From: Candidatus Dadabacteria bacterium
Lineage (GTDB): Bacteria; Desulfobacterota_D; UBA1144; Nemesobacterales; Nemesobacteraceae
Assembly (NCBI GenBank): GCA_009840385.1
Contig: VXNX01000006.1
Coordinates: 1-64,000, forward strand
Direction: 5' to 3'
DNA: 64,000 nt
Part shown: positions 1-64,000 of the stretch, piece after piece
Position numbering within the stretch: the first letter of the stretch is position 1
Layout: every line of letters begins with the position of its first letter
Position numbers and translations under genes: made by a program
The notes under the pieces: generated by a model
Told to the model about the DNA's origin: nothing
The model's input: only the letters and a program-made list of their open reading frames with translations
Databases searched by the model: none

Positions 1-357
1 CTCGACGGAGGGCATATCGTATACTGCGTCTTCCCTGCAGAGTGGCATAAAACTATATCGGTTGCCACGGTTCTTTTTCTTGTAATAATGGGAGTGGGAA
101 CGGCGCCTCTGGTGGAGTTTGCGGATTATCTGGGCTTATGGATGCTGGGCAGTCTTCCTGAATGGCTTATGTTTGAGGGCTGGGTCGGCTGGCTTTTCTG
201 GGCGATACTGCTTCTGCTGCTCGGAACGTCCCATCCGCCGACACTCTCAAGTGATACCGAGATCGGTTCGGGAAGAAAGAAGCTTGCTTTTCTCTCGTTG
301 CTTATTTTCATTTCCTGTTTTACCCCTGTTCCAATCAGTATTGTAGAGTTTGGTTAA
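1..357 (+). CDS. Site-2 protease family (M50) membrane metallopeptidase, C-terminal fragment
   Basis: The reading frame is open from the first base and ends with TAA at 355-357, so only the C-terminal ~118 residues are present. It opens with LDGGHIVY, the second metal-binding motif (LDGGH) of M50 intramembrane zinc proteases. Hydrophobic segments and a polar tail follow. M50 enzymes cleave transmembrane substrates within the membrane. The HExxH motif must lie upstream of the window. The product is called by family only; the substrate is unknown. The gene is followed by a promoter-like sequence and gltA. Confidence 0.72.
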   Translation, partial: LDGGHIVYCVFPAEWHKTISVATVLFLVIMGVGTAPLVEFADYLGLWMLGSLPEWLMFEGWVGWLFWAILLLLLGTSHPPTLSSDTEIGSGRKKLAFLSLLIFISCFTPVPISIVEFG

Positions 358-363
358 GCCGTT

Positions 364-392
364 TTGCGTTTAGTTAAAAAATCTGTTACAAT
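364..392 (+). promoter_or_regulatory. Putative sigma70-type promoter of gltA
   Basis: TTGCGT at 364-369 and TACAAT at 387-392 are separated by 17 nt, in the gap between the M50 gene and gltA. They match the -35 and -10 boxes at 3 and 5 of 6 positions. This would give a leader of about 115 nt. It is a sequence match only. Confidence 0.4.
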
Positions 393-514
393 CACCTTGA
401 TCGGTTGGATTGAGGGTGAGGATTTGGGTGAAAACCAGGGTGGTTCACATGCGGGAATACGATTCAGCCGGTAACTTGATTTAAACAACTTCACTATTGC
501 GAGGAGATTAGCAA

Positions 515-1813
515 ATGGCGAAAAATACTTTGTCCGTGACGGACAACAGAACAGGTAAAACGTACGAACTGCCTATAGAAAACGACACCATAAAAGCCAC
601 TGACCTTCGCCAGATAAGGGTTAAGGACGAAGACTTTGGCATGATGAGTTACGACCCCGCTTTCGGGAATACCGCTTCGTGCAAAAGCAGGGTTACCTTC
701 ATTGACGGAGAAAAGGGAATCCTGAGATACAGGGGATACCCGATAGAAGAGCTGGCGAAAAAAAGCAACTTTCTCGAAGTCGCCTATCTCCTTATTCACG
801 GTGAGTTGCCTAACAAATCGGAATACGATAGCTGGGTTCACGACATAACGCATCACACCTACGTGCATGAAAACATAAGGAAGCTCATGGATGGATTCCG
901 CTACGACGCGCATCCGATGGGCATGCTTCTTGCGACCGTCGGGGCCCTTTCAACCTTCTATCCGGATGCAAAGGACATATTCGATACCGACGTGCAGAAA
1001 ATTGAGATGAGAAGACTTATAGCGAAGACGCCGACCATAGCAGGATTCTCCTACAGGCATATCATGGGTCTTCCATACGTATACCCCGACAACGAACTCA
1101 GCTACGCCGGGAATTTCCTCTCAATGATGTTCAAGATGACCGAGGCCAAGTATGAGCCGAATCCGGCGATAGAAAAGGCTATAGATGTTCTCTTCATCCT
1201 CCATGCCGACCACGAGCAGAACTGCAGCGCAAGCGCGATGAGAAACGTCGCAAGCTCACATCCGGATCCTTACTCTGCGGCGGCCGCGGCGATTGCCGCC
1301 CTGTACGGTCCTCTTCACGGCGGAGCGAACGAGGCAGTGCTTGAAATGCTTGCCGACATAGGTTCAATTGACAAAATTCCGCAGTACATAGAAAGGGCCA
1401 AGAAAGGAGAATTCAGGCTCATGGGCTTCGGACACAGGGTGTACAAGGCTTACGACCCGAGAGCGGCGATAATAAAGGATATAGCCCACGACGTGTTTGA
1501 AGTCACCGGGAAGAATCCTCTGCTTGACATAGCTCTAGAGCTTGAAAGAATAGCCCTTGAAGACGACTATTTCGTAAGAAGAAGGCTTTATCCGAACGTT
1601 GACTTCTACTCTGGACTCATATACCAGAGCATAGGTCTTCCTACGAGCATGTTTACCGTCCTTTTTGCAATAGCGAGAATGGCCGGATGGCTTGCCCAGT
1701 GGCTTGAGCTGCTGAACGATCCAGAAACCAGGATTGCGAGGCCCAGGCAGGTTTATCTGGGGGAAGATAATAGAAAATACGTGGCGATGAGCAGAAGGCG
1801 CAAGAAGAAGTAG
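515..1813 (+). CDS. gltA: Citrate synthase (type II)
   Basis: Condenses oxaloacetate and acetyl-CoA to citrate, the first step of the TCA cycle, in the cytoplasm. The 432-residue length matches hexameric type II enzymes. The catalytic residues are visible: H268 in GPLHGGANEAV, H307 in GFGHRVYK and D363 in NVDFYSG. The spacing is almost the same as H264/H305/D362 of the E. coli enzyme. The ATG start is preceded by a GAGGAG ribosome-binding site 8 nt upstream. The C-terminus ends in a basic run (SRRRKKK). The gene appears monocistronic, with its own promoter and a terminator-like hairpin at 1827-1860. Confidence 0.96.
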   Translation: MAKNTLSVTDNRTGKTYELPIENDTIKATDLRQIRVKDEDFGMMSYDPAFGNTASCKSRVTFIDGEKGILRYRGYPIEELAKKSNFLEVAYLLIHGELPNKSEYDSWVHDITHHTYVHENIRKLMDGFRYDAHPMGMLLATVGALSTFYPDAKDIFDTDVQKIEMRRLIAKTPTIAGFSYRHIMGLPYVYPDNELSYAGNFLSMMFKMTEAKYEPNPAIEKAIDVLFILHADHEQNCSASAMRNVASSHPDPYSAAAAAIAALYGPLHGGANEAVLEMLADIGSIDKIPQYIERAKKGEFRLMGFGHRVYKAYDPRAAIIKDIAHDVFEVTGKNPLLDIALELERIALEDDYFVRRRLYPNVDFYSGLIYQSIGLPTSMFTVLFAIARMAGWLAQWLELLNDPETRIARPRQVYLGEDNRKYVAMSRRRKKK

Positions 1814-1826
1814 TTGACCAATCTTT

Positions 1827-1860
1827 GGAAATGCCTTCTGGGCGTTTCCTAGAACTTTTT
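1827..1860 (+). terminator. Intrinsic terminator after gltA
   Basis: GGAAATGCC (1827-1835) pairs with GGCGTTTCC (1841-1849) through nine base pairs including one wobble, around a TTCTG loop. The tail TAGAACTTTTT follows. The position 14 nt past the gltA stop fits termination. Confidence 0.55.
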
Positions 1861-2223
1861 CGAGTCGTCCCACACGAAGTTTGATTTCGCTGCAAGTGCG
1901 TTCTACTTTCTTTATCTCTTCTTTAGAGAGTGTGTTTCTGTAAAGGAAATTAGCGGAAAGTGGATAGGAGAGATGGGCAGAATTCCACCAATAAATTAAC
2001 ACACCCGCCGCATATCCGTCTAAAGCAAGGCATCCTTCGCGCTTAATCCAACCTTGGATTGCGGGGAGGGCTCATAAGGGATGGGACTGCACTTTCAACC
2101 GATGCCATGTTTGTCCGGTCGATTTCGTAATTCCAATTTCTTTCATGTCACAGATCTTGCCGGATCGAGTTGTTATCAAAAAGAGAAATTGGTAAAATAG
2201 CGCCTACTGGTTGTTCTCCATTG
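1861..2223. other. Intergenic stretch without a recognisable gene
   Basis: About 360 nt between the gltA terminator and the amidohydrolase start. The open frames here on either strand are shadows of gltA or lack a ribosome-binding site and family resemblance. No structured RNA or convincing promoter was recognised. Confidence 0.4.
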
Positions 2224-3666
2224 ATGAAATACAGACAAATTAATCCCATTAAGCAAGAACCTGTGAAGGCAGTACTCGTAGCAATCCAGGTCTTGATTCT
2301 TTTTGCGCTTTCTGGATGTTCTTCCGTTAATCCGCAACGTTGCGACGTTTCTATCCGTCAATCTGATGAGACAATTATCATAGGGAATCTGATTAGAGAT
2401 GCCAGCGGATCAGAATACGGTGCAATCCTCGTGCGCGACGGACACATTCTTGATATTGGCAAGATAAACGCCATAAAATCAAAAGCTCCCAATGCCTCGG
2501 TATTTGATTGCAGCAGTTCGTACATTTCGCCTGGCTTGATAAATCCGCACGAACACCCGGATTGGAGCGGAGGATTTCCGGACCCGATGACGCGTCCCGT
2601 GTATTCACACCGTGATCAATGGCGGGGCGTAGCCGGCCCGGAGTACTATAAGGTCGAGTTTGAGAGGGTTGAGGAAGATGTCCAGAAATTCTGGATAGAG
2701 CTCCGTCACCTTCTGTCCGGTACCACCACGATAGCCGGTTCAGGCGGCATTGAGGGACTCGTCAAAAATGCAGGTGGTCGCCCCGGAGACGAAGAAAGGT
2801 ACTTCTATCTTGCTGAGATGGAGACGTTTCCCTACGGTTTTGACGCTACCGAGGAACTCAGCGGGTTTTCTTGCCCATTAGCACCAAACGAGTCCCGCGA
2901 TCCCCGCAGCCATTTTCTTGAGTTTGAGGACAAACCGCCTTATGTACCACACATTGCGGAGGGAACAAACTGCACGGCGCAAATTGAAGGGAAGTTTTAT
3001 CTGGATTACGTCTCAAAGAACCCGGAGCGGCGTTACTCCCTTATCCACGGAGTGGGATTGAGCCGGTCAGACATCGAGCGGCTAAAGGACCTCGACGTGA
3101 CTCTTATCTGGTCGCCGAGGTCGAACGTGGTTCTTTACGGGACCACCGTGGATATTCCGAACGCGCTGCGGGCCGGCGCCCGAGTCGCGATCAGTACAGA
3201 TTGGTCATACTCGGGTTCCTACAATCTTCTTGAGGAATTTCGCTGTGCTGACCATATTGACAACACACAATGGGATGATCATCTGTCGGAAAGCGACTAC
3301 TGGCGTATGGCTACGGAGCACGCAGCGTACTCGCTGGACGTAGAGAAACTGACCGGCAAGCTGGAGCAAGGTCTCGCGGCGGATATTATGATATTCCGGA
3401 AGCGAACCAATGACCCGTTCGGCGACATGGTTTCATCAAAGGTATCGGATGTCATCGCGACGTTCGTTGACGGCGAACTTCTCAGTGGATATAGCGGTTC
3501 TTTCGACCTTTCCAAGCTTCCGACCCAATGCTCGCATCGTATCGGGCAGCATTTCATTTGCGTTGACTATGCCAAGGACTACTCCTTCAGTCATGAAGAA
3601 CTGCTGATTTCCAACACGAATGCGGTTCCCCTGTTTTCGCTGGACAGGCAAGCGAGTTGTGAATGA
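2224..3666 (+). CDS. Amidohydrolase-family lipoprotein (metal-dependent hydrolase)
   Basis: Predicted envelope-anchored member of the amidohydrolase superfamily (imidazolonepropionase/ATZ-TRZ-like). From the ATG at 2224 there is a signal peptide with lipobox LSGC (Cys32), so the enzyme should be lipid-anchored. The metal-binding HxH is in NPHEHPDW (H109, H111). Later come LIHGVGLS, SPRSN and the Asp of ISTDWSYSG, in the usual superfamily order, then a C-terminal AADIMIF segment. A longer form from TTG at 2170 is possible but would bury the signal peptide. The substrate is not predictable. There is no operon partner. Confidence 0.78.
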   Translation: MKYRQINPIKQEPVKAVLVAIQVLILFALSGCSSVNPQRCDVSIRQSDETIIIGNLIRDASGSEYGAILVRDGHILDIGKINAIKSKAPNASVFDCSSSYISPGLINPHEHPDWSGGFPDPMTRPVYSHRDQWRGVAGPEYYKVEFERVEEDVQKFWIELRHLLSGTTTIAGSGGIEGLVKNAGGRPGDEERYFYLAEMETFPYGFDATEELSGFSCPLAPNESRDPRSHFLEFEDKPPYVPHIAEGTNCTAQIEGKFYLDYVSKNPERRYSLIHGVGLSRSDIERLKDLDVTLIWSPRSNVVLYGTTVDIPNALRAGARVAISTDWSYSGSYNLLEEFRCADHIDNTQWDDHLSESDYWRMATEHAAYSLDVEKLTGKLEQGLAADIMIFRKRTNDPFGDMVSSKVSDVIATFVDGELLSGYSGSFDLSKLPTQCSHRIGQHFICVDYAKDYSFSHEELLISNTNAVPLFSLDRQASCE

Positions 3667-3683
3667 CCAATAGGAGCTATTGG
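3667..3683 (+). terminator. Hairpin after the amidohydrolase gene
   Basis: CCAATAG and CTATTGG form a perfect 7-bp stem around GAG directly after the stop codon. The following CTCTTTAATC is only weakly T-rich, so terminator function is uncertain. Confidence 0.3.
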
Positions 3684-3781
3684 CTCTTTAATCAGCTTTT
3701 TCAAAAAGGACTCACAACCCTGGGAATCCGGAATTCTTAAAAGTTACTTCAGGAAAAGGCGAAGCGAAGAAACACTCACGC

Positions 3782-4126
3782 CTAACTTGCTGAGAAGTGT
3801 TTTCCTATTATCGTGTTGTAATAGTAGTCAATCGTGTGCTCGACGTTGGTCATGAGGATTGAGATTGTCTCACTTTGGCCTTCGTCCGAGAGAAAAAAAG
3901 CTTTCCCGCCGTCTTCACGCGCCGCTTTCTCTTCAAGCATCTCCAGGAAGGAATCTTTGAAGGTTTTTCTGTCGTCCCGAAGGGCCGTCTCGAGCAGGGT
4001 TTCGTCCTGGAGATCGTATTTTTTCCTTTTTATTTCCTCGCGAAGCGCTGGGAGGAATTTTTCAAGATCAAGTTCGGGAAAATTTTCCCTGGTGATTTCT
4101 TCAAATACGCGGAGCAGTTCTTCCAT
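3782..4126 (-). CDS. Hypothetical acidic/coiled protein coupled to M42 peptidase
   Basis: A 114-residue charged, helix-rich protein with no family I recognise. It has alternating Glu/Lys/Leu stretches and no signal peptide or membrane segment, so it is probably cytoplasmic. Its ATG overlaps the stop of the upstream M42 peptidase gene (TAATG at 4124-4128 on the minus strand). That indicates translational coupling and a possible partner role. The function is unknown. Confidence 0.6.
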   Translation of the reverse strand: MEELLRVFEEITRENFPELDLEKFLPALREEIKRKKYDLQDETLLETALRDDRKTFKDSFLEMLEEKAAREDGGKAFFLSDEGQSETISILMTNVEHTIDYYYNTIIGKHFSAS

Positions 4127-5184
4127 TATTGCTGCTGAGCACCTTGGTGCTCATTTGATAGACTGAACTTCCCTATGTCCCTGAGCAGGCATGACACCAG
4201 ATCTATTGTGTGGGAGATATCGTTTTTATAGGCAAGGGAACTCGGGCTGTGAAGATACCTTGTCGGGACCGACAGGACGGCCGCTCTGGTTCCCTTTCCG
4301 GTGACCTGCATGGCGGTCGCGTTTGTGCTGCCCGCTTTTTTTACCGTTACCTGGCAGGGGATTTCGTTTTTCTCGGCGAGTTCCTTTATAAAAAAGCTAA
4401 ATGGCCTGTGTGCCACCAGATACCTGTCGGAAAGCCTGATCTCGGGTCCCTTGCCGATATTAGCAAAGGATTTGCTCTCCGAGACTCCCGGTATGTCCAT
4501 TGCTACCGTGCCTTCAAGCGCGACGGCGAAGTCCGGCTCGTAAACCGGCGTTATAACCCGCGCCCCGCGAAGCCCGACTTCTTCCTGCACCGTAAAGGTG
4601 ACTATGAGATCGCAGCCCGGATTCGGGGTCTTTCGAAGAGCCTCGATTATTACAAAAAGACCCATCCTGTCATCAAGGGCCTTGGAGATTACGGAGTCCT
4701 CCGTTTCTTCAAGCGTGGTGTCAAATGACACCACATCTCCTATTTTTACGAGATCAGTGACTTTGTCTACGCTGAGTCCAAGATCAATTGCGCAATCTTC
4801 GATCTCGGGAACCTCTTTGGCGCCTCCGCTGGCCCTAGTCACGTGGGGAGGAATCGCCGCCACCACACCTTTTAAGGGCTTTTTGCCCCATACCACGAGG
4901 CGCTGTCCGTAAAAAACCCTGGCGTCCATTCCCCCGAGCGGGGTCACTCTCAAGAACCCCCTGCTGTCTATATGGTGGACCATGAATCCCACCTCATCCA
5001 TGTGGGCGTCAAGAACAAGAGTGGTACCGTCTCCCGGGATACGGGCAATTACGTTTCCCAAAACGTCTTCGGTGACATCTTTTGAGTATTTTCCTATCTC
5101 CTCAAGCAGAATCGCCTTCACCTTGCCCTCATCCCCGGGTATTCCGGGAGTGTCGCACAGCTTCTTTAGAAGTTCTATATCCAT
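4126..5184 (-). CDS. M42 family metallopeptidase (glutamyl/deblocking aminopeptidase-like)
   Basis: Cytoplasmic dinuclear metalloaminopeptidase of family M42 (PepA/FrvX/tetrahedral aminopeptidase type), which trims short peptides. Visible motifs are DAHMDEVGF (H61 metal ligand), the Asp pair in SKALDDRMG, and QEEVGLRGA with the catalytic Glu pair. The later AGSTNATAMQ and HSPSS segments are also typical. The length of 352 residues is normal. It is the first gene of a two-gene minus-strand unit with the 114-residue hypothetical. M42 proteins were once called endoglucanases, and that older name should not be used. Confidence 0.9.
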   Translation of the reverse strand: MDIELLKKLCDTPGIPGDEGKVKAILLEEIGKYSKDVTEDVLGNVIARIPGDGTTLVLDAHMDEVGFMVHHIDSRGFLRVTPLGGMDARVFYGQRLVVWGKKPLKGVVAAIPPHVTRASGGAKEVPEIEDCAIDLGLSVDKVTDLVKIGDVVSFDTTLEETEDSVISKALDDRMGLFVIIEALRKTPNPGCDLIVTFTVQEEVGLRGARVITPVYEPDFAVALEGTVAMDIPGVSESKSFANIGKGPEIRLSDRYLVAHRPFSFFIKELAEKNEIPCQVTVKKAGSTNATAMQVTGKGTRAAVLSVPTRYLHSPSSLAYKNDISHTIDLVSCLLRDIGKFSLSNEHQGAQQQ

Positions 5185-5317
5185 GATGGGCTGATTATAA
5201 CCAAACGGCCTTCTTTTCCAAAACCGGTGATAGGAGGCGGAAGTTCTTCTGATTGATTTCTAAGCCTTTAAGCTCTAATCTTTATAGAAAGTGAGAATTT
5301 GAAGACAGGAGACGGAC

Positions 5318-6631
5318 TTGAACCCTGATGACCCCGGTCTTTTCAGACCTCAAAAAAAATCTCTTCCTCTTCCCGAGAGAATGAGGCCCGAGAGCATAGA
5401 ACAGATGGTAGGCCAGGAGCATCTGATAGGGCCAGATGGGCTTGTGACAAAAACGCTTGAGGCCGGGGGAGCGCATTCCATGATATTCTGGGGTCCCCCG
5501 GGAACGGGCAAAACGACTCTTTCAAGACTTATCGCGGGCAGAGCAGGCACCAGATTCGTGCAGATAAACGCAATTTCCTCCGGAGTAAAGGAACTTAGGG
5601 ATATTGTCGCAGCCGCGAAAGACGCTCTTTACTCCGGGCGCAAGACCGTACTTTTCATCGATGAGATACACAGATTCAACAAGGCACAGCAGGCGGCGCT
5701 TCTAAAAAGCGTCGAGGAAGGGGTTCTGATACTTATAGGGGCTACCACCGAGAACCCTTCGTTTGAGGTCATAAGTCCTCTTCTTTCCCGCTGCCAGGTT
5801 TATGTTCTTAACCCGCTTTCCGCGCAGGAGCTTGATCACATACTCGAAAAAGTTTTCTCCGGGGACGAACTTCTTGCAGGCACCAGCATTTCGGTCGAGG
5901 CTCGAGCCGAACTCATAGCGCTTTGCGGCGGAGACGCCAGGGTTATGCTAAACGCCCTCGAGATTGGTTCTTCTCTTCTTCGTTCAAAGGAACTTTCTGA
6001 GATTGATACCGATCTGGTAAAGGAAATTTTCCAGAGAACTGGCCTTCTGTACGACAGGGCGGGAGAGGAGCACTACAATACGATTTCCGCTTTCATAAAA
6101 AGCGTGAGGGGAAGTGACCCCGACGCGGCGGTCTACTATCTGGCGAGAATGCTCGAGGCGGGAGAGGATCCGAAGTTCATCGCTAGGCGTCTTGTGATAC
6201 TTGCTTCAGAGGACATTGGAAACGCCGAGCCCTACGCGCTTACCTTGGCGACCGACTGTTTCACGGCGGTCAATTACGTGGGGATGCCTGAGAGCAGCAT
6301 AATTCTCTCCCAGGTCACCACTTATCTTGCCAGCTGTCCCAAGAGTAACGCCGCGTACAAGGCTATAAGGCGGGCGGAAAAAGACGTAAGAAAGAATCCC
6401 GGCCTGCAGGTTCCTCTTCACCTGAGAAACGCTCCCACTGAACTCATGAAGGATCTCGGCTACAAAAAGGGCTACAAGTACGCCCACGACTACGAAGATC
6501 ATTTCGTCGAGGACGATTTTCTTCCCGAGGAGATAAAAGACAGCGTTTACTACGAGCCCACGGACAAGGGAAGGGAGGCGAATCTCAAGAAGTATCTGGA
6601 TGCCAGGTGGAAAAAGAGAAAAAATGATTGA
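5318..6631 (+). CDS. rarA: Replication-associated recombination protein A (AAA+ ATPase)
   Basis: RarA/MgsA-type clamp-loader-like AAA+ ATPase that acts at stalled replication forks. Walker A GPPGTGKTT is at residues 59-67 and Walker B VLFIDEIHRF near 111-120. The sensor/arginine-finger region ENPSFEVISPLLSRC is present. The C-terminal MgsA/RarA domain includes ASEDIGNAEP and YLASCPKSNAAY. The start is TTG at 5318, with AGGAGA a few bases upstream and no better ATG. The length of 437 residues is standard. Confidence 0.95.
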   Translation: MNPDDPGLFRPQKKSLPLPERMRPESIEQMVGQEHLIGPDGLVTKTLEAGGAHSMIFWGPPGTGKTTLSRLIAGRAGTRFVQINAISSGVKELRDIVAAAKDALYSGRKTVLFIDEIHRFNKAQQAALLKSVEEGVLILIGATTENPSFEVISPLLSRCQVYVLNPLSAQELDHILEKVFSGDELLAGTSISVEARAELIALCGGDARVMLNALEIGSSLLRSKELSEIDTDLVKEIFQRTGLLYDRAGEEHYNTISAFIKSVRGSDPDAAVYYLARMLEAGEDPKFIARRLVILASEDIGNAEPYALTLATDCFTAVNYVGMPESSIILSQVTTYLASCPKSNAAYKAIRRAEKDVRKNPGLQVPLHLRNAPTELMKDLGYKKGYKYAHDYEDHFVEDDFLPEEIKDSVYYEPTDKGREANLKKYLDARWKKRKND

Positions 6632-6636
6632 GGAAA

Positions 6637-7020
6637 TCAGTTCTTTCTCTGTATAAGCTCGATTTTATACGAATCGGGATCCTCGACGAAAGCTATCACG
6701 GTGGTTCCGTGTTTCATGGGCCCCGGGGCTCTGGTTACCCGCCCACCGGCCTGTTCTATCTTCTCGCACGTCGCGTATATGTCCTCTACCCCGAACGCCA
6801 TGTGGCCGTAACCCTCTCCAAGATCGTATTGGGATGTGTCCCAGTTATGCGTGAGTTCAAGGAAAGGTTCCGTGTCGCCGCCGTAACCCAGAAAAGCAAG
6901 CGTGAAACGGCCTTCCGGGTAATCGGTTTTCCTGTGAAACTTAAGACCAATGACATCGGTGTAGAAAGCGATTGACTTCTCAAGGTCGCCGACCCTTATC
7001 ATTGTGTGAAGATATTTCAT
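6637..7020 (-). CDS. gloA: Lactoylglutathione lyase (glyoxalase I)
   Basis: Vicinal-oxygen-chelate metalloenzyme that isomerises the methylglyoxal-glutathione hemithioacetal to S-lactoylglutathione. The 127-residue protein has the two expected betaalphabetabetabeta modules. It shows the N-terminal MIRVGDLEKSIAFY segment, FLELTHNWD, the metal-ligand His in YGHMAFGV, and the C-terminal DPDSYKIELIQ with a Glu ligand. It is convergent with rarA, with only 5 nt between stop codons. Confidence 0.92.
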   Translation of the reverse strand: MKYLHTMIRVGDLEKSIAFYTDVIGLKFHRKTDYPEGRFTLAFLGYGGDTEPFLELTHNWDTSQYDLGEGYGHMAFGVEDIYATCEKIEQAGGRVTRAPGPMKHGTTVIAFVEDPDSYKIELIQRKN

Positions 7021-7109
7021 TTATCTGACCCAGTCATTTGTTCGATTTTGCTCATTAATTATTATACTGTGTGGCTCCGTAAGCGGTAAAGAGGCTGGAG
7101 AGGTGTGAG

Positions 7110-7250
7110 ATGACCGAAAAGAAAGTAAAAAAACCGAAGACCAGAAAACCTGTTTCCAAGAAACCCGGCAAGGTTATTCCTTCGAAAAAAGACGTCGAGG
7201 CGAAAAAAAGGTTCAGGAAAACGGACTGGGAAAAAGAAATCAAGAAATAG
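7110..7250 (+). CDS. Small Lys-rich basic protein (46 aa)
   Basis: ATG at 7110 opens a 46-codon frame ending in TAG at 7248-7250, preceded by GGAGAGGTG. About 19 of 46 residues are Lys, starting MTEKKVKKPKTRKPVSKK and ending KRFRKTDWEKEIKK. The next gene starts 4 nt downstream, so this looks like the first gene of a pair with the epimerase. The composition suggests nucleic-acid or polyanion binding, but I recognise no family. It is likely missed by gene callers because of its length. Confidence 0.6.
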   Translation: MTEKKVKKPKTRKPVSKKPGKVIPSKKDVEAKKRFRKTDWEKEIKK

Positions 7251-7254
7251 TCTT

Positions 7255-8310
7255 ATGGGAACTTCCGGAAACTTAAAAGCGGGGATAACCGGGGCAACGG
7301 GTTTTATTGGCACCAAGCTCGCCGAAAAACTCACAAGCGAGGGTTTTTCAATAAAATGCCTCGTAAGGGAAACAAGCGACACTTCGAAATTGTCCTCTCT
7401 GGGAGTGGAGCTTGCTCAGGGGGACCTTTGCGATTCCGAGTCGCTTAGGTTTTTTCCCGAAGGGTGCGATTACGTTTTCCATCTTGCCTCAAAGGTTTCT
7501 GACTGGGGACCGAGGGATGATTTCTTCAGGCAGAACGTTGAGGCTACGGAGACGCTTCTTAATTCCTCGCGCGAGGCCGGGGTAAAAAGGTTTATCTACA
7601 TGAGTTCCTCCACCGTGATCTGGAACGCTTCTTTTCTGGGAACGGTCAACCTCGAGGAGATAGATGAGACCTATCCCTATCCGAAAAGCCATCATAATTT
7701 CTATAATGAAACCAAGGCTTTATCCGAAAAACTTGTGAAAGAATATAATGGACGAGGTGGTTTGGAAACCGTCATATTAAGACCGTCAAACGTCTGGGGA
7801 GCTGGCGACACGGTCATACTTCCGAGAATAGCCGATGCCTGCCTTAAGGGACTTCTGGTTAACATGGGTTTTAACAGGAAAATCGTTTCTCCGTGCCATG
7901 TGCTTAACCTTGTTCACGCCACGGTGCTCTCCGCGATGTCTTCTGCCGGGGCGGGGAACATATACTTTGTAAACGACGGGGCGCGGATTGATAACCGCCG
8001 TTTTGTCTCCGACCAGCTCGCATCAATAGGAATTGAATGGAAGCAGGGGATCACCATACCTTATACCCTCGGGTACGCGGTCGCGTTTTTTCTTGAGAAA
8101 ATCTTCGAACTCAAGAGATCGGAGACCCCGCCCGTGCTTACCCGTTTTGGTGTTTCCGCTCTTTCGAAAAGCAGGACCTACAGCATAGAAAAAGCCAGAA
8201 GGGATCTGGGGTATGAGCCGGTATGCGGCTATGAGGAGGGAATGGCGGGACTTTCGGAGTGGATTTCAGAGATAGGCGGTCATGAAAAACTGCTTGGAAG
8301 AGGAAAGTGA
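7255..8310 (+). CDS. NAD(P)-dependent epimerase/dehydratase (extended SDR)
   Basis: Rossmann-fold extended short-chain dehydrogenase acting on an unidentified sugar-nucleotide or sterol-like substrate. The nucleotide-binding GATGFIG is at residues 13-19. The catalytic pair is Y150/K154 in FYNETK with upstream SSS (118-120). A typical extended-SDR C-terminal domain follows. The length is 351 residues. It ends 1 nt before the ccmA start, so it may be co-transcribed with the cytochrome c maturation genes, though no functional link is known. Confidence 0.85.
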   Translation: MGTSGNLKAGITGATGFIGTKLAEKLTSEGFSIKCLVRETSDTSKLSSLGVELAQGDLCDSESLRFFPEGCDYVFHLASKVSDWGPRDDFFRQNVEATETLLNSSREAGVKRFIYMSSSTVIWNASFLGTVNLEEIDETYPYPKSHHNFYNETKALSEKLVKEYNGRGGLETVILRPSNVWGAGDTVILPRIADACLKGLLVNMGFNRKIVSPCHVLNLVHATVLSAMSSAGAGNIYFVNDGARIDNRRFVSDQLASIGIEWKQGITIPYTLGYAVAFFLEKIFELKRSETPPVLTRFGVSALSKSRTYSIEKARRDLGYEPVCGYEEGMAGLSEWISEIGGHEKLLGRGK

Positions 8311-8311
8311 C

Positions 8312-9034
8312 ATGCGGCGCGATGCCTGCGAGATAGAAACCAAGGGGCTGGAGAAACAGTTCGGGTTCTTCCCGGTTCTGAGGGGGATTGATCTTGCCGT
8401 CGGCGAAGGCGAATTCCTCACGATTTTCGGTCCCAACGGCGCCGGCAAGTCCACATTGCTCTCCATTCTCGCAACATTCATAACGCCCGGTGGCGGAGAG
8501 GCCCTTGTAGCGGGTTTTGACGTTTCCAGGGAAAAGCAGCGAATAAGAAAACTGATAGGATTCATTTCTCATAACACGATGCTTTATGAAAACCTTACCG
8601 CCCGGGAGAACCTGGAGTTCATAGGGGCTTTCTATGACGTTGCGGACCTTGGGGAGAGATGTTCCGATATTCTTCAGAGGGTAGGTCTCTACGCCAAGAA
8701 GGACGCGCTTGTAAGCACGCTTTCTTTCGGAACCCGCCAGCGTCTCGCTATCGCCAGGACGCTTCTTCACGACCCTCGGATACTTTTTCTTGACGAACCG
8801 TACAGCGGGCTTGATTACGGCGGAGCCGCCATTCTTACCTCAATCCTGGGTTCTGCGAAGACGGACAAAACTGTAGTTATGACGACCCATAATATATACG
8901 AGGGACTTTCGCTGTGCGATAAAGTCGCGATTCTTGACCACGGGGAGCTGGTTTACGCCTCCGCGCAGAAGCCCGGTCGCGATGAATTCCAGGATATCTA
9001 TATGTCTTGCGTCGAAAGCGGGAGCGGACAGTGA
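8312..9034 (+). CDS. ccmA: Heme exporter ATP-binding protein CcmA
   Basis: ATPase of the CcmAB(C) complex that drives release of holo-CcmE in System I cytochrome c maturation, on the cytoplasmic membrane face. Walker A GPNGAGKST is at residues 40-48, Walker B ILFLDEPYSGLD, and an H-loop TTHN. The signature motif reads LSFGTRQR rather than LSGGQ. I chose ATG 8312 over the in-frame ATG 8282 because it has GGAAGAGGAAAG upstream and does not overlap the epimerase. Its stop overlaps the GTG of ccmB. Confidence 0.9.
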   Translation: MRRDACEIETKGLEKQFGFFPVLRGIDLAVGEGEFLTIFGPNGAGKSTLLSILATFITPGGGEALVAGFDVSREKQRIRKLIGFISHNTMLYENLTARENLEFIGAFYDVADLGERCSDILQRVGLYAKKDALVSTLSFGTRQRLAIARTLLHDPRILFLDEPYSGLDYGGAAILTSILGSAKTDKTVVMTTHNIYEGLSLCDKVAILDHGELVYASAQKPGRDEFQDIYMSCVESGSGQ

Positions 9035-9729
9035 GCAAGATACTTCTTATATTCAGAAAGGATCTTCTGGTGGAGTGGCGTTCAAAGCAGATATTCCCCA
9101 CCATGTTTGTATTCTCGCTTCTGCTTCTTCTGGTTTTTAATGTCGCTTTTGAATTCCGCTCGGATGTTAATTTCCGGACGGTCTCGGCCGTGGTATGGAT
9201 AACCTTTATTTTTTCTGGGCTCCTGGCTCTTGGAAGATCTTTTTCGCTTGAAAAGGAAAATAACGCCTTTGCGTTTCTGCTTCTTACCCCTGTAAGCAGA
9301 AGCTACATATATCTTGGAAAGCTGCTTTCAAACGTGGTTATGGTTTTGCTCTCGGAACTTTTCATACTCCCGCTTTTCTTTCTGTTTTTCCTCTTCGACG
9401 CAAAGGGGATCTCGCTCTCCCTGACAGGTGCGATACTTCCTTTTTTGGGGGTTACGGTTCTTGGAACTATAGGCTTTGTGTCGCTTGGCACTTTTTTTTC
9501 CTCGATGGCTCTTAATACCAAGCTTCGCGACATGATGCTTCCCCTGCTGGTCTTTCCGCTCATAATACCCGTTGTGATAACTTCGGTCGGAATATGCTCT
9601 TCAATACTGGAGGGAAGACCCTTCGGTTATTACGCTTTTTCTTTGCAGGTACTGGTTTCCTTCGATATAATCTTCGTCCTTTTATGCTCTCTTTTGTTCG
9701 AGTATCTTATTGAGGATAGCGGGGACTGA
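9031..9729 (+). CDS. ccmB: Heme exporter membrane protein CcmB
   Basis: Six-transmembrane permease partner of CcmA. The 232-residue product starts SKILLIFRKDLLVEWRSK, the characteristic CcmB N-terminus, and has hydrophobic segments throughout. The start is taken as GTG 9031, overlapping the ccmA stop as GTGA. A TTG at 9007 would only add a basic octapeptide read from inside ccmA. Its position between ccmA and ccmC supports the call. Confidence 0.9.
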   Translation: MSKILLIFRKDLLVEWRSKQIFPTMFVFSLLLLLVFNVAFEFRSDVNFRTVSAVVWITFIFSGLLALGRSFSLEKENNAFAFLLLTPVSRSYIYLGKLLSNVVMVLLSELFILPLFFLFFLFDAKGISLSLTGAILPFLGVTVLGTIGFVSLGTFFSSMALNTKLRDMMLPLLVFPLIIPVVITSVGICSSILEGRPFGYYAFSLQVLVSFDIIFVLLCSLLFEYLIEDSGD

Positions 9730-10408
9730 CCCGTTTTCTTTTAAAAAAATGCGAAAAATATTGTTCTTTCTGACATTTGCTCTCATGGTTCTTGCTACCT
9801 GGATGACGCTTTTTTACGCGCCTACGGAGGTTGTTATGGGCCATGTGCAGAGAATTTTCTATTTCCACATGGGTACGGTCTGGGCCGCTACGGTGGCGTT
9901 TACGGTAGTTTTCGTGGCTAGCATCTGCTATCTGGTGAAGGAGACGGCGAAATGGGATACTCTCGCTTACTGCTCGGCCGAGATAGGCATGCTGCTTCTT
10001 ACCCTCACGATTATCACCGGGAGCATATGGGCAAAGCCGGTCTGGGGAACTTGGTGGACGTGGGACCCGCAGCTAACGACCACATTTATCCTCTGGGTTC
10101 TCTACGCTGTCTATCTGGTTTTGCGCTCCGGCGCCGGCGGGCGCGGAAAAAAGGCCAGGTACTCGGCCATATTCGCCATAATTGCCTACGTGGACCTTCC
10201 AGTGGTTTATGTCTCGGCCCGTATAAAAAGAGGCATATCGCCCGTGGTCTTCGGACCGGGGGGAGGTGGCATAGATCCCGCCATGATGCACACTCTTTTG
10301 GTCACCCTGTTGGGATTTACGCTTCTTTTCATTTTACTCCTCGGTGAGAGAACAAGGATAATGAACATGGAAAATCAGCTTTACGCCCGGGGCGGGCGAG
10401 GGGGGTAG
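9710..10408 (+). CDS. ccmC: Heme-handling protein CcmC
   Basis: Polytopic membrane protein of the heme-handling family that loads heme onto CcmE. It contains the tryptophan-rich WGTWWTWDPQLT (WWD) motif and conserved periplasmic His residues, including FHMGTVWAA. The 5' end is uncertain. TTG 9710 overlaps ccmB by 20 nt and gives 232 residues. ATG 9749 gives 219 residues starting MRKILFFL. Neither has a strong ribosome-binding site. It is followed after 6 nt by a ccmD-like frame. Confidence 0.93.
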   Translation: MRIAGTDPFSFKKMRKILFFLTFALMVLATWMTLFYAPTEVVMGHVQRIFYFHMGTVWAATVAFTVVFVASICYLVKETAKWDTLAYCSAEIGMLLLTLTIITGSIWAKPVWGTWWTWDPQLTTTFILWVLYAVYLVLRSGAGGRGKKARYSAIFAIIAYVDLPVVYVSARIKRGISPVVFGPGGGGIDPAMMHTLLVTLLGFTLLFILLLGERTRIMNMENQLYARGGRGG

Positions 10409-10414
10409 TCTGCG

Positions 10415-10549
10415 ATGGAATATTTCCTCTGGTCAAGCGTAGTGGTCTGGGGCTCTCTTATCGCCTATGTGCTCTACCTGCATGCGAAGTCGGCTTCGGT
10501 AAGGAAAAAGCTGCTCTCGGGCGGTGACGGCCTTGGAGGTGAAGGTTGA
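10415..10549 (+). CDS. ccmD: CcmD-like small membrane protein (44 aa)
   Basis: ATG 10415 opens 44 codons ending TGA at 10547-10549. The product starts MEYFLWSSVVVWGSLIAYV. It has one transmembrane helix followed by a basic stretch (HAKSASVRKK) and a Gly-rich tail. That is the topology of CcmD, which stabilises CcmC-CcmE and assists holo-CcmE release. Sequence similarity to CcmD is weak, as usual for the family. The call rests on size, topology and position between ccmC and ccmE. Its stop overlaps the TTG start of ccmE. Confidence 0.65.
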   Translation: MEYFLWSSVVVWGSLIAYVLYLHAKSASVRKKLLSGGDGLGGEG

Positions 10550-10956
10550 AGAGTAAGCTCAAATTCATTTTGCCTCTTTTGGTGATAGTTTCTTTGATTT
10601 CCTGGCTTGTCTTCGCGGGGGTGAAGGATTCCATGGTCTACTACATAACGGTTGACGAACTGCTGGAGGACGTCCCGGACATCTACGGGCAAAAGGTAAG
10701 GGTTTCTGGAACCGTGGTTCACGGTTCAATAAAAAACGAGCTTGACGACTCGCTTCGGTTTACCATAGCGGACGGCAGGGGTAAAATCGACGTTGAGTAT
10801 GACGGTATAATTCCCGATATATTCACAGACGGGGTTGAGGCGGTCGTTGAGGGCAAGTTCTCCACAGATAATGTCTTTATGGCGGACCTGTTGCTTGCAA
10901 AGTGCCCCACCAAGTATGAATCCGAAGAAGCCCCTTACCAGAGAAAAGAAGGTTAA
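10546..10956 (+). CDS. ccmE: Cytochrome c maturation protein CcmE, cysteine (CxxxY) type
   Basis: Membrane-anchored periplasmic heme chaperone. A single N-terminal transmembrane segment is followed by an OB-fold domain (YGQKVRVSGTVV, IDVEYDGIIPDIF, VVEGKF). The heme-attachment site, normally HxxxY, reads C120-P-T-K-Y124 in LLLAKCPTKYES. The Cys form is known from Desulfovibrio and some archaea, in a streamlined System I variant. The length of 136 residues is normal. The start is TTG 10546, which overlaps the ccmD stop as TTGA. Confidence 0.92.
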   Translation: MKSKLKFILPLLVIVSLISWLVFAGVKDSMVYYITVDELLEDVPDIYGQKVRVSGTVVHGSIKNELDDSLRFTIADGRGKIDVEYDGIIPDIFTDGVEAVVEGKFSTDNVFMADLLLAKCPTKYESEEAPYQRKEG

Positions 10957-10958
10957 CA

Positions 10959-12917
10959 ATGGCTGATCTCGGAAGTATAGCCATACTTCTCTCTTTTTTT
11001 ATCACCATCTACAGCCTTGTTGCCTGCGCCGTTGCCGCGAAAACGGGGAGCCGCGCATTCGCTCAAAGTGGCGGAAACGGTCTTGTCTCGGTTGCCTTCC
11101 TTCTCTTAGTAGCGGTATGCTGCCTTGTCTATGAACTTGTGACGCTTGATTTTTCACTGAGGTACGTAGCGCTAAACACGAGCACCGACCTCCCGGTGAT
11201 ATACAGGGTGACGGCTCTTTGGGCAGGCCAAGCGGGCTCCTTGCTTCTCTGGAGTTTTATCCTTTCCCTGTATGCGGCTTTCGTGGTGCTCAGAAGCAGA
11301 AAAAAGGGAGGGAACCCTTACGTAAACGCCGTTTTATGCGTTGTTTCGCTTTTCTTTCTTTTTCTCATAGCCTACGTGGAGGATCCCTTCGAAAAACTGG
11401 GCGTAGCGGTTGCGGAAGGGAGGGGGCTTAACCCGATTCTTCAGAACGGATACATGGCGATTCATCCGATTACTCTCTATGTGGGATACGTGGGTATTAC
11501 GGTGCCTTTTGCCTTCGGCATAGCCGCTTTGCTCAGCGGACGCCTGGGGGACGAGTGGATAAGGAACTGCAGAAAATACGCCCTTTTTTCCTGGATGTTT
11601 CTCTCAGCGGGACTTCTTCTTGGAGCGAGATGGGCCTATCTTGAACTCGGCTGGGGAGGGTACTGGGCATGGGACCCGGTTGAGAACGCCGCGTTTATGC
11701 CTTGGCTTGCGGGAACTGCGTTTCTTCACTCCGTCATGATTCAGGAAAGAAAGGCGATGCTTAAGAAATGGAACATGATCCTGCTTATAATCACTTTTTT
11801 TCTCTCCATATTCGGTACTTTCATAACCAGAAGCGGCATAGTGTCCTCGGTTCATTCGTTTGCCCGTTCAGACATAGGCCCGCTCTTTTTAGGCTTCATG
11901 GTTTTCATACTGCTTTTTTCCTTTGCTCTTCTCGCCTACAGGTCAAAAGAGCTCGGGAGCGAGGAGGAATTCGATTCCCCACTCTCAAGAGAGAGCGCCT
12001 TTCTGTTTAATAACCTTCTTTTTCTCGCGGCGGCGTTCTCCGTGTTCCTGGGAACCATTTTCCCCGTACTCTCAGAGGCTTTCACCGGGAAGAAAATCCT
12101 GGTTGGCCCTCCTTATTTTAACGCGGTAGGGGTGCCCATAGGGCTTGTTCTTATCCTGTTGATGGGAATAGGCCCGCTTATATCGTGGAAAAAGGCCTCG
12201 ACGGCAAACCTGAAGAGAAATTTTGTTTTTCCCGCAGTGGTTTTTCTGGTAGTTCTCCTGGCACTTGTTGTCTTCGGGATGAGGGAACCGGTGGCGCTTT
12301 TGAGTTTCGCGCTCTGCGGGTTTGTCGCCTCGACAGTGTTTTTGGAATATTTCAGGGGTATAAAGGTACGCAGCAGCAGGGGAGAAAACCCGGTTTCTGC
12401 TTTTTTTAACCTTATCTCGAGAAATCGAAGACGTTATGGCGGATATATCGTTCATCTGGGGGTGGTGCTTCTGGTAGCGGGAATCACGGCTTCCTCGCTG
12501 TTTGTTACTCAGAAGGAGGTTGTTCTTGGAAAAGGGGATTCTTTTTCTCTCGGGAGATACGATCTGGTTTTCCGCGGAGTGCACTATTTCTCAAACGACG
12601 CCAAGGACGGATTTTCAGCGGAACTCTCGATCGAGAACGACGGTAAAAGCGTCGCGACCATGTATCCCGAAAAAAACATCTACAAATACGAGGGAAACAG
12701 AGAGATAAACCAGGAGACCGAGGTCGCGCTCCGCTCAACTTTCAGAGATGATCTTTATCTCATACTCTCGGAGGTCGATGGAAGCGGAAAGGTAAACGTA
12801 AGGGCTCTTCTTAGCCCGATGGTGAACTGGATATGGGCTGGAGGCTTTGTTATCGTCCTGGGAGCGATTGTAACCATGTGGCCTGAGGGGCGGAGAAAAA
12901 GGGAGTTTAGCGCGTGA
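10959..12917 (+). CDS. ccmF: Cytochrome c heme lyase subunit CcmF
   Basis: Large polytopic membrane protein of the CcmF/H heme ligation complex, which transfers heme from CcmE to apocytochrome CxxCH. It shows the WWD motif in GWGGYWAWDPVENA and the preceding RWAYLELG. FLSIFGTFITRSGIVSSVHSF and many transmembrane helices follow, with a C-terminal periplasmic domain (about 535-620) before the last helix. The 652-residue length is standard. The ATG lies 2 nt after ccmE and the stop overlaps the GTG of the CcmI-like gene. Confidence 0.96.
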   Translation: MADLGSIAILLSFFITIYSLVACAVAAKTGSRAFAQSGGNGLVSVAFLLLVAVCCLVYELVTLDFSLRYVALNTSTDLPVIYRVTALWAGQAGSLLLWSFILSLYAAFVVLRSRKKGGNPYVNAVLCVVSLFFLFLIAYVEDPFEKLGVAVAEGRGLNPILQNGYMAIHPITLYVGYVGITVPFAFGIAALLSGRLGDEWIRNCRKYALFSWMFLSAGLLLGARWAYLELGWGGYWAWDPVENAAFMPWLAGTAFLHSVMIQERKAMLKKWNMILLIITFFLSIFGTFITRSGIVSSVHSFARSDIGPLFLGFMVFILLFSFALLAYRSKELGSEEEFDSPLSRESAFLFNNLLFLAAAFSVFLGTIFPVLSEAFTGKKILVGPPYFNAVGVPIGLVLILLMGIGPLISWKKASTANLKRNFVFPAVVFLVVLLALVVFGMREPVALLSFALCGFVASTVFLEYFRGIKVRSSRGENPVSAFFNLISRNRRRYGGYIVHLGVVLLVAGITASSLFVTQKEVVLGKGDSFSLGRYDLVFRGVHYFSNDAKDGFSAELSIENDGKSVATMYPEKNIYKYEGNREINQETEVALRSTFRDDLYLILSEVDGSGKVNVRALLSPMVNWIWAGGFVIVLGAIVTMWPEGRRKREFSA

Positions 12918-13207
12918 GTGAATACATAATTTCTCTTCTGCTTGTGGTGCTGGTCTCGGTTTTTACCATTTACCCTCTTTTTCTCGGTCGCAGGAGAGAG
13001 AATCGGGATGTGGATAGTCCAGAGGTTAATCGGCTCGAGCAGCTTTACGAGAAAAGGGATCTTTATTACTCCTCCATAAGGGATATAGAACTTGACCGGG
13101 ATATGGGGAAGCTCAGTGAACAGGACTACACCGAACTTGTCTCAAGGTACAAGGAGAAAGCGGCGGCTGTTACAAAGCGGATCTCGGAACTCCAATCGAT
13201 ATCGTAA
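12914..13207 (+). CDS. CcmI N-terminal-like membrane protein
   Basis: A 97-residue protein with one N-terminal transmembrane helix. A charged helical segment follows (LEQLYEKRDLYYSSIRDIELDRD, written here as a run of heptad-like residues 38-60) and then MGKLSEQDYTEL. That matches the N-terminal module of CcmI/CycH. The TPR domain that presents apocytochrome c is missing, as in many short CcmI-like proteins. GTG 12914 overlaps the ccmF stop (GTGA), so it is the last gene of the ccm operon. The function is inferred from position. Confidence 0.7.
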   Translation: MSEYIISLLLVVLVSVFTIYPLFLGRRRENRDVDSPEVNRLEQLYEKRDLYYSSIRDIELDRDMGKLSEQDYTELVSRYKEKAAAVTKRISELQSIS

Positions 13208-13361
13208 GTCCATCCGGGAAATTGGTCTCAAATTAAGGAAGCTCTGATTAAGTATCAATTGTTGCAAGGGGTATAATATTAGAAAAAGCACTGGAGGGTA
13301 AGAGCAATGAATCAGACGAGTCTCTCCGAACTGGAATACATCAACAGAAAGAAAAGATGGG

Positions 13362-13469
13362 ATGCTAGAAACTCTAATTGAAAGGTATTTTGAGAATATC
13401 GAAAATTACATACCTCGAGAGCGGGTTAGAGACTGGCGTCAGTTGGAAACAAGTGTAAGAAATGCCTGA
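13362..13469 (+). CDS. Possible 35-aa ORF overlapping the PD-(D/E)xK-like gene
   Basis: ATG 13362 opens a 35-codon frame (MLETLIERYFENIENYIP, then RERVRDWRQLETSVRNA) whose TGA overlaps the start of the next gene by 8 nt. Just upstream, ATG 13307 with a good GGAGGG site opens a 24-codon frame ending at 13381 in another register. The two could be halves of one frameshifted short gene. TATAAT at 13272-13277 could be a -10 box. None of this resembles a family I know. Confidence 0.3.
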   Translation: MLETLIERYFENIENYIPRERVRDWRQLETSVRNA

Positions 13470-13953
13470 TTCGATAAGCAAAAGTCTGAGAGGAAACGCT
13501 AGTCAATTTTTTGTTGCTGGGGAACTGTGTCGAAGGGGTTTGGTCGCAGTTGTAACATTGGGCAACACCCCCAACACAGACATCCTATGTAGTAATGTTG
13601 ACGGAACAAAATTTGCTCATATCCAAGTAAAAACCTTTCTTCCTGGCAATCGAACTTGCTCTGTAGGCAAAAAAGCAGAAATCAATTACGGAAAAAATTT
13701 CGTGTGGGTTCTTTGCGGAATGCCCAATGCTAATGACGATAAGGGTTTCGAATTTTTCATTATTCCCTCGAAGATAATGGCAGAACAAGTTTCGGAAGCA
13801 CACCGACTTTGGTTAGAGGGTAAGACTTCAAAAGGAAAAAGACGAAGAGATAGTAATGTGAGAACTGTCCATATCCCTCCCCGTAAAAATTATGCTGGTT
13901 GGTCGATTGAGGAGTTTCGAAACCGATGGGATATAATTGAAGAATTACTTTAA
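13462..13953 (+). CDS. PD-(D/E)xK-like nuclease-fold protein
   Basis: A 163-residue protein with the residue order of a restriction-endonuclease-like fold. These are E21 in AGELCRRGL, D40 in NTPNTDILC, and Q55-x-K57 in HIQVKTF. Then comes a strand rich in aromatic residues (FVWVLCG, FEFFIIPS), as in many small PD-(D/E)xK proteins of unknown role. The C-terminal part is basic. A DNase or tRNA-targeting role is plausible but not shown. Codon use and base composition look AT-richer than the flanking ccm and cytochrome genes, suggesting insertion. Confidence 0.55.
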   Translation: MPDSISKSLRGNASQFFVAGELCRRGLVAVVTLGNTPNTDILCSNVDGTKFAHIQVKTFLPGNRTCSVGKKAEINYGKNFVWVLCGMPNANDDKGFEFFIIPSKIMAEQVSEAHRLWLEGKTSKGKRRRDSNVRTVHIPPRKNYAGWSIEEFRNRWDIIEELL

Positions 13954-13983
13954 AAATCCATCGACGCAACTACAAAAACACAT

Positions 13984-14331
13984 ATGACGGAGGTTAGATC
14001 AATGGAGACGGAGGAAACGAGGGTCGAACGTGGCAGCGACAATATATTCGTAGACTTGGGTCACCCAGAACCTGAGGTCCATTTGCTAAAAGCGGAACTT
14101 GTAACCCGCATTGACAGAATTATTCGCCGTCGCAAATTAAAGCAGGTCGAGGCAGCGAAGTTGCTTGGGTTATCTCAACCTGATGTCTCGCGTCTTCTGC
14201 GAGGAGATTTTCGGGATTACTCCGTGGAGAGGCTCCTACACCTCTTGACGGCACTGGGGCGGGATGTAGAAATCATCATTCGAGAATCCCGTTCGCAGCG
14301 ACAAGGAAGGCTCAGTATTGGAGCATTATAG
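13984..14331 (+). CDS. XRE-family HTH regulator (HigA-type antitoxin-like)
   Basis: A 115-residue DNA-binding protein. The helix-turn-helix region (KQVEAAKLLGLSQPDVSRLL, about residues 53-72) and the ending FRDYSVERLLHLLTALGRDVEI match the XRE proteins usually annotated as HigA-like antitoxins. The preceding FVDLGHPEPEVHLLKAEL is typical of this subgroup. No RelE/HigB-type toxin gene lies next to it. The upstream neighbour is the PD-(D/E)xK-like protein, 30 nt away. ATG 14002 is an alternative start, with GGAGGTTAG upstream. Confidence 0.8.
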   Translation: MTEVRSMETEETRVERGSDNIFVDLGHPEPEVHLLKAELVTRIDRIIRRRKLKQVEAAKLLGLSQPDVSRLLRGDFRDYSVERLLHLLTALGRDVEIIIRESRSQRQGRLSIGAL

Positions 14332-14409
14332 ATGCAACTGGTGCCAACGGAGTTATGACCACCTATTTCATATTAAGACAACTTAAAACGGCGAGCAGAT
14401 AAAACGACC

Positions 14410-15681
14410 ATGAAAAAAGCGTTTATATGCGGCCTTTACATTTTTTTTCTTCTTTTTTTCTTTTCTTTTCAGTTGTTCCCAACTTATTCACGAGCGCAAT
14501 CCCTTGGAGAGGAAATTTTCATACAAGGGAAATGCGCAAGATGCCATACGCTTGGAAGGGGTAGGTTCGTGGGCCCCGACCTTCTGGGTGTAGGGGATAA
14601 GTACTCAAGGGATGATCTGATCAGATGGGCCAAGGACCCGGAAAGCATCTACGCGGAGAGAAAGAAAAAACCGATAAACGAAGGTTATCCTCCGATGCCG
14701 CCTATGAATCTTTCAGAAAGCGATGCCCAGAAGGTTGCCGATTACCTCCTGGGTTACGCGCATCCCCCCGACCTTTCGGAAAGCGGGATGATAACGGGGC
14801 AGGTAAGGAACGTCACAACGCAGAAACCGCAAGAGGGTCAGGATGTCGTTTTGATTTCATACATGGGGGACAGGCCCGAAGATCGGCACTTCGCCAAATC
14901 GGATTCGCTGGGCGGATTCTCTTTTCCCTCGCTGCGGTGGGACAGAAGCTATGAGATCATGCTTTTTCACCAGGGAGTCCAGTACGTTTCGGGAAAGATG
15001 GTTTTTCTTCCGGGAGAGGACGAAATCACCCTCGATCTCCCTGTCTACGACACCACAAGCTCGGATGAGAACATCTTTCTGCTGTCGTTAAACGTGATTA
15101 TCTACCCGGATGACGAGGGCGCCAAGGTGAATGTAACCTCCCTTCATGCCTTTGAGAACTCGGGCAATACCGTTTTTACCGGAGAGCAGACAGAATTGGA
15201 TACTACGACGCTTGTCTTTCCGATTCCCGAGGAGGCGGTGGACGTTACTTTTTCAGACAGTGTTAATCCGGAGGCCGTCGTAAGGAAAGAAAAAAAGCTT
15301 TACAGCAGACTTCCTTTTCTTCCGGGGATGAAAAGGGTTGCTCTTGGTTATTCTCTCCCTCTTTCGCAAATCGGGGGGAAGTTCTCGATAGGTTTTGACT
15401 ATGAAGTCGGTGAACTTGCGGTATTTGTAAGAAAAACGGAACTCGGAATCCGGATAAAACGGCCCGGGGCGGTTGCAGAAGAGATCATGATTCACGACGA
15501 GGCGTTTTTGAAATACGTCCTGTCTGACGTAAAAACCGGCAGCATAGTTGTAGCCGTTTCCAATACTTCCTTTCTTAAAGGCAACCTCGGCAGATATCTG
15601 CCCGTGGCACTCTTCTTTGTCTTTGCCGCCGTGGGAGCCATGTATTTTTTCTGCCGGGAAAACAGATCTTCAAGTATATAA
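14410..15681 (+). CDS. Membrane-anchored cytochrome c with beta-rich domains
   Basis: Exported c-type cytochrome. It has a signal peptide, then heme motif C42-A-R-C45-H46 and a likely Met ligand in PPMPPMNLS, forming a class I domain to about residue 125. A carboxypeptidase-regulatory-like beta domain follows (GMITGQVRNVTTQ), then a second beta-rich domain, a C-terminal transmembrane helix and a short cytoplasmic tail. It is probably a periplasmic electron carrier bound to the inner membrane. It is downstream of the ccm operon that would mature it, separated by the 13208-14331 insert. Confidence 0.82.
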   Translation: MKKAFICGLYIFFLLFFFSFQLFPTYSRAQSLGEEIFIQGKCARCHTLGRGRFVGPDLLGVGDKYSRDDLIRWAKDPESIYAERKKKPINEGYPPMPPMNLSESDAQKVADYLLGYAHPPDLSESGMITGQVRNVTTQKPQEGQDVVLISYMGDRPEDRHFAKSDSLGGFSFPSLRWDRSYEIMLFHQGVQYVSGKMVFLPGEDEITLDLPVYDTTSSDENIFLLSLNVIIYPDDEGAKVNVTSLHAFENSGNTVFTGEQTELDTTTLVFPIPEEAVDVTFSDSVNPEAVVRKEKKLYSRLPFLPGMKRVALGYSLPLSQIGGKFSIGFDYEVGELAVFVRKTELGIRIKRPGAVAEEIMIHDEAFLKYVLSDVKTGSIVVAVSNTSFLKGNLGRYLPVALFFVFAAVGAMYFFCRENRSSSI

Positions 15682-15849
15682 TTACGAAACAATTACCTCA
15701 GGACTGTTTAATTAGAAGTGGAGAACTATTCAGCTATGTAGGGGTATTTGATTTTGAGTTAAGTCTTGGTTATCTTCGCTACCTTAATTGATACTGTAAT
15801 AATTTAATGAGTACTGCGGCATACGGTACACACTAGGGTTAGTGCCACT

Positions 15850-17019
15850 ATGAATGACGATTTCAAAGAGTATATAGATGCATTACGCCACCGGCTTGAA
15901 GAGCTTTCGACTCCGGCGAAAATCTTAGAAGAGAATTCCGGGATCCGTCAGATAGTTGAACAAGCCAATCGTAACCAAGAGCTTATTCGGACGGTTTTTA
16001 GCCCTATTCAAGAGCTGCGCCAAAGCGGCTTCTTTAATGCGACGGTACTGCCTGATTTTGAAACTCAGCGCATACTGAACACTGTAGCGACTATCGAGAG
16101 GCGATTTTGTCTACCAGAAATTGCCGAAGTACCGAAACTATTTCTCGAGTTTGAAAATAGCGGTTTAACGAATGTGATAAAGCGTTACCAAAGACAGACA
16201 TCTGAACTCCAGCGAGCTATGGAATGCATGCGTACTCCTTGGTTTGATGTTGAGAACAGGTTGGATTCAATTGCTGGTTTTGTAAAGTTGCAGAATATAG
16301 GCCAAGTTTTAAGGACAATGCCGACTTTTGATCAGGTTCCGACTGATGTGCTACGGGAAAGATTAGGCGATTGGAGAGACAAGATTAGCTGGCCTGATGA
16401 TATCTTTACCGATCCATTTGCTCGCTCTTCATTCTATGTGGAGCGTGGGCTAGATTCAACTCTGACCGCATTTTTGCCCGAAGCGTTCGAAGAAAGCATC
16501 TCAATCGCCGGACTTAATGAACCGCTACAATTAGTCCAAGACTACGATTTCCAGTTAGAAGTGGAAACATACGAGGAAGAACTCGCTTTTAAGCGTACCA
16601 ACGCGGCCCACAACCGATTCCAACGCTTCGAGACCCAGCTACGTAAATTCATTGATGAAAAGATGAAAGCAGAATTCGGTGACAACTGGAGCAGGCATCA
16701 GATGCATGGTGAGGTGCGCAAGCAGTGGGTCGAAAAGCAGGAAAAGGCAAGAGACACTGGGGAAGCTGAAAAACCTTTGATCTCCTATGCCGACTTCACC
16801 GATTATGAGCCGATTATAACAAGGAAGGATAATTGGAACCGAGTCTTCAAATCGGTATTCAAACGAAAGACCTCCGTGCAAGAATCCTTCCAGCGACTTT
16901 ACCCAATTCGTATTTGCACGATGCATAGTCGGCCCATCACTCAGGATGATGAACTTTATCTCTGCGCCGAGACAACACGGATTTTAAATGCCATTGAAGT
17001 GTTATCTGAATCTCGATAA
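15850..17019 (+). CDS. Swt1-type HEPN domain protein (putative RNase)
   Basis: A 389-residue protein whose first ~240 residues are helical and unrecognised. The C-terminal part resembles the Swt1-like HEPN domain: NRFQRFETQLRKFI (about 256-269), FGDNWSR, ISYADF, WNRVFKSVF, then R354-I-C-T-M-H359 SRPIT. The RxxxxH motif is the catalytic signature of HEPN ribonucleases. HEPN proteins often act in abortive infection or toxin systems. It stands alone with 170 nt upstream and 400 nt downstream, in an AT-rich island. The defence role is inference. Confidence 0.68.
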   Translation: MNDDFKEYIDALRHRLEELSTPAKILEENSGIRQIVEQANRNQELIRTVFSPIQELRQSGFFNATVLPDFETQRILNTVATIERRFCLPEIAEVPKLFLEFENSGLTNVIKRYQRQTSELQRAMECMRTPWFDVENRLDSIAGFVKLQNIGQVLRTMPTFDQVPTDVLRERLGDWRDKISWPDDIFTDPFARSSFYVERGLDSTLTAFLPEAFEESISIAGLNEPLQLVQDYDFQLEVETYEEELAFKRTNAAHNRFQRFETQLRKFIDEKMKAEFGDNWSRHQMHGEVRKQWVEKQEKARDTGEAEKPLISYADFTDYEPIITRKDNWNRVFKSVFKRKTSVQESFQRLYPIRICTMHSRPITQDDELYLCAETTRILNAIEVLSESR

Positions 17020-17420
17020 GCAATCGTATTATCGTAATTATATGTCTGAAATGTGTTAATGTTGGCTCGGCTTGCGGTGTTCAGAAACCTTCTAACAAGG
17101 GAGCACTGAAGCTATAGAACCCTGCTTTTGGTTCTTCGCAGCATCTAATTCTCGAATGATAATGCAATGAATCGCCCATTTTCTCAAAGGAGAGTATCTT
17201 GTAAGAGGGATATTTAGCCCCACCTCAAGCATAGCTGGTAGCGGCTACTTTCTTTTCTAATTTGAATCCAAGCAGCTTTGTATTGGATTCACTATTGATA
17301 TTGTTTTAGCAGCTTTTATGTCCCCTTTTGGAAGGAATAGATATGGCAATTACCCATGTAGCTAGCCAAAATGAAAATTAGAGAAATTACACACGTAAAT
17401 AAAAATAAGGATTAACGAGA
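17020..17420. other. AT-rich intergenic stretch, nothing recognised
   Basis: About 400 nt between two accessory genes. Only very short frames are present (for example 16 codons from 17167). I saw no tRNA, strong hairpin with T-tract, or direct repeats. Confidence 0.4.
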
Positions 17421-18248
17421 ATGAACATAGAAGATAAGTTTATTCAGCAGTACATTCCAAATAACCGAATATGGCAAGAGTTGATACTAACAGGACTTTC
17501 GCCAAATTCACATGGTCAGTGCGAAGCAATTAAACGAATGATCGCACTAATCCTTTCACAGTCACAGCACCTTAACTCTAACGCCTTAAAAAAAGCTGAA
17601 GAGATTATGTCGATGGAAACTTGGCTCTGGTCAGGAGAAAAAATTGAAGAAGCTCTTTCAATTCCACTTAAGAGTCCTTGTGGCAAGCATGTTTCTCTGC
17701 ATGAAAATGTAGGAATAGGTTTCCATTTGTTCAGAAGAACAAACAACCAAGGAAAGCAGATTGCTGATCTATATGCAGACACAAAGGATGGTAGTGGTCC
17801 TGTATTGCCATGGGCAATAATAATAGAGAAACAATCCGTAAAGTGTTTTCACCAGAATGAAGACGGTACAGTAGGCACTTTTATAATTCCGCAAGATGAC
17901 GAATTATTTTTAACTGCCGCCAAAATGTCGTGTTTCCTGAATCAGAAACTGGTTAATGTAGAGAGAGTTAAGGCTGCACCTAGGCATGAGAGAAAGAGGT
18001 GGGGCATGGACACCCCCGAGAGCAAAAGTGAGATCAATGTGGTGACGTGGCGAAATGTTAAGCATGAATCTAATAGATCAGAGACTAAAAAAGAGTGGGA
18101 TAAACATTGGTTTGTTAAAGGACATATTCGTTGGCAACCATACCCAAGTGAAGGGGTTTCCATGCCTATTTGGATTGATACTCACGTACGTGGGAACATA
18201 AACGCCCCACTACATAATAAAGACAGAATAAACGTAGTGATCAAATAG
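17421..18248 (+). CDS. Uncharacterised accessory protein with C-terminal VKGHxRWQ domain
   Basis: A 275-residue soluble protein without signal peptide. The N-terminal two thirds are unrecognised. The C-terminal segment WFVKGHIRWQPYPS, then PIWIDTHVRGNINAPL (about 235-267), resembles a short domain I associate with plasmid or phage-borne hypothetical proteins (VRGHWR...IWI.PYVRG..APL). Its biochemical role is unknown to me. The gene looks AT-rich relative to the core genes, consistent with acquisition. Confidence 0.6.
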   Translation: MNIEDKFIQQYIPNNRIWQELILTGLSPNSHGQCEAIKRMIALILSQSQHLNSNALKKAEEIMSMETWLWSGEKIEEALSIPLKSPCGKHVSLHENVGIGFHLFRRTNNQGKQIADLYADTKDGSGPVLPWAIIIEKQSVKCFHQNEDGTVGTFIIPQDDELFLTAAKMSCFLNQKLVNVERVKAAPRHERKRWGMDTPESKSEINVVTWRNVKHESNRSETKKEWDKHWFVKGHIRWQPYPSEGVSMPIWIDTHVRGNINAPLHNKDRINVVIK

Positions 18249-18349
18249 CCATATACTATTTGGCTAGTTATAGAGGTGATTACCATAGATATAATTCCAA
18301 AAAGTAAAAAAAATTTTCCGACTAGAAAAGCCTGTTTTTTCTCTGAAAA

Positions 18350-19525
18350 ATGAGCGACACGCAGAAAAATCCGCCACCCTTACTTAACAGAAGCTTTGTC
18401 CTCGTGACCTTTCTCGGGTGTCTTTACTTCTTTAACTTTCATTCGTTTCTCCTTCTGCCCATTAGAATTTCTGATCTGGGGGGGACTGAGAAGATCGTGG
18501 GGTTCGTTATGGGCATCGCGGGGCTCAGCACCCTTTTTCTTACTCCTTACGCGGGTCACATAACCGACAGGTACGGGAAGAAGCTGTTTGTGCTGCTGGG
18601 GTTCGCATTGCTCGCCGCCTCGACGTTTCCGCTGGCTTTCTTAGACAGGGTCGATTACCTCTACTACGTTATCAGGATAGTTCACGGCTGCTCTTTCTCC
18701 CTTTTCTTTGTCGCGGCGGGGGCACTTACGGTTGATGTCTCAAGCGAGCAGAGAAGGGCTCAGGCGCTCGGCATATACGGTGTCTTCACTATAATAAACT
18801 ACGCTATTGCCCCTTATGTAGGTTCCATTCTGATAAAGAATTTCGGTTTTGATTTTTTTATTTTTTTCCTCACCGCTACGGCACTTTTGGGTTTTTTAGC
18901 CTCCTTTATGATCCGGGAGGGAAAGAAAGTGCCAGTGCCAAAAGACGGGGGACGAAGCTATGTGGACTGTCTTCGGGACAAAGCTACATTTGTGTCCTCC
19001 GCAACGCTCTTTATATGCGGGGCGGCGTTTATAACAACGTTTAACTTCGTCTCCATCTTCTCTCTTTCAATAAACATAGAGAACTTTCACGTTTATTTTC
19101 TTTCTTACACCCTTTCTGTGCTTGCGATCAGGTTGTTTCTCGGCTGGGTTCCGGACAGGTACGGGAAGTGGAAAATTGCTTCTCCCTTTGTTTTCTTCCT
19201 GGGATTGAGTGTTTTCATGCTGAGTTTTGTGCACGAGGTAAAACTGCTTGTTCTCTGCGGAATCATATTCGGCTGCGCGCACGGATTTGTGTATCCTTCA
19301 ATATATTCAATCATAATAGAATCGAATCCGAAGGAGGCTAGGGCAAAGGCTTTTGCCATAAGCAGCGTCTCGTTCACGGGCGGCGGAATGTTAGGGTCTT
19401 TTGTTTTCGGAGTCGTCGCGGAGTTCTTCGGATTCAGGACGATGTTTGTTTCAATAGCGCTTATGGTATTTCTAAGTTTCTTATTTTTCACCCGAAGTTC
19501 AGTCTTAAAGGAGCGCGAAATATGA
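18350..19525 (+). CDS. Major facilitator superfamily transporter
   Basis: A 391-residue inner-membrane transporter with about 12 hydrophobic segments. The MFS signature between helices 2 and 3 is visible (GHITDRYGKKLF, residues about 64-75), with an equivalent in the second half (GWVPDRYGKWK). The fold resembles drug/metabolite efflux MFS members, but the substrate cannot be assigned. It ends in an ATGA overlap with the thioesterase gene, so the two are translated together. Confidence 0.9.
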   Translation: MSDTQKNPPPLLNRSFVLVTFLGCLYFFNFHSFLLLPIRISDLGGTEKIVGFVMGIAGLSTLFLTPYAGHITDRYGKKLFVLLGFALLAASTFPLAFLDRVDYLYYVIRIVHGCSFSLFFVAAGALTVDVSSEQRRAQALGIYGVFTIINYAIAPYVGSILIKNFGFDFFIFFLTATALLGFLASFMIREGKKVPVPKDGGRSYVDCLRDKATFVSSATLFICGAAFITTFNFVSIFSLSINIENFHVYFLSYTLSVLAIRLFLGWVPDRYGKWKIASPFVFFLGLSVFMLSFVHEVKLLVLCGIIFGCAHGFVYPSIYSIIIESNPKEARAKAFAISSVSFTGGGMLGSFVFGVVAEFFGFRTMFVSIALMVFLSFLFFTRSSVLKEREI

Positions 19526-19914
19526 GCACGAAGCCCATAAGACTTCCCTCAGGTCACCCGGAGATCTTCGACACGATGAAAATAGAGATCCTGCGCATGG
19601 AAAACGGAGAGTCAGAGCTCTCCATGCCGTTTCTTGAGGAATATACGCAGCACTACGGAATGCTCCACGGCGGTGCCATTTTCACGCTGGCGGATGCGGC
19701 CTGCGGAGTTGCGGTTGCCAGTGTCGCAAAAGAGGGGAAAAAGTTTCTTACGTCTGGAATGAATATAAATTATCTGGAACCAATCAGGGAAGGCATTACG
19801 ATTTGTCGTGCCAAAGTGCTCAGACAGGGAAGAATAATGCCTGTTGAGAGCGAGGTCTGGAATTCGGGTGTTTGCGCGGCGAAAGCCAGCGCCATTTATA
19901 CTCTGGTTGATTGA
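19522..19914 (+). CDS. PaaI-family hotdog thioesterase
   Basis: A 130-residue hotdog-fold acyl-CoA thioesterase. The family signature HYGMLHGGAIFTLADAACG (about residues 42-60) carries the HGG and the Asp used in catalysis. The rest (SGMNINYLEPIREG) fits the PaaI/YbgC-like fold. It is coupled to the upstream MFS gene by ATGA, suggesting hydrolysis of a CoA ester linked to transport of the product. The substrate is unknown. Confidence 0.88.
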   Translation: MSTKPIRLPSGHPEIFDTMKIEILRMENGESELSMPFLEEYTQHYGMLHGGAIFTLADAACGVAVASVAKEGKKFLTSGMNINYLEPIREGITICRAKVLRQGRIMPVESEVWNSGVCAAKASAIYTLVD

Positions 19915-20090
19915 TTCTTCTTCCTTAACTTCGATGAAATACAAAAGAAATAAAGTTGTCAAAAAAACAGGACGAAAAATTCAAAAACCGTTCGATTTAA
20001 CTTGCTTGCTGCACATTCATTGCTATCTTGTTGCTTGATTTGCCAATGATAGGGATAATAATTACACCCATATAGTTAGAGATTAGTGAA

Positions 20091-20786
20091 ATGAAAGTTA
20101 GTGTAACCAGATCTGATGCGCACTACGAAGTGGCCTTTCATCGTCCGGCCTTCAGCCGTATTGCATCGTTTTCACAGATTGTAGAACCAATTTACGACGC
20201 ATTCAGTGCGGAAGTACAGATTCCTCCAGACGCGATAAAGCTAGAAAACGGAAACACTATCGCCACTGCCGGCGTCACTCTCACCTTGTTTTCTGGGTTC
20301 AGCTTGTTTGAAGCGAGGCTAGATGGATACAAAGCACGCTTTCTTGACCTTCAATCATCGGAAGCTATTGATCAGGCCAAACGATACGCTAAGCTCTTTG
20401 AATCCGCTGTATGCGGATTCTTGGCTGATGGGATACCTGCATATTGGAGACTCATCATTCCCTCTTGGCTGACGGTTGACGGAGGTATGGACGCGGCCGA
20501 AGGGCTCATTAGAGGTCTTACTTGGCTTCCTGAGTCTCACGACCCGTTTGAAATAGGTTCGACCAAGGTAAGTTCACAAGTCAGGTTCGACTGTTTCAAT
20601 ACAGAAGACCTGTGGACCGTCAGGGTTACTGTGGACAAGTCGGCAATGCCGGATACGCATTTATTCTTAGAGATTTCCAGTGAGTACGTGCATGGTTCTC
20701 CTTTTAACACCCTTGATAAGCAAGCCGAACATCTTTCCATTGTATGGAACTCTGTTGTCAGTAAACTGGGTTTAGAGGGGGATTAA
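20091..20786 (+). CDS. Uncharacterised protein, first gene of a three-gene cassette
   Basis: A 231-residue soluble protein of mixed alpha/beta character, with no motif I recognise. There is no signal peptide or membrane segment. An early segment contains LENGNTIATAGVTLTLFSG and the C-terminus ends in a helix (LSIVWNSVVSKLGLEGD). The overall layout faintly recalls the TIGR04255-type proteins, but I would not assign it. The next gene follows after 6 nt, so it is probably an operon with 20793-21512 and 21512-21982. Confidence 0.6.
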   Translation: MKVSVTRSDAHYEVAFHRPAFSRIASFSQIVEPIYDAFSAEVQIPPDAIKLENGNTIATAGVTLTLFSGFSLFEARLDGYKARFLDLQSSEAIDQAKRYAKLFESAVCGFLADGIPAYWRLIIPSWLTVDGGMDAAEGLIRGLTWLPESHDPFEIGSTKVSSQVRFDCFNTEDLWTVRVTVDKSAMPDTHLFLEISSEYVHGSPFNTLDKQAEHLSIVWNSVVSKLGLEGD

Positions 20787-20792
20787 AGTTAG

Positions 20793-21512
20793 ATGTTGAA
20801 TGCTTCTCCAAATTTTCCGTTGGCGTCTCCTGCATTACAACATGCAGTGACCGACGATCGCCAACAGTTGTGGGTCGATCCACAATTTGATCCCCTTAAG
20901 AATTTCAACTCGGCCCGATATTTCGAAAGCAATTGCCCTTCTGCACCTTTGCAGATAGTAACAATCACTGGTTCATACAACTTTGATTATGACAAAAGTG
21001 ATTTTGTACAAACATCTGGCAATCGATACGGTCGCAAACCAGCTGAGAGACAGTTTAGCCTGCGTATTCTATCTTCTCGCACGCTGCCCAGCCGTTTCGC
21101 TGAGGCGACCATGCCTCTTGTCGGCTTTGGACCAGCTGCTCCGGTGGCTACCACTGCGGCGTGGTTGGAAGCATCGTTAGATGAGTTGGAGGAGTGTTCC
21201 GCCTCCGCACTTGATGAAGGTTTAGAGGAGCCTTCGGAACTTGGATTGACGAAGGCTAAGAAGTTGTTAGAGACAGTCTCTAATCGCGTAACGGACCAGC
21301 CGGACATATACCTGATGGACGAGGGTAGCATAGCAATTGATTTTCGGAATCCTGGAAGCAAGAGTGGTGTTCTGTTCTTGATCGAACAAGATGGTTCTGG
21401 AGCGCTTTTCCACCGTACTAAAAACTCTAAAGGTCGGCTTCGGGTTCATGATGCGGCAGATTTGCTCCAGGAAGGTGGTTTTCTGGAACTCGAGAGGGTG
21501 GGCATTCGGTAG
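20793..21512 (+). CDS. Uncharacterised protein, middle gene of a three-gene cassette
   Basis: A 239-residue soluble protein. A variable Pro/Ala/Glu-rich middle (about 95-140) separates two parts. The C-terminal part (DIYLMDEGSIAIDF, GVLFLIEQDGSGALFHRTK, FLELERVGI) looks like a compact beta-rich domain. No catalytic motif was recognised. It starts 6 nt after the upstream gene and its TAG overlaps the GTG of the third gene by one base, indicating coupled translation. Confidence 0.58.
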   Translation: MLNASPNFPLASPALQHAVTDDRQQLWVDPQFDPLKNFNSARYFESNCPSAPLQIVTITGSYNFDYDKSDFVQTSGNRYGRKPAERQFSLRILSSRTLPSRFAEATMPLVGFGPAAPVATTAAWLEASLDELEECSASALDEGLEEPSELGLTKAKKLLETVSNRVTDQPDIYLMDEGSIAIDFRNPGSKSGVLFLIEQDGSGALFHRTKNSKGRLRVHDAADLLQEGGFLELERVGIR

Positions 21513-21982
21513 TGAACAAACAGTTGGGTGAGGAAATACCGGATTCCATAGCGAAAGAGGACAGACTCGGAAGGGAAGAGAGGTCGCAAAAAAACGCCAA
21601 GCGCTCTTTCGGCAGACTGAAAAGAGAAGGTGAGGCAAGGGCACCTGTCTCAAGATTTAATCCGCCCAAAGACAGCAATGAAATTTCAGTTAACCGAATG
21701 GATTTTGTCCCCGAAGCCACAATGGCAGAGTTGGGTATGCGGAATGCGAGTTCATCCGGGAAGTTGTTTTGGGGTTGGTATATTCTAACCGCCGGCGACG
21801 TACAGGGAGTTGGCTGTAGTGTAAAGCCGTCCCCCTCAGATGACAATCCTTATCATGCGGATATCCTAATCCCGGTAGCATTAGATGCCGAAGAAAGGCG
21901 AGATGAAGTTATCGAGTATGCAAGAGACTTAGCATATCACGCTACGTTTCTCCCTTGGGGTGAGTGGACCAAGACTGCTTAA
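21512..21982 (+). CDS. Uncharacterised protein, third gene of a three-gene cassette
   Basis: A 156-residue protein with a charged N-terminus (DRLGREERSQKNAKRSFGRL). It has a compact domain marked by ISVNRMDFVPEATMAELG, FWGWYILTAGDV, NPYHADILIP and LAYHATFLPWGEW. I have seen similar C-terminal domains in unannotated proteins but know no function. GTG 21512 overlaps the stop of the preceding gene. A separate downstream unit (rsmE) runs on the opposite strand, so the cassette ends here. Confidence 0.6.
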   Translation: MNKQLGEEIPDSIAKEDRLGREERSQKNAKRSFGRLKREGEARAPVSRFNPPKDSNEISVNRMDFVPEATMAELGMRNASSSGKLFWGWYILTAGDVQGVGCSVKPSPSDDNPYHADILIPVALDAEERRDEVIEYARDLAYHATFLPWGEWTKTA

Positions 21983-22022
21983 CCGGCCATATTTGCCCAA
22001 TGTTTGTTACGTGATAACAAGC

Positions 22023-22757
22023 TTAGATATCCCCGTAGCGGGACTGCAAAAGCGCTAGGCTTACCACTGAAGCCGTTTCCGCCCTCAGTATTCTTTCTCC
22101 AAGCCCGAGTACCGTATAGCCTTTTTCTTTTGCCAGGGTAATTTCCTGTTCCGAAAAACCTCCCTCGGGGCCTATGAAGAGATTTATCGTTCTTACGGAT
22201 TTCTCGTGGGAACCCATGTAATCTCTGAGCAGTTCGCTTTGGTTTTCGTAAAGTACTATCTTCATCTCGCTTTCGTTTCTTATTTCAAGGGACCTTTGAA
22301 AATCAACCGGTTTTGAAACCGCAGGCGGCACGGTTCTTCCGCACTGCTTTGTCGATTCCCGAGCTATTTTGTTCCATCTGTCCACCTTTGCGGTTGACCT
22401 TACCTGGGTCCTTTCGGAAACTAACGGGAAAATTCCCGATACGCCGAGTTGCGTTGCCTGACTTATTATCCCGTCCATCTTGTTTCCCTTGAGAATCGCT
22501 TGGAAGAGATTCAGTTCCAGTCCAGGTTCTGTCTGCAACAGGCGGGTGCTGTAAACCTGGAGGGCGATGGTTCCAGGGGAGAGGTCCGTTATTGTGCCTT
22601 CATACTCGGTGGATTCAGCATCAAAGACGGTTATGCGGTCCCCAGCTCCTAGTCTAAGCACTTTCGTTATATGCGTGTAGTCGCTCTCGGATATTTTTCC
22701 GCGAAGGGTTCTGTCATCTTCTGTGGATGGCTCTTTTCTGATCGGAAATCTCGGCAT
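22023..22757 (-). CDS. rsmE: 16S rRNA (uracil1498-N3)-methyltransferase
   Basis: SPOUT-class methyltransferase that modifies U1498 of 16S rRNA. The 244-residue protein has an N-terminal PUA-like domain and the knotted C-terminal domain with NLFIGPEGGFSEQEI and LGERILRAETASVVSL, the SAM-binding knot. It lies 18 nt downstream of cobA-hemD on the same strand, so it is probably co-transcribed. Confidence 0.94.
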   Translation of the reverse strand: MPRFPIRKEPSTEDDRTLRGKISESDYTHITKVLRLGAGDRITVFDAESTEYEGTITDLSPGTIALQVYSTRLLQTEPGLELNLFQAILKGNKMDGIISQATQLGVSGIFPLVSERTQVRSTAKVDRWNKIARESTKQCGRTVPPAVSKPVDFQRSLEIRNESEMKIVLYENQSELLRDYMGSHEKSVRTINLFIGPEGGFSEQEITLAKEKGYTVLGLGERILRAETASVVSLALLQSRYGDI

Positions 22758-22775
22758 TTCAAGGTACCTGCCTTC

Positions 22776-24287
22776 TTATGAGAGATAAAAGTCCAGGATT
22801 TTTTCTTTAAGGCTACGGGTCGTATGGATGTCAGCGGTTACCACCGGGGTAAAACCGTGGCCGAGTAGCGTCGCGGCCGTTACGGGTCCTATGCAGGCAA
22901 ACCCGGTCTTGTCGAAAAGCTCTGGATCTTCTCCAAAAAGCGAAAAGAAATTTGTTACGGTTGAGGAACTTGTGAACGTTACAAGGTCTATCTCTGCACT
23001 GGAGAATTTCATTTTTATCAGGTCAAGCTCCTGCTTTGCGTGGTCGGGAACAAGCGTTTCATAAACGCAGAGCACTTCTACTTCGGCTCCCATTCCCTGT
23101 AGCGTGTCCGGGAGAAGCTCTCTTGCCACAAGCGCTCTCGGGATAAGTATTTTTTTGCCGTCGAGATTAAGCTTTTCGGCAAGCGAGATTATTCCTTCGG
23201 CGGTATAGACTCTGGGCATGTAATCCACTGAGAGGTTGTACTTTAGAAGTTCCTCAGAAGTTTTTTCCCCTATGGCTATTATCTTTTTGCCTTTAAGTTC
23301 CCGCGAGTCCTTTCCATGGGAAGCGAGCACATCGAAATAGTTGCTTACTCCGTTCACACTCGTGAACACGAGGAAATCATAGTCTGCGAGATTCTGTACC
23401 GAAAGTTTCTGCTCTCTGGTATTTCTTACGGGCTTTATTTCGATTGTGGGAAATTCGATGGTTTTTGCCCCGCAGGAGCCTAGAAGTTCCGCGAACTCGG
23501 ATGATGCTTCCTTCTCCCTAGTTACCATTATGGTCTTTCCGAAAAGCGGCTTTTTTTCATACCATCCTATCGCTTCTGCGAGCGAGGCCACCTCTCCGAC
23601 CACTATGGTTGCCGGAGTCTGGACGTCAAGAACTCTGGTTTTTTCCGCTATGTCGGAAATGGTCCCCACGACAGATTTCTGTTCGGGTAGCGTGCCACAG
23701 GATATAACGGCAACGGGGGTAGACGCTTCCTTTCCCAGCCCAAGCAGTTTTTTCATTATGCTCTCGAGTTTGCTCAGTCCCATGAGGAACACCATCGTTT
23801 CGATCTCAGCCGGATCGTAGTCAGAATCCTCTCCTTGGTGGTGCCCGGTAAAGACTGCGAAAGACGAATTGTAACGCCTGTGAGTAATGGGAATTCCCCC
23901 GTAAGCCGGCACCGCGGTAACGGAGCTTACTCCCGGCACAATCTCGATATCGATACCGTTTTTGACGACCTCCTCAACCTCCTCTCCTCCCCTTCCGAAA
24001 ACGAACGGATCTCCTCCCTTCAGCCTTGCCACAGTTTTTCCCTCTTTTGCCCTGTTTACGAGGAGTTTGTTTATCTCTTCCTGGGATATATGAGCCTGTC
24101 CGATTGTCTTGCCGGCAAAGACAAGTTCCGCATCAGGACGGCAGAACTTAAGAATCTGCGGGTTTACAAGTGAATCGTAGATTACCACCTGTGCTTTCCC
24201 GAGCAGTTCCTTTCCCCTGAGGGTAAGAAGGCCCGCGTCGCCAGGCCCCGCGCCGATCAGATAAACCCTGCCTTTTTTTTCGCTCAT
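22776..24287 (-). CDS. cobA-hemD: Fused uroporphyrinogen-III C-methyltransferase / uroporphyrinogen-III synthase
   Basis: Bifunctional tetrapyrrole enzyme of 503 residues. Residues about 1-245 are the SUMT/CobA domain (GAGPGDAGLLTLRGKELL, VARLKGGDPFVFGRGGEE), which makes precorrin-2 by SAM-dependent methylation. Residues about 250-503 are the HemD domain (TIMVTREKEASSEFAELL, VFTSVNGVSNYF, TFTSSSTVTNFF), which closes hydroxymethylbilane to uroporphyrinogen III. Together they feed siroheme and heme branches, fitting the need of the ccm genes for heme. CobA-HemD fusions are known in Firmicutes and deltaproteobacteria. Confidence 0.95.
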   Translation of the reverse strand: MSEKKGRVYLIGAGPGDAGLLTLRGKELLGKAQVVIYDSLVNPQILKFCRPDAELVFAGKTIGQAHISQEEINKLLVNRAKEGKTVARLKGGDPFVFGRGGEEVEEVVKNGIDIEIVPGVSSVTAVPAYGGIPITHRRYNSSFAVFTGHHQGEDSDYDPAEIETMVFLMGLSKLESIMKKLLGLGKEASTPVAVISCGTLPEQKSVVGTISDIAEKTRVLDVQTPATIVVGEVASLAEAIGWYEKKPLFGKTIMVTREKEASSEFAELLGSCGAKTIEFPTIEIKPVRNTREQKLSVQNLADYDFLVFTSVNGVSNYFDVLASHGKDSRELKGKKIIAIGEKTSEELLKYNLSVDYMPRVYTAEGIISLAEKLNLDGKKILIPRALVARELLPDTLQGMGAEVEVLCVYETLVPDHAKQELDLIKMKFSSAEIDLVTFTSSSTVTNFFSLFGEDPELFDKTGFACIGPVTAATLLGHGFTPVVTADIHTTRSLKEKILDFYLS

Positions 24288-24573
24288 GGAACTGTGGATT
24301 GCTGGGGAGAGATCTTGGAGAAATTCACCTGTCCGTTTCTTTATATATTAAACCGCGAAGCGGAAAACGGTGCCGCGACGCTGTTTTCCGGCTATCTTTC
24401 AACCCAAATATATTATTTCTCATGGGTTGGCTCCTGTAAAATCAAGGGAAATTTATTTTGAGAGATGCCGATTAATTTTTGCTTTTGCCGGATAAAGCAG
24501 TTTCTTTCAGTCTTTCTTCAACTAGTAAAAATTTACTGAAGCCATGATAGGAGAAATGGACCCCAAAAGCAGA
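24288..24573. other. Divergent intergenic region with two inverted repeats
   Basis: It separates cobA-hemD (minus) from the RNA element and lipoprotein (plus). CGGAAAAC (24361-24368) and GTTTTCCG (24383-24390) form an 8-bp stem with a 14-nt loop. CAACCCA (24400-24406) and TGGGTTG (24423-24429) form a 7-bp stem around an AT-rich 16-nt loop. Either could be an operator or leader hairpin for cobA-hemD. No gene was recognised. Confidence 0.4.
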
Positions 24574-24603
24574 TTGTCTTATGCCTTCCTTCCGTGCTAT
24601 AAT
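24574..24603 (+). promoter_or_regulatory. Promoter reading into the first pseudoknot RNA element
   Basis: TTGTCT (24574-24579), 18 nt, TATAAT (24598-24603), with GTGC before the -10 box. The predicted start at about 24610-24611 coincides with the first base of the structured element. The second copy of the element also has GTGC plus a -10-like box immediately upstream. Confidence 0.6.
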
Positions 24604-24610
24604 TTTAATC

Positions 24611-24719
24611 GCTAGCAGTTGGAACAGTCCGCTTGTCGGGCTTTCCGTTAAATAAAACACCCCTCTGGGGGAAATAGGCGGAGCGTCTGAAACTGTTCTG
24701 ACTGCTAGCAGAGCCCGAC
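24611..24719 (+). ncRNA. Structured pseudoknot leader RNA, copy 1 (unassigned cis-regulatory motif)
   Basis: Four helices can be drawn. Stem A: 24611-24628 with 24692-24709, 18 continuous pairs including two wobbles. Stem B: GTCGGGCT 24635-24642 with AGCCCGAC 24712-24719. It is interleaved with A, so it forms a pseudoknot. Stem C: TCCGT 24644-24648 with GCGGA 24678-24682. Hairpin D: CCCC 24660-24663 with GGGG 24667-24670. The core AATAAAACACCC...GGGGGAAATA recurs in copy 2. The element starts at the predicted +1 and ends 41 nt before the lipoprotein ATG. CCGAC (24715-24719) can alternatively pair with GTCGG (24730-24734), which would exclude stem B. I could not match it to a known riboswitch or ribozyme. 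Confidence 0.68.
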
Positions 24720-24759
24720 GCCTACGTGTGTCGGAGATCAGAAAATTCAGGAGGACGTT

Positions 24760-25941
24760 ATGAGGGTTGTTCCGTCTTTTTTCGTAGTTTTGTTTTTTGT
24801 CGTTGGTTGCGGAGGTGGTGGTGGAAATGAAACTCCAAGTGACCGACACCCCACAGCCCGAACTGCGGTGGGTCAATTTAAAGATGCCAACGTTGCAGGA
24901 CTGAGCTATGTCTCAGGAGGGCAGAGTGGAGTTACCGATTCAGAGGGAAGCTTTACCTACGAAGTTGGAGAAAGTGTTGTGTTCTCGGTCGGAGGTGTAA
25001 CATTAGGAGAAACCGAAGGAAAGTCGGTTGTTACCCCAGTAGATTTAGTTGAGCGAGGCAGTTCAAGTTCTGAGCCTGTGCTGAACACTGTGCGTTTTCT
25101 CATATCTCTGGATGAAGACAATGACCTTTCTAACGGTATAAACATCCCTGAAGAGGTTCGTGAGCTCGCGCTACAATGGACTTTTATACAGATTCTTTCC
25201 GATAGTTTGGATTTCGAGCAACAACTGGAGAGAATGAGATCCGATTTACAAGAAAGATTTAGTAGATATGAATCGTACGAAATCCCGGGAAATGCGACCG
25301 CAAGGAACCATTTGGAAAGTACTCTTCGGTGTTCCTATTCGGGTGCATACACCGGAACATACGGGGGTACTGATCAAGGTAATTTCGGAGTTTTGATTGA
25401 CGCACGTAGTGGAAGTGCGTCCGGTATTGCTTACAGCACTCAATATGATAATTACATCACACTTACAGGCACAAGATCCATCAGCTATGATCAGAATGTC
25501 GTATTCGCAAGTGGAGATACAGATGAAGGAACAGAATTCAATGGCCAGTTTACTTCTGTGAACACGGTTCAAGGTCGGTGGGGGCATCCACTTGACTCAA
25601 GTATCGGTGGCAGTTTCTCCGGCAGGAGAATCGGTGGTGATCAATATGCGGTATACCGTGGTACCGGAACTTGGCGAACTGATAGTTTTGACGAGTACGG
25701 AGTCTTCACTTTTGACATTAATGATTCGGGCAGGATAACAGGACTCGCATATAACATTGCTTATGATATATCTGGAAATCTTAATGGATCACTTTCGGGA
25801 ACCAACATATCAGCTACTACAAGCGATGGGACAAGGGTTACCGGAACGCTAGACCGAGAAACTGGTGTCCTAAGAGGTAGGTTCGATGACTCGGCAGGGT
25901 TCTCGGGCACATTTGAAGGAAGCGGATGCCAGCTCAACTAG
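24760..25941 (+). CDS. Lipoprotein with beta-rich repeats, preceded by structured leader
   Basis: A 393-residue secreted lipoprotein. The short signal peptide ends in lipobox VVGC (Cys17), followed by a Gly run. Residues about 37-150 contain VTDSEGSFTYEVGESVVFSVGGV, a bacterial surface-protein module common in lipoproteins (read as segments 59-81). The C-terminal half (about 185-393) has repeated Gly/Ser/Thr-rich beta strands such as GTYGGTDQGNFGV and GSLSGTNISATTSDG. No enzyme motif was seen. The start has GGAGG 6 nt upstream. Its leader carries RNA element copy 1. Confidence 0.75.
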   Translation: MRVVPSFFVVLFFVVGCGGGGGNETPSDRHPTARTAVGQFKDANVAGLSYVSGGQSGVTDSEGSFTYEVGESVVFSVGGVTLGETEGKSVVTPVDLVERGSSSSEPVLNTVRFLISLDEDNDLSNGINIPEEVRELALQWTFIQILSDSLDFEQQLERMRSDLQERFSRYESYEIPGNATARNHLESTLRCSYSGAYTGTYGGTDQGNFGVLIDARSGSASGIAYSTQYDNYITLTGTRSISYDQNVVFASGDTDEGTEFNGQFTSVNTVQGRWGHPLDSSIGGSFSGRRIGGDQYAVYRGTGTWRTDSFDEYGVFTFDINDSGRITGLAYNIAYDISGNLNGSLSGTNISATTSDGTRVTGTLDRETGVLRGRFDDSAGFSGTFEGSGCQLN

Positions 25942-25984
25942 AAACAATCGATGAGGCAATCTAAGACCTTTAGTGCTCTGAAAG

Positions 25985-26415
25985 GTGAGCTTCTACAGGC
26001 TCTTTCAGAAGTTCCCGGATGAACAGTCTGCGAGGCTGTATTTTGAGGAAGAGCGTTGGGGGAAGGGGGCGTTATTGCCCGCATTGCGGAAGCGTGAGAA
26101 CTTCCGAAATCAAGAATCACAAACCTATGCCCTATCGGTGCAAGGATTGTCGCAAGTATTTCAGCGTCCGGACAAACAGCGTGCTTGCCGAGAGCAGGGT
26201 TCCTCTTCACGAATGGATTCTGGCTGTTTTCCTGATGACTACGAATCTTAAAGGTGTATCAAGTTACAAGCTGACGAGAGCTATTTTGGCGGTCGCTTTA
26301 GAACATGCACGCTTCAAGAAGAATGTTCATAGGAGGAGCTGGGCTAACGGACAAAACTCCCGTAGTCGGCGGAAAATCCCGCAAGACGAAGAAGGTCAAG
26401 GTCACCCTCCGTAAC
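25985..26415 (+). pseudogene. IS1595-family transposase remnant (frameshifted, internally deleted)
   Basis: The N-terminal part (FYRLFQKFPDEQSARLYFEEERWG) reads from GTG 25985; the zinc-ribbon part (GRYCPHCGSVRTSEI, YRCKDCRKYFSVRTNSV, LAVFLMTTNLKGVSSYKL) is in another frame around 26060-26270. A third fragment (DKTPVVGGKSRKTKKVKV) lies near 26350-26400. These are recognisable IS1595 transposase pieces, but most of the DDE catalytic domain is missing and at least two frameshifts are needed. I did not find terminal inverted repeats, so the element boundaries are unclear. It cannot be functional as it stands. Confidence 0.72.
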
Positions 26416-26550
26416 ACCTTTCACTTCTTCTGCGAATCTGAAGCATTCATTAAAAACCAAGTAAGCCCTGTCGCCACATTTTGCCTTTGTCTCGGCGTAA
26501 ACCACCCCCGTGACCGCAAACAAGGTCACAAAAATCAACAATATTCTCAT
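26344..26550 (-). CDS. Small secreted protein preceded by structured leader
   Basis: A 68-residue frame with a clear signal peptide (MRILLIFVTLFAVTGVVYA, cleavage after YA) and two Cys in the mature part (KCGDR, NECFRF). The ATG has AGGAG 6 nt upstream on the minus strand, which supports translation. The last ~25 residues are antisense to the IS1595 relic, so the original C-terminus may have been replaced. Its leader contains RNA element copy 2 (26610-26717). The function is unknown. Confidence 0.55.
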   Translation of the reverse strand: MRILLIFVTLFAVTGVVYAETKAKCGDRAYLVFNECFRFAEEVKGVTEGDLDLLRLAGFSADYGSFVR

Positions 26551-26609
26551 AGCAATCTCCTAAGTATTTGGGGTTAACAGAGGTGGCACAGGGTGCCTCG
26601 AACGTGGGT

Positions 26610-26717
26610 GTCGGGTCCTGCTGACATTCAAGAGACTTGAAAGTTCCGCTTATTTCCCGGATGGGTGTTGTATTGTGGCGGAGACCCGACATGGGGCGGG
26701 TTCTCCTGAATGTCAGC
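26610..26717 (-). ncRNA. Structured pseudoknot leader RNA, copy 2 (unassigned cis-regulatory motif)
   Basis: Same architecture as 24611-24719, read on the minus strand. Stem A: 26702-26717 with 26620-26635, 16 pairs including one wobble. Stem B: 26683-26690 with 26610-26617 (GTCGGGTC with GACCCGAC), interleaved with A. Stem C: GCGGA/TCCGC at 26678-26682 and 26645-26649. Hairpin D: CCC...GGG near 26656-26665. The two nucleotides between the 3' strands of A and B are AG in both copies. The core AATACAACACCC...GGGAAATAAGCGGA nearly matches copy 1, while stem A differs completely in sequence. That difference is compensatory change, which supports RNA-level selection. An extra 5-bp hairpin (GGCAC/GTGCC) follows before the small ORF. 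Confidence 0.66.
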
Positions 26718-26723
26718 ATTCTG

Positions 26724-26733
26724 ACTGTAGCAC
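26724..26733 (-). promoter_or_regulatory. -10-like box upstream of RNA element copy 2
   Basis: On the minus strand GTGC-TACAGT precedes the element by 6 nt. Copy 1 has GTGC-TATAAT 7 nt before its element. No convincing -35 box was found, so an extended -10 or a different sigma factor is possible. Confidence 0.4.
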
Positions 26734-26822
26734 ACCAAGGCAGGATAATCCATGAGAATTTCGCAATCTTGATAAACACCTTTGGTTGCGTATAATGGAA
26801 CCCGATATAAGAGAGGGAAAAG

Positions 26823-28799
26823 ATGAAACTTAGAAAATTTACAGTAAAAGAATTTAGAAGCATTTGGGACTCGAATGCTATCGAAGTTGATGACAAGGTA
26901 ACCTGTCTGGTCGGCAAAAATGAATCTGGCAAAACAGCGTTACTCCACGCACTATATAGAACTAACCCGATTATTGCCAAGGATGCTCTCTTTGACGAAA
27001 CCTACGATTATCCAAAGCGTGAAGTTGAAGATTACCGGCTCAGCATTCAAAACGGAGAACGCAAAGAAGCTGTAGTTGTTGAAAGCGTATATGATCTCGA
27101 AGAGGATGACATAGAGATTGTTTCCGAAAAGTTCGGGCCAGATGCTTTAAAAGAATCTTTTTTTACTCTTAGTACATATTATGGCGAACGAAACAGACAA
27201 TTTCGCCTAGAAGCTAACGACAAAGCAGCAATTATGTATCTGTCTAAAAACCCTGATCTTCCAATTCCTTTATCAGAAAAGTTAGTAGCGACAAACAATT
27301 GGGATGAGTTTATACAAATACTGCGAGATGCAGAGACAGAACAAACGGAAACTGTTTCTAACTTATTAGAATTAGCCGAAAAGATTGAAGAAGGAGAAAA
27401 TCTGGCACATTACATCTATAATTCCTTGCTTCGTCCTCGCATACCTAAGTTCCTGTATTTTGACGAATACTATCAGATGCAGGGTTGTGCAAACATTAAT
27501 GCGTTGATTCAACGAGAAGAAGAAGGACAACTAGAGGGTTCTGATCGCCCTCTTCTTGGACTTATAAGCCTTGCACGGCTCAATGTAAATGAACTTGTTA
27601 ACATCACCAACACTACAGAACTCAAAAACAAACTGGAAGGTGCAAGCAATCATCTTACCAGACGCATAATGAAATACTGGTCGCAAAATAAACATATCAG
27701 AATAAGGTTTGATGTTCGCGACGCAAAGTCGAGAGACCCACAAGGCATGCAAGAAGGGGTTAATATATGGGGTGAGATTTATGACACGATGCATTTAGCA
27801 CACACACCATTAGGTTCTAGGTCCCGAGGTTTTGTCTGGTTTTTCTCGTTTTTAGCTTGGTATGAGAGCGTCAAAAAGAAACAACAGAATGTAATTTTAT
27901 TGCTTGATGAACCAGGGCTTTCGTTGCATGGACGTGCACAAGCTGACTTGCTTGAATACTTTGAAGCGGAACTTTCCGACCACCAACTTATATATTCAAC
28001 GCATTCTCCCTTTATGGTTGACCCACAACATTTTGATCGTGTTCGGATTGTCCAAGATTTAAGCATTGACGCTGATCAAGAATTGCCAAGAGAAGAAGAC
28101 GGCACAAAAGTCTTAACTAACGTTTTTGACGCAACAGAGGATAGCCTTTTTCCTCTACAAGGTGCTCTTGGATATGAAATACAACAAACGCTTTTTATTG
28201 GACCTAATTGTCTGATAGTCGAAGGACCCTCCGATATGTTCTACATTCGAGCGATTTCCTGTGAGCTTGAACGTGAGGGCCGGGAAGGTTTGTCGGAGAA
28301 ATGGGTTATCACGCCGGTTGGAGGTAGCGGAAAAGTCCCTGCTTTTGTTTCTCTTCTTGCTCCCCAAAAGGGCTTGAATGTCACCACCTTGTTAGACATC
28401 AAGAAAAAAGATAAGCAGATTATCGAGGATTTATATAAAAAGAAGTTGCTTAAGAAGAAACAGGTTCTGACTTATGCCGAGTTCATAGGCAAAAAAGAGG
28501 CTGATATAGAGGACTTGTTTGATCGTGAATTTTATGTTGGACTTCTGAATGCCGAGTTTAAGAGGGAGTTGAAAAAACCTATAGATCCATCGAAACTAAA
28601 CGAAAGGGTGCCGAGAATACTTAAAGCCATAGAAGATCATCTTTCTGAAAACCCCTCTGCCTTCAAATCAGGCTCTTTTAGCCATTATCGTCCAGCACAA
28701 TACTTTACCGAAAATATAACTTACCTGTGGGAAACAATCTCTAGTGAAACGAAAGACACATTTGAAGGTGTTTTTCAAAAACTCAATAATTTACTATAA
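26823..28799 (+). CDS. OLD-family ATPase/TOPRIM endonuclease-like protein
   Basis: A 658-residue protein with an SMC/RecF-like ABC ATPase followed by a TOPRIM domain. Walker A GKNESGKT is at residues 31-38. Walker B is VILLLDEPG with D362/E363, followed by the H-loop YSTHSPFM. TOPRIM acidic residues are E467 in LIVEGPSD and D525 in TTLLDIKKKD. OLD proteins nick or cut DNA and many act in phage defence (P2 Old, GajA). No UvrD-like GajB helicase is adjacent, so this is not a complete Gabija. The gene is visibly AT-rich and sits beside an IS relic, suggesting acquisition. Confidence 0.85.
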   Translation: MKLRKFTVKEFRSIWDSNAIEVDDKVTCLVGKNESGKTALLHALYRTNPIIAKDALFDETYDYPKREVEDYRLSIQNGERKEAVVVESVYDLEEDDIEIVSEKFGPDALKESFFTLSTYYGERNRQFRLEANDKAAIMYLSKNPDLPIPLSEKLVATNNWDEFIQILRDAETEQTETVSNLLELAEKIEEGENLAHYIYNSLLRPRIPKFLYFDEYYQMQGCANINALIQREEEGQLEGSDRPLLGLISLARLNVNELVNITNTTELKNKLEGASNHLTRRIMKYWSQNKHIRIRFDVRDAKSRDPQGMQEGVNIWGEIYDTMHLAHTPLGSRSRGFVWFFSFLAWYESVKKKQQNVILLLDEPGLSLHGRAQADLLEYFEAELSDHQLIYSTHSPFMVDPQHFDRVRIVQDLSIDADQELPREEDGTKVLTNVFDATEDSLFPLQGALGYEIQQTLFIGPNCLIVEGPSDMFYIRAISCELEREGREGLSEKWVITPVGGSGKVPAFVSLLAPQKGLNVTTLLDIKKKDKQIIEDLYKKKLLKKKQVLTYAEFIGKKEADIEDLFDREFYVGLLNAEFKRELKKPIDPSKLNERVPRILKAIEDHLSENPSAFKSGSFSHYRPAQYFTENITYLWETISSETKDTFEGVFQKLNNLL

Positions 28800-28801
28800 C
28801 A

Positions 28802-28942
28802 TTACCGAACCAAGTTTGGGACTCTAACTCGCTTCATATTCAATCTCTCTCTGAGGTCATCTTCCTCAGCACCGAACTCGTCTAGTATTTCTTTGGTTGA
28901 GCTTATGTCGTAATCTTGAGAAGCATCCTTTGCCGGGTACAA
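28802..28942 (-). CDS. Possible 46-aa acidic ORF antisense in the gap after the OLD gene
   Basis: A minus-strand frame from TTG (28940-28942) to TAA (28802-28804) encodes an acidic, protein-like sequence (DYDISSTKEILDEFGAEEDD, then LRERLNMKRVRVPNLVR). The ribosome-binding site is weak (GGCGGGG). It could be a fragment of a lost gene. The amino-acid make-up looks more natural than chance, but the evidence is thin. Confidence 0.28.
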   Translation of the reverse strand: MYPAKDASQDYDISSTKEILDEFGAEEDDLRERLNMKRVRVPNLVR

Positions 28943-28973
28943 TCCCCGCCAACAAGCTTAGGAGGTTTTTAAT

Positions 28974-29222
28974 ATGAGAGGAAAAGAGACGAAATATTAC
29001 AAGCTCCGTATCCGTCTGAATGAAGTGGAAGGAGACTTCACCACCGCTTATTACTATATAAGGGATATAGGGATAATCACTGACAGCGAGGAACTGGCAA
29101 CACCAATTCCAGAAGAAGATATCCCCCAAGCTATGGAGGCAATCAAAAAATTTTACCCCAAAGCTACGCCAACTAGTAATCCTGTAGGGACTTGCGTGGG
29201 AAGTGTATGGGATCTTCCGTGA
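28974..29222 (+). CDS. Uncharacterised small protein (82 aa)
   Basis: Starts at ATG 28974 with a strong TTAGGAGG site 8 nt upstream. The soluble 82-residue product begins RGKETKYYKLRIRLNEVEGD and contains IPEEDIPQAMEAIKKFYP. No family was recognised. It lies between the OLD-family gene and the GIY-YIG-like gene, all on the plus strand and 40 nt from the latter, so it may belong to the same accessory unit. Confidence 0.55.
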   Translation: MRGKETKYYKLRIRLNEVEGDFTTAYYYIRDIGIITDSEELATPIPEEDIPQAMEAIKKFYPKATPTSNPVGTCVGSVWDLP

Positions 29223-29261
29223 TTGCTTAGGGAACCATGTAACCAAACTTAGGAGAGTGCT

Positions 29262-29597
29262 ATGACAGAACCACTGCGACTAAAATGGCAACGTTGTCGT
29301 TTTAGTGATTCAGGTTTTCGCCACTTAGAAAGAATCAGTGGCGTATGTGTAATATGGGAGAAAGAACCAGGAAGAGTCATTTATGTTGGTAGAGGGAATC
29401 TAGAGGAACGTGTCAGTAAACAGCTTAACGATAAGAACGAACTTACTTCCCTCGTTTCTAGGGGAAACACTTGGGTTTTTTATGCTGAAGTGGCAGAAGA
29501 GAAACAAGCGGGAGTCGAGAACTTCCTGATTCAACACTATGAACCGACCTACGGACAGATTGAAGTAAACCTACCCGATTTCCATTTGCTTCCGTAA
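29262..29597 (+). CDS. GIY-YIG-like nuclease superfamily protein
   Basis: A 111-residue protein with the layout of a minimal GIY-YIG domain. It has GVCVIW (27-32) in place of GIY, IYVGRGNLEERV (40-51) as the YIG part with a downstream Arg, and GVENFLIQHYEPTYG carrying the C-terminal Glu. Active members cut DNA with one metal ion, but the first Tyr is replaced here, so activity is uncertain. It has AGGAGAG before ATG 29262. It could be an accessory DNA-end processing protein of the OLD island. Confidence 0.6.
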   Translation: MTEPLRLKWQRCRFSDSGFRHLERISGVCVIWEKEPGRVIYVGRGNLEERVSKQLNDKNELTSLVSRGNTWVFYAEVAEEKQAGVENFLIQHYEPTYGQIEVNLPDFHLLP

Positions 29598-29786
29598 GTC
29601 TTTAAGCTTATTGCAAAGCCTGTAATAGACAAAATACAGAACAGGTTCTTCACCCAAGTCAGTTGCCTTGTATCTTGTCTCGACCAGCCTATGAAATTCA
29701 GGGAGTTTTTCCTTAATCTCTTTGTCTATATTAACCAGAACTGCTTCTTGCAACTTGCTGTCTTGAATCTCTGATAATACTTTCAT
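29571..29786 (-). CDS. Small hypothetical protein (71 aa), convergent with the GIY-YIG-like gene
   Basis: A minus-strand frame with AAGG a few bases before ATG 29786. The product is helical and charged (KLQEAVLVNIDKEIKEKLPE, then FHRLVETRYKATDLG). It overlaps the last 27 nt of the GIY-YIG-like gene tail to tail. No family was recognised, though the size and make-up fit a small antitoxin-like or regulatory protein. Existence is uncertain. Confidence 0.4.
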   Translation of the reverse strand: MKVLSEIQDSKLQEAVLVNIDKEIKEKLPEFHRLVETRYKATDLGEEPVLYFVYYRLCNKLKDLRKQMEIG

Positions 29787-29950
29787 TTTCTACCTTGGTC
29801 TCGATCCGGGATCATACCCTTCAGGCCAAGTTTCTCAAGAGGCTTGGATAGTTAAGTATGTTATCCCCTTTCCTAAGTTTATCTTTTTCCTATAAATCTT
29901 TTATGAAGAATTCGGGATAGGTAGGTGTGTGAGTTAGAATAGTCCAAGAG

Positions 29951-31969
29951 ATGGATCCTAGGAAATCTTTGTTTAATCTCAAAAGCCCCTTTGAACCCAA
30001 GGGAGATCAGCCCCAGGCCATCTCCGCTCTGGGCGAAGGACTGAGACGCGGACACAAGGATCAGGTCCTCCTCGGAGTTACGGGAAGCGGCAAGACCTTC
30101 ACCATAGCCCACGTTATCCGCGACGCGGGACGTCCCACCCTGATACTTGTTCACAACAAGACCCTGGCCGCCCAGATATACGCGGAACTGCGCGATTTTT
30201 TCCCCGACAACGAAGTTCACTACTTCGTGAGCTACTACGACTACTACCAGCCCGAAGCCTATATACCGGAGACCGACACGTACATAGAAAAGGACGCCTC
30301 GATAAACGAATACATAGACCGCATGCGCCACGCCGCCACCAAGGCTCTTTTCAGACGAAGGGACGTGATAATCGTTTCAAGCGTTTCGGCTATCTACGGG
30401 ATCGGGGCGCCCAAGGTTTATTACGGCATGCTTACCGAAATCGAAGTGGGAATGGAGATCTCAAGAAACGATTTTGCCCTGAGGCTTGAGGAGGTACGTT
30501 ACGAAAGAAAGATTGATGAGCTTGACAGAGGCACTTACAGGGTGAGGGGTGACGTGGTGGATGTATTCCCTTCGCATGAGGAATCGGTTGCGCTCAGGGT
30601 CGAGTTTTTCGGGGACTCAATCGAGACGATACGCGCTATAGACCCGCTGAGCGGCCGGTCGGTCGGGGACGTGCGGGAAGTTTCCATTTTTCCTGGCTCG
30701 CATTACGTGGCTCCCAAAAGCATTCTTGAAGAGGCCGTGGAGAGCATAGGCAGGGAGCTTGAGCAGAGGCTCGCTGAGCTCAGGGGACGTGGCATGGAAC
30801 TTGAGGCCGACCGTCTTGAGGAAAGAACCAGGTTTGATCTTGAACTGCTCGATACCATGGGCTTCTGTCCCGGCATCGAGAATTACTCGAGGTATATCTC
30901 GGGGCGGCGTCCCGGAGACCCTCCTTACACGCTTCTTGATTATTTCCCGGAAGACTTTCTCTGCGTGATCGACGAGAGTCACCAGATGGTTCCGCAGCTG
31001 CGGGGTATGTACCTTGGTGACAGGAGCAGAAAGCTTTCTCTGGTTGAAAACGGTTTCAGGCTTCCTTCCGCGTTTGATAACCGTCCCCTTAATTTTGAGG
31101 AGTTCGAGAGGAAGGTCGGGCAGGTTGTATACGTCTCGGCCACCCCGGGTCCCTATGAACTCGGACAGGCGGGCGGCAACATTGTCGAGCAGATAATACG
31201 CCCGACGGGGCTTGCGGACCCGCTGATTGAAATCCGCCCCGCCCAGAACCAGGTGGACGATCTGTTCGATGAACTGAGAAAAGTGGCTGACGGGGGGCAG
31301 AGAGCGCTCGTTACGACGCTTACCAAGAAAATGGCCGAGGACCTTACGGACTATTACAGGGAGCTTGGCCTGCGGGTTGAGTACCTGCATTCGGAGATTG
31401 ACACCCTAGAGAGGATAAGGATCGTGAGGGATCTGCGAGCCGCCAGGTTCGACATTCTGATCGGAATAAACCTGCTGCGGGAGGGGCTCGATATCCCCGA
31501 GGTTTCTCTCGTCGCCGTGCTTGACGCCGACAAGGAAGGGTACCTTCGTTCAGAGACGTCGCTTGTTCAGATTTTCGGCCGGGCCGCGAGAAACGTTTCA
31601 GGCAGGGCGATTCTCTACGCGGACGCGATAACCGGATCGATGCGTGCCGCCATGGCGGAAACCCGCAGAAGAAGAAGTATCCAGATGGAATACAACGCGG
31701 AAAACAATATAGTTCCCAGAAGCATCGAAAAGAACATAACCGACGTACTGGGCTCCATATACGAGTCTGACTACCTCAAGATTTCCGGTACGGATGAAGA
31801 GGACCTCCTCGATATGCCTCCGAACAAGATTCCAGAGGCCGTAGCCAAGCTTTCAAGGGAGATGAAGTCTGCCGCGAAGAAACTTGAATTCGAAAAGGCC
31901 GCCGAATTCAGAAACAGGATAAAGAAACTTCAGGAGCTGGAACTCAAATACGCTGAAGGGGTCGCGTGA
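29951..31969 (+). CDS. uvrB: Excinuclease ABC subunit B
   Basis: Helicase-like damage-verification subunit of nucleotide excision repair. It shows Walker A GVTGSGKTFTIA, the beta-hairpin YYDYYQPEAYIP, DEAD-like IDESHQ, helicase motifs V/VI (GINLLREGLDIPE, QIFGRAARN), and a C-terminal UVR motif (SREMKSAAKKLEFEKAAEFR) that binds UvrC. The 672-residue length is standard. The start is ATG 29951, preceded by AAGAG. It appears monocistronic and marks the return to core genome after the accessory island. Confidence 0.97.
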   Translation: MDPRKSLFNLKSPFEPKGDQPQAISALGEGLRRGHKDQVLLGVTGSGKTFTIAHVIRDAGRPTLILVHNKTLAAQIYAELRDFFPDNEVHYFVSYYDYYQPEAYIPETDTYIEKDASINEYIDRMRHAATKALFRRRDVIIVSSVSAIYGIGAPKVYYGMLTEIEVGMEISRNDFALRLEEVRYERKIDELDRGTYRVRGDVVDVFPSHEESVALRVEFFGDSIETIRAIDPLSGRSVGDVREVSIFPGSHYVAPKSILEEAVESIGRELEQRLAELRGRGMELEADRLEERTRFDLELLDTMGFCPGIENYSRYISGRRPGDPPYTLLDYFPEDFLCVIDESHQMVPQLRGMYLGDRSRKLSLVENGFRLPSAFDNRPLNFEEFERKVGQVVYVSATPGPYELGQAGGNIVEQIIRPTGLADPLIEIRPAQNQVDDLFDELRKVADGGQRALVTTLTKKMAEDLTDYYRELGLRVEYLHSEIDTLERIRIVRDLRAARFDILIGINLLREGLDIPEVSLVAVLDADKEGYLRSETSLVQIFGRAARNVSGRAILYADAITGSMRAAMAETRRRRSIQMEYNAENNIVPRSIEKNITDVLGSIYESDYLKISGTDEEDLLDMPPNKIPEAVAKLSREMKSAAKKLEFEKAAEFRNRIKKLQELELKYAEGVA

Positions 31970-32028
31970 CAATCGGGTATTTCAGCGCCATTAACCATAC
32001 ATTTCCTTGACAATGCTAGGGGGGTAGA

Positions 32029-35000
32029 ATGGGGCAATTAGGTATAAACAGGCCGTTCTATCTGGTAGCATATAAAGAAGAGAGGTCTAGGATGCTGTTA
32101 TCTGGGGTTATTGTCAGGAAATCCATTCCTGTTTTCTTTGAAATGAGGTCAGCCGCCGTATCATTTCTTATTGCCGGCGTGCTTGTCCTCGCCCTGATTC
32201 TGGTCGGGTGTGGCGGCGACACCGTGCCTTCTGAATCTCCCGATTCCTACAATCCCGCGCACGGAGGTGTTGACCCCGATGACCCCGCGCCCGCAGACCC
32301 CTGTATTTCCCCGAGGGCTCTTGACAATCCTTCGTGTCCAGATCTACCTTCCGTGGTACACACGACGCGACTGGATCAATCCATCACCTTCGACATACGG
32401 AGTGACCCTCTGAATGACCGGATTCTGAGGCAGCCCCAGCAGGGGACGGTGATTTTGAATGCCGACGGCTCCGTTACCTACTCCCCCGCACCCGGGGCTT
32501 TGGGAGAAGACAGCTTCGAAATCGAAATTAACGGAAGCCCACGGGAGATTACCATTGACAACAACCTCGCTTATGAAGGCCAGATTGAGGGCGAGGTGGG
32601 CTATTTCGGCAACGTTGAAGTTCTGTTGACGGGGGAGGGAGTTTTGGAAACCGCATCGCCGGACTCTTCTGGCAGGTTCAAGTTCTATGCGTTGCCGGAC
32701 GGCGACTATGTAGTCAAGGTGCGGAAAGCGGGCTACACATCGTCGCTTGCCCGGGCGTTCAGCCTGGATATCAAGCGGCATAGACCTTCGCGTGGTGGGA
32801 TCGACCGATTTGTTCTGGAACCGATCGATTCGGATACTTTTGTGTACCATTGGGAGGAAGATCAAAGTGCGGCCGGCTATGATTATGCGGCCCATGTGAA
32901 CCAGCCCGTGGTTGTGGAGTTTTTGGATGAGCAGGTTGAGGTGGTTGATGAAGCGTCAGCCAGCAAGCTCCATCACGACTACAACATCTTGCTGGTCGAT
33001 TCGGAAAGCGGTTCATGGACACAAGAGCATGCATATCGCCTTCTCGAAACTATGAAGTCCATCCCGCAGAAGCGGCGGGACCCCTATAGGGAACAAAGTC
33101 TTCCCGCCAGCAGGTGGCTTCTCACTTCCGACCACTTGGGGGATGACATCCGGATTACACATCATGAAGACGAAGACTACAGGACCGTTCTCATTTCCGA
33201 AGAAGCCTTCGTCAATGCCAGTCCCCGGATTGCCAGGGTTGAAGGCAAGCGAGGCGTCTACTACTCGCAACGCCTGCACCACGCGCTGGTGCGTTTCGTC
33301 ACGGATAACGGCAGGGATGAAGAGGCGTACGAAGGGATTTTCCGCTCGCGTTACGGAGTCACTACCCGCATACCGGATTATGCCCGGCTTACCCGATCCA
33401 CCACTGGCGAGTCCGCGTCGCGCTTTCAGAAGTTTCATCCCGAAGAGATCATCCAATTGATCAATATGTTTGAGGAAATGCCCAGGGGGATGCACAAACT
33501 GCCTGAACTGCAGTATCTGGTGCGACGCTTGGACGGCACGCTGCACCCTATATATTCTGAGGCGCCTGCGGTGGCTTGGCCCGATGACGGCTATATCGAG
33601 TTCATGGAAAGCGGGTTCAGCAACTTTTCCGCTAACTATATCCATCGCCTCATCATTCACGAAAAAGCGCATTTCCTGTGGGCCCACCGGTTCGACGAGC
33701 AACTCAAGCAGGACTGGATCGAACTAGGTGGCTGGTACCAAGACCCGGAAAGCTCAAGCGGCTGGTCGACTAGCAAACAAACGGAGTTTGTCTCCGCTTA
33801 CGCCCACTTAGTAAATCCGGATGAGGACATGGCCGAGTCCATTTCCTACTTCATCGTAAATCCCGACAGGCTGAAATCCCGGGCCATCGGCAAGTACGAG
33901 TTCGTCCGCGACCGCATCATGCAAGGCAACATCTACATCTCCGCCATCCGGGAAGACCTGACTTTTGAGGTATACAACCTGTATCCCGACTACGTCTATC
34001 CGGGCAAGATCCGGAGAGTTGATATTGTGGTCGAGGGGAATCCGGATGACGACAAGACAATCCATGTGGAAATTGAGTTGCATGCTCTCGATGAGGAATT
34101 GGAAGGAGCGAAACACGCCTATATGCGCATTTTCAGCGAGACCGGCACCTGGGTGGACCTGTACCTCTACCCCGCGAATGCGAAAGGCACGGTGCTCAAC
34201 GGCAGCTTTGCTCTCAGCAAGCACACCAAAGCTGGTTACTGGCGGCCGGATCAGATCGTCATCACAGATGCGGCTGGCAACGAGCGGTTCGAAGGGGTGA
34301 ATGACTTTGGGTGGAAACTCTACGTCGGCAACCTGCTGGAGGATGTCACCGCTCCCGAGTATGTGCGCAATACGGCGTCACTGAGCAAGAGCGTAACGAG
34401 CTTGGAAGGCCGGGAGGTTCAGTTGATTCACGCAACCTGGAAGGTTGATGAGGACACGGCAATGCGGGGACGGGGACCTTGCTATGCCAGCCTGAATGAT
34501 GATTTTCTGCAGACCTACAGCTACCAAGCATGGGGTTTGTATGACTCAGCCAGCAGGCTGTGTATGGTGGACTTTGTTATGCCTCACTACATGCCGAGTT
34601 CCATCTACAGGATGAATTACATCTACATGATCGATGAAGCACTGAATGCAAAGGGAGTTTACTTCACCCATCCCGGACACGTTCTGCGTCCAGAGGAAAG
34701 CATTGTGGATGAAACGCCCCGGCAAATTAGACTGGTAACCGACAATCCGGACCTCCAACCCCCTGAGTTGGATGTTAACGGCATTCAGATCAGTGCCGAG
34801 CCCACCTATCCGGACGCGCCCAATGGCGAAACTCTGGTGACTATCACTTTTCGCGTCAGGGACAACATATCTGGTTACGAGGTCGCAAGCATGCAGCTAC
34901 GCGACCCACAGGGCATCGAGCATTATGGCTATCACTATTCTAGAGATCGCTCCCGATTATTCCCAGAAGATAACCCCACCCATTGGACCACTCACACCCG

Positions 35001-35136
35001 GACGGTGCTTCTGCCGCCGGGTTCCGCGCCCGGTACTTGGGGGCTGGCCGAGATGACGATTGAGGATCGGGCGGGCAACTTCCGGCGCTACGATTTCACC
35101 GAGATTATCCACTTCGAAGTATTAGACGAGAGTTGA
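32029..35136 (+). CDS. Large lipoprotein with HExxH metallopeptidase-like domain
   Basis: A 1035-residue exported protein. The signal peptide begins around residue 39 (RSAAVSFLIAGVLVLALI) and ends in lipobox LVGC at Cys61. In order: a cadherin/VCBS-like strand region (GTVILNADGSVTYSPAPG), a carboxypeptidase-regulatory-like domain (about 183-245), and a unique region. Next comes H544-E-K-A-H548 with a downstream DEDMAESISYF that could supply a third Glu ligand. Beta-sandwich domains follow to the C-terminus. It is probably a surface zinc peptidase, but this is unproven. ATG 32029 has AGGGGGG upstream; ATG 32092 is an alternative. Confidence 0.7.
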   Translation: MGQLGINRPFYLVAYKEERSRMLLSGVIVRKSIPVFFEMRSAAVSFLIAGVLVLALILVGCGGDTVPSESPDSYNPAHGGVDPDDPAPADPCISPRALDNPSCPDLPSVVHTTRLDQSITFDIRSDPLNDRILRQPQQGTVILNADGSVTYSPAPGALGEDSFEIEINGSPREITIDNNLAYEGQIEGEVGYFGNVEVLLTGEGVLETASPDSSGRFKFYALPDGDYVVKVRKAGYTSSLARAFSLDIKRHRPSRGGIDRFVLEPIDSDTFVYHWEEDQSAAGYDYAAHVNQPVVVEFLDEQVEVVDEASASKLHHDYNILLVDSESGSWTQEHAYRLLETMKSIPQKRRDPYREQSLPASRWLLTSDHLGDDIRITHHEDEDYRTVLISEEAFVNASPRIARVEGKRGVYYSQRLHHALVRFVTDNGRDEEAYEGIFRSRYGVTTRIPDYARLTRSTTGESASRFQKFHPEEIIQLINMFEEMPRGMHKLPELQYLVRRLDGTLHPIYSEAPAVAWPDDGYIEFMESGFSNFSANYIHRLIIHEKAHFLWAHRFDEQLKQDWIELGGWYQDPESSSGWSTSKQTEFVSAYAHLVNPDEDMAESISYFIVNPDRLKSRAIGKYEFVRDRIMQGNIYISAIREDLTFEVYNLYPDYVYPGKIRRVDIVVEGNPDDDKTIHVEIELHALDEELEGAKHAYMRIFSETGTWVDLYLYPANAKGTVLNGSFALSKHTKAGYWRPDQIVITDAAGNERFEGVNDFGWKLYVGNLLEDVTAPEYVRNTASLSKSVTSLEGREVQLIHATWKVDEDTAMRGRGPCYASLNDDFLQTYSYQAWGLYDSASRLCMVDFVMPHYMPSSIYRMNYIYMIDEALNAKGVYFTHPGHVLRPEESIVDETPRQIRLVTDNPDLQPPELDVNGIQISAEPTYPDAPNGETLVTITFRVRDNISGYEVASMQLRDPQGIEHYGYHYSRDRSRLFPEDNPTHWTTHTRTVLLPPGSAPGTWGLAEMTIEDRAGNFRRYDFTEIIHFEVLDES

Positions 35137-35302
35137 ATCGCTTATCATCGCGCACCAGCGGCCGCTGCCCTTGACCGTCGCAGATTCGCTACGCCTCGTC
35201 TCAACGCCTATTGAATAAATACAGTTCCTGAAGAGGTAGAATCGACAGGTCAAGTCATAATTACCCAATTTAATTTGCCAGCTACGCCAATCGGGTATTT
35301 TC

Positions 35303-35330
35303 TTGCCGATTTTTTTGTTTTATGTAGAAT
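35303..35330 (+). promoter_or_regulatory. Putative promoter of the rimP-nusA-infB operon
   Basis: TTGCCG (35303-35308), 16 nt, TAGAAT (35325-35330) with a TATG extension before the -10 box. The predicted start at about 35337 lies just before the leader hairpin. Confidence 0.45.
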
Positions 35331-35345
35331 TAAAGCGTCTTTTGG

Positions 35346-35376
35346 AAAGAGTGGGTCTTTACCCGCTCTTTTTTTG
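35346..35376 (+). terminator. Leader terminator/attenuator ahead of rimP
   Basis: AAAGAGTGGGT (35346-35356) pairs with ACCCGCTCTTT (35361-35371) through 11 bp with one wobble, loop CTTT, followed by a run of T. It sits between the putative promoter and rimP, in the first 40 nt of the transcript. It is therefore better read as an attenuator of the operon than as the terminator of the distant lipoprotein gene. Control by NusA, the operon's own product, is a plausible inference. Confidence 0.6.
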
Positions 35377-35408
35377 TTGAAGGGTTTAAAAGAGACGGAG
35401 AGACTGCT

Positions 35409-35897
35409 GTGCAAGAGGCATACGGCGAGCTTGAAAAAGCGATTTTGGAAGTTCTTCACCCGATTGTGGAGGAGAATTCCTGCGAGTTTGTGGATATAAA
35501 GTACCTGAGGGAAAGAGGGGGCAGGGTTTTGAGGATATTCCTTGATAAAGAGGGCGGAGTTACAGTCGATGACTGCGCGAACGTAAGCAGGGAACTTGGC
35601 GTCGTTCTAGATGCCTACGACATAATGCCTAAGCATTCTTACACCCTTGAGGTTTCTTCTCCAGGTCTCAGAAGGCCGCTTAACAGGCAGAGCGACTACG
35701 AGAGGTTCAAGGGAAGAAAGGTGAAGATAAAAACCACGGATCCGGTCGAAGACAGAAGGGTCTTTTCTGGAACGCTTCTCGGAATGAGAGGAGAAATGAT
35801 CTTGGTGGAAGTCGAGGGTCGTTCGTACAGCGTGCCTTTCGGCTCCGTCAGCAGGGCGAACTTGGAAATTGATTTTGGGAAAGGAGCGAGAAAATGA
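35409..35897 (+). CDS. rimP: Ribosome maturation factor RimP
   Basis: Cytoplasmic factor for 30S subunit maturation. The 162-residue protein has the N-terminal KH-like domain (CEFVDIKYLRERGGRVLRIF) and the family hallmark YTLEVSSPGLRRPL, then an SH3-like C-terminal domain. The start is GTG 35409. Its stop overlaps the nusA ATG (ATGA). It is the first gene of the rimP-nusA-infB-rbfA-truB-rpsO-pnp cluster. Confidence 0.95.
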   Translation: MQEAYGELEKAILEVLHPIVEENSCEFVDIKYLRERGGRVLRIFLDKEGGVTVDDCANVSRELGVVLDAYDIMPKHSYTLEVSSPGLRRPLNRQSDYERFKGRKVKIKTTDPVEDRRVFSGTLLGMRGEMILVEVEGRSYSVPFGSVSRANLEIDFGKGARK

Positions 35898-37249
35898 TTA
35901 CGGAACTAACAAGGGTTATAGATTCCGTAGGGAAAGACAAGGGCATTGATAGAGAGCGCATAATAAGCGCGGTTGAGGAAGCGGTTCTGTCCGCGGCTGA
36001 GAAGCTTCTCAAGTCAAAGAACCAGGACAAGGAACTTGACGTCTACTATAACCCCGAGGAGGGAGAGGTGGAGCTTTTTGAGTACAAGGAGGTCGTGGAG
36101 ACCGTAACCGAACCCGAGCTTGAGATCTCTCTTGCGGAAGCGTCCGAACTTGATCCCGAAACCGAACTTGGCGACATGATAGGCGTCAAGATAAGTCCCG
36201 AATACACGAGAATAGCGATTCACAATGCGAAGCAGAAGGTTCTACAGAAACTCAAGGAGGCCGAGGGCAAGGTTATATACGAGGAGTTTATCGGCAGGAA
36301 AGGAACCATAATCGGCGGCATAGTAAGAAGGATCGACAGAAGGCACATAATAGTCGATCTGGGAAGAGTTGAAGCCGTCCTGCCCCCGGAACAGCAGGTC
36401 CCAAGAGAATATTACAAGATGAAGGAAAGAATACGGGCCGTGCTTCTTGACATAAGGGAGTCGCCCCGCGGGGAGCCGAGGCTTATACTGTCGAGGGCTC
36501 ACGTGAGTTTCGTGACGAGGCTCTTTGAATCTGAAGTTCCCGAGATCGCGGAGAATATAGTGGAGATAAAGGCGATCTCCAGGGATCCCGGCGGAAGAAC
36601 GAAGATAGCCGTGGCGTCAAACGATTCGGATGTGGATGCTGTCGGCGCCTGCGTGGGCATGAGGGGCTCCAGGGTGCAGAGCATCATCCAGGAGCTCAGG
36701 GGAGAGAAGGTTGATATAGTTCCCTGGTCAGAAGATCCCGCACGCTACGTCTGCAACGCCCTTTCTCCGGCTGTCGTCAACAAGGTTGTCATTGATGAGA
36801 ACAGCCGCTCAATGGAGGTTATAGTCGACGATGACCAGCTTTCTCTTGCCATCGGAAGGAAGGGGCAAAACGTAAGGCTCGCGTCGCAGCTTACCGAGTG
36901 GAAAATTGATATAAAAACCGAATCCAGGGTCAAACAGGAACAGCAGGAGGTGCTTTCCCTTCTTACGAGTCTGCCGTCTGTGAGCGAGGTTACAGCGAGC
37001 CTGCTTTATAATGACGGGTTCTATTCCCTCGAACACATAGCTTTTTGCGAGCCGGATGTGCTCATGAAGGTGGGGAGCCTCAGTGAAGAAGAGGTTTCCA
37101 CGCTCCAGAAAGCGGCCCGCGTGGCGCTTATGGAAAAGCTTGAGGAAATGCCTGTCGAAAGCGAGGCCGAAGCGGCTTCGGACGGAGAAGAGGTTCAACC
37201 ATCATCGCCTAGTGACGAAGAGGTAGGAGATTTGGGAAAGGGCGACTAG
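35894..37249 (+). CDS. nusA: Transcription termination/antitermination protein NusA
   Basis: RNA polymerase-binding elongation factor that modulates pausing, termination and antitermination. A 451-residue protein with N-terminal RNAP-binding domain (1-~125), S1 domain (GTIIGGIVRRIDRRHIIVDL around 137-156), two KH domains (GACVGMRGSRVQSI; LAIGRKGQNVRLASQL), and a helical C-terminal extension ending in an acidic tail. The ATG overlaps the rimP stop. Confidence 0.96.
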   Translation: MITELTRVIDSVGKDKGIDRERIISAVEEAVLSAAEKLLKSKNQDKELDVYYNPEEGEVELFEYKEVVETVTEPELEISLAEASELDPETELGDMIGVKISPEYTRIAIHNAKQKVLQKLKEAEGKVIYEEFIGRKGTIIGGIVRRIDRRHIIVDLGRVEAVLPPEQQVPREYYKMKERIRAVLLDIRESPRGEPRLILSRAHVSFVTRLFESEVPEIAENIVEIKAISRDPGGRTKIAVASNDSDVDAVGACVGMRGSRVQSIIQELRGEKVDIVPWSEDPARYVCNALSPAVVNKVVIDENSRSMEVIVDDDQLSLAIGRKGQNVRLASQLTEWKIDIKTESRVKQEQQEVLSLLTSLPSVSEVTASLLYNDGFYSLEHIAFCEPDVLMKVGSLSEEEVSTLQKAARVALMEKLEEMPVESEAEAASDGEEVQPSSPSDEEVGDLGKGD

Positions 37250-37291
37250 GAAAAACCACAGCCCCGCAGGGGGAACAGACTTTTTTGAAAT

Positions 37292-39859
37292 ATGCCTAAA
37301 GTCAGAATACATCAGATAGCCAAAGAACTGGGAGTAAGCAGTAAAGAGGTAATAGCCCAGAGTGCGAAACTTGGAATGAAAGTTACGAGTCATCAAAACG
37401 TAGTCTCGAAAATAGATGCCGATAAAATAAGAAAGGCATTTGTTCCCGTAATTCCCGAAGACGATTCCCAAAAAACAGTGGAGAAGCAGAAGGAAACCGT
37501 AAAGGTTTTCAAATCCGAAACGGGCGACTTCGTTGAAAGAAGAACGGGTTCCAGGGTTATCAGAAGAAGAAAGAAGGTTGTAAAACCGGAGCCCGAGGAG
37601 GTAAAAGAGGCCGCCCCGGTCGCCGCAGAAGCTGCGGAGGCTCCCCCGGATCTCGAAATTCCCGCCCCGCCCGAGTCCGTGGAGGCAGAGGTGGTCGAAG
37701 TTCCGAGCGCCGAGAGCGAAGCGGCACCCGAAGAGGCGCTGGAAGTCGCACCGCCGCCCGAAGCCGGGGTCGAGGTTCCGCAGGAAGACGATATTGAGCT
37801 TAAGCCCGAACCGTCCCCCGAACCCGAAAAAATCGTCGAGGAAACAGATGAGCGGGAAGCGCCAAAGCAGCCGAAGAAGAAAGCAAGAAAAACCAAGGTC
37901 CTAAAAGAGGAGATACACGATGAAGAGACCCTCGAGCAGCTTAAAAGGGCGTTTCGGACCAAGGTTCCGAGCAGAAAAGAATACGTAATACAGAACAAGA
38001 AACCCAAGCTTAGGCAGAATTTTGACGGAGCCGGAAAAAACAGGGGGGCTTACCCGGCCGACGGCCAGGACGCGCGAGTTCTTCCCGTTTCCCCTGTCCA
38101 TACTTCGAAGAGGAACATAAAGGTCGGCGAAACGATAGTGGTTTCCGATCTTGCGAAGCTGATGAGCGTGAAGGCGTCGGAAGTCGTTAAGAAGCTCATG
38201 ACCATGGGTACGGGTGCCACGATCAACCAGTCGATTGACAGCGATACAGCTGAACTTGTCGCCGATGAATTTGGCTTTAACGTGACCGTTGAGAGATTTG
38301 TCGAGGAGGACCTGCTTTTTGATCAAGACGAATCGCAGGACACAGAGAAAATGCCGCGTCCGCCGGTGGTTACGGTCATGGGGCATGTTGACCACGGCAA
38401 GACTACCCTTCTTGACTCTATAAGGGAAACCGATGTTGTCGCGGGAGAGGCCGGCGGAATAACGCAGCACATAGGCGCCTACGCGGTGAAGATAAAAGAT
38501 TCAACCATAGCCTTCGTGGATACGCCGGGCCACGAGGCGTTTACTTCAATGCGAGCTCGCGGCGCAAGCATAACGGATATAGTCATTCTGGTCGTGGCGG
38601 CGGATGACGGAGTAATGCCCCAGACGGTTGAAGCTGTAAACCATGCTAAGGCGGCCGGAGTTCCGATCATAGTGGCCATAAACAAAGTAGACAAGGAAGG
38701 CGCGGATATTGAAAAAATCAGGAGGGAACTTTCCGAAATAGGTCTCATATCGGAACAGTGGGGAGGAGACACGCTTTTTGCTGAGGTCTCCGCGAAAAAG
38801 AAAAAGGGTATAAGCGAACTCCTTGAACTGGTGCTGCTCCAAGCCGACATACTTGAACTCAAGGCGTCGCCCGATAAAAAGGCAAACGGCGTGGTGGTAG
38901 AGGCTGAACTTGACAAGGGCAGGGGAGCCGTCTCCACGGTTATCGTGAAGGAAGGGACTCTTCGGGTCGGAGATTGCGTCGTATCGGGAGTTCACAGCGG
39001 AAAAATAAGAGCTCTCACCGACGACAAGGGCAAAACGGTAAAAAGCGTCGGCCCTTCGCTGCCGGTCAAGATAATGGGTCTTTCGGGAGTTGCCGAAGCC
39101 GGGGAAAAATTCCACGTAGTAAAGGATGAAAAGACCGCCAGGGAGATAACCTCTCACCGCCAGAGCAAGATCAGGTCCCGCAAGGTGATTGCCACTCCGA
39201 AACTTTCGCTTGAGGATCTTTTCAATTCCATTGAGAACGAAGAAGCCAAGGAACTTTCACTCATAATAAAGGCGGATACCCAGGGATCGGTCGAGGCGCT
39301 CAGGGACTCCGTTGAGAAACTCTCGACCGAGAAGTGCAGGGTTAAGATCGTTCACTCCGGAGCGGGAGGGATAAACGAAACAGACGTGGTTCTGGCAAGC
39401 GCGTCAAACGCGGTGGTGATAGGGTTTAACGTCCGCCCGGATGCGAATGCGCTTAGGATTTCTGAGAAAGAAGGAGTTTCCCTTGAGCTTCATTCCATAA
39501 TTTACGATGTTGTGAACCGGATAAAAAGCGCGATGGAGGGACTTCTCGAGCCCTTGCAGAAGGAAGTCGTGGTTGCCCATATGGATGTCAAGGAGCTTTT
39601 CCACGTGTCGAGGGTGGGAACTATCGCCGGATGCATGGTTTCTGACGGAAAGGTAAGCAGGGACAACAGCATCAGGGTGGTTCGGGATGGTACGATCGTT
39701 TTTGACGGCAAGGTAAGTTCTCTTAGACGTTTCAAGGAAGACGTGAAAGAGGTTCTCTCTGGATACGAATGCGGTATAACGATAGAGAATTTCAACGACG
39801 TGAAGCAAGGTGATGTCTTTGAACTCTATAAGCTCGAGGAGATAAAACAGGAGCTTTGA
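37292..39859 (+). CDS. infB: Translation initiation factor IF-2
   Basis: GTPase that places initiator tRNA on the 30S subunit. The 855-residue protein has the N-terminal IF2N motif ([19 protein letters not shown]) and a long Pro/Glu/Ala-rich linker (about 80-200). A second IF2N-like segment follows, then the G domain (GHVDHGKTT 364-372, [12 protein letters not shown]) and domains II-IV. A very GC- and Glu-rich linker produces many spurious antisense frames. The spacing of 42 nt to nusA is slightly longer than elsewhere in the cluster. Confidence 0.97.
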
Positions 39860-39873
39860 TATCTAGGTCTTAA

Positions 39874-40164
39874 ATGGTTGTGGGCATAGCGAGATTTGAA
39901 CTCTACATGTCGGGCAACAGGTCTTTGAAAGATAAAAGGCGCCTGATCAAAAGCCTTGTGGAAAGAGCAAGGTCAAAATTCCCGAGCCTATCCATGACTG
40001 AAGTTGATTCCCTGGACCTAAAAGACAAGGCTACTATAGGGCTTGGATACGTTTCCAACGATGCCTCTCTGGTAAATTCTGTTCTGGACAAAGTGATTTC
40101 CTATATTGAAAGCACGGGAAATTTCCGCATGGGGGAGAAAGAGATAGAGATCCTCCATTTCTAG
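39874..40164 (+). CDS. YlxP-like DUF503 protein
   Basis: A 96-residue cytoplasmic protein of the DUF503/YlxP family, often found between infB and rbfA. The family pattern is GIARFELYMSGNRSLKDKRRLIKSL, here residues 4-28, followed by a variable middle and a C-terminal strand. The biochemical role is not established, though a link to ribosome assembly is assumed from constant gene order. It lies 14 nt after infB and 10 nt before rbfA. Confidence 0.9.
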   Translation: MVVGIARFELYMSGNRSLKDKRRLIKSLVERARSKFPSLSMTEVDSLDLKDKATIGLGYVSNDASLVNSVLDKVISYIESTGNFRMGEKEIEILHF

Positions 40165-40174
40165 GTGACCGAAA

Positions 40175-40528
40175 ATGGCTCACAGCTACAAAAGATCTGC
40201 GCGGATATCCGATCTTCTCATAAAAGAAATATCCGAGATGCTGGTGCGCGGAAAGATCAAGGATCCGAGGGTGTCGTCAGTGAGTATAACGGCTGTGAGA
40301 GTTACAGACGACATGGGTTACGCGAAGGTTTTTTTCACGTCTTTTGACGAACACTCAGATACCCAAGAGATGCTCGAAGGGCTAAAAAACGCCACCGGCT
40401 ACATAAGAAGTGCCCTCTTAAAAAAACTGAGGATAAAAAAAATCCCGAACATAGAATTCGAGTATGACGCTCTTGTGGAAAAACGGGCGAGGATTGACGA
40501 ACTGATAAGGGGTGTGTCGGATGAGTAA
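40175..40528 (+). CDS. rbfA: Ribosome-binding factor A
   Basis: 30S maturation and cold-adaptation factor. A 117-residue KH-fold protein with RSARISDLLIKEISEML at the N-terminus and the family's VSITAVRVTDDMGYAKVFF. The C-terminus (RIDELIRGVSDE) is also typical, with the RIKKIPNIEFEYD segment before it. Its stop overlaps the nrnA start. Confidence 0.94.
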   Translation: MAHSYKRSARISDLLIKEISEMLVRGKIKDPRVSSVSITAVRVTDDMGYAKVFFTSFDEHSDTQEMLEGLKNATGYIRSALLKKLRIKKIPNIEFEYDALVEKRARIDELIRGVSDE

Positions 40529-41483
40529 CCTGGACAATATCCTTAATCTTATAGGGGCAAACCAGAGATTTCTCGTCGTTTCCCACGAGAATCCGGATTG
40601 CGACGCTCTGGGTTCAACCATAGCTATGGCGCTTGTTCTTCGCGAGCTGGGGAAGGATGTGATTATGTACAACAAAGACGGGGTTCCTGATCACCTGCGG
40701 TTTCTTCCCGGGTGCTCAGGCCTCACCGATTCTCTTGATCACGTTACGGATGACGTGGAAGTGGTAATGCTTCTTGACTGCGCTGATATCTCTCGACCTG
40801 GAAGAGAATTTGAGAATTTAATCTCGAACAACGATTTTACGCTCGCATTTGTTGACCACCATGCGAGCAACGGCGCGAACTCTGAGTACTGCCTTATAGA
40901 TGAAAAAGCATCTTCTACGGGAGTTATTCTCTACAGAATGATAAAGCGGATCGGGATTTTCATAAGCCCGGAGGTTGCGGAGTGTCTTTTCTCCACGATA
41001 GTCGGCGATACGGGTTCTTTCCGGTATTCGAACACCTGTTCTGAGACATTCACAATCGCCGCTGAACTGGTCGACCACGGAGCCGACCCGGAGAAGATCT
41101 CAAGACTCATCTATGATAATGAACCTCTCAGAAAGGTTATGCTGAGAACCTTGGCAATGAACACCCTCGAGGTAGCCGGGAAAATCGCTTTTCTGCACGT
41201 GTCAAGCGAAATGTTCGAACAGACCGGCACCGAAAAAGAGCATACCGAAGGTATTGTGAGCATGGCGAGGTCGATTGAAGGGATTGAAGTCGCGGTTTTC
41301 CTGAGACAGGAATCCGCTCTAGATTGGAAAGTGAGCCTACGCTCCAAGGAGTACGTGGACGTGGCGCGGATTGCCGGGCGCTACGGCGGGGGAGGACACC
41401 GCAGGGCCGCAGGCTGCGTGATTTCCGCTCCGCTTGATACCGTAAAGCGAAGGCTTCTCAGTTCGATCGAGAAAGCGATGTGA
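40521..41483 (+). CDS. nrnA: DHH/DHHA1 phosphoesterase (nanoRNase/pAp phosphatase, NrnA-like)
   Basis: Degrades short oligoribonucleotides and/or pAp. DHH-family motifs are visible: SHENPDCDALGSTIAMAL (Asp ligands), LLDCAD, and FVDHHASN with the DHH triad. The C-terminal DHHA1 domain carries GRYGGGGHRRAAGC, the RNA/substrate-binding glycine loop. ATG 40521 has AAGGGGTG 6 nt upstream and overlaps the rbfA stop, so I prefer it to GTG 40512. The length is then 320 residues. Confidence 0.92.
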   Translation: MSNLDNILNLIGANQRFLVVSHENPDCDALGSTIAMALVLRELGKDVIMYNKDGVPDHLRFLPGCSGLTDSLDHVTDDVEVVMLLDCADISRPGREFENLISNNDFTLAFVDHHASNGANSEYCLIDEKASSTGVILYRMIKRIGIFISPEVAECLFSTIVGDTGSFRYSNTCSETFTIAAELVDHGADPEKISRLIYDNEPLRKVMLRTLAMNTLEVAGKIAFLHVSSEMFEQTGTEKEHTEGIVSMARSIEGIEVAVFLRQESALDWKVSLRSKEYVDVARIAGRYGGGGHRRAAGCVISAPLDTVKRRLLSSIEKAM

Positions 41484-42394
41484 TGGACGGAGTCATGATT
41501 CTCGATAAACCCAGGGGCTGTACATCCGCCCAGGCGCTTAACAGGGTAAAAAAAGCCGTGGGAGCGAAAAAGGCGGGTCATACGGGAACCCTGGACCCGT
41601 TTGCGACTGGAGTTCTGCCCGTGTGCTTTGACCAGGCGACAAAAGCTATTCCTTACCTCAGAGACGATATAAAGGAATACGAGGCCGAGATGACTTTAGG
41701 CGTATCAACCGATACCATGGACGACACCGGCACGGTCACCGGGCGGGTGAGCGCGGAACATATCGGCAGGGATGAGGTGCGGGAGGTTATAGAAGGGTTT
41801 TCGGGAGAGATAATGCAGGTTCCCCCTATGTATTCAGCCGCGAAGGTTTCGGGTACGAAGCTCTACGCCCTCGCGAGAGCTGGAAAGGAGATTGAAAGGG
41901 AACCGAAGAGGGTTAGGATAGAGGAAATAAGGCTTCTTCACTTCTCTTACCCGAAAGCGACTTTTTACGTTAGGTGTTCCCGGGGAACCTACGTAAGGGT
42001 GATTGCCTCGGATGCCGGGGGGAAACTGGGCTGCGGGGCCCATCTTTCCGAACTCAGGAGGCTTAGAAGCGGTCCCTTTGCGCTAAGCGATGCAAACAGT
42101 ATTGAGGATGTGGAGTCCGGAAACTACAATATTCTTCCGTTGGATGAGGTCCTGGCGGGCTATCCGAGGGTTTATCTGGAAGGGGGTCTGTGCGAGAGTG
42201 TGCGTAACGGAATCCCTCTTTCCCGAGAAGCCCTTTCGGGCGTGGAATTGCCCGAATTTAAAAATAGGGATATAATCACCGTGTTTTGCCGGAAGACGAT
42301 TCTTTCCATCTGTGAGGCGAAAACTGATTCCGATGAATTTGAGTATATGGGAGATAAGGATATAGTGTTTCGGCATTTAAGAGTGTTTAACTGA
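41483..42394 (+). CDS. truB: tRNA pseudouridine(55) synthase
   Basis: Makes Psi55 in the T-arm of tRNAs. The catalytic Asp is in GHTGTLDPFATGVLPVC (about residues 32-48), with the upstream DKPRGCTSAQ and later FSGEIMQVPPMYSAAKVSG, then YVRVIASDAG. ATG 41483 overlaps the nrnA stop as TGATG; GTG 41480 would add one residue. The C-terminal PUA-like extension is present. The length of 303 residues is normal. Confidence 0.95.
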   Translation: MDGVMILDKPRGCTSAQALNRVKKAVGAKKAGHTGTLDPFATGVLPVCFDQATKAIPYLRDDIKEYEAEMTLGVSTDTMDDTGTVTGRVSAEHIGRDEVREVIEGFSGEIMQVPPMYSAAKVSGTKLYALARAGKEIEREPKRVRIEEIRLLHFSYPKATFYVRCSRGTYVRVIASDAGGKLGCGAHLSELRRLRSGPFALSDANSIEDVESGNYNILPLDEVLAGYPRVYLEGGLCESVRNGIPLSREALSGVELPEFKNRDIITVFCRKTILSICEAKTDSDEFEYMGDKDIVFRHLRVFN

Positions 42395-42423
42395 TCAGGC
42401 AAGGGTCTAGGAGGAAGTAATTT

Positions 42424-42693
42424 ATGTCTTTGCAAAAGGAAGATAAGGTGCGAATCATAAGCGAGTTTCAGAAGCATGAGAACGACGTGGGTTCGGCCGA
42501 GGTTCAGATAGGGATTCTGAACGGAAAGATACAGGAACTGTCGGAGCATGTGAAAAGGGCGCCCAAGGACAACCATTCAAGAAAAGGACTGGTTTCAATG
42601 GTCGCCAAGAGAAGAAAGCTGCTCAATTACGTAAAGAGGGTAAGACCGGAAGAGTACGGTAAGCTGATTGAGACCCTTGGGCTAAGAAGATAA
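42424..42693 (+). CDS. rpsO: 30S ribosomal protein S15
   Basis: Primary 16S rRNA-binding protein of the 30S platform. The 89-residue length and the sequence are canonical: DVGSAEVQIGILNGKIQEL, HVKRAPKDNHSRKGLVSMV, and RRKLLNYVKR. AGGAGG lies before the ATG. The rpsO-pnp order is conserved in bacteria. In E. coli S15 represses its own translation, but I saw no clear operator here. Confidence 0.97.
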   Translation: MSLQKEDKVRIISEFQKHENDVGSAEVQIGILNGKIQELSEHVKRAPKDNHSRKGLVSMVAKRRKLLNYVKRVRPEEYGKLIETLGLRR

Positions 42694-42719
42694 GGAAGTA
42701 ATGTTTTGGAGGAAATGAA

Positions 42720-44828
42720 TTGACTGAACAAACAAGAGAAATGGAAGCGGAGCTGTTCGGAGCTAAGCTGCGCCTTGAAACAGGAAGGCTTGCCAAACAG
42801 GCAAACGGAGCGGTGCTCGCTTCCTGCGGAGGAACTACCGTGCTTGCCACGGTCGTTGCCTCGGAAGAAAAAATAGAAGATGATTTCCTGCCGCTTACGG
42901 TTAACTATCAGGAAAAATCATTCGCGGCCGGGAAAATTCCCGGAGGTTATTTTAAGAGGGAAGGACGTCCCAGCGAAAAGGAAATCCTTACGTCAAGGCT
43001 TATTGACAGGCCGGTAAGGCCGCTTATACCCAAGGGCTTTTCTTATTCCACCCAGGTTATAGTTACGGTTATTTCCGCTGACGGCAGAAACGCTACGGAC
43101 GTTCTGTCGGTGATAGCGTCTTCAGCTGCGCTTATGGTATCGGATGTTCCGTTTGCCGGGCCCATAGCGGCTCTTACCGTCGGAAAAGTAGACGGCGAGC
43201 TTGTTATAAACCCCTCTCCCGAGCAGCTTGAAACCAGCACTATGGAAATAACCGTCGCGGGCACAGAAGAGGCCATCGTGATGGTCGAGGGCGGCGCGAA
43301 GGAAGTAAGCGAGGCCGAGGTGGTGGAAGCTCTCATGGTTGCCCACGGGGGGATTAAGGAAATCGTTTCTTTCGAGAACCGTTTCGTTGAAGGAATCGGG
43401 AAGGAAAAAAGAGAAGTCCCCGCCGTCGAAACGGACGAAGCGCTTGAAAGCGAGGTTCGTTCATCCGCGCTCCCTTCTCTTGAGCAGGGGATAGTGGCTG
43501 ATTCAAAGGACGGCAGAAAGAAACTTATAAACCAAGCTTATGAAGAAACGGTAAAAAAACTGGTTGAGGAACGCCCGGAAGACAAATCCAAGATTGACAA
43601 GTCGTTTGAGGAGTTGATCAAAGATTCCGTGAGAAGCAAGATAGTGGAGGGTACAAGACCCGACGGAAGGGACTACACGACGGTAAGGCCCATATGGGGT
43701 GAAGTGGGTCTTCTTGAGAGAACCCACGGTTCAGCGCTCTTTACCCGCGGGGAAACCCAGGCCATAGTCGTCACGACCCTGGGAAGTTCATACGACGAGC
43801 AGAGAATAGACGCGCTTGAAGGCGACCAGACAAGAAGTTTCATGCTGCATTACAACTTTCCTCCCTACTCCGTCGGAGAGACGAGCTTCCGGCTGGGTCC
43901 CGGCAGAAGAGAAATAGGGCACGGCGCGCTTGCCGCCCGGGCGATAGAACCCGTGTTGCCGGATAAAGAAGACTTTCCCTACACTATCAGGATCGTTTCC
44001 GAAATACTTGAATCAAACGGTTCCTCCTCAATGGCGACTGTGTGCGGTTCCTCGATGTCTCTTATGGACGCGGGCGTGCCTATAAGTGCCCCCGTGGCCG
44101 GCATAGCTATGGGACTTATAAAGGAAGGGGACAATTTCGTCGTTCTCTCTGATATTCTTGGTGATGAGGACCACCTTGGGGACATGGATTTCAAGGTGGC
44201 TGGCACCCAGGGCGGTATTACCGCCTTGCAGATGGATATTAAAATAACCGGCATAAACGAAGATGTTCTCACAACCGCACTTGCTCAGGCAAAAGATGGC
44301 AGAATGCATATCCTCGGGAAGATGGAAGAGGTAATTAGCGGACCCAAAGAAGAGCTTTCCGAATACGCTCCGAGAATCCTTACGATCCAGGTAAAGCCGG
44401 ATAAGGTCAAGGTTGTTATAGGCTCCGGCGGCAAGACTATAAAGCAGATAGTCGAGGACACGGGAGCGCAGATAGATATACAGGATGACGGTCTGGTCAA
44501 GATTTTCTCCCCCGATTATGAAGCCTGCAAGAAAGCTGAGAATTATATAAAAAGAATCGTTGAGGATGTCGTTGCCGGCAAGCTCTATGTCGGCGTGGTT
44601 AAGCGTATCCTGGATTTCGGAGCGATAGTTGAGCTGGGTCCTGGAAAAGACGGGCTTCTGCACATTTCCGAACTTGAAAACCGCAGGGTCGAAAAGGTAA
44701 CCGATATCCTGAACGAAAAGGATGAGGTTCTAGTAAAGTGCCTCGCGGTTGAGCGTGACGGAAGGGTGAGGCTCAGCAGAAAGGCCGTGCTTGACCAGAA
44801 CATAGAAGATTACAGAGTTTCCGACTAA
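42720..44828 (+). CDS. pnp: Polyribonucleotide nucleotidyltransferase (PNPase)
   Basis: Phosphorolytic 3'-5' exoribonuclease of the degradosome. The 702-residue protein has two RNase PH domains (GGTTVLATV, FTRGETQAIVVTTLG, and the DFKVAGTQGGITALQMDIK catalytic region), a KH domain (VVIGSGGKTIKQIVEDTG) and a C-terminal S1 domain (VGVVKRILDFGAIVEL). The start is TTG 42720, preceded by GGAGG. An ATG 5 nt earlier runs into a stop at once. Confidence 0.97.
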   Translation: MTEQTREMEAELFGAKLRLETGRLAKQANGAVLASCGGTTVLATVVASEEKIEDDFLPLTVNYQEKSFAAGKIPGGYFKREGRPSEKEILTSRLIDRPVRPLIPKGFSYSTQVIVTVISADGRNATDVLSVIASSAALMVSDVPFAGPIAALTVGKVDGELVINPSPEQLETSTMEITVAGTEEAIVMVEGGAKEVSEAEVVEALMVAHGGIKEIVSFENRFVEGIGKEKREVPAVETDEALESEVRSSALPSLEQGIVADSKDGRKKLINQAYEETVKKLVEERPEDKSKIDKSFEELIKDSVRSKIVEGTRPDGRDYTTVRPIWGEVGLLERTHGSALFTRGETQAIVVTTLGSSYDEQRIDALEGDQTRSFMLHYNFPPYSVGETSFRLGPGRREIGHGALAARAIEPVLPDKEDFPYTIRIVSEILESNGSSSMATVCGSSMSLMDAGVPISAPVAGIAMGLIKEGDNFVVLSDILGDEDHLGDMDFKVAGTQGGITALQMDIKITGINEDVLTTALAQAKDGRMHILGKMEEVISGPKEELSEYAPRILTIQVKPDKVKVVIGSGGKTIKQIVEDTGAQIDIQDDGLVKIFSPDYEACKKAENYIKRIVEDVVAGKLYVGVVKRILDFGAIVELGPGKDGLLHISELENRRVEKVTDILNEKDEVLVKCLAVERDGRVRLSRKAVLDQNIEDYRVSD

Positions 44829-44837
44829 TCCGCGCAG

Positions 44838-45770
44838 TTGAGTCTTTCTCGGGAAAAACCGAAGCTGATAGTTGTCTTAGGACCTACAGCTTCGGGCAAA
44901 ACCGAAATTGCACTGGAAATAGCCGGCAGAACCGGCGCTTGCATAATAAGCGCCGATTCCGTTCAGGTCTACAGGCATTTCGATATAGGCAGTGCCAAAC
45001 CCACCGAAGAGCAAAGACGGGAAATTCCCCATTTCCTTATAGATATTGTAGACCCCGACGAGGGTTTTAACGCCGGCACTTACATGAGGCTTGCCCTTGA
45101 TCGCATCAGTAGGCTTGTCGCGGACGGCAAGAAAATAGTTGTGGTCGGGGGAACTTTTCTTTACGTAAAGGCCCTTCTTTACGGGCTTCTTGAAGGCGTT
45201 GAGATTGATCGGGAATTCAGAGATAGCCTCGCGCGGGAGAGGGATGCGAAGGGAGTCGTGTCCCTTTACAAAAGACTTGAATCCATAGACCCGGTGTCCG
45301 CCGGGCGGATAAATCCGAATGATTACGTAAGAATTGAGAGGGCGCTGGAGGTCTATCATGCAACTGGGGAGAGAATGTCGGATCACCAGCGGCGCCACGG
45401 TTTTGCGGAACAAAGGTTTAATGCGCTTAAGATAGGTCTCCTCGGGGAGCGGGAGCAACTGCGCCGCACTATAGACGAAAGAGTCGATGCGATGATTGGC
45501 CGTGGCTGGGTTGAAGAGGTCGAGGCCATAAGAGTTAGGGGATACGGACCTGACTTAAAACCTATGAAGTCTATAGGTTACAAGCGGATCAATGAATTCC
45601 TCGATGGTCAGCTTGATCTGAAGACGGCGGTTGAAAAAATAAAGACGGACACGAAAAGATTTTCCAAAAGACAGTCCACCTGGCTCCGCGCGGATGACAG
45701 CATAAAATGGTTTGATCCCGCAGATGGAAAGAGGCCCATACTTGAGGCATGCAGCGAGTTTCTCGGCTAA
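44838..45770 (+). CDS. miaA: tRNA dimethylallyltransferase
   Basis: Adds the isopentenyl group to A37 of tRNAs reading UNN codons. Motifs are VLGPTASGKTEIALEIA (P-loop), SADSVQVYRHFDIGSAKPT (substrate and tRNA site) and IVDPDEGFNAGTY, and the C-terminal part has KSIGYKRINEFLDG. The 310-residue length is typical. The start is TTG 44838, 10 nt after pnp. Linkage to pnp suggests co-transcription. It converges on ccmH. Confidence 0.95.
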   Translation: MSLSREKPKLIVVLGPTASGKTEIALEIAGRTGACIISADSVQVYRHFDIGSAKPTEEQRREIPHFLIDIVDPDEGFNAGTYMRLALDRISRLVADGKKIVVVGGTFLYVKALLYGLLEGVEIDREFRDSLARERDAKGVVSLYKRLESIDPVSAGRINPNDYVRIERALEVYHATGERMSDHQRRHGFAEQRFNALKIGLLGEREQLRRTIDERVDAMIGRGWVEEVEAIRVRGYGPDLKPMKSIGYKRINEFLDGQLDLKTAVEKIKTDTKRFSKRQSTWLRADDSIKWFDPADGKRPILEACSEFLG

Positions 45771-45782
45771 CCGCTTCTTTGG

Positions 45783-46181
45783 TTATTTCTTTTCCTCAAC
45801 TTTGTATGCGTAAATAGTTCTCAGGATTATCGCTCCGCCGATGAGAACAGAGAGTATGGGCAAAAGCCATAAAATCGCGCTGAATCCCCTCGGTGGAGGG
45901 GATGCGAGAATAGTTTCTCCATAGCTGGCAACAAAATAATCTATTATTTCTTCCCTCGAGTTTCCTTCAAGAAGCTTTGTTTTAATGACAGCCCTCATGT
46001 CCCGGGCAAGCTGTGCGTTTGACTCCGCGACGCTCTGTCCCTCGCACACGGGGCACATGAGTTCTCCTGCGATGTCGGCTATTTGGTCTTCAAGCGTGTC
46101 TGCACCCACATGGAAGGCGATGAAAAAGGCTAGGGACAAGAAAAGTCCCATGCTTAGAGTTTTACGAAGAGAAGAGTTCAT
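45783..46181 (-). CDS. ccmH: Cytochrome c biogenesis thiol reductase CcmH/NrfF-like
   Basis: Periplasm-facing, membrane-anchored CcmH that keeps apocytochrome CxxCH thiols reduced for heme ligation. The motif is LMC43-PVC46 (family LRCxxC), followed by GQSVAESNAQLARDMR and YFVASYGETILASPP, then a C-terminal transmembrane helix. The 132-residue length equals the short form. ATG overlaps the ccmG stop (ATGA at 46178-46181), so they are coupled. It is distant from the main ccm operon at 8312-13207. Confidence 0.94.
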   Translation of the reverse strand: MNSSLRKTLSMGLFLSLAFFIAFHVGADTLEDQIADIAGELMCPVCEGQSVAESNAQLARDMRAVIKTKLLEGNSREEIIDYFVASYGETILASPPPRGFSAILWLLPILSVLIGGAIILRTIYAYKVEEKK

Positions 46182-46741
46182 AGATTTTTAATTTCCCCGT
46201 TCTGAGCGTTGTAAGTAGTTGCGTTTTCAATATAGCGCATGATCATTTTCTCCGTGAGCGGTCCCCTGTGTTTGCCGGTTATGATTCCCTCGGGATTTAC
46301 GAAGAAGGTTTCTGGAACTCCTCCTACTCCATAATCAAGATGTATCCTGTTCTCCGGGTCATAAATGTTGACGAACGTTCCCCCGAAGGATTTTATGTAT
46401 TCCTCCGCGCTTTTTCTGTCGTCCATTACGTTTATTCCTATGAACTCGACCTGTTTGCCTGAAAGAGACATGTAGGCTTTTTCAAGCACCGGGGCTTCTT
46501 CTCTGCAGGGATGGCACCAGGATGCCCAGAAATTCACAAGCAATGTTTTTCCCCTGAAATCCGAGAGTCTCACTCTTTCGCCGCTAAATGATTCCAGCAC
46601 GAACTCGGGCGCGGGTTGTCCTACAAGCTGTGAGGGGATCTCAACCTTTCCCTTTCCCGAAAGCCCGTTCCAAAGAGTGTAGGCAAGCAGGGCTATGATG
46701 AGGACAGTGAGGATTTTCGAGACCGCGTTTGATATTTTCAT
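46178..46741 (-). CDS. ccmG: Thiol:disulfide interchange protein CcmG/DsbE
   Basis: Membrane-anchored periplasmic thioredoxin-like reductase that passes electrons from CcdA to CcmH/apocytochromes. It has one N-terminal helix, then the thioredoxin domain with WASWC76-HPC79-REEAP and GVGGVPETFFVNPEG (cis-Pro loop), the GVxxxPE form typical of CcmG. The length is 187 residues. It is divergent from otsAB, with 80 nt between starts. Confidence 0.94.
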   Translation of the reverse strand: MKISNAVSKILTVLIIALLAYTLWNGLSGKGKVEIPSQLVGQPAPEFVLESFSGERVRLSDFRGKTLLVNFWASWCHPCREEAPVLEKAYMSLSGKQVEFIGINVMDDRKSAEEYIKSFGGTFVNIYDPENRIHLDYGVGGVPETFFVNPEGIITGKHRGPLTEKMIMRYIENATTYNAQNGEIKNL

Positions 46742-46821
46742 ACAAGGATCCCTTTTTTCTAGCCTTAAGTTTTCTTTTGGTTATCATTCCTGAAACTGCC
46801 TTTTTATTATAATAGGTTTTC

Positions 46822-49014
46822 ATGAAAAAACTTATCATTGTGTCCAACAGGTTGCCGACAACCGTACGGGAGGAGAACGGAAAACTTTCTTTTGAACCGA
46901 GTGTGGGAGGTGTGGCTACGGGGCTGAGTTCTTTGGATACCGATTATGAGAAATGCTGGATAGGGTGGCCGGGGATAGATTACGAGAATCTCTCGAAGAA
47001 ACAGGTTGCGGAAGTGCAGCGCCGGCTCGGAGAAGAGAATTTTTATCCCGTGAACCTTACCGCTGAAGAGGTAAAAGACTATTACCAGGGTTTCTGCAAC
47101 GAGGTGATATGGCCTATTTTTCATTACTTCGTCCAGTACGGAACTTATAAAAAAGAGTTCTGGGAATCATATATCAGGGTCAACAGCAAGTTCGCCAGCG
47201 CCATACTGGATGTGGCCGGTGAAGGGGATTACATTTGGGTTCACGATTATCATCTGATGCTTGTCCCCGAGCTTGTAAAAAAGCAGTTGCCCAGATCAAG
47301 TATCGGCTTTTTTCTCCATATACCCTTTCCGTCTTCAGAAATTTTCAGGCTTATTCCGTGGTGCCGGGAAATAATACAAGGACTTACCGGAGCTGACCTC
47401 ATAGGTTTTCACACTTTCGATTACGTAAGGCATTTTGCCGAAAGCGTGAGAAGAATACTCGGACACGAGCATTCTCTCGGCCGGTTTATAATCGGGGAAA
47501 GAGAGATAAGAACCGATACTTTTCCCATGGGAATCGATTACAAGAAATTTTCCTCCGCGACAAAGAATCGAAGCATTCAGAGAAGAAAAGACGAGTTCAA
47601 AGATCTTCTGGGGACCGACCAGAAGATCATCCTTTCCATAGACCGTCTTGATTACTCAAAAGGAATTCCGGAGAGACTCAGGGCATTTGATCTTTTCCTA
47701 GAGAAAAACCCGAAAATCAGGGGCAAGGTGGTTCTTTTGCTCGTAGCGGTACCTTCGAGAACAGAAGTAGTCCACTACAAGATACTGAAGAATGAAGTTG
47801 ACAATATGGTTGGGGCTATAAACGGTCGCTACGGAACGATCGGCTGGAACCCAATTTACTACATGTACAGATCTTTCGGTTTCGAAGATCTGATTTCTCT
47901 TTACCTGGCCGCGGACATTCTTTTCATTACCCCCCTTCGCGACGGCATGAACCTAATTGCCAAGGAGTACGTGGCCGCTAGACAGAATAGAGCCGGCGTG
48001 CTCATACTTGGTGAGATGGCAGGAACCGCGCAGGAACTGAGCGAAGCCATAATCATAAACCCCAATGACCTCGAAGCTACTTCTCGGGCTCTGGAAACCG
48101 CCCTCGGAATGACCAAAACGGAGCAGAAAAGACGTATGAAAACGATGCAGAGGCGCCTTGGCAGATACGATATCAGGAGATGGACTGCAGACTTTATGGA
48201 GAGGCTTGACGAAACCAAGGAAAGACAGCTTAAAATGTTCGCCCGAAGACTTAGCCCAGAAATGACGAGCGAACTGATTGAAAAATACAGGGAGAGCAAG
48301 AAGTGTCTTTTTCTGCTTGATTACGACGGTTCTCTTGTATCTTTCAAGAATAATCCCCAGGATGCTAAACCTGACCCGGAACTCTATTCCGCGCTCGAGG
48401 TTCTTTCCTCGAGAAGAAAGAATGAACTCGTTATCATAAGCGGCAGAGACAGAAAGACTCTTACCAACTGGCTTGGAGAGGTCACAAACGGTCTTGCGGC
48501 GGAACACGGTCTCTGGATAAGACGCGGGAAGTGGAAGATGGTAGATATTATCTCGGAAGGATGGAAGGAAGAAATACGACCCATACTGGAAGTGTTTGTC
48601 GACAGGACTCCCGGGTCGCTTATCGAGGAGAAAAATTTCTCCCTGGCGTGGCACTACAGAAAAGTTGATCCGGCACTCTCAATCGTGAGGGTGGGGGAGC
48701 TTAAGGATATGCTCTCGCACATAACGGCAAATCTTGAGATCGGTGTGCTTGAGGGAAACAAGGTTGTGGAGATCAAAGGCTCTTTCATAAATAAAGGCAA
48801 GGCGGCCTCTCAGTGGCTAAAAGGGAAAAAATGGGACCTCATCATATCGATAGGAGATGACTGGACGGATGAGGATATTTTTGAGGAACTCCCCGAAGAT
48901 GCTTATTCCATAAAGGTGGGTTTCGGACCGTCAAAAGCCAAATACAGAGTCCGCTCAACCGCTGAAGCCAGAGACCTTCTTTTTTCGCTGGCGGAAGCAA
49001 CCCGCGAGGTGTGA
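46822..49014 (+). CDS. otsAB: Fused trehalose-6-phosphate synthase / trehalose-6-phosphate phosphatase
   Basis: Bifunctional trehalose biosynthesis enzyme of 730 residues. The N-terminal GT20 domain (1-~480) joins UDP-glucose and glucose-6-phosphate: IVSNRLPTTV, IWVHDYHLMLVPEL, FLHIPFPSSE, LDYSKGIPERL, TPLRDGMNLIAKEYVA. The C-terminal HAD phosphatase (from ~490) has FLLDYDGSLVSF, IISGRDRKTL and IGDDWTDEDIFE. Ser replaces the common Thr of DxDGT. Trehalose serves as an osmo- and stress protectant. Fusions of this type are known in bacteria and eukaryotes. Confidence 0.95.
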   Translation: MKKLIIVSNRLPTTVREENGKLSFEPSVGGVATGLSSLDTDYEKCWIGWPGIDYENLSKKQVAEVQRRLGEENFYPVNLTAEEVKDYYQGFCNEVIWPIFHYFVQYGTYKKEFWESYIRVNSKFASAILDVAGEGDYIWVHDYHLMLVPELVKKQLPRSSIGFFLHIPFPSSEIFRLIPWCREIIQGLTGADLIGFHTFDYVRHFAESVRRILGHEHSLGRFIIGEREIRTDTFPMGIDYKKFSSATKNRSIQRRKDEFKDLLGTDQKIILSIDRLDYSKGIPERLRAFDLFLEKNPKIRGKVVLLLVAVPSRTEVVHYKILKNEVDNMVGAINGRYGTIGWNPIYYMYRSFGFEDLISLYLAADILFITPLRDGMNLIAKEYVAARQNRAGVLILGEMAGTAQELSEAIIINPNDLEATSRALETALGMTKTEQKRRMKTMQRRLGRYDIRRWTADFMERLDETKERQLKMFARRLSPEMTSELIEKYRESKKCLFLLDYDGSLVSFKNNPQDAKPDPELYSALEVLSSRRKNELVIISGRDRKTLTNWLGEVTNGLAAEHGLWIRRGKWKMVDIISEGWKEEIRPILEVFVDRTPGSLIEEKNFSLAWHYRKVDPALSIVRVGELKDMLSHITANLEIGVLEGNKVVEIKGSFINKGKAASQWLKGKKWDLIISIGDDWTDEDIFEELPEDAYSIKVGFGPSKAKYRVRSTAEARDLLFSLAEATREV

Positions 49015-49055
49015 GATCCATTTCCTGAGATCATAGAGAACCGGAGGCAGAGATA

Positions 49056-50048
49056 ATGGAATTTGTAGAAATTGCCGGTACGGAAATCAGTTCGTCGAGG
49101 ATAGGCCTTGGGACCTGGGCAATGGGAGGATGGCTCTGGGGAGGGAGCGACAGGAAGGAATGCGTCAGGACGATATACGAGGCATTTGATAACGGGGTGA
49201 ATCTCATTGATACCGCTCCGATTTACGGCTTTGGTGTCTCCGAAGAAATCGTGGGAGAAGCGGTTTCTCAGAGCGGGATGAGGGATGAACTGATAATCGC
49301 GACCAAAGTGGGGCTTGAGTGGGAGAGGGGAGGAATATTCAGAAACTCCCTGCCGCAGAGAATACGCAAGGAGGTTGACGATTCCCTCAGAAGGCTTCGC
49401 ACCGATCGGATAGATCTTTATCAGATTCACTGGCCCGACCCGCTTGCGCCCATTGAGGAAACCGCGGGGGCAATGGCGGAACTTCTTGAAAGCGGAAAGA
49501 TAAGGGCTGTCGGAGTAAGCAACTACTCGGTTGAGCAGATGGAGGTTTTTCGTTCTGTGTGCTCGCTTAACTCAAGCCAGCCTCCCTACAATCTTTTTGA
49601 GAGAGGAATTGAGGACGACGTGCTTCCCTGGTGTGAGGAGCAGGGGGTTACAATGCTTCTCTACGGAGCTTTGTGCAGGGGACTTCTGGGAGGGAAACTA
49701 AAAACTGACTCGGAGTTCCCAGGGGATGACCTGAGAAATTTTGATCCCAAGTTTCGAAGACCTGTCTATGATAATTATCTTGGCGCGGTCGAAAAACTGG
49801 GGGAACTTGCCTCCGAGCGTTTTGGAAAAAACGTGCTTGAACTCTCCGTCAGGTGGGTTCTCGACAAATGCGGAAACGATATTACGCTTTGGGGAGCTAG
49901 GCGCCCCGGCCAGCTAGATGATATTGCGGGCACTGTCGGATGGATGATAGACGACGATTCAATGAATGAAATAGACGCGATACTTGATGCTTTCGTCCCC
50001 AATCCCATAGGTCCCGAATTCATGGCTCCTGGTCCTAGGCCCTTTTAG
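49056..50048 (+). CDS. Aldo/keto reductase
   Basis: NAD(P)H-dependent (betaalpha)8-barrel oxidoreductase of 330 residues. Motifs are GLGTWAMGGW, NLIDTAPIYGFGVSEEIVG (catalytic Asp/Tyr), ATKVGLEW (Lys), DLYQIHWPDP (His) and AVGVSNYSVEQM. Together these give the Asp-Tyr-Lys-His tetrad. The substrate is unknown. ATG 49056 lies 42 nt after otsAB with GGAGGCAGAG upstream, so it may be co-transcribed with it. Confidence 0.92.
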   Translation: MEFVEIAGTEISSSRIGLGTWAMGGWLWGGSDRKECVRTIYEAFDNGVNLIDTAPIYGFGVSEEIVGEAVSQSGMRDELIIATKVGLEWERGGIFRNSLPQRIRKEVDDSLRRLRTDRIDLYQIHWPDPLAPIEETAGAMAELLESGKIRAVGVSNYSVEQMEVFRSVCSLNSSQPPYNLFERGIEDDVLPWCEEQGVTMLLYGALCRGLLGGKLKTDSEFPGDDLRNFDPKFRRPVYDNYLGAVEKLGELASERFGKNVLELSVRWVLDKCGNDITLWGARRPGQLDDIAGTVGWMIDDDSMNEIDAILDAFVPNPIGPEFMAPGPRPF

Positions 50049-50050
50049 TT

Positions 50051-50752
50051 TTACGAGAAGCTCTTTATGTCTTCGAGACGGATTTCCGAAATGCTTTTTC
50101 TGAAAATATCGGCCTGAGGGTAATCCTCTGGGGCTATTCTCGGGTCGGGTACCGCGATACAGTGCATGCCGGCTTCCTTGGCCGACACTATACCGTTTAT
50201 GGAATCTTCAATCGCGACGCATTCTCCCGGGCTGACCCCAAGACGTCCTGCGGTTTCAAGGTATATGTCGGGGTGAGGTTTTCCCCTTTCCACGCAGTCT
50301 CCGGAAACTTTTATCCCGAAAGTGTCCGAAAGAGAGAATTTCTTAAGAACGAACTCTATCACTTTCATGGGTGAGCCTGAGGCCAGAGCCGTTTTTATAT
50401 ATTTTTCACCGCTTAGGGTTTTAAGGAGTTCGGGAACCCCGTCAACAAGCCTAAGGTCTTTTTCATAGAGTTCGAGAAGGATTTCAAGGCGGGCATTGAG
50501 AATTTCCTCGGGGGATTCATCGAGGCCGAAAGTTTCTTTGAGAAGCTTTACAGAATCTCTCTGGCTAAGCCCCATTATTTTCTTTCTGTATTCCTTTCTG
50601 TAGCTTTCGTCGCCTGCAAACCCCTTTTGCTTGAGCATAATAGACTCGCTTTTCTCCCACAGGGGTTCACTGTCTATTATGACTCCATCCATGTCAAATA
50701 TGACTGCTTTTATCAATGGATCAGATAGAGGTCGGAACTCCTCCGTACGCAA
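50051..50752 (-). CDS. HAD-family phosphatase (beta-phosphoglucomutase-like subfamily)
   Basis: Cytoplasmic HAD hydrolase of 233 residues with motif I VIFDMDGVIIDSEPLW, motif II LASGS (in ALASGSPMKV), motif III Lys in ERGKPHPDIY and motif IV AIEDSINGI. The helical cap between motifs I and II is of the PGM/phosphatase type. The substrate is unknown; sugar phosphates are typical, and proximity to otsAB fits. The start is uncertain: TTG 50752 is taken, and TTG 50716 would begin IKAVIFDMDG. It converges on the aldo/keto reductase with 2 nt between stops. Confidence 0.85.
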   Translation of the reverse strand: MRTEEFRPLSDPLIKAVIFDMDGVIIDSEPLWEKSESIMLKQKGFAGDESYRKEYRKKIMGLSQRDSVKLLKETFGLDESPEEILNARLEILLELYEKDLRLVDGVPELLKTLSGEKYIKTALASGSPMKVIEFVLKKFSLSDTFGIKVSGDCVERGKPHPDIYLETAGRLGVSPGECVAIEDSINGIVSAKEAGMHCIAVPDPRIAPEDYPQADIFRKSISEIRLEDIKSFS

Positions 50753-50810
50753 GCTGGAAATTAAGTTGCCGGCAAGTTGAGGCGGTCTCGCAAAACGTCA
50801 GTTTTTCTTC

Positions 50811-52100
50811 CTAGAGCAGGTCTTTTATCTTATCTTCCAGGCTCTTCTTATAGGAATCGAGATCGATGTTGATTCTGGAAACGCCGGTTTCCATCGCGGC
50901 TTGAGCGACAGCGGCCGATTCCCATACCAGAACCCTGGGATCAAACGGCTTGGGGACTATATAGTCCGGACCGAACTCAAATTTCTGGTTTCCGTAGGCT
51001 TTAGCCACCTTTTCAGGCACTGGTTCCTTGGCAAGCGCCGCAAGGGAATACGCAGCCGCGACTTTCATTTCGTCGTTTATTTTCGTCGCCCTTACGTCAA
51101 GCGCTCCCCTGAAAATAAAGGGGAACCCCAGAACGTTGTTCACCTGGTTTGCGAAGTCAGACCGACCCGTGGCAGTTATCACGTCGCTTCTGGCCTCCTT
51201 TGCGTCAGCTGGAAGTATCTCGGGGTCGGGATTCGCCATGGCGAATATTATAGGATTTTTCGCCATGTTCTTAACGTCTTGCTGATTAATGGCTCCGCCG
51301 TTTGAGAGTCCGACAAACACATCGGCCCCAACCAGTGCATCCCCTATGGTTCTTTTGTCCGTATCGACAAGAAATCTCTCCTTCTGAGGGTTAAGCCCGG
51401 CGTTTCTTCCCTCGTAAATTACGCCCCTGCTGTCGCACATTATTATGTTTTCCCTTTTTGCTCCGAGCGCTATGAAGAACTCGGCACACGCGATTGCTGA
51501 CGCTCCGGCGCCGTTAAACGCCATTTTGAGTTCGCTCATCTTTTTCCCGGTAATCTCACAGGCGTTAAGAAGTCCAGCACCCGATATTATAGCGGTCCCG
51601 TGCTGATCGTCGTGAAAGACGGGTATGTCCATTTCCTCTTTCAGCTTATCTTCTATGTAGAAGCATTCAGGGGCTTTTATATCTTCGAGGTTAATACCGC
51701 CAAAAGTGGGCTCAAGGTATTTTACGGTCTTTATGAATTCGTCTGGATCATCGGTATCTATTTCAATGTCGTAGGCGTCAACGTCTGCGAACTTCTTGAA
51801 AAGCACCCCTTTCCCTTCCATTACGGGTTTTCCCGCCAGGGCTCCTAGGTTTCCGAGTCCTAGTATTGCGGTGCCGTTCGAAGCCACCGCGACCAGATTT
51901 CCTCTGTTGGTGTATTCATAAGAGAGATCTTCGTCCTTGTCTATTTCCCTGCAGGGCTCAGCGACTCCAGGGGAGTATGCGAGGGAAAGTTCCCAGGCCG
52001 TGTCGCAGGGCTTTGTTGGTACGACTTCAAGTTTTCCTTTTCTTCCGCTTCTATGATATTCAAGAGCGGCTTCCTTCATATTTTTATCGCCTTCGCACAT
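50811..52100 (-). CDS. Malic enzyme (malate dehydrogenase, oxaloacetate-decarboxylating)
   Basis: Oxidative decarboxylation of malate to pyruvate. The 429-residue prokaryotic short form shows [16 protein letters not shown] and [37 protein letters not shown] (metal and malate site), [15 protein letters not shown] (dinucleotide fold) and [11 protein letters not shown]. It lacks the C-terminal phosphotransacetylase domain seen in MaeB. NAD or NADP preference cannot be told from sequence alone. ATG 52100 has GGAGG 11 nt upstream; ATG 52079 is an alternative starting MKEAALEYH. Confidence 0.93.
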
Positions 52101-52184
52101 TTCTTGACCGATCCTCCGTCGGGTGTTTTAAAATGAAGAGTTAATTATATACAGAGATAAGTTTTGTGCAATTGCACCGGGAAA

Positions 52185-52403
52185 TCAGCAGCAGCAAGAG
52201 CAGGATGGTTGTGAGCAACTTCCTGAGTCCTCGCTCTCGGAAATTCCCGAGTTCTCACTGCCACCACCTAATCCGAAGGTCGAGAACTGCTTTCCGACGT
52301 TCTGCGAATCGCAGCTCACGCACTTTATGATTTCACCGGAGTCAAGTACCAGAACTTCAAATTCCTCTCCGCAATCACAGCACTCATATTCGTATAAAGG
52401 CAC
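52185..52403 (-). CDS. FmdB-family zinc-ribbon protein
   Basis: A small CxxC zinc ribbon protein. From GTG 52403, which has GGTGGAGG upstream, it reads VPLYEYECCDCGEEFEVL and IKCVSCDSQNV, giving two CxxC pairs. It is then 72 residues. The C-terminal tail is Ser/Gly-rich and ends in a Cys cluster (CSQPSCSCCC). A longer frame to ATG 52466 is unlikely because it adds a hydrophobic stretch foreign to the family. The function of the family is poorly defined; regulatory and metal-linked roles are discussed. Confidence 0.85.
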   Translation of the reverse strand: MPLYEYECCDCGEEFEVLVLDSGEIIKCVSCDSQNVGKQFSTFGLGGGSENSGISESEDSGSCSQPSCSCCC

Positions 52404-52679
52404 TTTTACCTCCACCCCTATATTTAAACGTAACAAATATAAAAAATATTTATTCAGAGTCAACAAATTTTGAGGGTTAACTATCTAATTGACTGCAGGA
52501 TTTCGATATCGCCTGGTTTCACTCCCTGCTTGCTTCGGGTATTTTGCTGCGAAGTCCGAAAAGGTTTTTACTTGTCAACGCCGTAATAGAACATATCTTG
52601 ATAACGGGGAGGGGGCCGCATCCCGCAGGCTGTTTCTGCTGAGTGCGCAGCCCGCGTAATTTTCTTATATGGACCTGCC

Positions 52680-53510
52680 ATGTCAGACATAAACGAAGTT
52701 GGAGCAACCGCGTTTGCCGTAGCCTGCTACAGGGAAATGGAAAGAAACCGTGAACACCGCGTGTTCAACGATCCGTACGCCCACTGGTTTGTTACGGACG
52801 AGATAAGGGAGAAGGTCGACAGGGTAACAAAAATTCTTCCGGAATCGGTTGAAATTCTCCGTTACCGCTTCTGCATACTGGATGAAATCACAAGACGCGA
52901 GATTCAAACCGGCATGAAGCAGATTGTCATACTTGGCTGCGGGTTTGACATGCGTTCCCTGGTCTTCCAGGCCGAGGGAGTGCGTTTCTGCGATATTGAT
53001 CAGCCAGCCGTTTTGGAGTTCAAACGCAAGGTTCTTGAAAACCACGGCGTTACGCCATGCGCAAGCATACCATGCAACTATCTTGAAGTTGACCTGCCGG
53101 AAGAACTCATCAAGGTGGGCTTTGACATCAACTCTCCGATACTTTTTCTTTGGGAGGGAAACAGCATGTATCTTCCCCTTGAGCTGATTCACAGCTTCTT
53201 TGGCAGCCTGTGTGCCAGAATTCCTTCGTTCAAAATCGCTTTTGACTACTATCCATTGAGCGTCATTAACAGGACCTACGAAAACCCTGAGGTTGTTAGG
53301 GCGACTGATATGTTCCAGAAAACTTTCAACGTGACTTGGGTGACCGGGTTTGATGACTTAAGCGTTTTTGAAAAGAGCCACGGCATGAAGGTAGAGGAGT
53401 CGAAGGAACTGCTTGAAGTCGGAAAACGGGTCGCTCCGGAAGCCGTAGATTCCGTCGCCGCTCTTGCCGGCGTGTACAGCTACGGAATCCTGAGCTATGG
53501 AGATGCGTGA
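52680..53510 (+). CDS. Leucine carboxyl methyltransferase-like SAM-dependent methyltransferase
   Basis: A 276-residue class I methyltransferase of the LCMT/PpmA-type family often annotated as polyketide or O-methyltransferase. The family pattern is visible: TAFAVACYREMERN, VFNDPYAHWF, then IVILGCGFDMRSL (motif I, SAM-binding), FCDIDQPAVLEFK and LFLWEGNSMYLP. The substrate is unknown. ATG 52680 follows an intergenic 270 nt. It is convergent with ccdA and separated by a hairpin at 53530. It has no clear partner in the adjacent arsenosugar cluster. Confidence 0.85.
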   Translation: MSDINEVGATAFAVACYREMERNREHRVFNDPYAHWFVTDEIREKVDRVTKILPESVEILRYRFCILDEITRREIQTGMKQIVILGCGFDMRSLVFQAEGVRFCDIDQPAVLEFKRKVLENHGVTPCASIPCNYLEVDLPEELIKVGFDINSPILFLWEGNSMYLPLELIHSFFGSLCARIPSFKIAFDYYPLSVINRTYENPEVVRATDMFQKTFNVTWVTGFDDLSVFEKSHGMKVEESKELLEVGKRVAPEAVDSVAALAGVYSYGILSYGDA

Positions 53511-53529
53511 TCCGAGATGTATGCGATCT

Positions 53530-53559
53530 AGGTTTTGGTTTTTAGGCTAAAACCTTTTC
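53530..53559 (+). terminator. Terminator-like hairpin between methyltransferase and ccdA
   Basis: AGGTTTT (53530-53536) pairs with AAAACCT (53549-53555), loop 12 nt, followed by TTTT on the plus strand. The A/T-rich stem could work in both directions between convergent genes. It overlaps the ccdA stop codon. Confidence 0.4.
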
Positions 53560-54302
53560 CAGAAATCTATTCCCACTGCGTCAAATATTTTCTGACCGTA
53601 GATATTCAAGTAGTGAATCTCGTTTGAAAACATCATTATTCCTATGATTATAAGTCCCGAACCTATCGCGTACTTATAATACGGATAATATCTTCTGACA
53701 CTTCCAAAAGATCTCATGGCGCTGTTAAACGCAAGACCGACCAGCATGAACGGTATGCCGATCCCGAGTGAGTAAACCGCGAGCAGCCCAACCGCGTTTA
53801 GCGTTCCTTCCACTGTGCTTGCGTAGAGTAGTATGGATCCGAGAATAGGTCCTACGCATGGCGTCCAGCCAAAGCCGAACGCCAGACCGAGAATATAAGT
53901 TCCGAGAAGATTTCCCCTTTCCCGCGGGAGGGAGATTTTATGTTCTTTCTCAAGAAACGGGATCTTTACGATCTCCATTACGAATATTCCGAAAAGGATT
54001 ATGAATATTCCGGCTATTCTGAGCAAAAAAGTTTTGTTGCCCGAGATCATTCCCCCAAGCTGGGAGGAGAATGCGCCTAGGGAGATAAATACGGTTGAGA
54101 ATCCCAGTATGAATACAAGACTCGGTACGACAACCCTTGAGAATTTGGGCAGGTTCCGAGCGTCTGAAAGATCTTCATGTGAAAGATGCGTTACTACTGA
54201 AAGGTAACCCGGCATAAGCGGAAGGATGCAAGGAGAAAGAAACGCAATCACTCCAGCGAAAAAAGAAGCAACTATTCCCACATCCAGAATTTCGGAATTC
54301 AT
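53547..54302 (-). CDS. ccdA: Cytochrome c biogenesis protein CcdA (DsbD-like thiol carrier)
   Basis: Polytopic membrane protein that moves reducing equivalents from thioredoxin to periplasmic CcmG. Conserved motifs are FLSPCILPLMPGYLS and FGFGWTPCVGPILGS, each with one of the two redox Cys. There are about six transmembrane helices over 251 residues. It overlaps the upstream glycosyltransferase gene as ATGA (54299-54302), so it is translated as part of the arsenosugar-type operon. That is unusual, since its known partners ccmG and ccmH lie elsewhere in this window. Confidence 0.93.
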   Translation of the reverse strand: MNSEILDVGIVASFFAGVIAFLSPCILPLMPGYLSVVTHLSHEDLSDARNLPKFSRVVVPSLVFILGFSTVFISLGAFSSQLGGMISGNKTFLLRIAGIFIILFGIFVMEIVKIPFLEKEHKISLPRERGNLLGTYILGLAFGFGWTPCVGPILGSILLYASTVEGTLNAVGLLAVYSLGIGIPFMLVGLAFNSAMRSFGSVRRYYPYYKYAIGSGLIIIGIMMFSNEIHYLNIYGQKIFDAVGIDFWKRF

Positions 54303-55012
54303 GCCGGTTTTTTCTCCCCGCTGTTCTCGGTACGGATTTTTTGGTCTTTCAAAAGGACTTGTTCCAGTCTGCGCGCGAGTTTCATGTCCCTTGTCATTAT
54401 ATCCTTTATGCTTATATCTTTTTCCTCGTCAATATCCGTAAGCTCTCTCATGACGGCGTGGCGCAGACCGCTTGCCTTCATGCGTCTTTCGGTCTCTTTA
54501 AATACTAGGGAAGTGCTCCATTGCATGTCCAGAAAAACCGCGTCCGTTTTCCTGGATAGCCCGAGGAGATAGTATCCCCCGTCGGTTGCCGGCCCCAGGA
54601 CCGCTTCGAATTTCCCTCCCGAGAGCAGCGAAAACGCAGTTTCCAAATCTTCTTCGGTTATCATCACGCAGTCTGTGCCTATGATGACGACGTTTCTGAA
54701 TCCTAGTGAAAAACACTTTGCAAACGCGCGGGACATTCTCTGCCCGAGGGATTCTCCATCCTGTGCCAAGAAAAATGCATCTCTGTTGCCTAGCCACTCA
54801 AAAATTTCCTTTTTCCTTTCTTCTGGTGTGTAGAAGAAAAAAGTTTTCCAGTTCTTCTGACCCGAGAAGGAGTCGGCGATAAAACTTGCCGTTTCACGGT
54901 AGAGTTCCGAGGCCCTCTGGTCCCCTATGTCTTTTCCCAAACGCGTTTTTACTTTTTTTGTTTCCGGATACTTAAGAAAAACGATCAGGGCATTATCGTT
55001 TTTTTGGGACAT
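54299..55012 (-). CDS. TIGR04282-type glycosyltransferase (arsenosugar biosynthesis-associated)
   Basis: A DUF2064/TIGR04282 glycosyltransferase-like protein (GT-A-like fold), often encoded next to arsS. Visible motifs are FLKYPETKKVKTRLGKDIG (nucleotide-sugar site), IIGTDCVMITEEDLE and GPATDGGYYLLGLS. ATG 55012 gives 237 residues and avoids overlap with the arsS stop at 55030; a longer frame to 55078 would overlap it. The reaction in this pathway is not defined here, but sugar transfer is the expected role. Its stop overlaps ccdA. Confidence 0.85.
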   Translation of the reverse strand: MSQKNDNALIVFLKYPETKKVKTRLGKDIGDQRASELYRETASFIADSFSGQKNWKTFFFYTPEERKKEIFEWLGNRDAFFLAQDGESLGQRMSRAFAKCFSLGFRNVVIIGTDCVMITEEDLETAFSLLSGGKFEAVLGPATDGGYYLLGLSRKTDAVFLDMQWSTSLVFKETERRMKASGLRHAVMRELTDIDEEKDISIKDIMTRDMKLARRLEQVLLKDQKIRTENSGEKKPA

Positions 55013-55029
55013 TCCGCAAAGCCTCGGAA

Positions 55030-56031
55030 TCAGGATACCGTCTGGCCGCCGCAACTGCTTCCGGCCCCTGCGGTGCATCCGAAACAGTGAACACCGAATC
55101 TTATCTTTCTCTTGATCACCTGGCTAAGGTCGAAATTGAATATGGTCAGCCCCCCGTTTCCGTTTCGGGCCTGCATCTCAAGCATCTGGTTAAAGTCGCA
55201 GTCGTAGATCTTTCCGTCGTGACTTACGCTGATCAGGTTCCGGCACATTATGCCGTCTGCGGCTTCGGGATTAAACGCGTTTACAAGCTTTTCGATATAT
55301 TCTTCGTAGGCGTTCTGTTTTCTCAGTTCCTTCTCAAACCTGTTAATCGGCATATTGGTCAGTGTGTATAGGTTATCGAACCGTATTCCGTAGTTCTTTT
55401 TGAGTTTCGCCTTAAAGTCCGCTTCAAGGCTCCTCTGGTCCGGGGGAAGAAAAGTCCCAACGGGGTTATATACCAGGTTAAGTTTTAGTTCCCCGCCCCC
55501 GTAGCCTTCGCTGTTAAGCATTCTTAGGGATTCTATGCTTTTTTCGAAGACCCCTTTCCCCCTCTGCTTGTCCGTGAAATAGCTGCTGTAATATGGAAGC
55601 GAGGATATAACCTCGACGCGGTTTTCGGCAAAAAACTTCGGTATGTACGTTTTTTCCTCTCCTGTCCTGGGGTTTCCGTCGAGAGTAACGGTCAGGTTGT
55701 GCCTTACCATTACGTGTTTACCAAGACTTCTGGCTTCCCTTACGAAGTAGTCAAAATGGGGGTTTAACTCCGGAGCTCCTCCGGTCAGGTCAAGATTTTT
55801 AATGCAGTCGTTTTCGCTCAGTATTTCAAGACATCTCTCTACGCCCTCAATGCTCATCTGCTCACTTCTCCAGGGCGAGGCATCCACGTGACAGTGAGTG
55901 CAGGCCTGGTTGCAAAGCTTTGTTATGTTTACCTGCAGGGTTTCGACCGTAATAGGGTCGGTATCGAGACCTTGGTCGATTAGTTTGCGGGAAAAATTAT
56001 GATTGTTTGTCTTCGTTTTTTCTTGGATCAT
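55030..56031 (-). CDS. arsS: Arsenosugar biosynthesis radical SAM protein ArsS
   Basis: A radical SAM enzyme of the ArsS family, proposed to transfer the 5'-deoxyadenosyl group to dimethylated arsenic during arsenosugar synthesis. The [4Fe-4S] motif is C40-x3-C44-x2-C47 in LCNQACTHCHVD. The C-terminal SPASM-like region has CFGCTAGAGSSCGG. The 333-residue length fits the family. No arsM methyltransferase is visible in the window, so the substrate supply would have to be encoded elsewhere. Confidence 0.9.
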   Translation of the reverse strand: MIQEKTKTNNHNFSRKLIDQGLDTDPITVETLQVNITKLCNQACTHCHVDASPWRSEQMSIEGVERCLEILSENDCIKNLDLTGGAPELNPHFDYFVREARSLGKHVMVRHNLTVTLDGNPRTGEEKTYIPKFFAENRVEVISSLPYYSSYFTDKQRGKGVFEKSIESLRMLNSEGYGGGELKLNLVYNPVGTFLPPDQRSLEADFKAKLKKNYGIRFDNLYTLTNMPINRFEKELRKQNAYEEYIEKLVNAFNPEAADGIMCRNLISVSHDGKIYDCDFNQMLEMQARNGNGGLTIFNFDLSQVIKRKIRFGVHCFGCTAGAGSSCGGQTVS

Positions 56032-56093
56032 AACGTATCCTTCGAGAGCTTCCGTTAACTTGTTCCATGGCAGTTTTTCTTCTCGTTTTGTTT

Positions 56094-56429
56094 CTAGAGG
56101 GCGCGGTTCTTTTTCAGCGTGTTGTGCATCTGGATTGCATGGATGAGCTTTATGCCGGCCGACATTGAGGCGGCGACATGTACGGCTTCAGTCATCTGCT
56201 CCGGGTCCGCTCCCGTCTCTAGGCACTGCGTAGTGTATGCGTCTATGCAGTAAGGACATTTTTCGGTATGAGCCACGGCCAGGGCTATGAGCGCTTTTTC
56301 CCTTTTTGTAAGCGCCCCTTCCTCGCTCGTTGCAGAGTTGTAGTACTCGAAAAACTTGTCCATGAGATCTTCTCTGAACTCCCCGATCTCGGAAAATCTC
56401 TTGAGATCTTCGGGGTTATAGTAATCCAT
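56094..56429 (-). CDS. Carboxymuconolactone decarboxylase / AhpD-like protein (arsenosugar cluster)
   Basis: A 111-residue helical AhpD-like protein with the redox pair C58-P-Y-C61 (EKCPYCIDAY). The His found downstream of CxxC in AhpD is replaced, so its mechanism may differ. Such proteins are commonly found next to arsS and are named arsenosugar biosynthesis-associated peroxidase-like. It lies 62 nt upstream of arsS on the same strand and likely starts that operon. Confidence 0.88.
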   Translation of the reverse strand: MDYYNPEDLKRFSEIGEFREDLMDKFFEYYNSATSEEGALTKREKALIALAVAHTEKCPYCIDAYTTQCLETGADPEQMTEAVHVAASMSAGIKLIHAIQMHNTLKKNRAL

Positions 56430-56524
56430 CTTTCTTTTTCTCCCGTCTGTGTGTTATTCGCAGACTCTTTGTATAGGCTTCTTCCGGCAGTAAAATACCA
56501 TATCTCACAAATCGGGGAAACGGA

Positions 56525-57205
56525 ATGATAAAAGCGGTCATATTCGATTTTGACGGGGTTATAGTTGACAGCGAGCCCCTGCACCTAAGAGCTTTTCAGA
56601 GAACTGTGGAAACACTCGGATTAAAGCTCTCGACCGCCGACTATTACTTGCGGTACCTTGCCTGCGATGACAAAAGCTTTTTCAGGAGGTTTCTTGAGGA
56701 TAACGGACAGCGTTGCACAGAACAGGAGATTGCCCGGCTTGTCAGAGAAAAAGGCATCTGTTTTGAAGAAATGATGGGGGAGGGGATAAGAATTTTTCCG
56801 GGGGTCGTCGAGTTCTTGGAGGCCATCCGGGGCAAATTTCATGTGGCGATAGGTTCCGGCGCGTTAACCGAAGAAATCAACCTTATACTGGGGAGTAAAA
56901 ATCTTTCCGAGTTTTTCGGTTTTATAATAGGAGCCGATGATACGGAGAACCCGAAACCGTCCCCCGAGGTATACCTTAAATGCCTTGAGAGGCTCAGAAA
57001 AGATTACGACGGCACCATAACGGCCGCCCAGTGTGTTGTATTTGAAGATTCTCCCCACGGTGTTTTGGCGGCCAAAAGGGCCGGGATGAGATGCGTCGGT
57101 ATATCTAACTCGTGTTCCGGCGATGAACTTGGGTTTGCCGACCGGGTTGCGGAAAGCTTTTCTGAGATCATCGACGATTTCCCCGAGATGTTCAAGATGC
57201 TCTAA
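56525..57205 (+). CDS. HAD-family hydrolase (phosphoglycolate phosphatase-like)
   Basis: A second HAD hydrolase in the window, 226 residues, starting IKAVIFDFDGVIVDSEPLH. Motifs are DxD in motif I, GSGA (motif II), Lys in ENPKPSPEVYLK (motif III) and VFEDSPHGV (motif IV), with a helical cap. The substrate is unknown. It diverges from the AhpD-like gene and is followed by a hairpin at 57204, so it is probably monocistronic. Confidence 0.86.
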   Translation: MIKAVIFDFDGVIVDSEPLHLRAFQRTVETLGLKLSTADYYLRYLACDDKSFFRRFLEDNGQRCTEQEIARLVREKGICFEEMMGEGIRIFPGVVEFLEAIRGKFHVAIGSGALTEEINLILGSKNLSEFFGFIIGADDTENPKPSPEVYLKCLERLRKDYDGTITAAQCVVFEDSPHGVLAAKRAGMRCVGISNSCSGDELGFADRVAESFSEIIDDFPEMFKML

Positions 57206-57222
57206 ACAGGAGCCTGTTTTAG
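57204..57222 (+). terminator. Hairpin after the HAD hydrolase gene
   Basis: AAACAG (57204-57209) pairs with CTGTTT (57214-57219) around GAGC, with T and TAG following. It starts inside the stop codon of the HAD gene. It is a weak intrinsic terminator candidate. Confidence 0.33.
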
Positions 57223-57301
57223 TATCAATACACCAACTTGAGCCTGTATAGCGGTAGTGGTATATTTTCTGCTCGAGTGCGTGGAGCACGTCCGATATTG
57301 A

Positions 57302-59566
<2,265 letters not shown>

Positions 59567-59649
59567 TTCCGAATCGGCGGAAAATCACAAGTTGCAGGAC
59601 AGCAAGTGCCGTTTTAATATCGGGGTTTTTACGTTTATAATTTAATACC

Positions 59650-60309
59650 ATGAGCGGGAAGTTGTTTGTGATCTCCGGTCCGTCGGGAAGCGGAAAAACA
59701 ACACTTGTCACCCGTGTTCTGTCAAACGTGGAAAACCTCCGTTTCTCCATTTCCTACACAACAAGACCGATGCGTGCGGGAGAAGTCCGCGGAGAGCACT
59801 ACGAGTTTGTTCCCAGAGAAGAATTCCAAGGCATGATCGAGCGGGATTTTTTTGCAGAGTGGGCGGAGGTGCACGGAAACTTTTACGGTACTCCGAGGGC
59901 CGATATCCAGAAATGGATCGAAACGGGTGTTGACGTTATTCTGGACATAGATGTCCAGGGAGCGAAAAGGTTAAGAGGGGTGTTTGACGATGCGGTTTTT
60001 ATATTTGTCGTTCCTCCGTCTATCGAGATTCTCGAGCAGAGGCTCAGGGACAGGAAATCGGAAGAAGACGGAGACATCTCAATCCGTCTCGGGATCGTCA
60101 AGGAAGAGGTGGCCTGCTCTAAGTGCTATGATTATATTATAATTAATGATGAGGTGGATATTGCGGCTGGGAGAATCGAGGCCGTTATCCTTTCGCAAAG
60201 AAAGGGCAATGGAGAAGATTCCCGTCAGCGGATGCTTGCAGCCACCCGGGACGCGAGGACGGAGAATGTATACGGCCCTTCTTTTCTCAGAAAATTCGGG
60301 CTCAAGTGA
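59650..60309 (+). CDS. gmk: Guanylate kinase
   Basis: Phosphorylates GMP to GDP. The P-loop is SGPSGSGKTTLV near the N-terminus, followed by SYTTRPMRAGEVRGEHYEFV (GMP site) and ILDIDVQGAKRL. The 219-residue length is normal. A TATAAT at 59636-59641 may be its -10 box. It lies 16 nt upstream of relA/spoT; the rpoZ gene often found between the two is absent. Confidence 0.96.
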   Translation: MSGKLFVISGPSGSGKTTLVTRVLSNVENLRFSISYTTRPMRAGEVRGEHYEFVPREEFQGMIERDFFAEWAEVHGNFYGTPRADIQKWIETGVDVILDIDVQGAKRLRGVFDDAVFIFVVPPSIEILEQRLRDRKSEEDGDISIRLGIVKEEVACSKCYDYIIINDEVDIAAGRIEAVILSQRKGNGEDSRQRMLAATRDARTENVYGPSFLRKFGLK

Positions 60310-60324
60310 GGTGTTCACTCTGCT

Positions 60325-62505
60325 GTGATCAGGCTAAACGACATCATCGACAAGGTTGCTTCCTACTCGGATATAGAGAACGAAGATCTTGACTCCATAA
60401 AGAAAGCTTACGTGTACTCGGCCAAGGTCCACTCCGGCCAGAAAAGAGTTTCGGGAGAACCGTACCTGAGTCATCCTCTTGAGGTTTCCTCTGTACTCGC
60501 AGACTTGAAGCTTGACGTTCCCTCCATAGTTACCGGACTGCTTCATGACACAATAGAGGACACCCTTGCGACCCGCGAGGAAATCGAACAGATTTTTGGA
60601 AGCGAGATAGCTTTTCTCGTTGATGCCACTACGAAAATAAGTCGCCTTCCCCATGTTTCCGATGTGGAAAAGCAGGCAGAAAGTTTCCGCAAACTGATAC
60701 TTGCAACGGCCGAAGACATAAGGGTTGTATTGATAAAACTCGCCGACAGGCTCCACAATATGAGGACTCTTCAGTATCTGCCTGAGGACAAGCGGAAAAG
60801 GATCGCCGTTGAGACGATGGAAATTTACGCGCCGCTTGCCCACCGTCTCGGGATGAACTGGATGTCGGTTGAGCTAGAGGACTTGGCGTTTAAGTTCTCT
60901 GAGCCGGGTGAATACGAGCGTATTAGCCAAACCGTGTCCGCAAAGAAAAAAGATTGGGAAAAGTACACTACTGAAATCGTTTCGCTTATTAACGCCAAGA
61001 TGAAGGAATTCGGAATTCAGGGGGATGTATCGTGGAGATTCAAGCATTTATACGGCATCTACAGCAAGATGAAAAAGGGCAATATAAGCCTGCGCAATAT
61101 TTACGATATACTGGGTTTTCGGATCGTTACTGCGAGTGAAAACGAATGCTATCAGGTCCTGGGAGCGGTGCATTCCCTGTGGAAACCGATTCCGGGAAGA
61201 ATAAAAGACTACATAGCCCTTCCCAAGGCCAACAATTACCAGTCCATTCATACTGCCGTAATAGGGCCCTTCGGGGAACAGATGGAGATCCAGATACGAA
61301 CTGAGCAGATGCACCGAATTGCGGAATACGGTGTTGCCGCTCACTGGAGGTACAAGGAGGGAAATTCGCTTGAGAACGGAAACGACAAGATTTACTCAAA
61401 CCTCCGTCATCTGGTCGAGTTGAAGGATATACAAGACTCAACGGAGTACATAGAAGCCATAAAAGGAGAGCTCATACTGGATGTTGTGTATGTCTACACT
61501 CCTAATGCGGATCTCAAGGAGTTTCCCGTGGGTGCGACTCCGGTTGACTTTGCATATTCAATTCACACCGACATAGGCAATCACTGCTCCCAGGCTTTTG
61601 TTAACCATAAGCTTGTGCCCCTTGATTACGAGCTCAAAACGGGAGACATGGTTGAAGTTGTAACTTCCAAGAACAGAGTCCCCAACAGGCAGTGGCTTGA
61701 TTTCGTTGTCACCTCAAAGGCTAAAAACAGGATAAGAAGCTGGCTGAGACAGGAGGAAAACCGCAAGGCCGAGCAGATTGGAGAGGCAATAACTCACAGA
61801 AAGCTTGCGGCGAAAGGATTTAACCTGCGCCACTTGCGAGAGAAGAAAAAGTTTGAGGAATCTCTGGCGAAGCTTCAATTCTCGGAAGTAAAGGACTTTT
61901 ACAGAGCGGTCGGGTTCGGCAATGCCGCGGTAAACGATCTTCTAAAGGCTATGCATCCCAGGAAGTTCGCCGAAGGTGCTGAAAAAAGCAAAAGAATAAA
62001 AAATATAATGAACAGGATTTCCAAGGATGAGTACAAAGACGCTGTACTCGTCAAAAGATATGACAATATACTTATAAAGTTCGGCAAGTGCTGTAACCCG
62101 GTTCCCGGGGAGCAGATTATAGGTTTTATAACCAGAGGCAGAGGTATAACCGTTCATGTATACAATTGCCCTAAACTGCTTGAAGTCGCGCCTGAGAGGA
62201 GAATAGAGGTCGCCTGGAACGAAGAGTATTCGGGGCGGATACCGATCGGCCTTTTGGTGAGGTGTGAGAACAGAAAAGGGATTCTCTCAGAACTCACGAC
62301 TACGGTTTCGGGTCTGAATGTTGATATTGTCAGGGCCGATGTAAGCGAAGATAAGATTGGACAGGGAGATGCGAGGTTTGAGGTGGCGGTGGAAAACATC
62401 ACCCAACTTGAAAAACTTATTGAATCGCTCAAGAATCTTGGGGGAGTGATCTCGGTTGAGAGATTAGCAGAGACCTCGCACTCACGACCGGATGACCTGA
62501 ACTAA
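60325..62505 (+). CDS. RelA/SpoT-family (p)ppGpp synthetase/hydrolase
   Basis: Stringent-response enzyme of 726 residues. The N-terminal HD hydrolase domain is intact by eye (SHPLEVSSVL, GLLHDTIEDT with the HD pair, and RLHNMRTL). The synthetase domain shows GRIKDYIALPKANNYQSIHT. TGS (DVVYVYTPNADLKEFPVGATPVDFAY region, about 390-450) and ACT domains follow. Both activities are therefore expected, as in Rel/SpoT. The start is GTG 60325. Confidence 0.95.
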   Translation: MIRLNDIIDKVASYSDIENEDLDSIKKAYVYSAKVHSGQKRVSGEPYLSHPLEVSSVLADLKLDVPSIVTGLLHDTIEDTLATREEIEQIFGSEIAFLVDATTKISRLPHVSDVEKQAESFRKLILATAEDIRVVLIKLADRLHNMRTLQYLPEDKRKRIAVETMEIYAPLAHRLGMNWMSVELEDLAFKFSEPGEYERISQTVSAKKKDWEKYTTEIVSLINAKMKEFGIQGDVSWRFKHLYGIYSKMKKGNISLRNIYDILGFRIVTASENECYQVLGAVHSLWKPIPGRIKDYIALPKANNYQSIHTAVIGPFGEQMEIQIRTEQMHRIAEYGVAAHWRYKEGNSLENGNDKIYSNLRHLVELKDIQDSTEYIEAIKGELILDVVYVYTPNADLKEFPVGATPVDFAYSIHTDIGNHCSQAFVNHKLVPLDYELKTGDMVEVVTSKNRVPNRQWLDFVVTSKAKNRIRSWLRQEENRKAEQIGEAITHRKLAAKGFNLRHLREKKKFEESLAKLQFSEVKDFYRAVGFGNAAVNDLLKAMHPRKFAEGAEKSKRIKNIMNRISKDEYKDAVLVKRYDNILIKFGKCCNPVPGEQIIGFITRGRGITVHVYNCPKLLEVAPERRIEVAWNEEYSGRIPIGLLVRCENRKGILSELTTTVSGLNVDIVRADVSEDKIGQGDARFEVAVENITQLEKLIESLKNLGGVISVERLAETSHSRPDDLN

Positions 62506-62539
62506 GGCGGCGCCTGAGTACGTTTCACACATTTTTGCC

Positions 62540-63493
62540 ATGATCGTAACCTGGATTAGAAAAAAGCTTGCCATAAGAAGTTCAAGGAGGCTCGTGCGTG
62601 CCGTAAGGGCCATCATACGGAAAAAAAGGAGTTTCCTTGCTCCTAGGGAAGCCGATCAGGCCGAGGTAAGGATAGCTGCGTGTGAAGAGGCGATCGAGCG
62701 AGGCTCCCTGCACGAAATAAGAACGTCGAGAAAAGCTCTTAGGATCTTTTTCGATGACAACCTGAGGTCCTACGGCAAATCTGCCGTGCGGCAGAACGTA
62801 GAAGCCATAGTGATAGCCGTGGCGCTTGCTCTGGCTATAAGAGCCTTCGTGTTTCAACCTTTTAAGATTCCCTCGGGTTCAATGCTTCCGACGCTTCTTG
62901 TGGGCGACCATATACTCATAAATAAATTCGTTTACGGAACCAGAATTCCTCTCACCGACAAGATATTTTTTCCCTTCTCCAAGATTGACCGCGGCGACGT
63001 CGTGGTTTTCAAACTGGGTGAACATAATGATACAAAGGGTGTTCCTATGCCCGGCAAGGGAGCTTTCTACATAAAAAGAACCGTGGGCATCGCCGGGGAC
63101 GAGATAGACATACGGGGCAGAGACGTCCTGATAAACGGCAGGGAAGTGACGCAGGTCTACGCGGGGGATTACGAGTATCCGGACCAGAAGTTTTTTTCCG
63201 TTGCGGACAGATACAAGCAGGCGCTTTCCGGAAAAGACTTCAGCGTTATATATAAGAAGGGAAACAGTTCCACTACGAGCGGAAAGCTGAGCTTTCCCCT
63301 TGTTGTTCCCAAGGGCAGGATCTTCGTCATGGGTGATAACAGGGATAACAGCTACGACAGCAGGTTCTGGGGGTTCGTGCCGGTGGAAAATGTTTACGGC
63401 AGAGCGTTTATGATTCACTGGTCGTGGAATCTGTCTAACCCGGGTCTTGCAAACAAGGTAAGGTGGAAGAGGATTTTTTCTGGAGTCGAGTGA
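62540..63493 (+). CDS. lepB: Signal peptidase I
   Basis: Membrane serine/lysine protease that removes signal peptides from exported proteins such as those in this window. The catalytic Ser is S114 in IPSGSMLPTL and the general base K179 in FYIKRTVG. The MGDNRDNSYDSR box is present. An N-terminal basic extension of about 85 residues precedes the single transmembrane helix (VEAIVIAVALALAIRAFVF), longer than in E. coli. Total 317 residues. ATG 62540 lies 34 nt after relA/spoT. Confidence 0.95.
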   Translation: MIVTWIRKKLAIRSSRRLVRAVRAIIRKKRSFLAPREADQAEVRIAACEEAIERGSLHEIRTSRKALRIFFDDNLRSYGKSAVRQNVEAIVIAVALALAIRAFVFQPFKIPSGSMLPTLLVGDHILINKFVYGTRIPLTDKIFFPFSKIDRGDVVVFKLGEHNDTKGVPMPGKGAFYIKRTVGIAGDEIDIRGRDVLINGREVTQVYAGDYEYPDQKFFSVADRYKQALSGKDFSVIYKKGNSSTTSGKLSFPLVVPKGRIFVMGDNRDNSYDSRFWGFVPVENVYGRAFMIHWSWNLSNPGLANKVRWKRIFSGVE

Positions 63494-63594
63494 GTTTTTC
63501 GATGGTTAGACAGTTTCCTCATTGCGTGGTTTTTTGCTTGGAGGTTGCGCGAATCATCTCATTTCAGAACACCGTACGCACAATTGCTAAGGGG

Positions 63595-64000
63595 ATGAAA
63601 TCCGGGGTTCGGGGCGGCTTCTGCCTTTGCGTTGTTCTGTGCGTCTGGGCGGCGGGCACCGCAATTGCACGAACGGAGGTCCCTACTTGGCACTTGCGTG
63701 AAGCCTGTGTCGAGGACGGTCGACGCTTGGAGTACGGGTTTTTCGCCGACTTCCGACCCGTGAGCTACAGCGAGAACCTGGACCCGGACAGCTCCGGGTT
63801 CAACAGTCATCTCGGCTACGAAGCCGACCTCTTGACCGCACTGGAGACGATGGAGGGCGCGGGGCTTATATTCAACCGCAGCGCCATCGGGAAATGGCCG
63901 GGCATTTGGTTGTTGCCCGCTACCCCTCGTTATGACTTGGTGGGCGGGGGCATCACCATACTTGAGTCGCGCACCCGCGACGCAACGGGAACGACGAAGG
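63595..64000 (+). CDS. Periplasmic solute-binding protein (SBP_bac_3-like), 5' part
   Basis: Open to the right edge of the window, so at least 135 residues are present. A signal peptide (GFCLCVVLCVWAAGTAIA) is followed by a domain reading YGFFADFRPVSYSE, GYEADLLTALE and YDLVGGGITI, the pattern of family 3 extracellular solute-binding proteins. In-frame ATG 63502 would add 31 residues; I chose 63595 because it gives a clean signal peptide. The sequence here looks GC-richer than the core genes, so later acquisition is possible. Confidence 0.7.
   Translation, partial: MKSGVRGGFCLCVVLCVWAAGTAIARTEVPTWHLREACVEDGRRLEYGFFADFRPVSYSENLDPDSSGFNSHLGYEADLLTALETMEGAGLIFNRSAIGKWPGIWLLPATPRYDLVGGGITILESRTRDATGTTK

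Follow-up and report, generated by a model that had tools for sequence, protein, structure and literature searches.

A pseudoknotted leader RNA of Candidatus Dadabacteria, probably related to phage sRNA-Xcc1, is found before genes for predicted exported proteins

The window analyzed in this work, a stretch of 64,000 nt from contig VXNX01000006.1 of a Candidatus Dadabacteria bacterium, contains two copies of an element that a preliminary description had taken for a pseudoknotted leader RNA. This raises the questions of whether such an RNA is real, to which family it belongs and how it may act on the genes behind it. Both copies were found at the positions given there, 24611–24719 on the plus strand (copy 1) and 26610–26717 on the minus strand (copy 2), and each has the fold claimed, in which stems A and B are interleaved and an AG spacer separates their 3′ strands. 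We thus confirmed that the knotted RNA with two copies in the window is real.

In copy 1 (plus strand) the 5′ strand of stem A (GCTAGCAGTTGGAACAGT, 24611–24628) pairs over 18 bp with the 3′ strand (ACTGTTCTGACTGCTAGC, 24692–24709). The 8-bp stem B consists of a 5′ strand GTCGGGCT (24635–24642) and a 3′ strand AGCCCGAC (24712–24719), which forms the pseudoknot and follows the AG spacer (24710–24711; AG or AA in most elements). Stems C and D make up a single hairpin (24643–24683) with a conserved A-rich internal loop composed of AATAAAACACCC (24651–24662) and GGGGGAAATA (24667–24676). In copy 2 (minus strand) the same order was revealed: A5′ GCTGACATTCAGGAGA (26702–26717), B5′ GTCGGGTC (26683–26690), hairpin C/D with AATACAACACCC and GGGAAATA (26645–26682), A3′ TCTCTTGAATGTCAGC (26620–26635), the AG spacer (26618–26619) and B3′ GACCCGAC (26610–26617). 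As had been proposed, stem A differs in sequence between the copies yet pairs in both, over 16–17 bp in copy 2. The nested fold is lower in energy than dinucleotide shuffles by 4.7 SD for copy 1 and 4.4 SD for copy 2, and 0 of 200 shuffles equalled it. In both window copies and in most relatives B3′ is followed by RCC, a signature of RNase P substrates (GCC at 24720–24722 in copy 1, ACC at 26607–26609 in copy 2).

When used as a DNA query against its own genome, copy 1 retrieved only itself. A third copy, which also precedes a signal-peptide gene, was found on another contig (G000:C8, ~1194–1315) with an Rfam model and then with model R1, built from copies 1–3. The check suggested in the preliminary description, a covariance model searched against related genomes, came out in favour of the element: over 61 genomes R1 gave 30 matches, 27 of them new and located in relatives, with E down to 3e-35. 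Within the genus 13 of the 14 genomes carried matches, as did two genomes from one further genus, and all of these are Ca. Dadabacteria; the remaining genomes of the 61 searched contained no match. A DNA pattern derived from the family likewise matched, among named genomes, those of Candidatus Dadabacteria only; the strict Dadabacteria pattern had no match in viral contigs.

Pairing was analyzed on 18 distinct elements and includes the strands of both window copies. Standard pairs occupied 96.8% of the pair cells vs 77.2 ± 1.1 in shuffles, two-sided changes numbered 111 vs 31 in shuffles, and pairing fell to 35–48% when the partner was slid by one column. Helix A is 97.9% paired, and 15 of its 16 pairs co-vary with changes on both sides. 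Pseudoknot stem B is less variable (two pairs change on both sides and three on one) and is 97.2% paired; as A, C and D, but not B, guided the fitting of the alignment, the pairing of B was not forced by it.

The coordinates of the fold stood, but the conserved block proved to extend slightly further, to about 24735–24740, and to include a small hairpin overlapping B3′ (H3, see below). Two elements, L010 and L012, have in common a 138-nt block (98.6% identity) that begins with stem A and ends with H3, and their flanks and genes are unrelated; such a block therefore marks the natural unit.

Copy 1 is preceded by an extended −10 box TATAAT (TGCTATAAT; 24598–24603, plus strand), which ends 7 nt before stem A, and copy 2 by an extended box TACAGT (TGCTACAGT; 26724–26729, minus strand). 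The claim of a −10-like box just before stem A holds for the family as well: the box is mostly an extended TGnTATAAT, and in 15 of 18 elements 6–8 nt separate its end from stem A. As this is the typical distance from −10 to +1, we infer that the first nucleotide of stem A is also that of the transcript, which would place the A5′ strand at the very 5′ end of the transcript.

These features bear on a reading at the DNA level, namely that the element is a mobile inverted repeat (MITE-like or a recombination site) whose hairpins are by-products. Identical blocks of 126–138 nt do occur at unrelated loci (L010/L012; L008/L022/L030), and IS1595 genes are located near copies 1–3. However, the copies are oriented towards the gene with the −10 box at a fixed distance, the compensation of 15 of 16 stem A pairs would be needless for a transposase-bound end, and the conserved parts lie both within and beyond the inverted repeat. 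We regard this reading as very improbable, and consider it highly probable that the element is a structured cis leader.

The genes behind the leader appear mostly to encode exported or lipid-anchored proteins. Copy 1 precedes a Shine-Dalgarno sequence GGAGG (24750–24754) and a gene for a 393-aa lipoprotein-like product without a Pfam family (24760–25941, plus strand; lipobox MRVVPSFFVVLFFVVGC). Residues 28–135 of this protein resemble a domain found in SslE/AcfD lipoproteins (NCBIfam, E 2e-7, far below the cut-off). Behind copy 2 lies a gene for a 68-aa exported protein with the signal peptide MRILLIFVTLFAVTGVVYAE (26344–26550, minus strand), a homologue of the gene behind another element of the family (L007). 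In agreement with the claim that the leaders precede signal-peptide genes, a signal-like N-terminus was called in 19 of 23 downstream genes and in 9 of 55 other window genes (Fisher p about 5e-8), by a simple hydropathy rule that is crude and with some of the 23 genes related to each other. In several downstream genes the DNA coding for the signal peptide is alike (63–83% over 54 nt) but the mature domains are not; hence it seems that the leader moved together with the signal peptide, a lead to be read with the caution that short hydrophobic stretches can resemble each other.

To which family, then, does the RNA belong? The preliminary description called it undescribed and could match it to no known class; the former is right only in part, and the latter was not supported. 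At curated cut-offs Rfam indeed gave no match in the window; at relaxed thresholds the best match was sRNA-Xcc1 (RF02221), with 35.8 and 28.6 bits for the window copies (cut-off 53). The same model scored 32–40 bits (best 39.7) in four relatives and exceeded the cut-off in none of 58 Dadabacteria genomes. Reciprocally, when 30 phage loci were tested with R1, built from Dadabacteria only, it matched 9 of them where RF02221 does. What stood of the earlier proposal is a structured, co-varying and by prediction 5′-terminal leader before exported-protein genes; its B/C/D core is related to sRNA-Xcc1 but divergent, and the match becomes visible only at a relaxed score threshold.

The window copies have in common with RF02221 an outer stem (B corresponds to P1, and in copy 1 the match begins at B5′), the hairpin C/D (P2) with the loop AAUACAAuACCC..GGGGAAUAA, the RCC after the outer stem and the leader position before a gene. 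They differ from it in that no hairpin P3 follows P2 ahead of the 3′ strand of P1, and the A3′ strand, which in copy 1 sits where the phage RNA has P3 plus a′, pairs instead with A5′. This adds a stem of 16–18 bp, formed with what is predicted to be the transcript's 5′ end and knotted with P1; among the Dadabacteria elements this pairing of A3′ with A5′ upstream of P1 spans 16–20 bp. An independent RNA that resembles sRNA-Xcc1 by chance or convergence would account for scores under the Rfam cut-off and for the absence of P3, but hardly for the reciprocal model matches and for a common 12-nt loop, P1 and 3′ RCC in the same order, and we hold it to be highly improbable. A relationship of the window RNA to sRNA-Xcc1 is, judged on these features, very probable. 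As the RF02221 scores are below the cut-off, descent from the phage type, or a core common with it, is likely rather than proven, and the common core might be convergent.

sRNA-Xcc1 is characterized as a stand-alone RNA of ~88 nt whose 5′ end lies at P1; RACE in X. campestris gave 88 nt (PMC2996969), and the RNA was found in integron cassettes with symE (PMC12444791). A search with a pattern of the shared loop revealed at least 120 stretches of viral contigs. Among the matches listed, RF02221 was detected at its curated cut-off in 23 of 25 loci scanned (5/5 and 18/20), phage loci reaching 55–80 bits, and the gene behind the RNA mostly starts 75–105 nt after the loop. The 86 downstream phage proteins among these matches include P22_AR_N (13), Bro-N (12), KilA-N (12), Phage_pRha (11), AntA (11) and ORF6N (9), and PHROGs names many of them anti-repressors.

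In the phage RNAs P2 is followed by the hairpin P3, which has a loop of ~7 nt, and P3 in turn precedes the 3′ strand of P1. Over the 86 unique loci among the matches listed, the pairing score of the P3 loop with its own Shine-Dalgarno region averaged 8.75 vs 5.49 ± 0.12 for swapped partners, and that of the stretch after P3 with a site further upstream was 6.87 vs 5.13 ± 0.12 (0/1000 permutations in both cases, in a test that takes the unique loci to be independent, whereas some of them are related). RCC follows P1 in 71 of the 86 phage RNAs listed, against a background of 8.8%. The same design is known from the C4 RNA of phage P1, which has stems P1, P2 and P3, and a loop UUUCACUAAC against GUUAGUGAGG, and in which stem P1 is followed by ACC. 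According to PMC5320573, RNase P cleaves C4 where P1 begins, and its loops a′ and b′ are the parts that bind the target mRNA. Thus, the phage sRNA-Xcc1 looks like a self-antisense switch of C4 design before antirepressor genes. No literature linking sRNA-Xcc1 with C4 was found among the papers covered, few of which were subscription papers. In this way a mechanism-level reading is gained for a family that Rfam lists only as sRNA and that has been discussed in connection with virulence as an sRNA acting in trans: from their sequences, its phage members are predicted to base-pair with the ribosome-binding site of the adjoining downstream gene.

It should be mentioned that isrK, C4 and sRNA-Xcc1 RNAs were observed within about 1.4 kb of each other, before successive antirepressor genes and like interchangeable cassettes, in two phage loci (L079, 2422–3753; L137, 843–1672). 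Another phage copy of sRNA-Xcc1 (L093, about 3115–3175) carries a tandem-repeated loop motif AATACAACT ahead of the normal loop.

The window copies resemble the C4 antisense RNA of phages P1/P7 (RF01695) in the order P1, P2, antisense segment and 3′ RCC and in being the leader of a presumably co-transcribed gene. They differ from it in the A-rich loop of C/D, which the P2 of C4 lacks, and apparently in having no loop complementary to a ribosome-binding site; RF01695 gave no match in the window up to E=10. The Dadabacteria RNA might still act as a C4-like antisense on the mRNA that it belongs to, in which case its linker and A3′ would pair with the downstream ribosome-binding site in competition with A5′. 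Its relatives appear to act so, the RCC after B3′ fits processing by RNase P, and complementary segments are present in some elements (L013, GTCTGATCT/GGATCAGAT; L015, GAACTTCT/GGAGGTTC; L009, AACGTCC/GGATGTT). Over all elements, however, linker pairing is hardly above that of swapped partners (51/2000 and 214/5000 permutations, in a small sample where few elements drive the signal), and the anti-Shine-Dalgarno hairpin P3 is absent, so we rate this mode as quite unlikely. A search of the genome for a second site for the stem A strands of copies 1–3 found none, which makes a trans target with extended pairing unlikely. With no second site for the A strands, and linker pairing confined to a few elements, a cis-acting 5′-terminal leader is preferred, and RNA–RNA pairing would be the ancestral mode to which the relatives point.

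Our preferred reading, to which we give somewhat better than even chances, is therefore a 5′-terminal cis-acting mRNA leader that descends from, or has its core in common with, the phage sRNA-Xcc1 type and is sealed by stem A. In Dadabacteria P1 (B), P2 (C/D), the A-rich loop and RCC would have been retained and P3 lost, with A3′ in its place pairing with A5′ where the transcript is predicted to begin. A message beginning in such a sealed helix would be protected from decay that depends on the 5′ end. mRNA stabilizers at the 5′ terminus are known, for example the stem-loop of the ompA leader. The window copies would be like it in that the message begins in a helix, but a simple stabilizer needs neither a pseudoknot nor a conserved core.

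Two local hairpins compete with stem B: H0, in which ACCCG ahead of B5′ pairs with CGGGT of B5′ (in copy 1 AGTCCG/CGGGCT, 24626–24642), and H3, formed by B3′ with the sequence after it (in copy 1 CCGACGC/GTGTCGG, 24715–24734, within the segment corresponding to the 138-nt block). Both still pair where B changes (e.g., L013, L031), and the score of the own partner was reached in 8/2000 permutations for H0 and 38/2000 for H3, which in this small sample is modest support. In copy 1 there is little steric room for A and B at once, with a loop of 6 nt between A5′ and B5′, and a nested alternative fold, A+H0+C/D+H3, does not need B to be stable; hence pseudoknot B may form only at times, or never, in the mature RNA. 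An exchange of B with H0 and H3 would give two states of the leader, which might set the stability or the translation of the exported-protein mRNA, the balance being possibly tipped by a protein, by a ligand in the A-rich loop or by RNase P or RNase III cutting. This particular mechanism, control of stability or translation through a switch between B and H0+H3, is a tentative proposal with a little less than even chances. Accessibility of the Shine-Dalgarno sequence, compared between folds with and without B, changed in no consistent direction.

The A-rich loop also invites the reading of a riboswitch or a protein-binding leader, in which a ligand or protein bound in the C/D internal loop stabilizes pseudoknot B. 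The near invariance of the loop (AATAnAAnACCC/GGGRAATA) beside a freely varying stem A, the competition of B with H0 and H3 and a cell-envelope theme common to the downstream genes would agree with it. On the other hand, phage RNAs before antirepressors keep this loop, which makes a common metabolite unlikely there, and neither a terminator nor consistent sequestration of the Shine-Dalgarno sequence was found. We consider this an unlikely explanation.

On the reading of a sealed cis-acting leader, an RNA that serves control in phages seems to have been recruited for bacterial gene regulation. It can be hypothesized, at less than even odds, that a C4-type self-antisense leader widespread in phages, found before six families of antirepressor N-terminal domains, became in Dadabacteria a 5′-sealed pseudoknot switch that moves between exported-protein genes as a module of promoter, leader and signal peptide, and that it constitutes a new RNA class with a traceable phage origin. 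One RNA family would then display a clear structural change, its antisense arm having swapped partners from the downstream ribosome-binding site to the 5′ end of its own transcript. Such a reading also names a testable exported-protein regulon in an uncultured lineage.

Several features adjoining the elements should also be described. A remnant of an IS1595-type transposase gene lies between copies 1 and 2 (26019–26414 of the window), and an intact IS1595 transposase gene adjoins copy 3 (L003, 1386–2237). Divergent from copy 2 is a gene for an OLD/AriA/PtuA-like AAA ATPase (26823–28799), which resembles proteins of anti-phage defence or of the retron-effector type. We considered a retron RNA on account of this neighbour and rejected it, as inspection by eye revealed no reverse transcriptase among the neighbouring ORFs. 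An RNA of a type III toxin-antitoxin system was also rejected: it needs tandem pseudoknot repeats before a ToxN-like gene, but here each leader contains one copy, and the downstream proteins are predicted to be exported and belong to no Pfam or PADLOC family.

Some members of the family depart from the common architecture. In two half elements (L018, 1501–1568; L029, 1501–1566) an ORF begins directly after the C/D hairpin and replaces A3′ and B3′, and in element L026 (1501–1652) a long additional hairpin is inserted into the loop of stem D.
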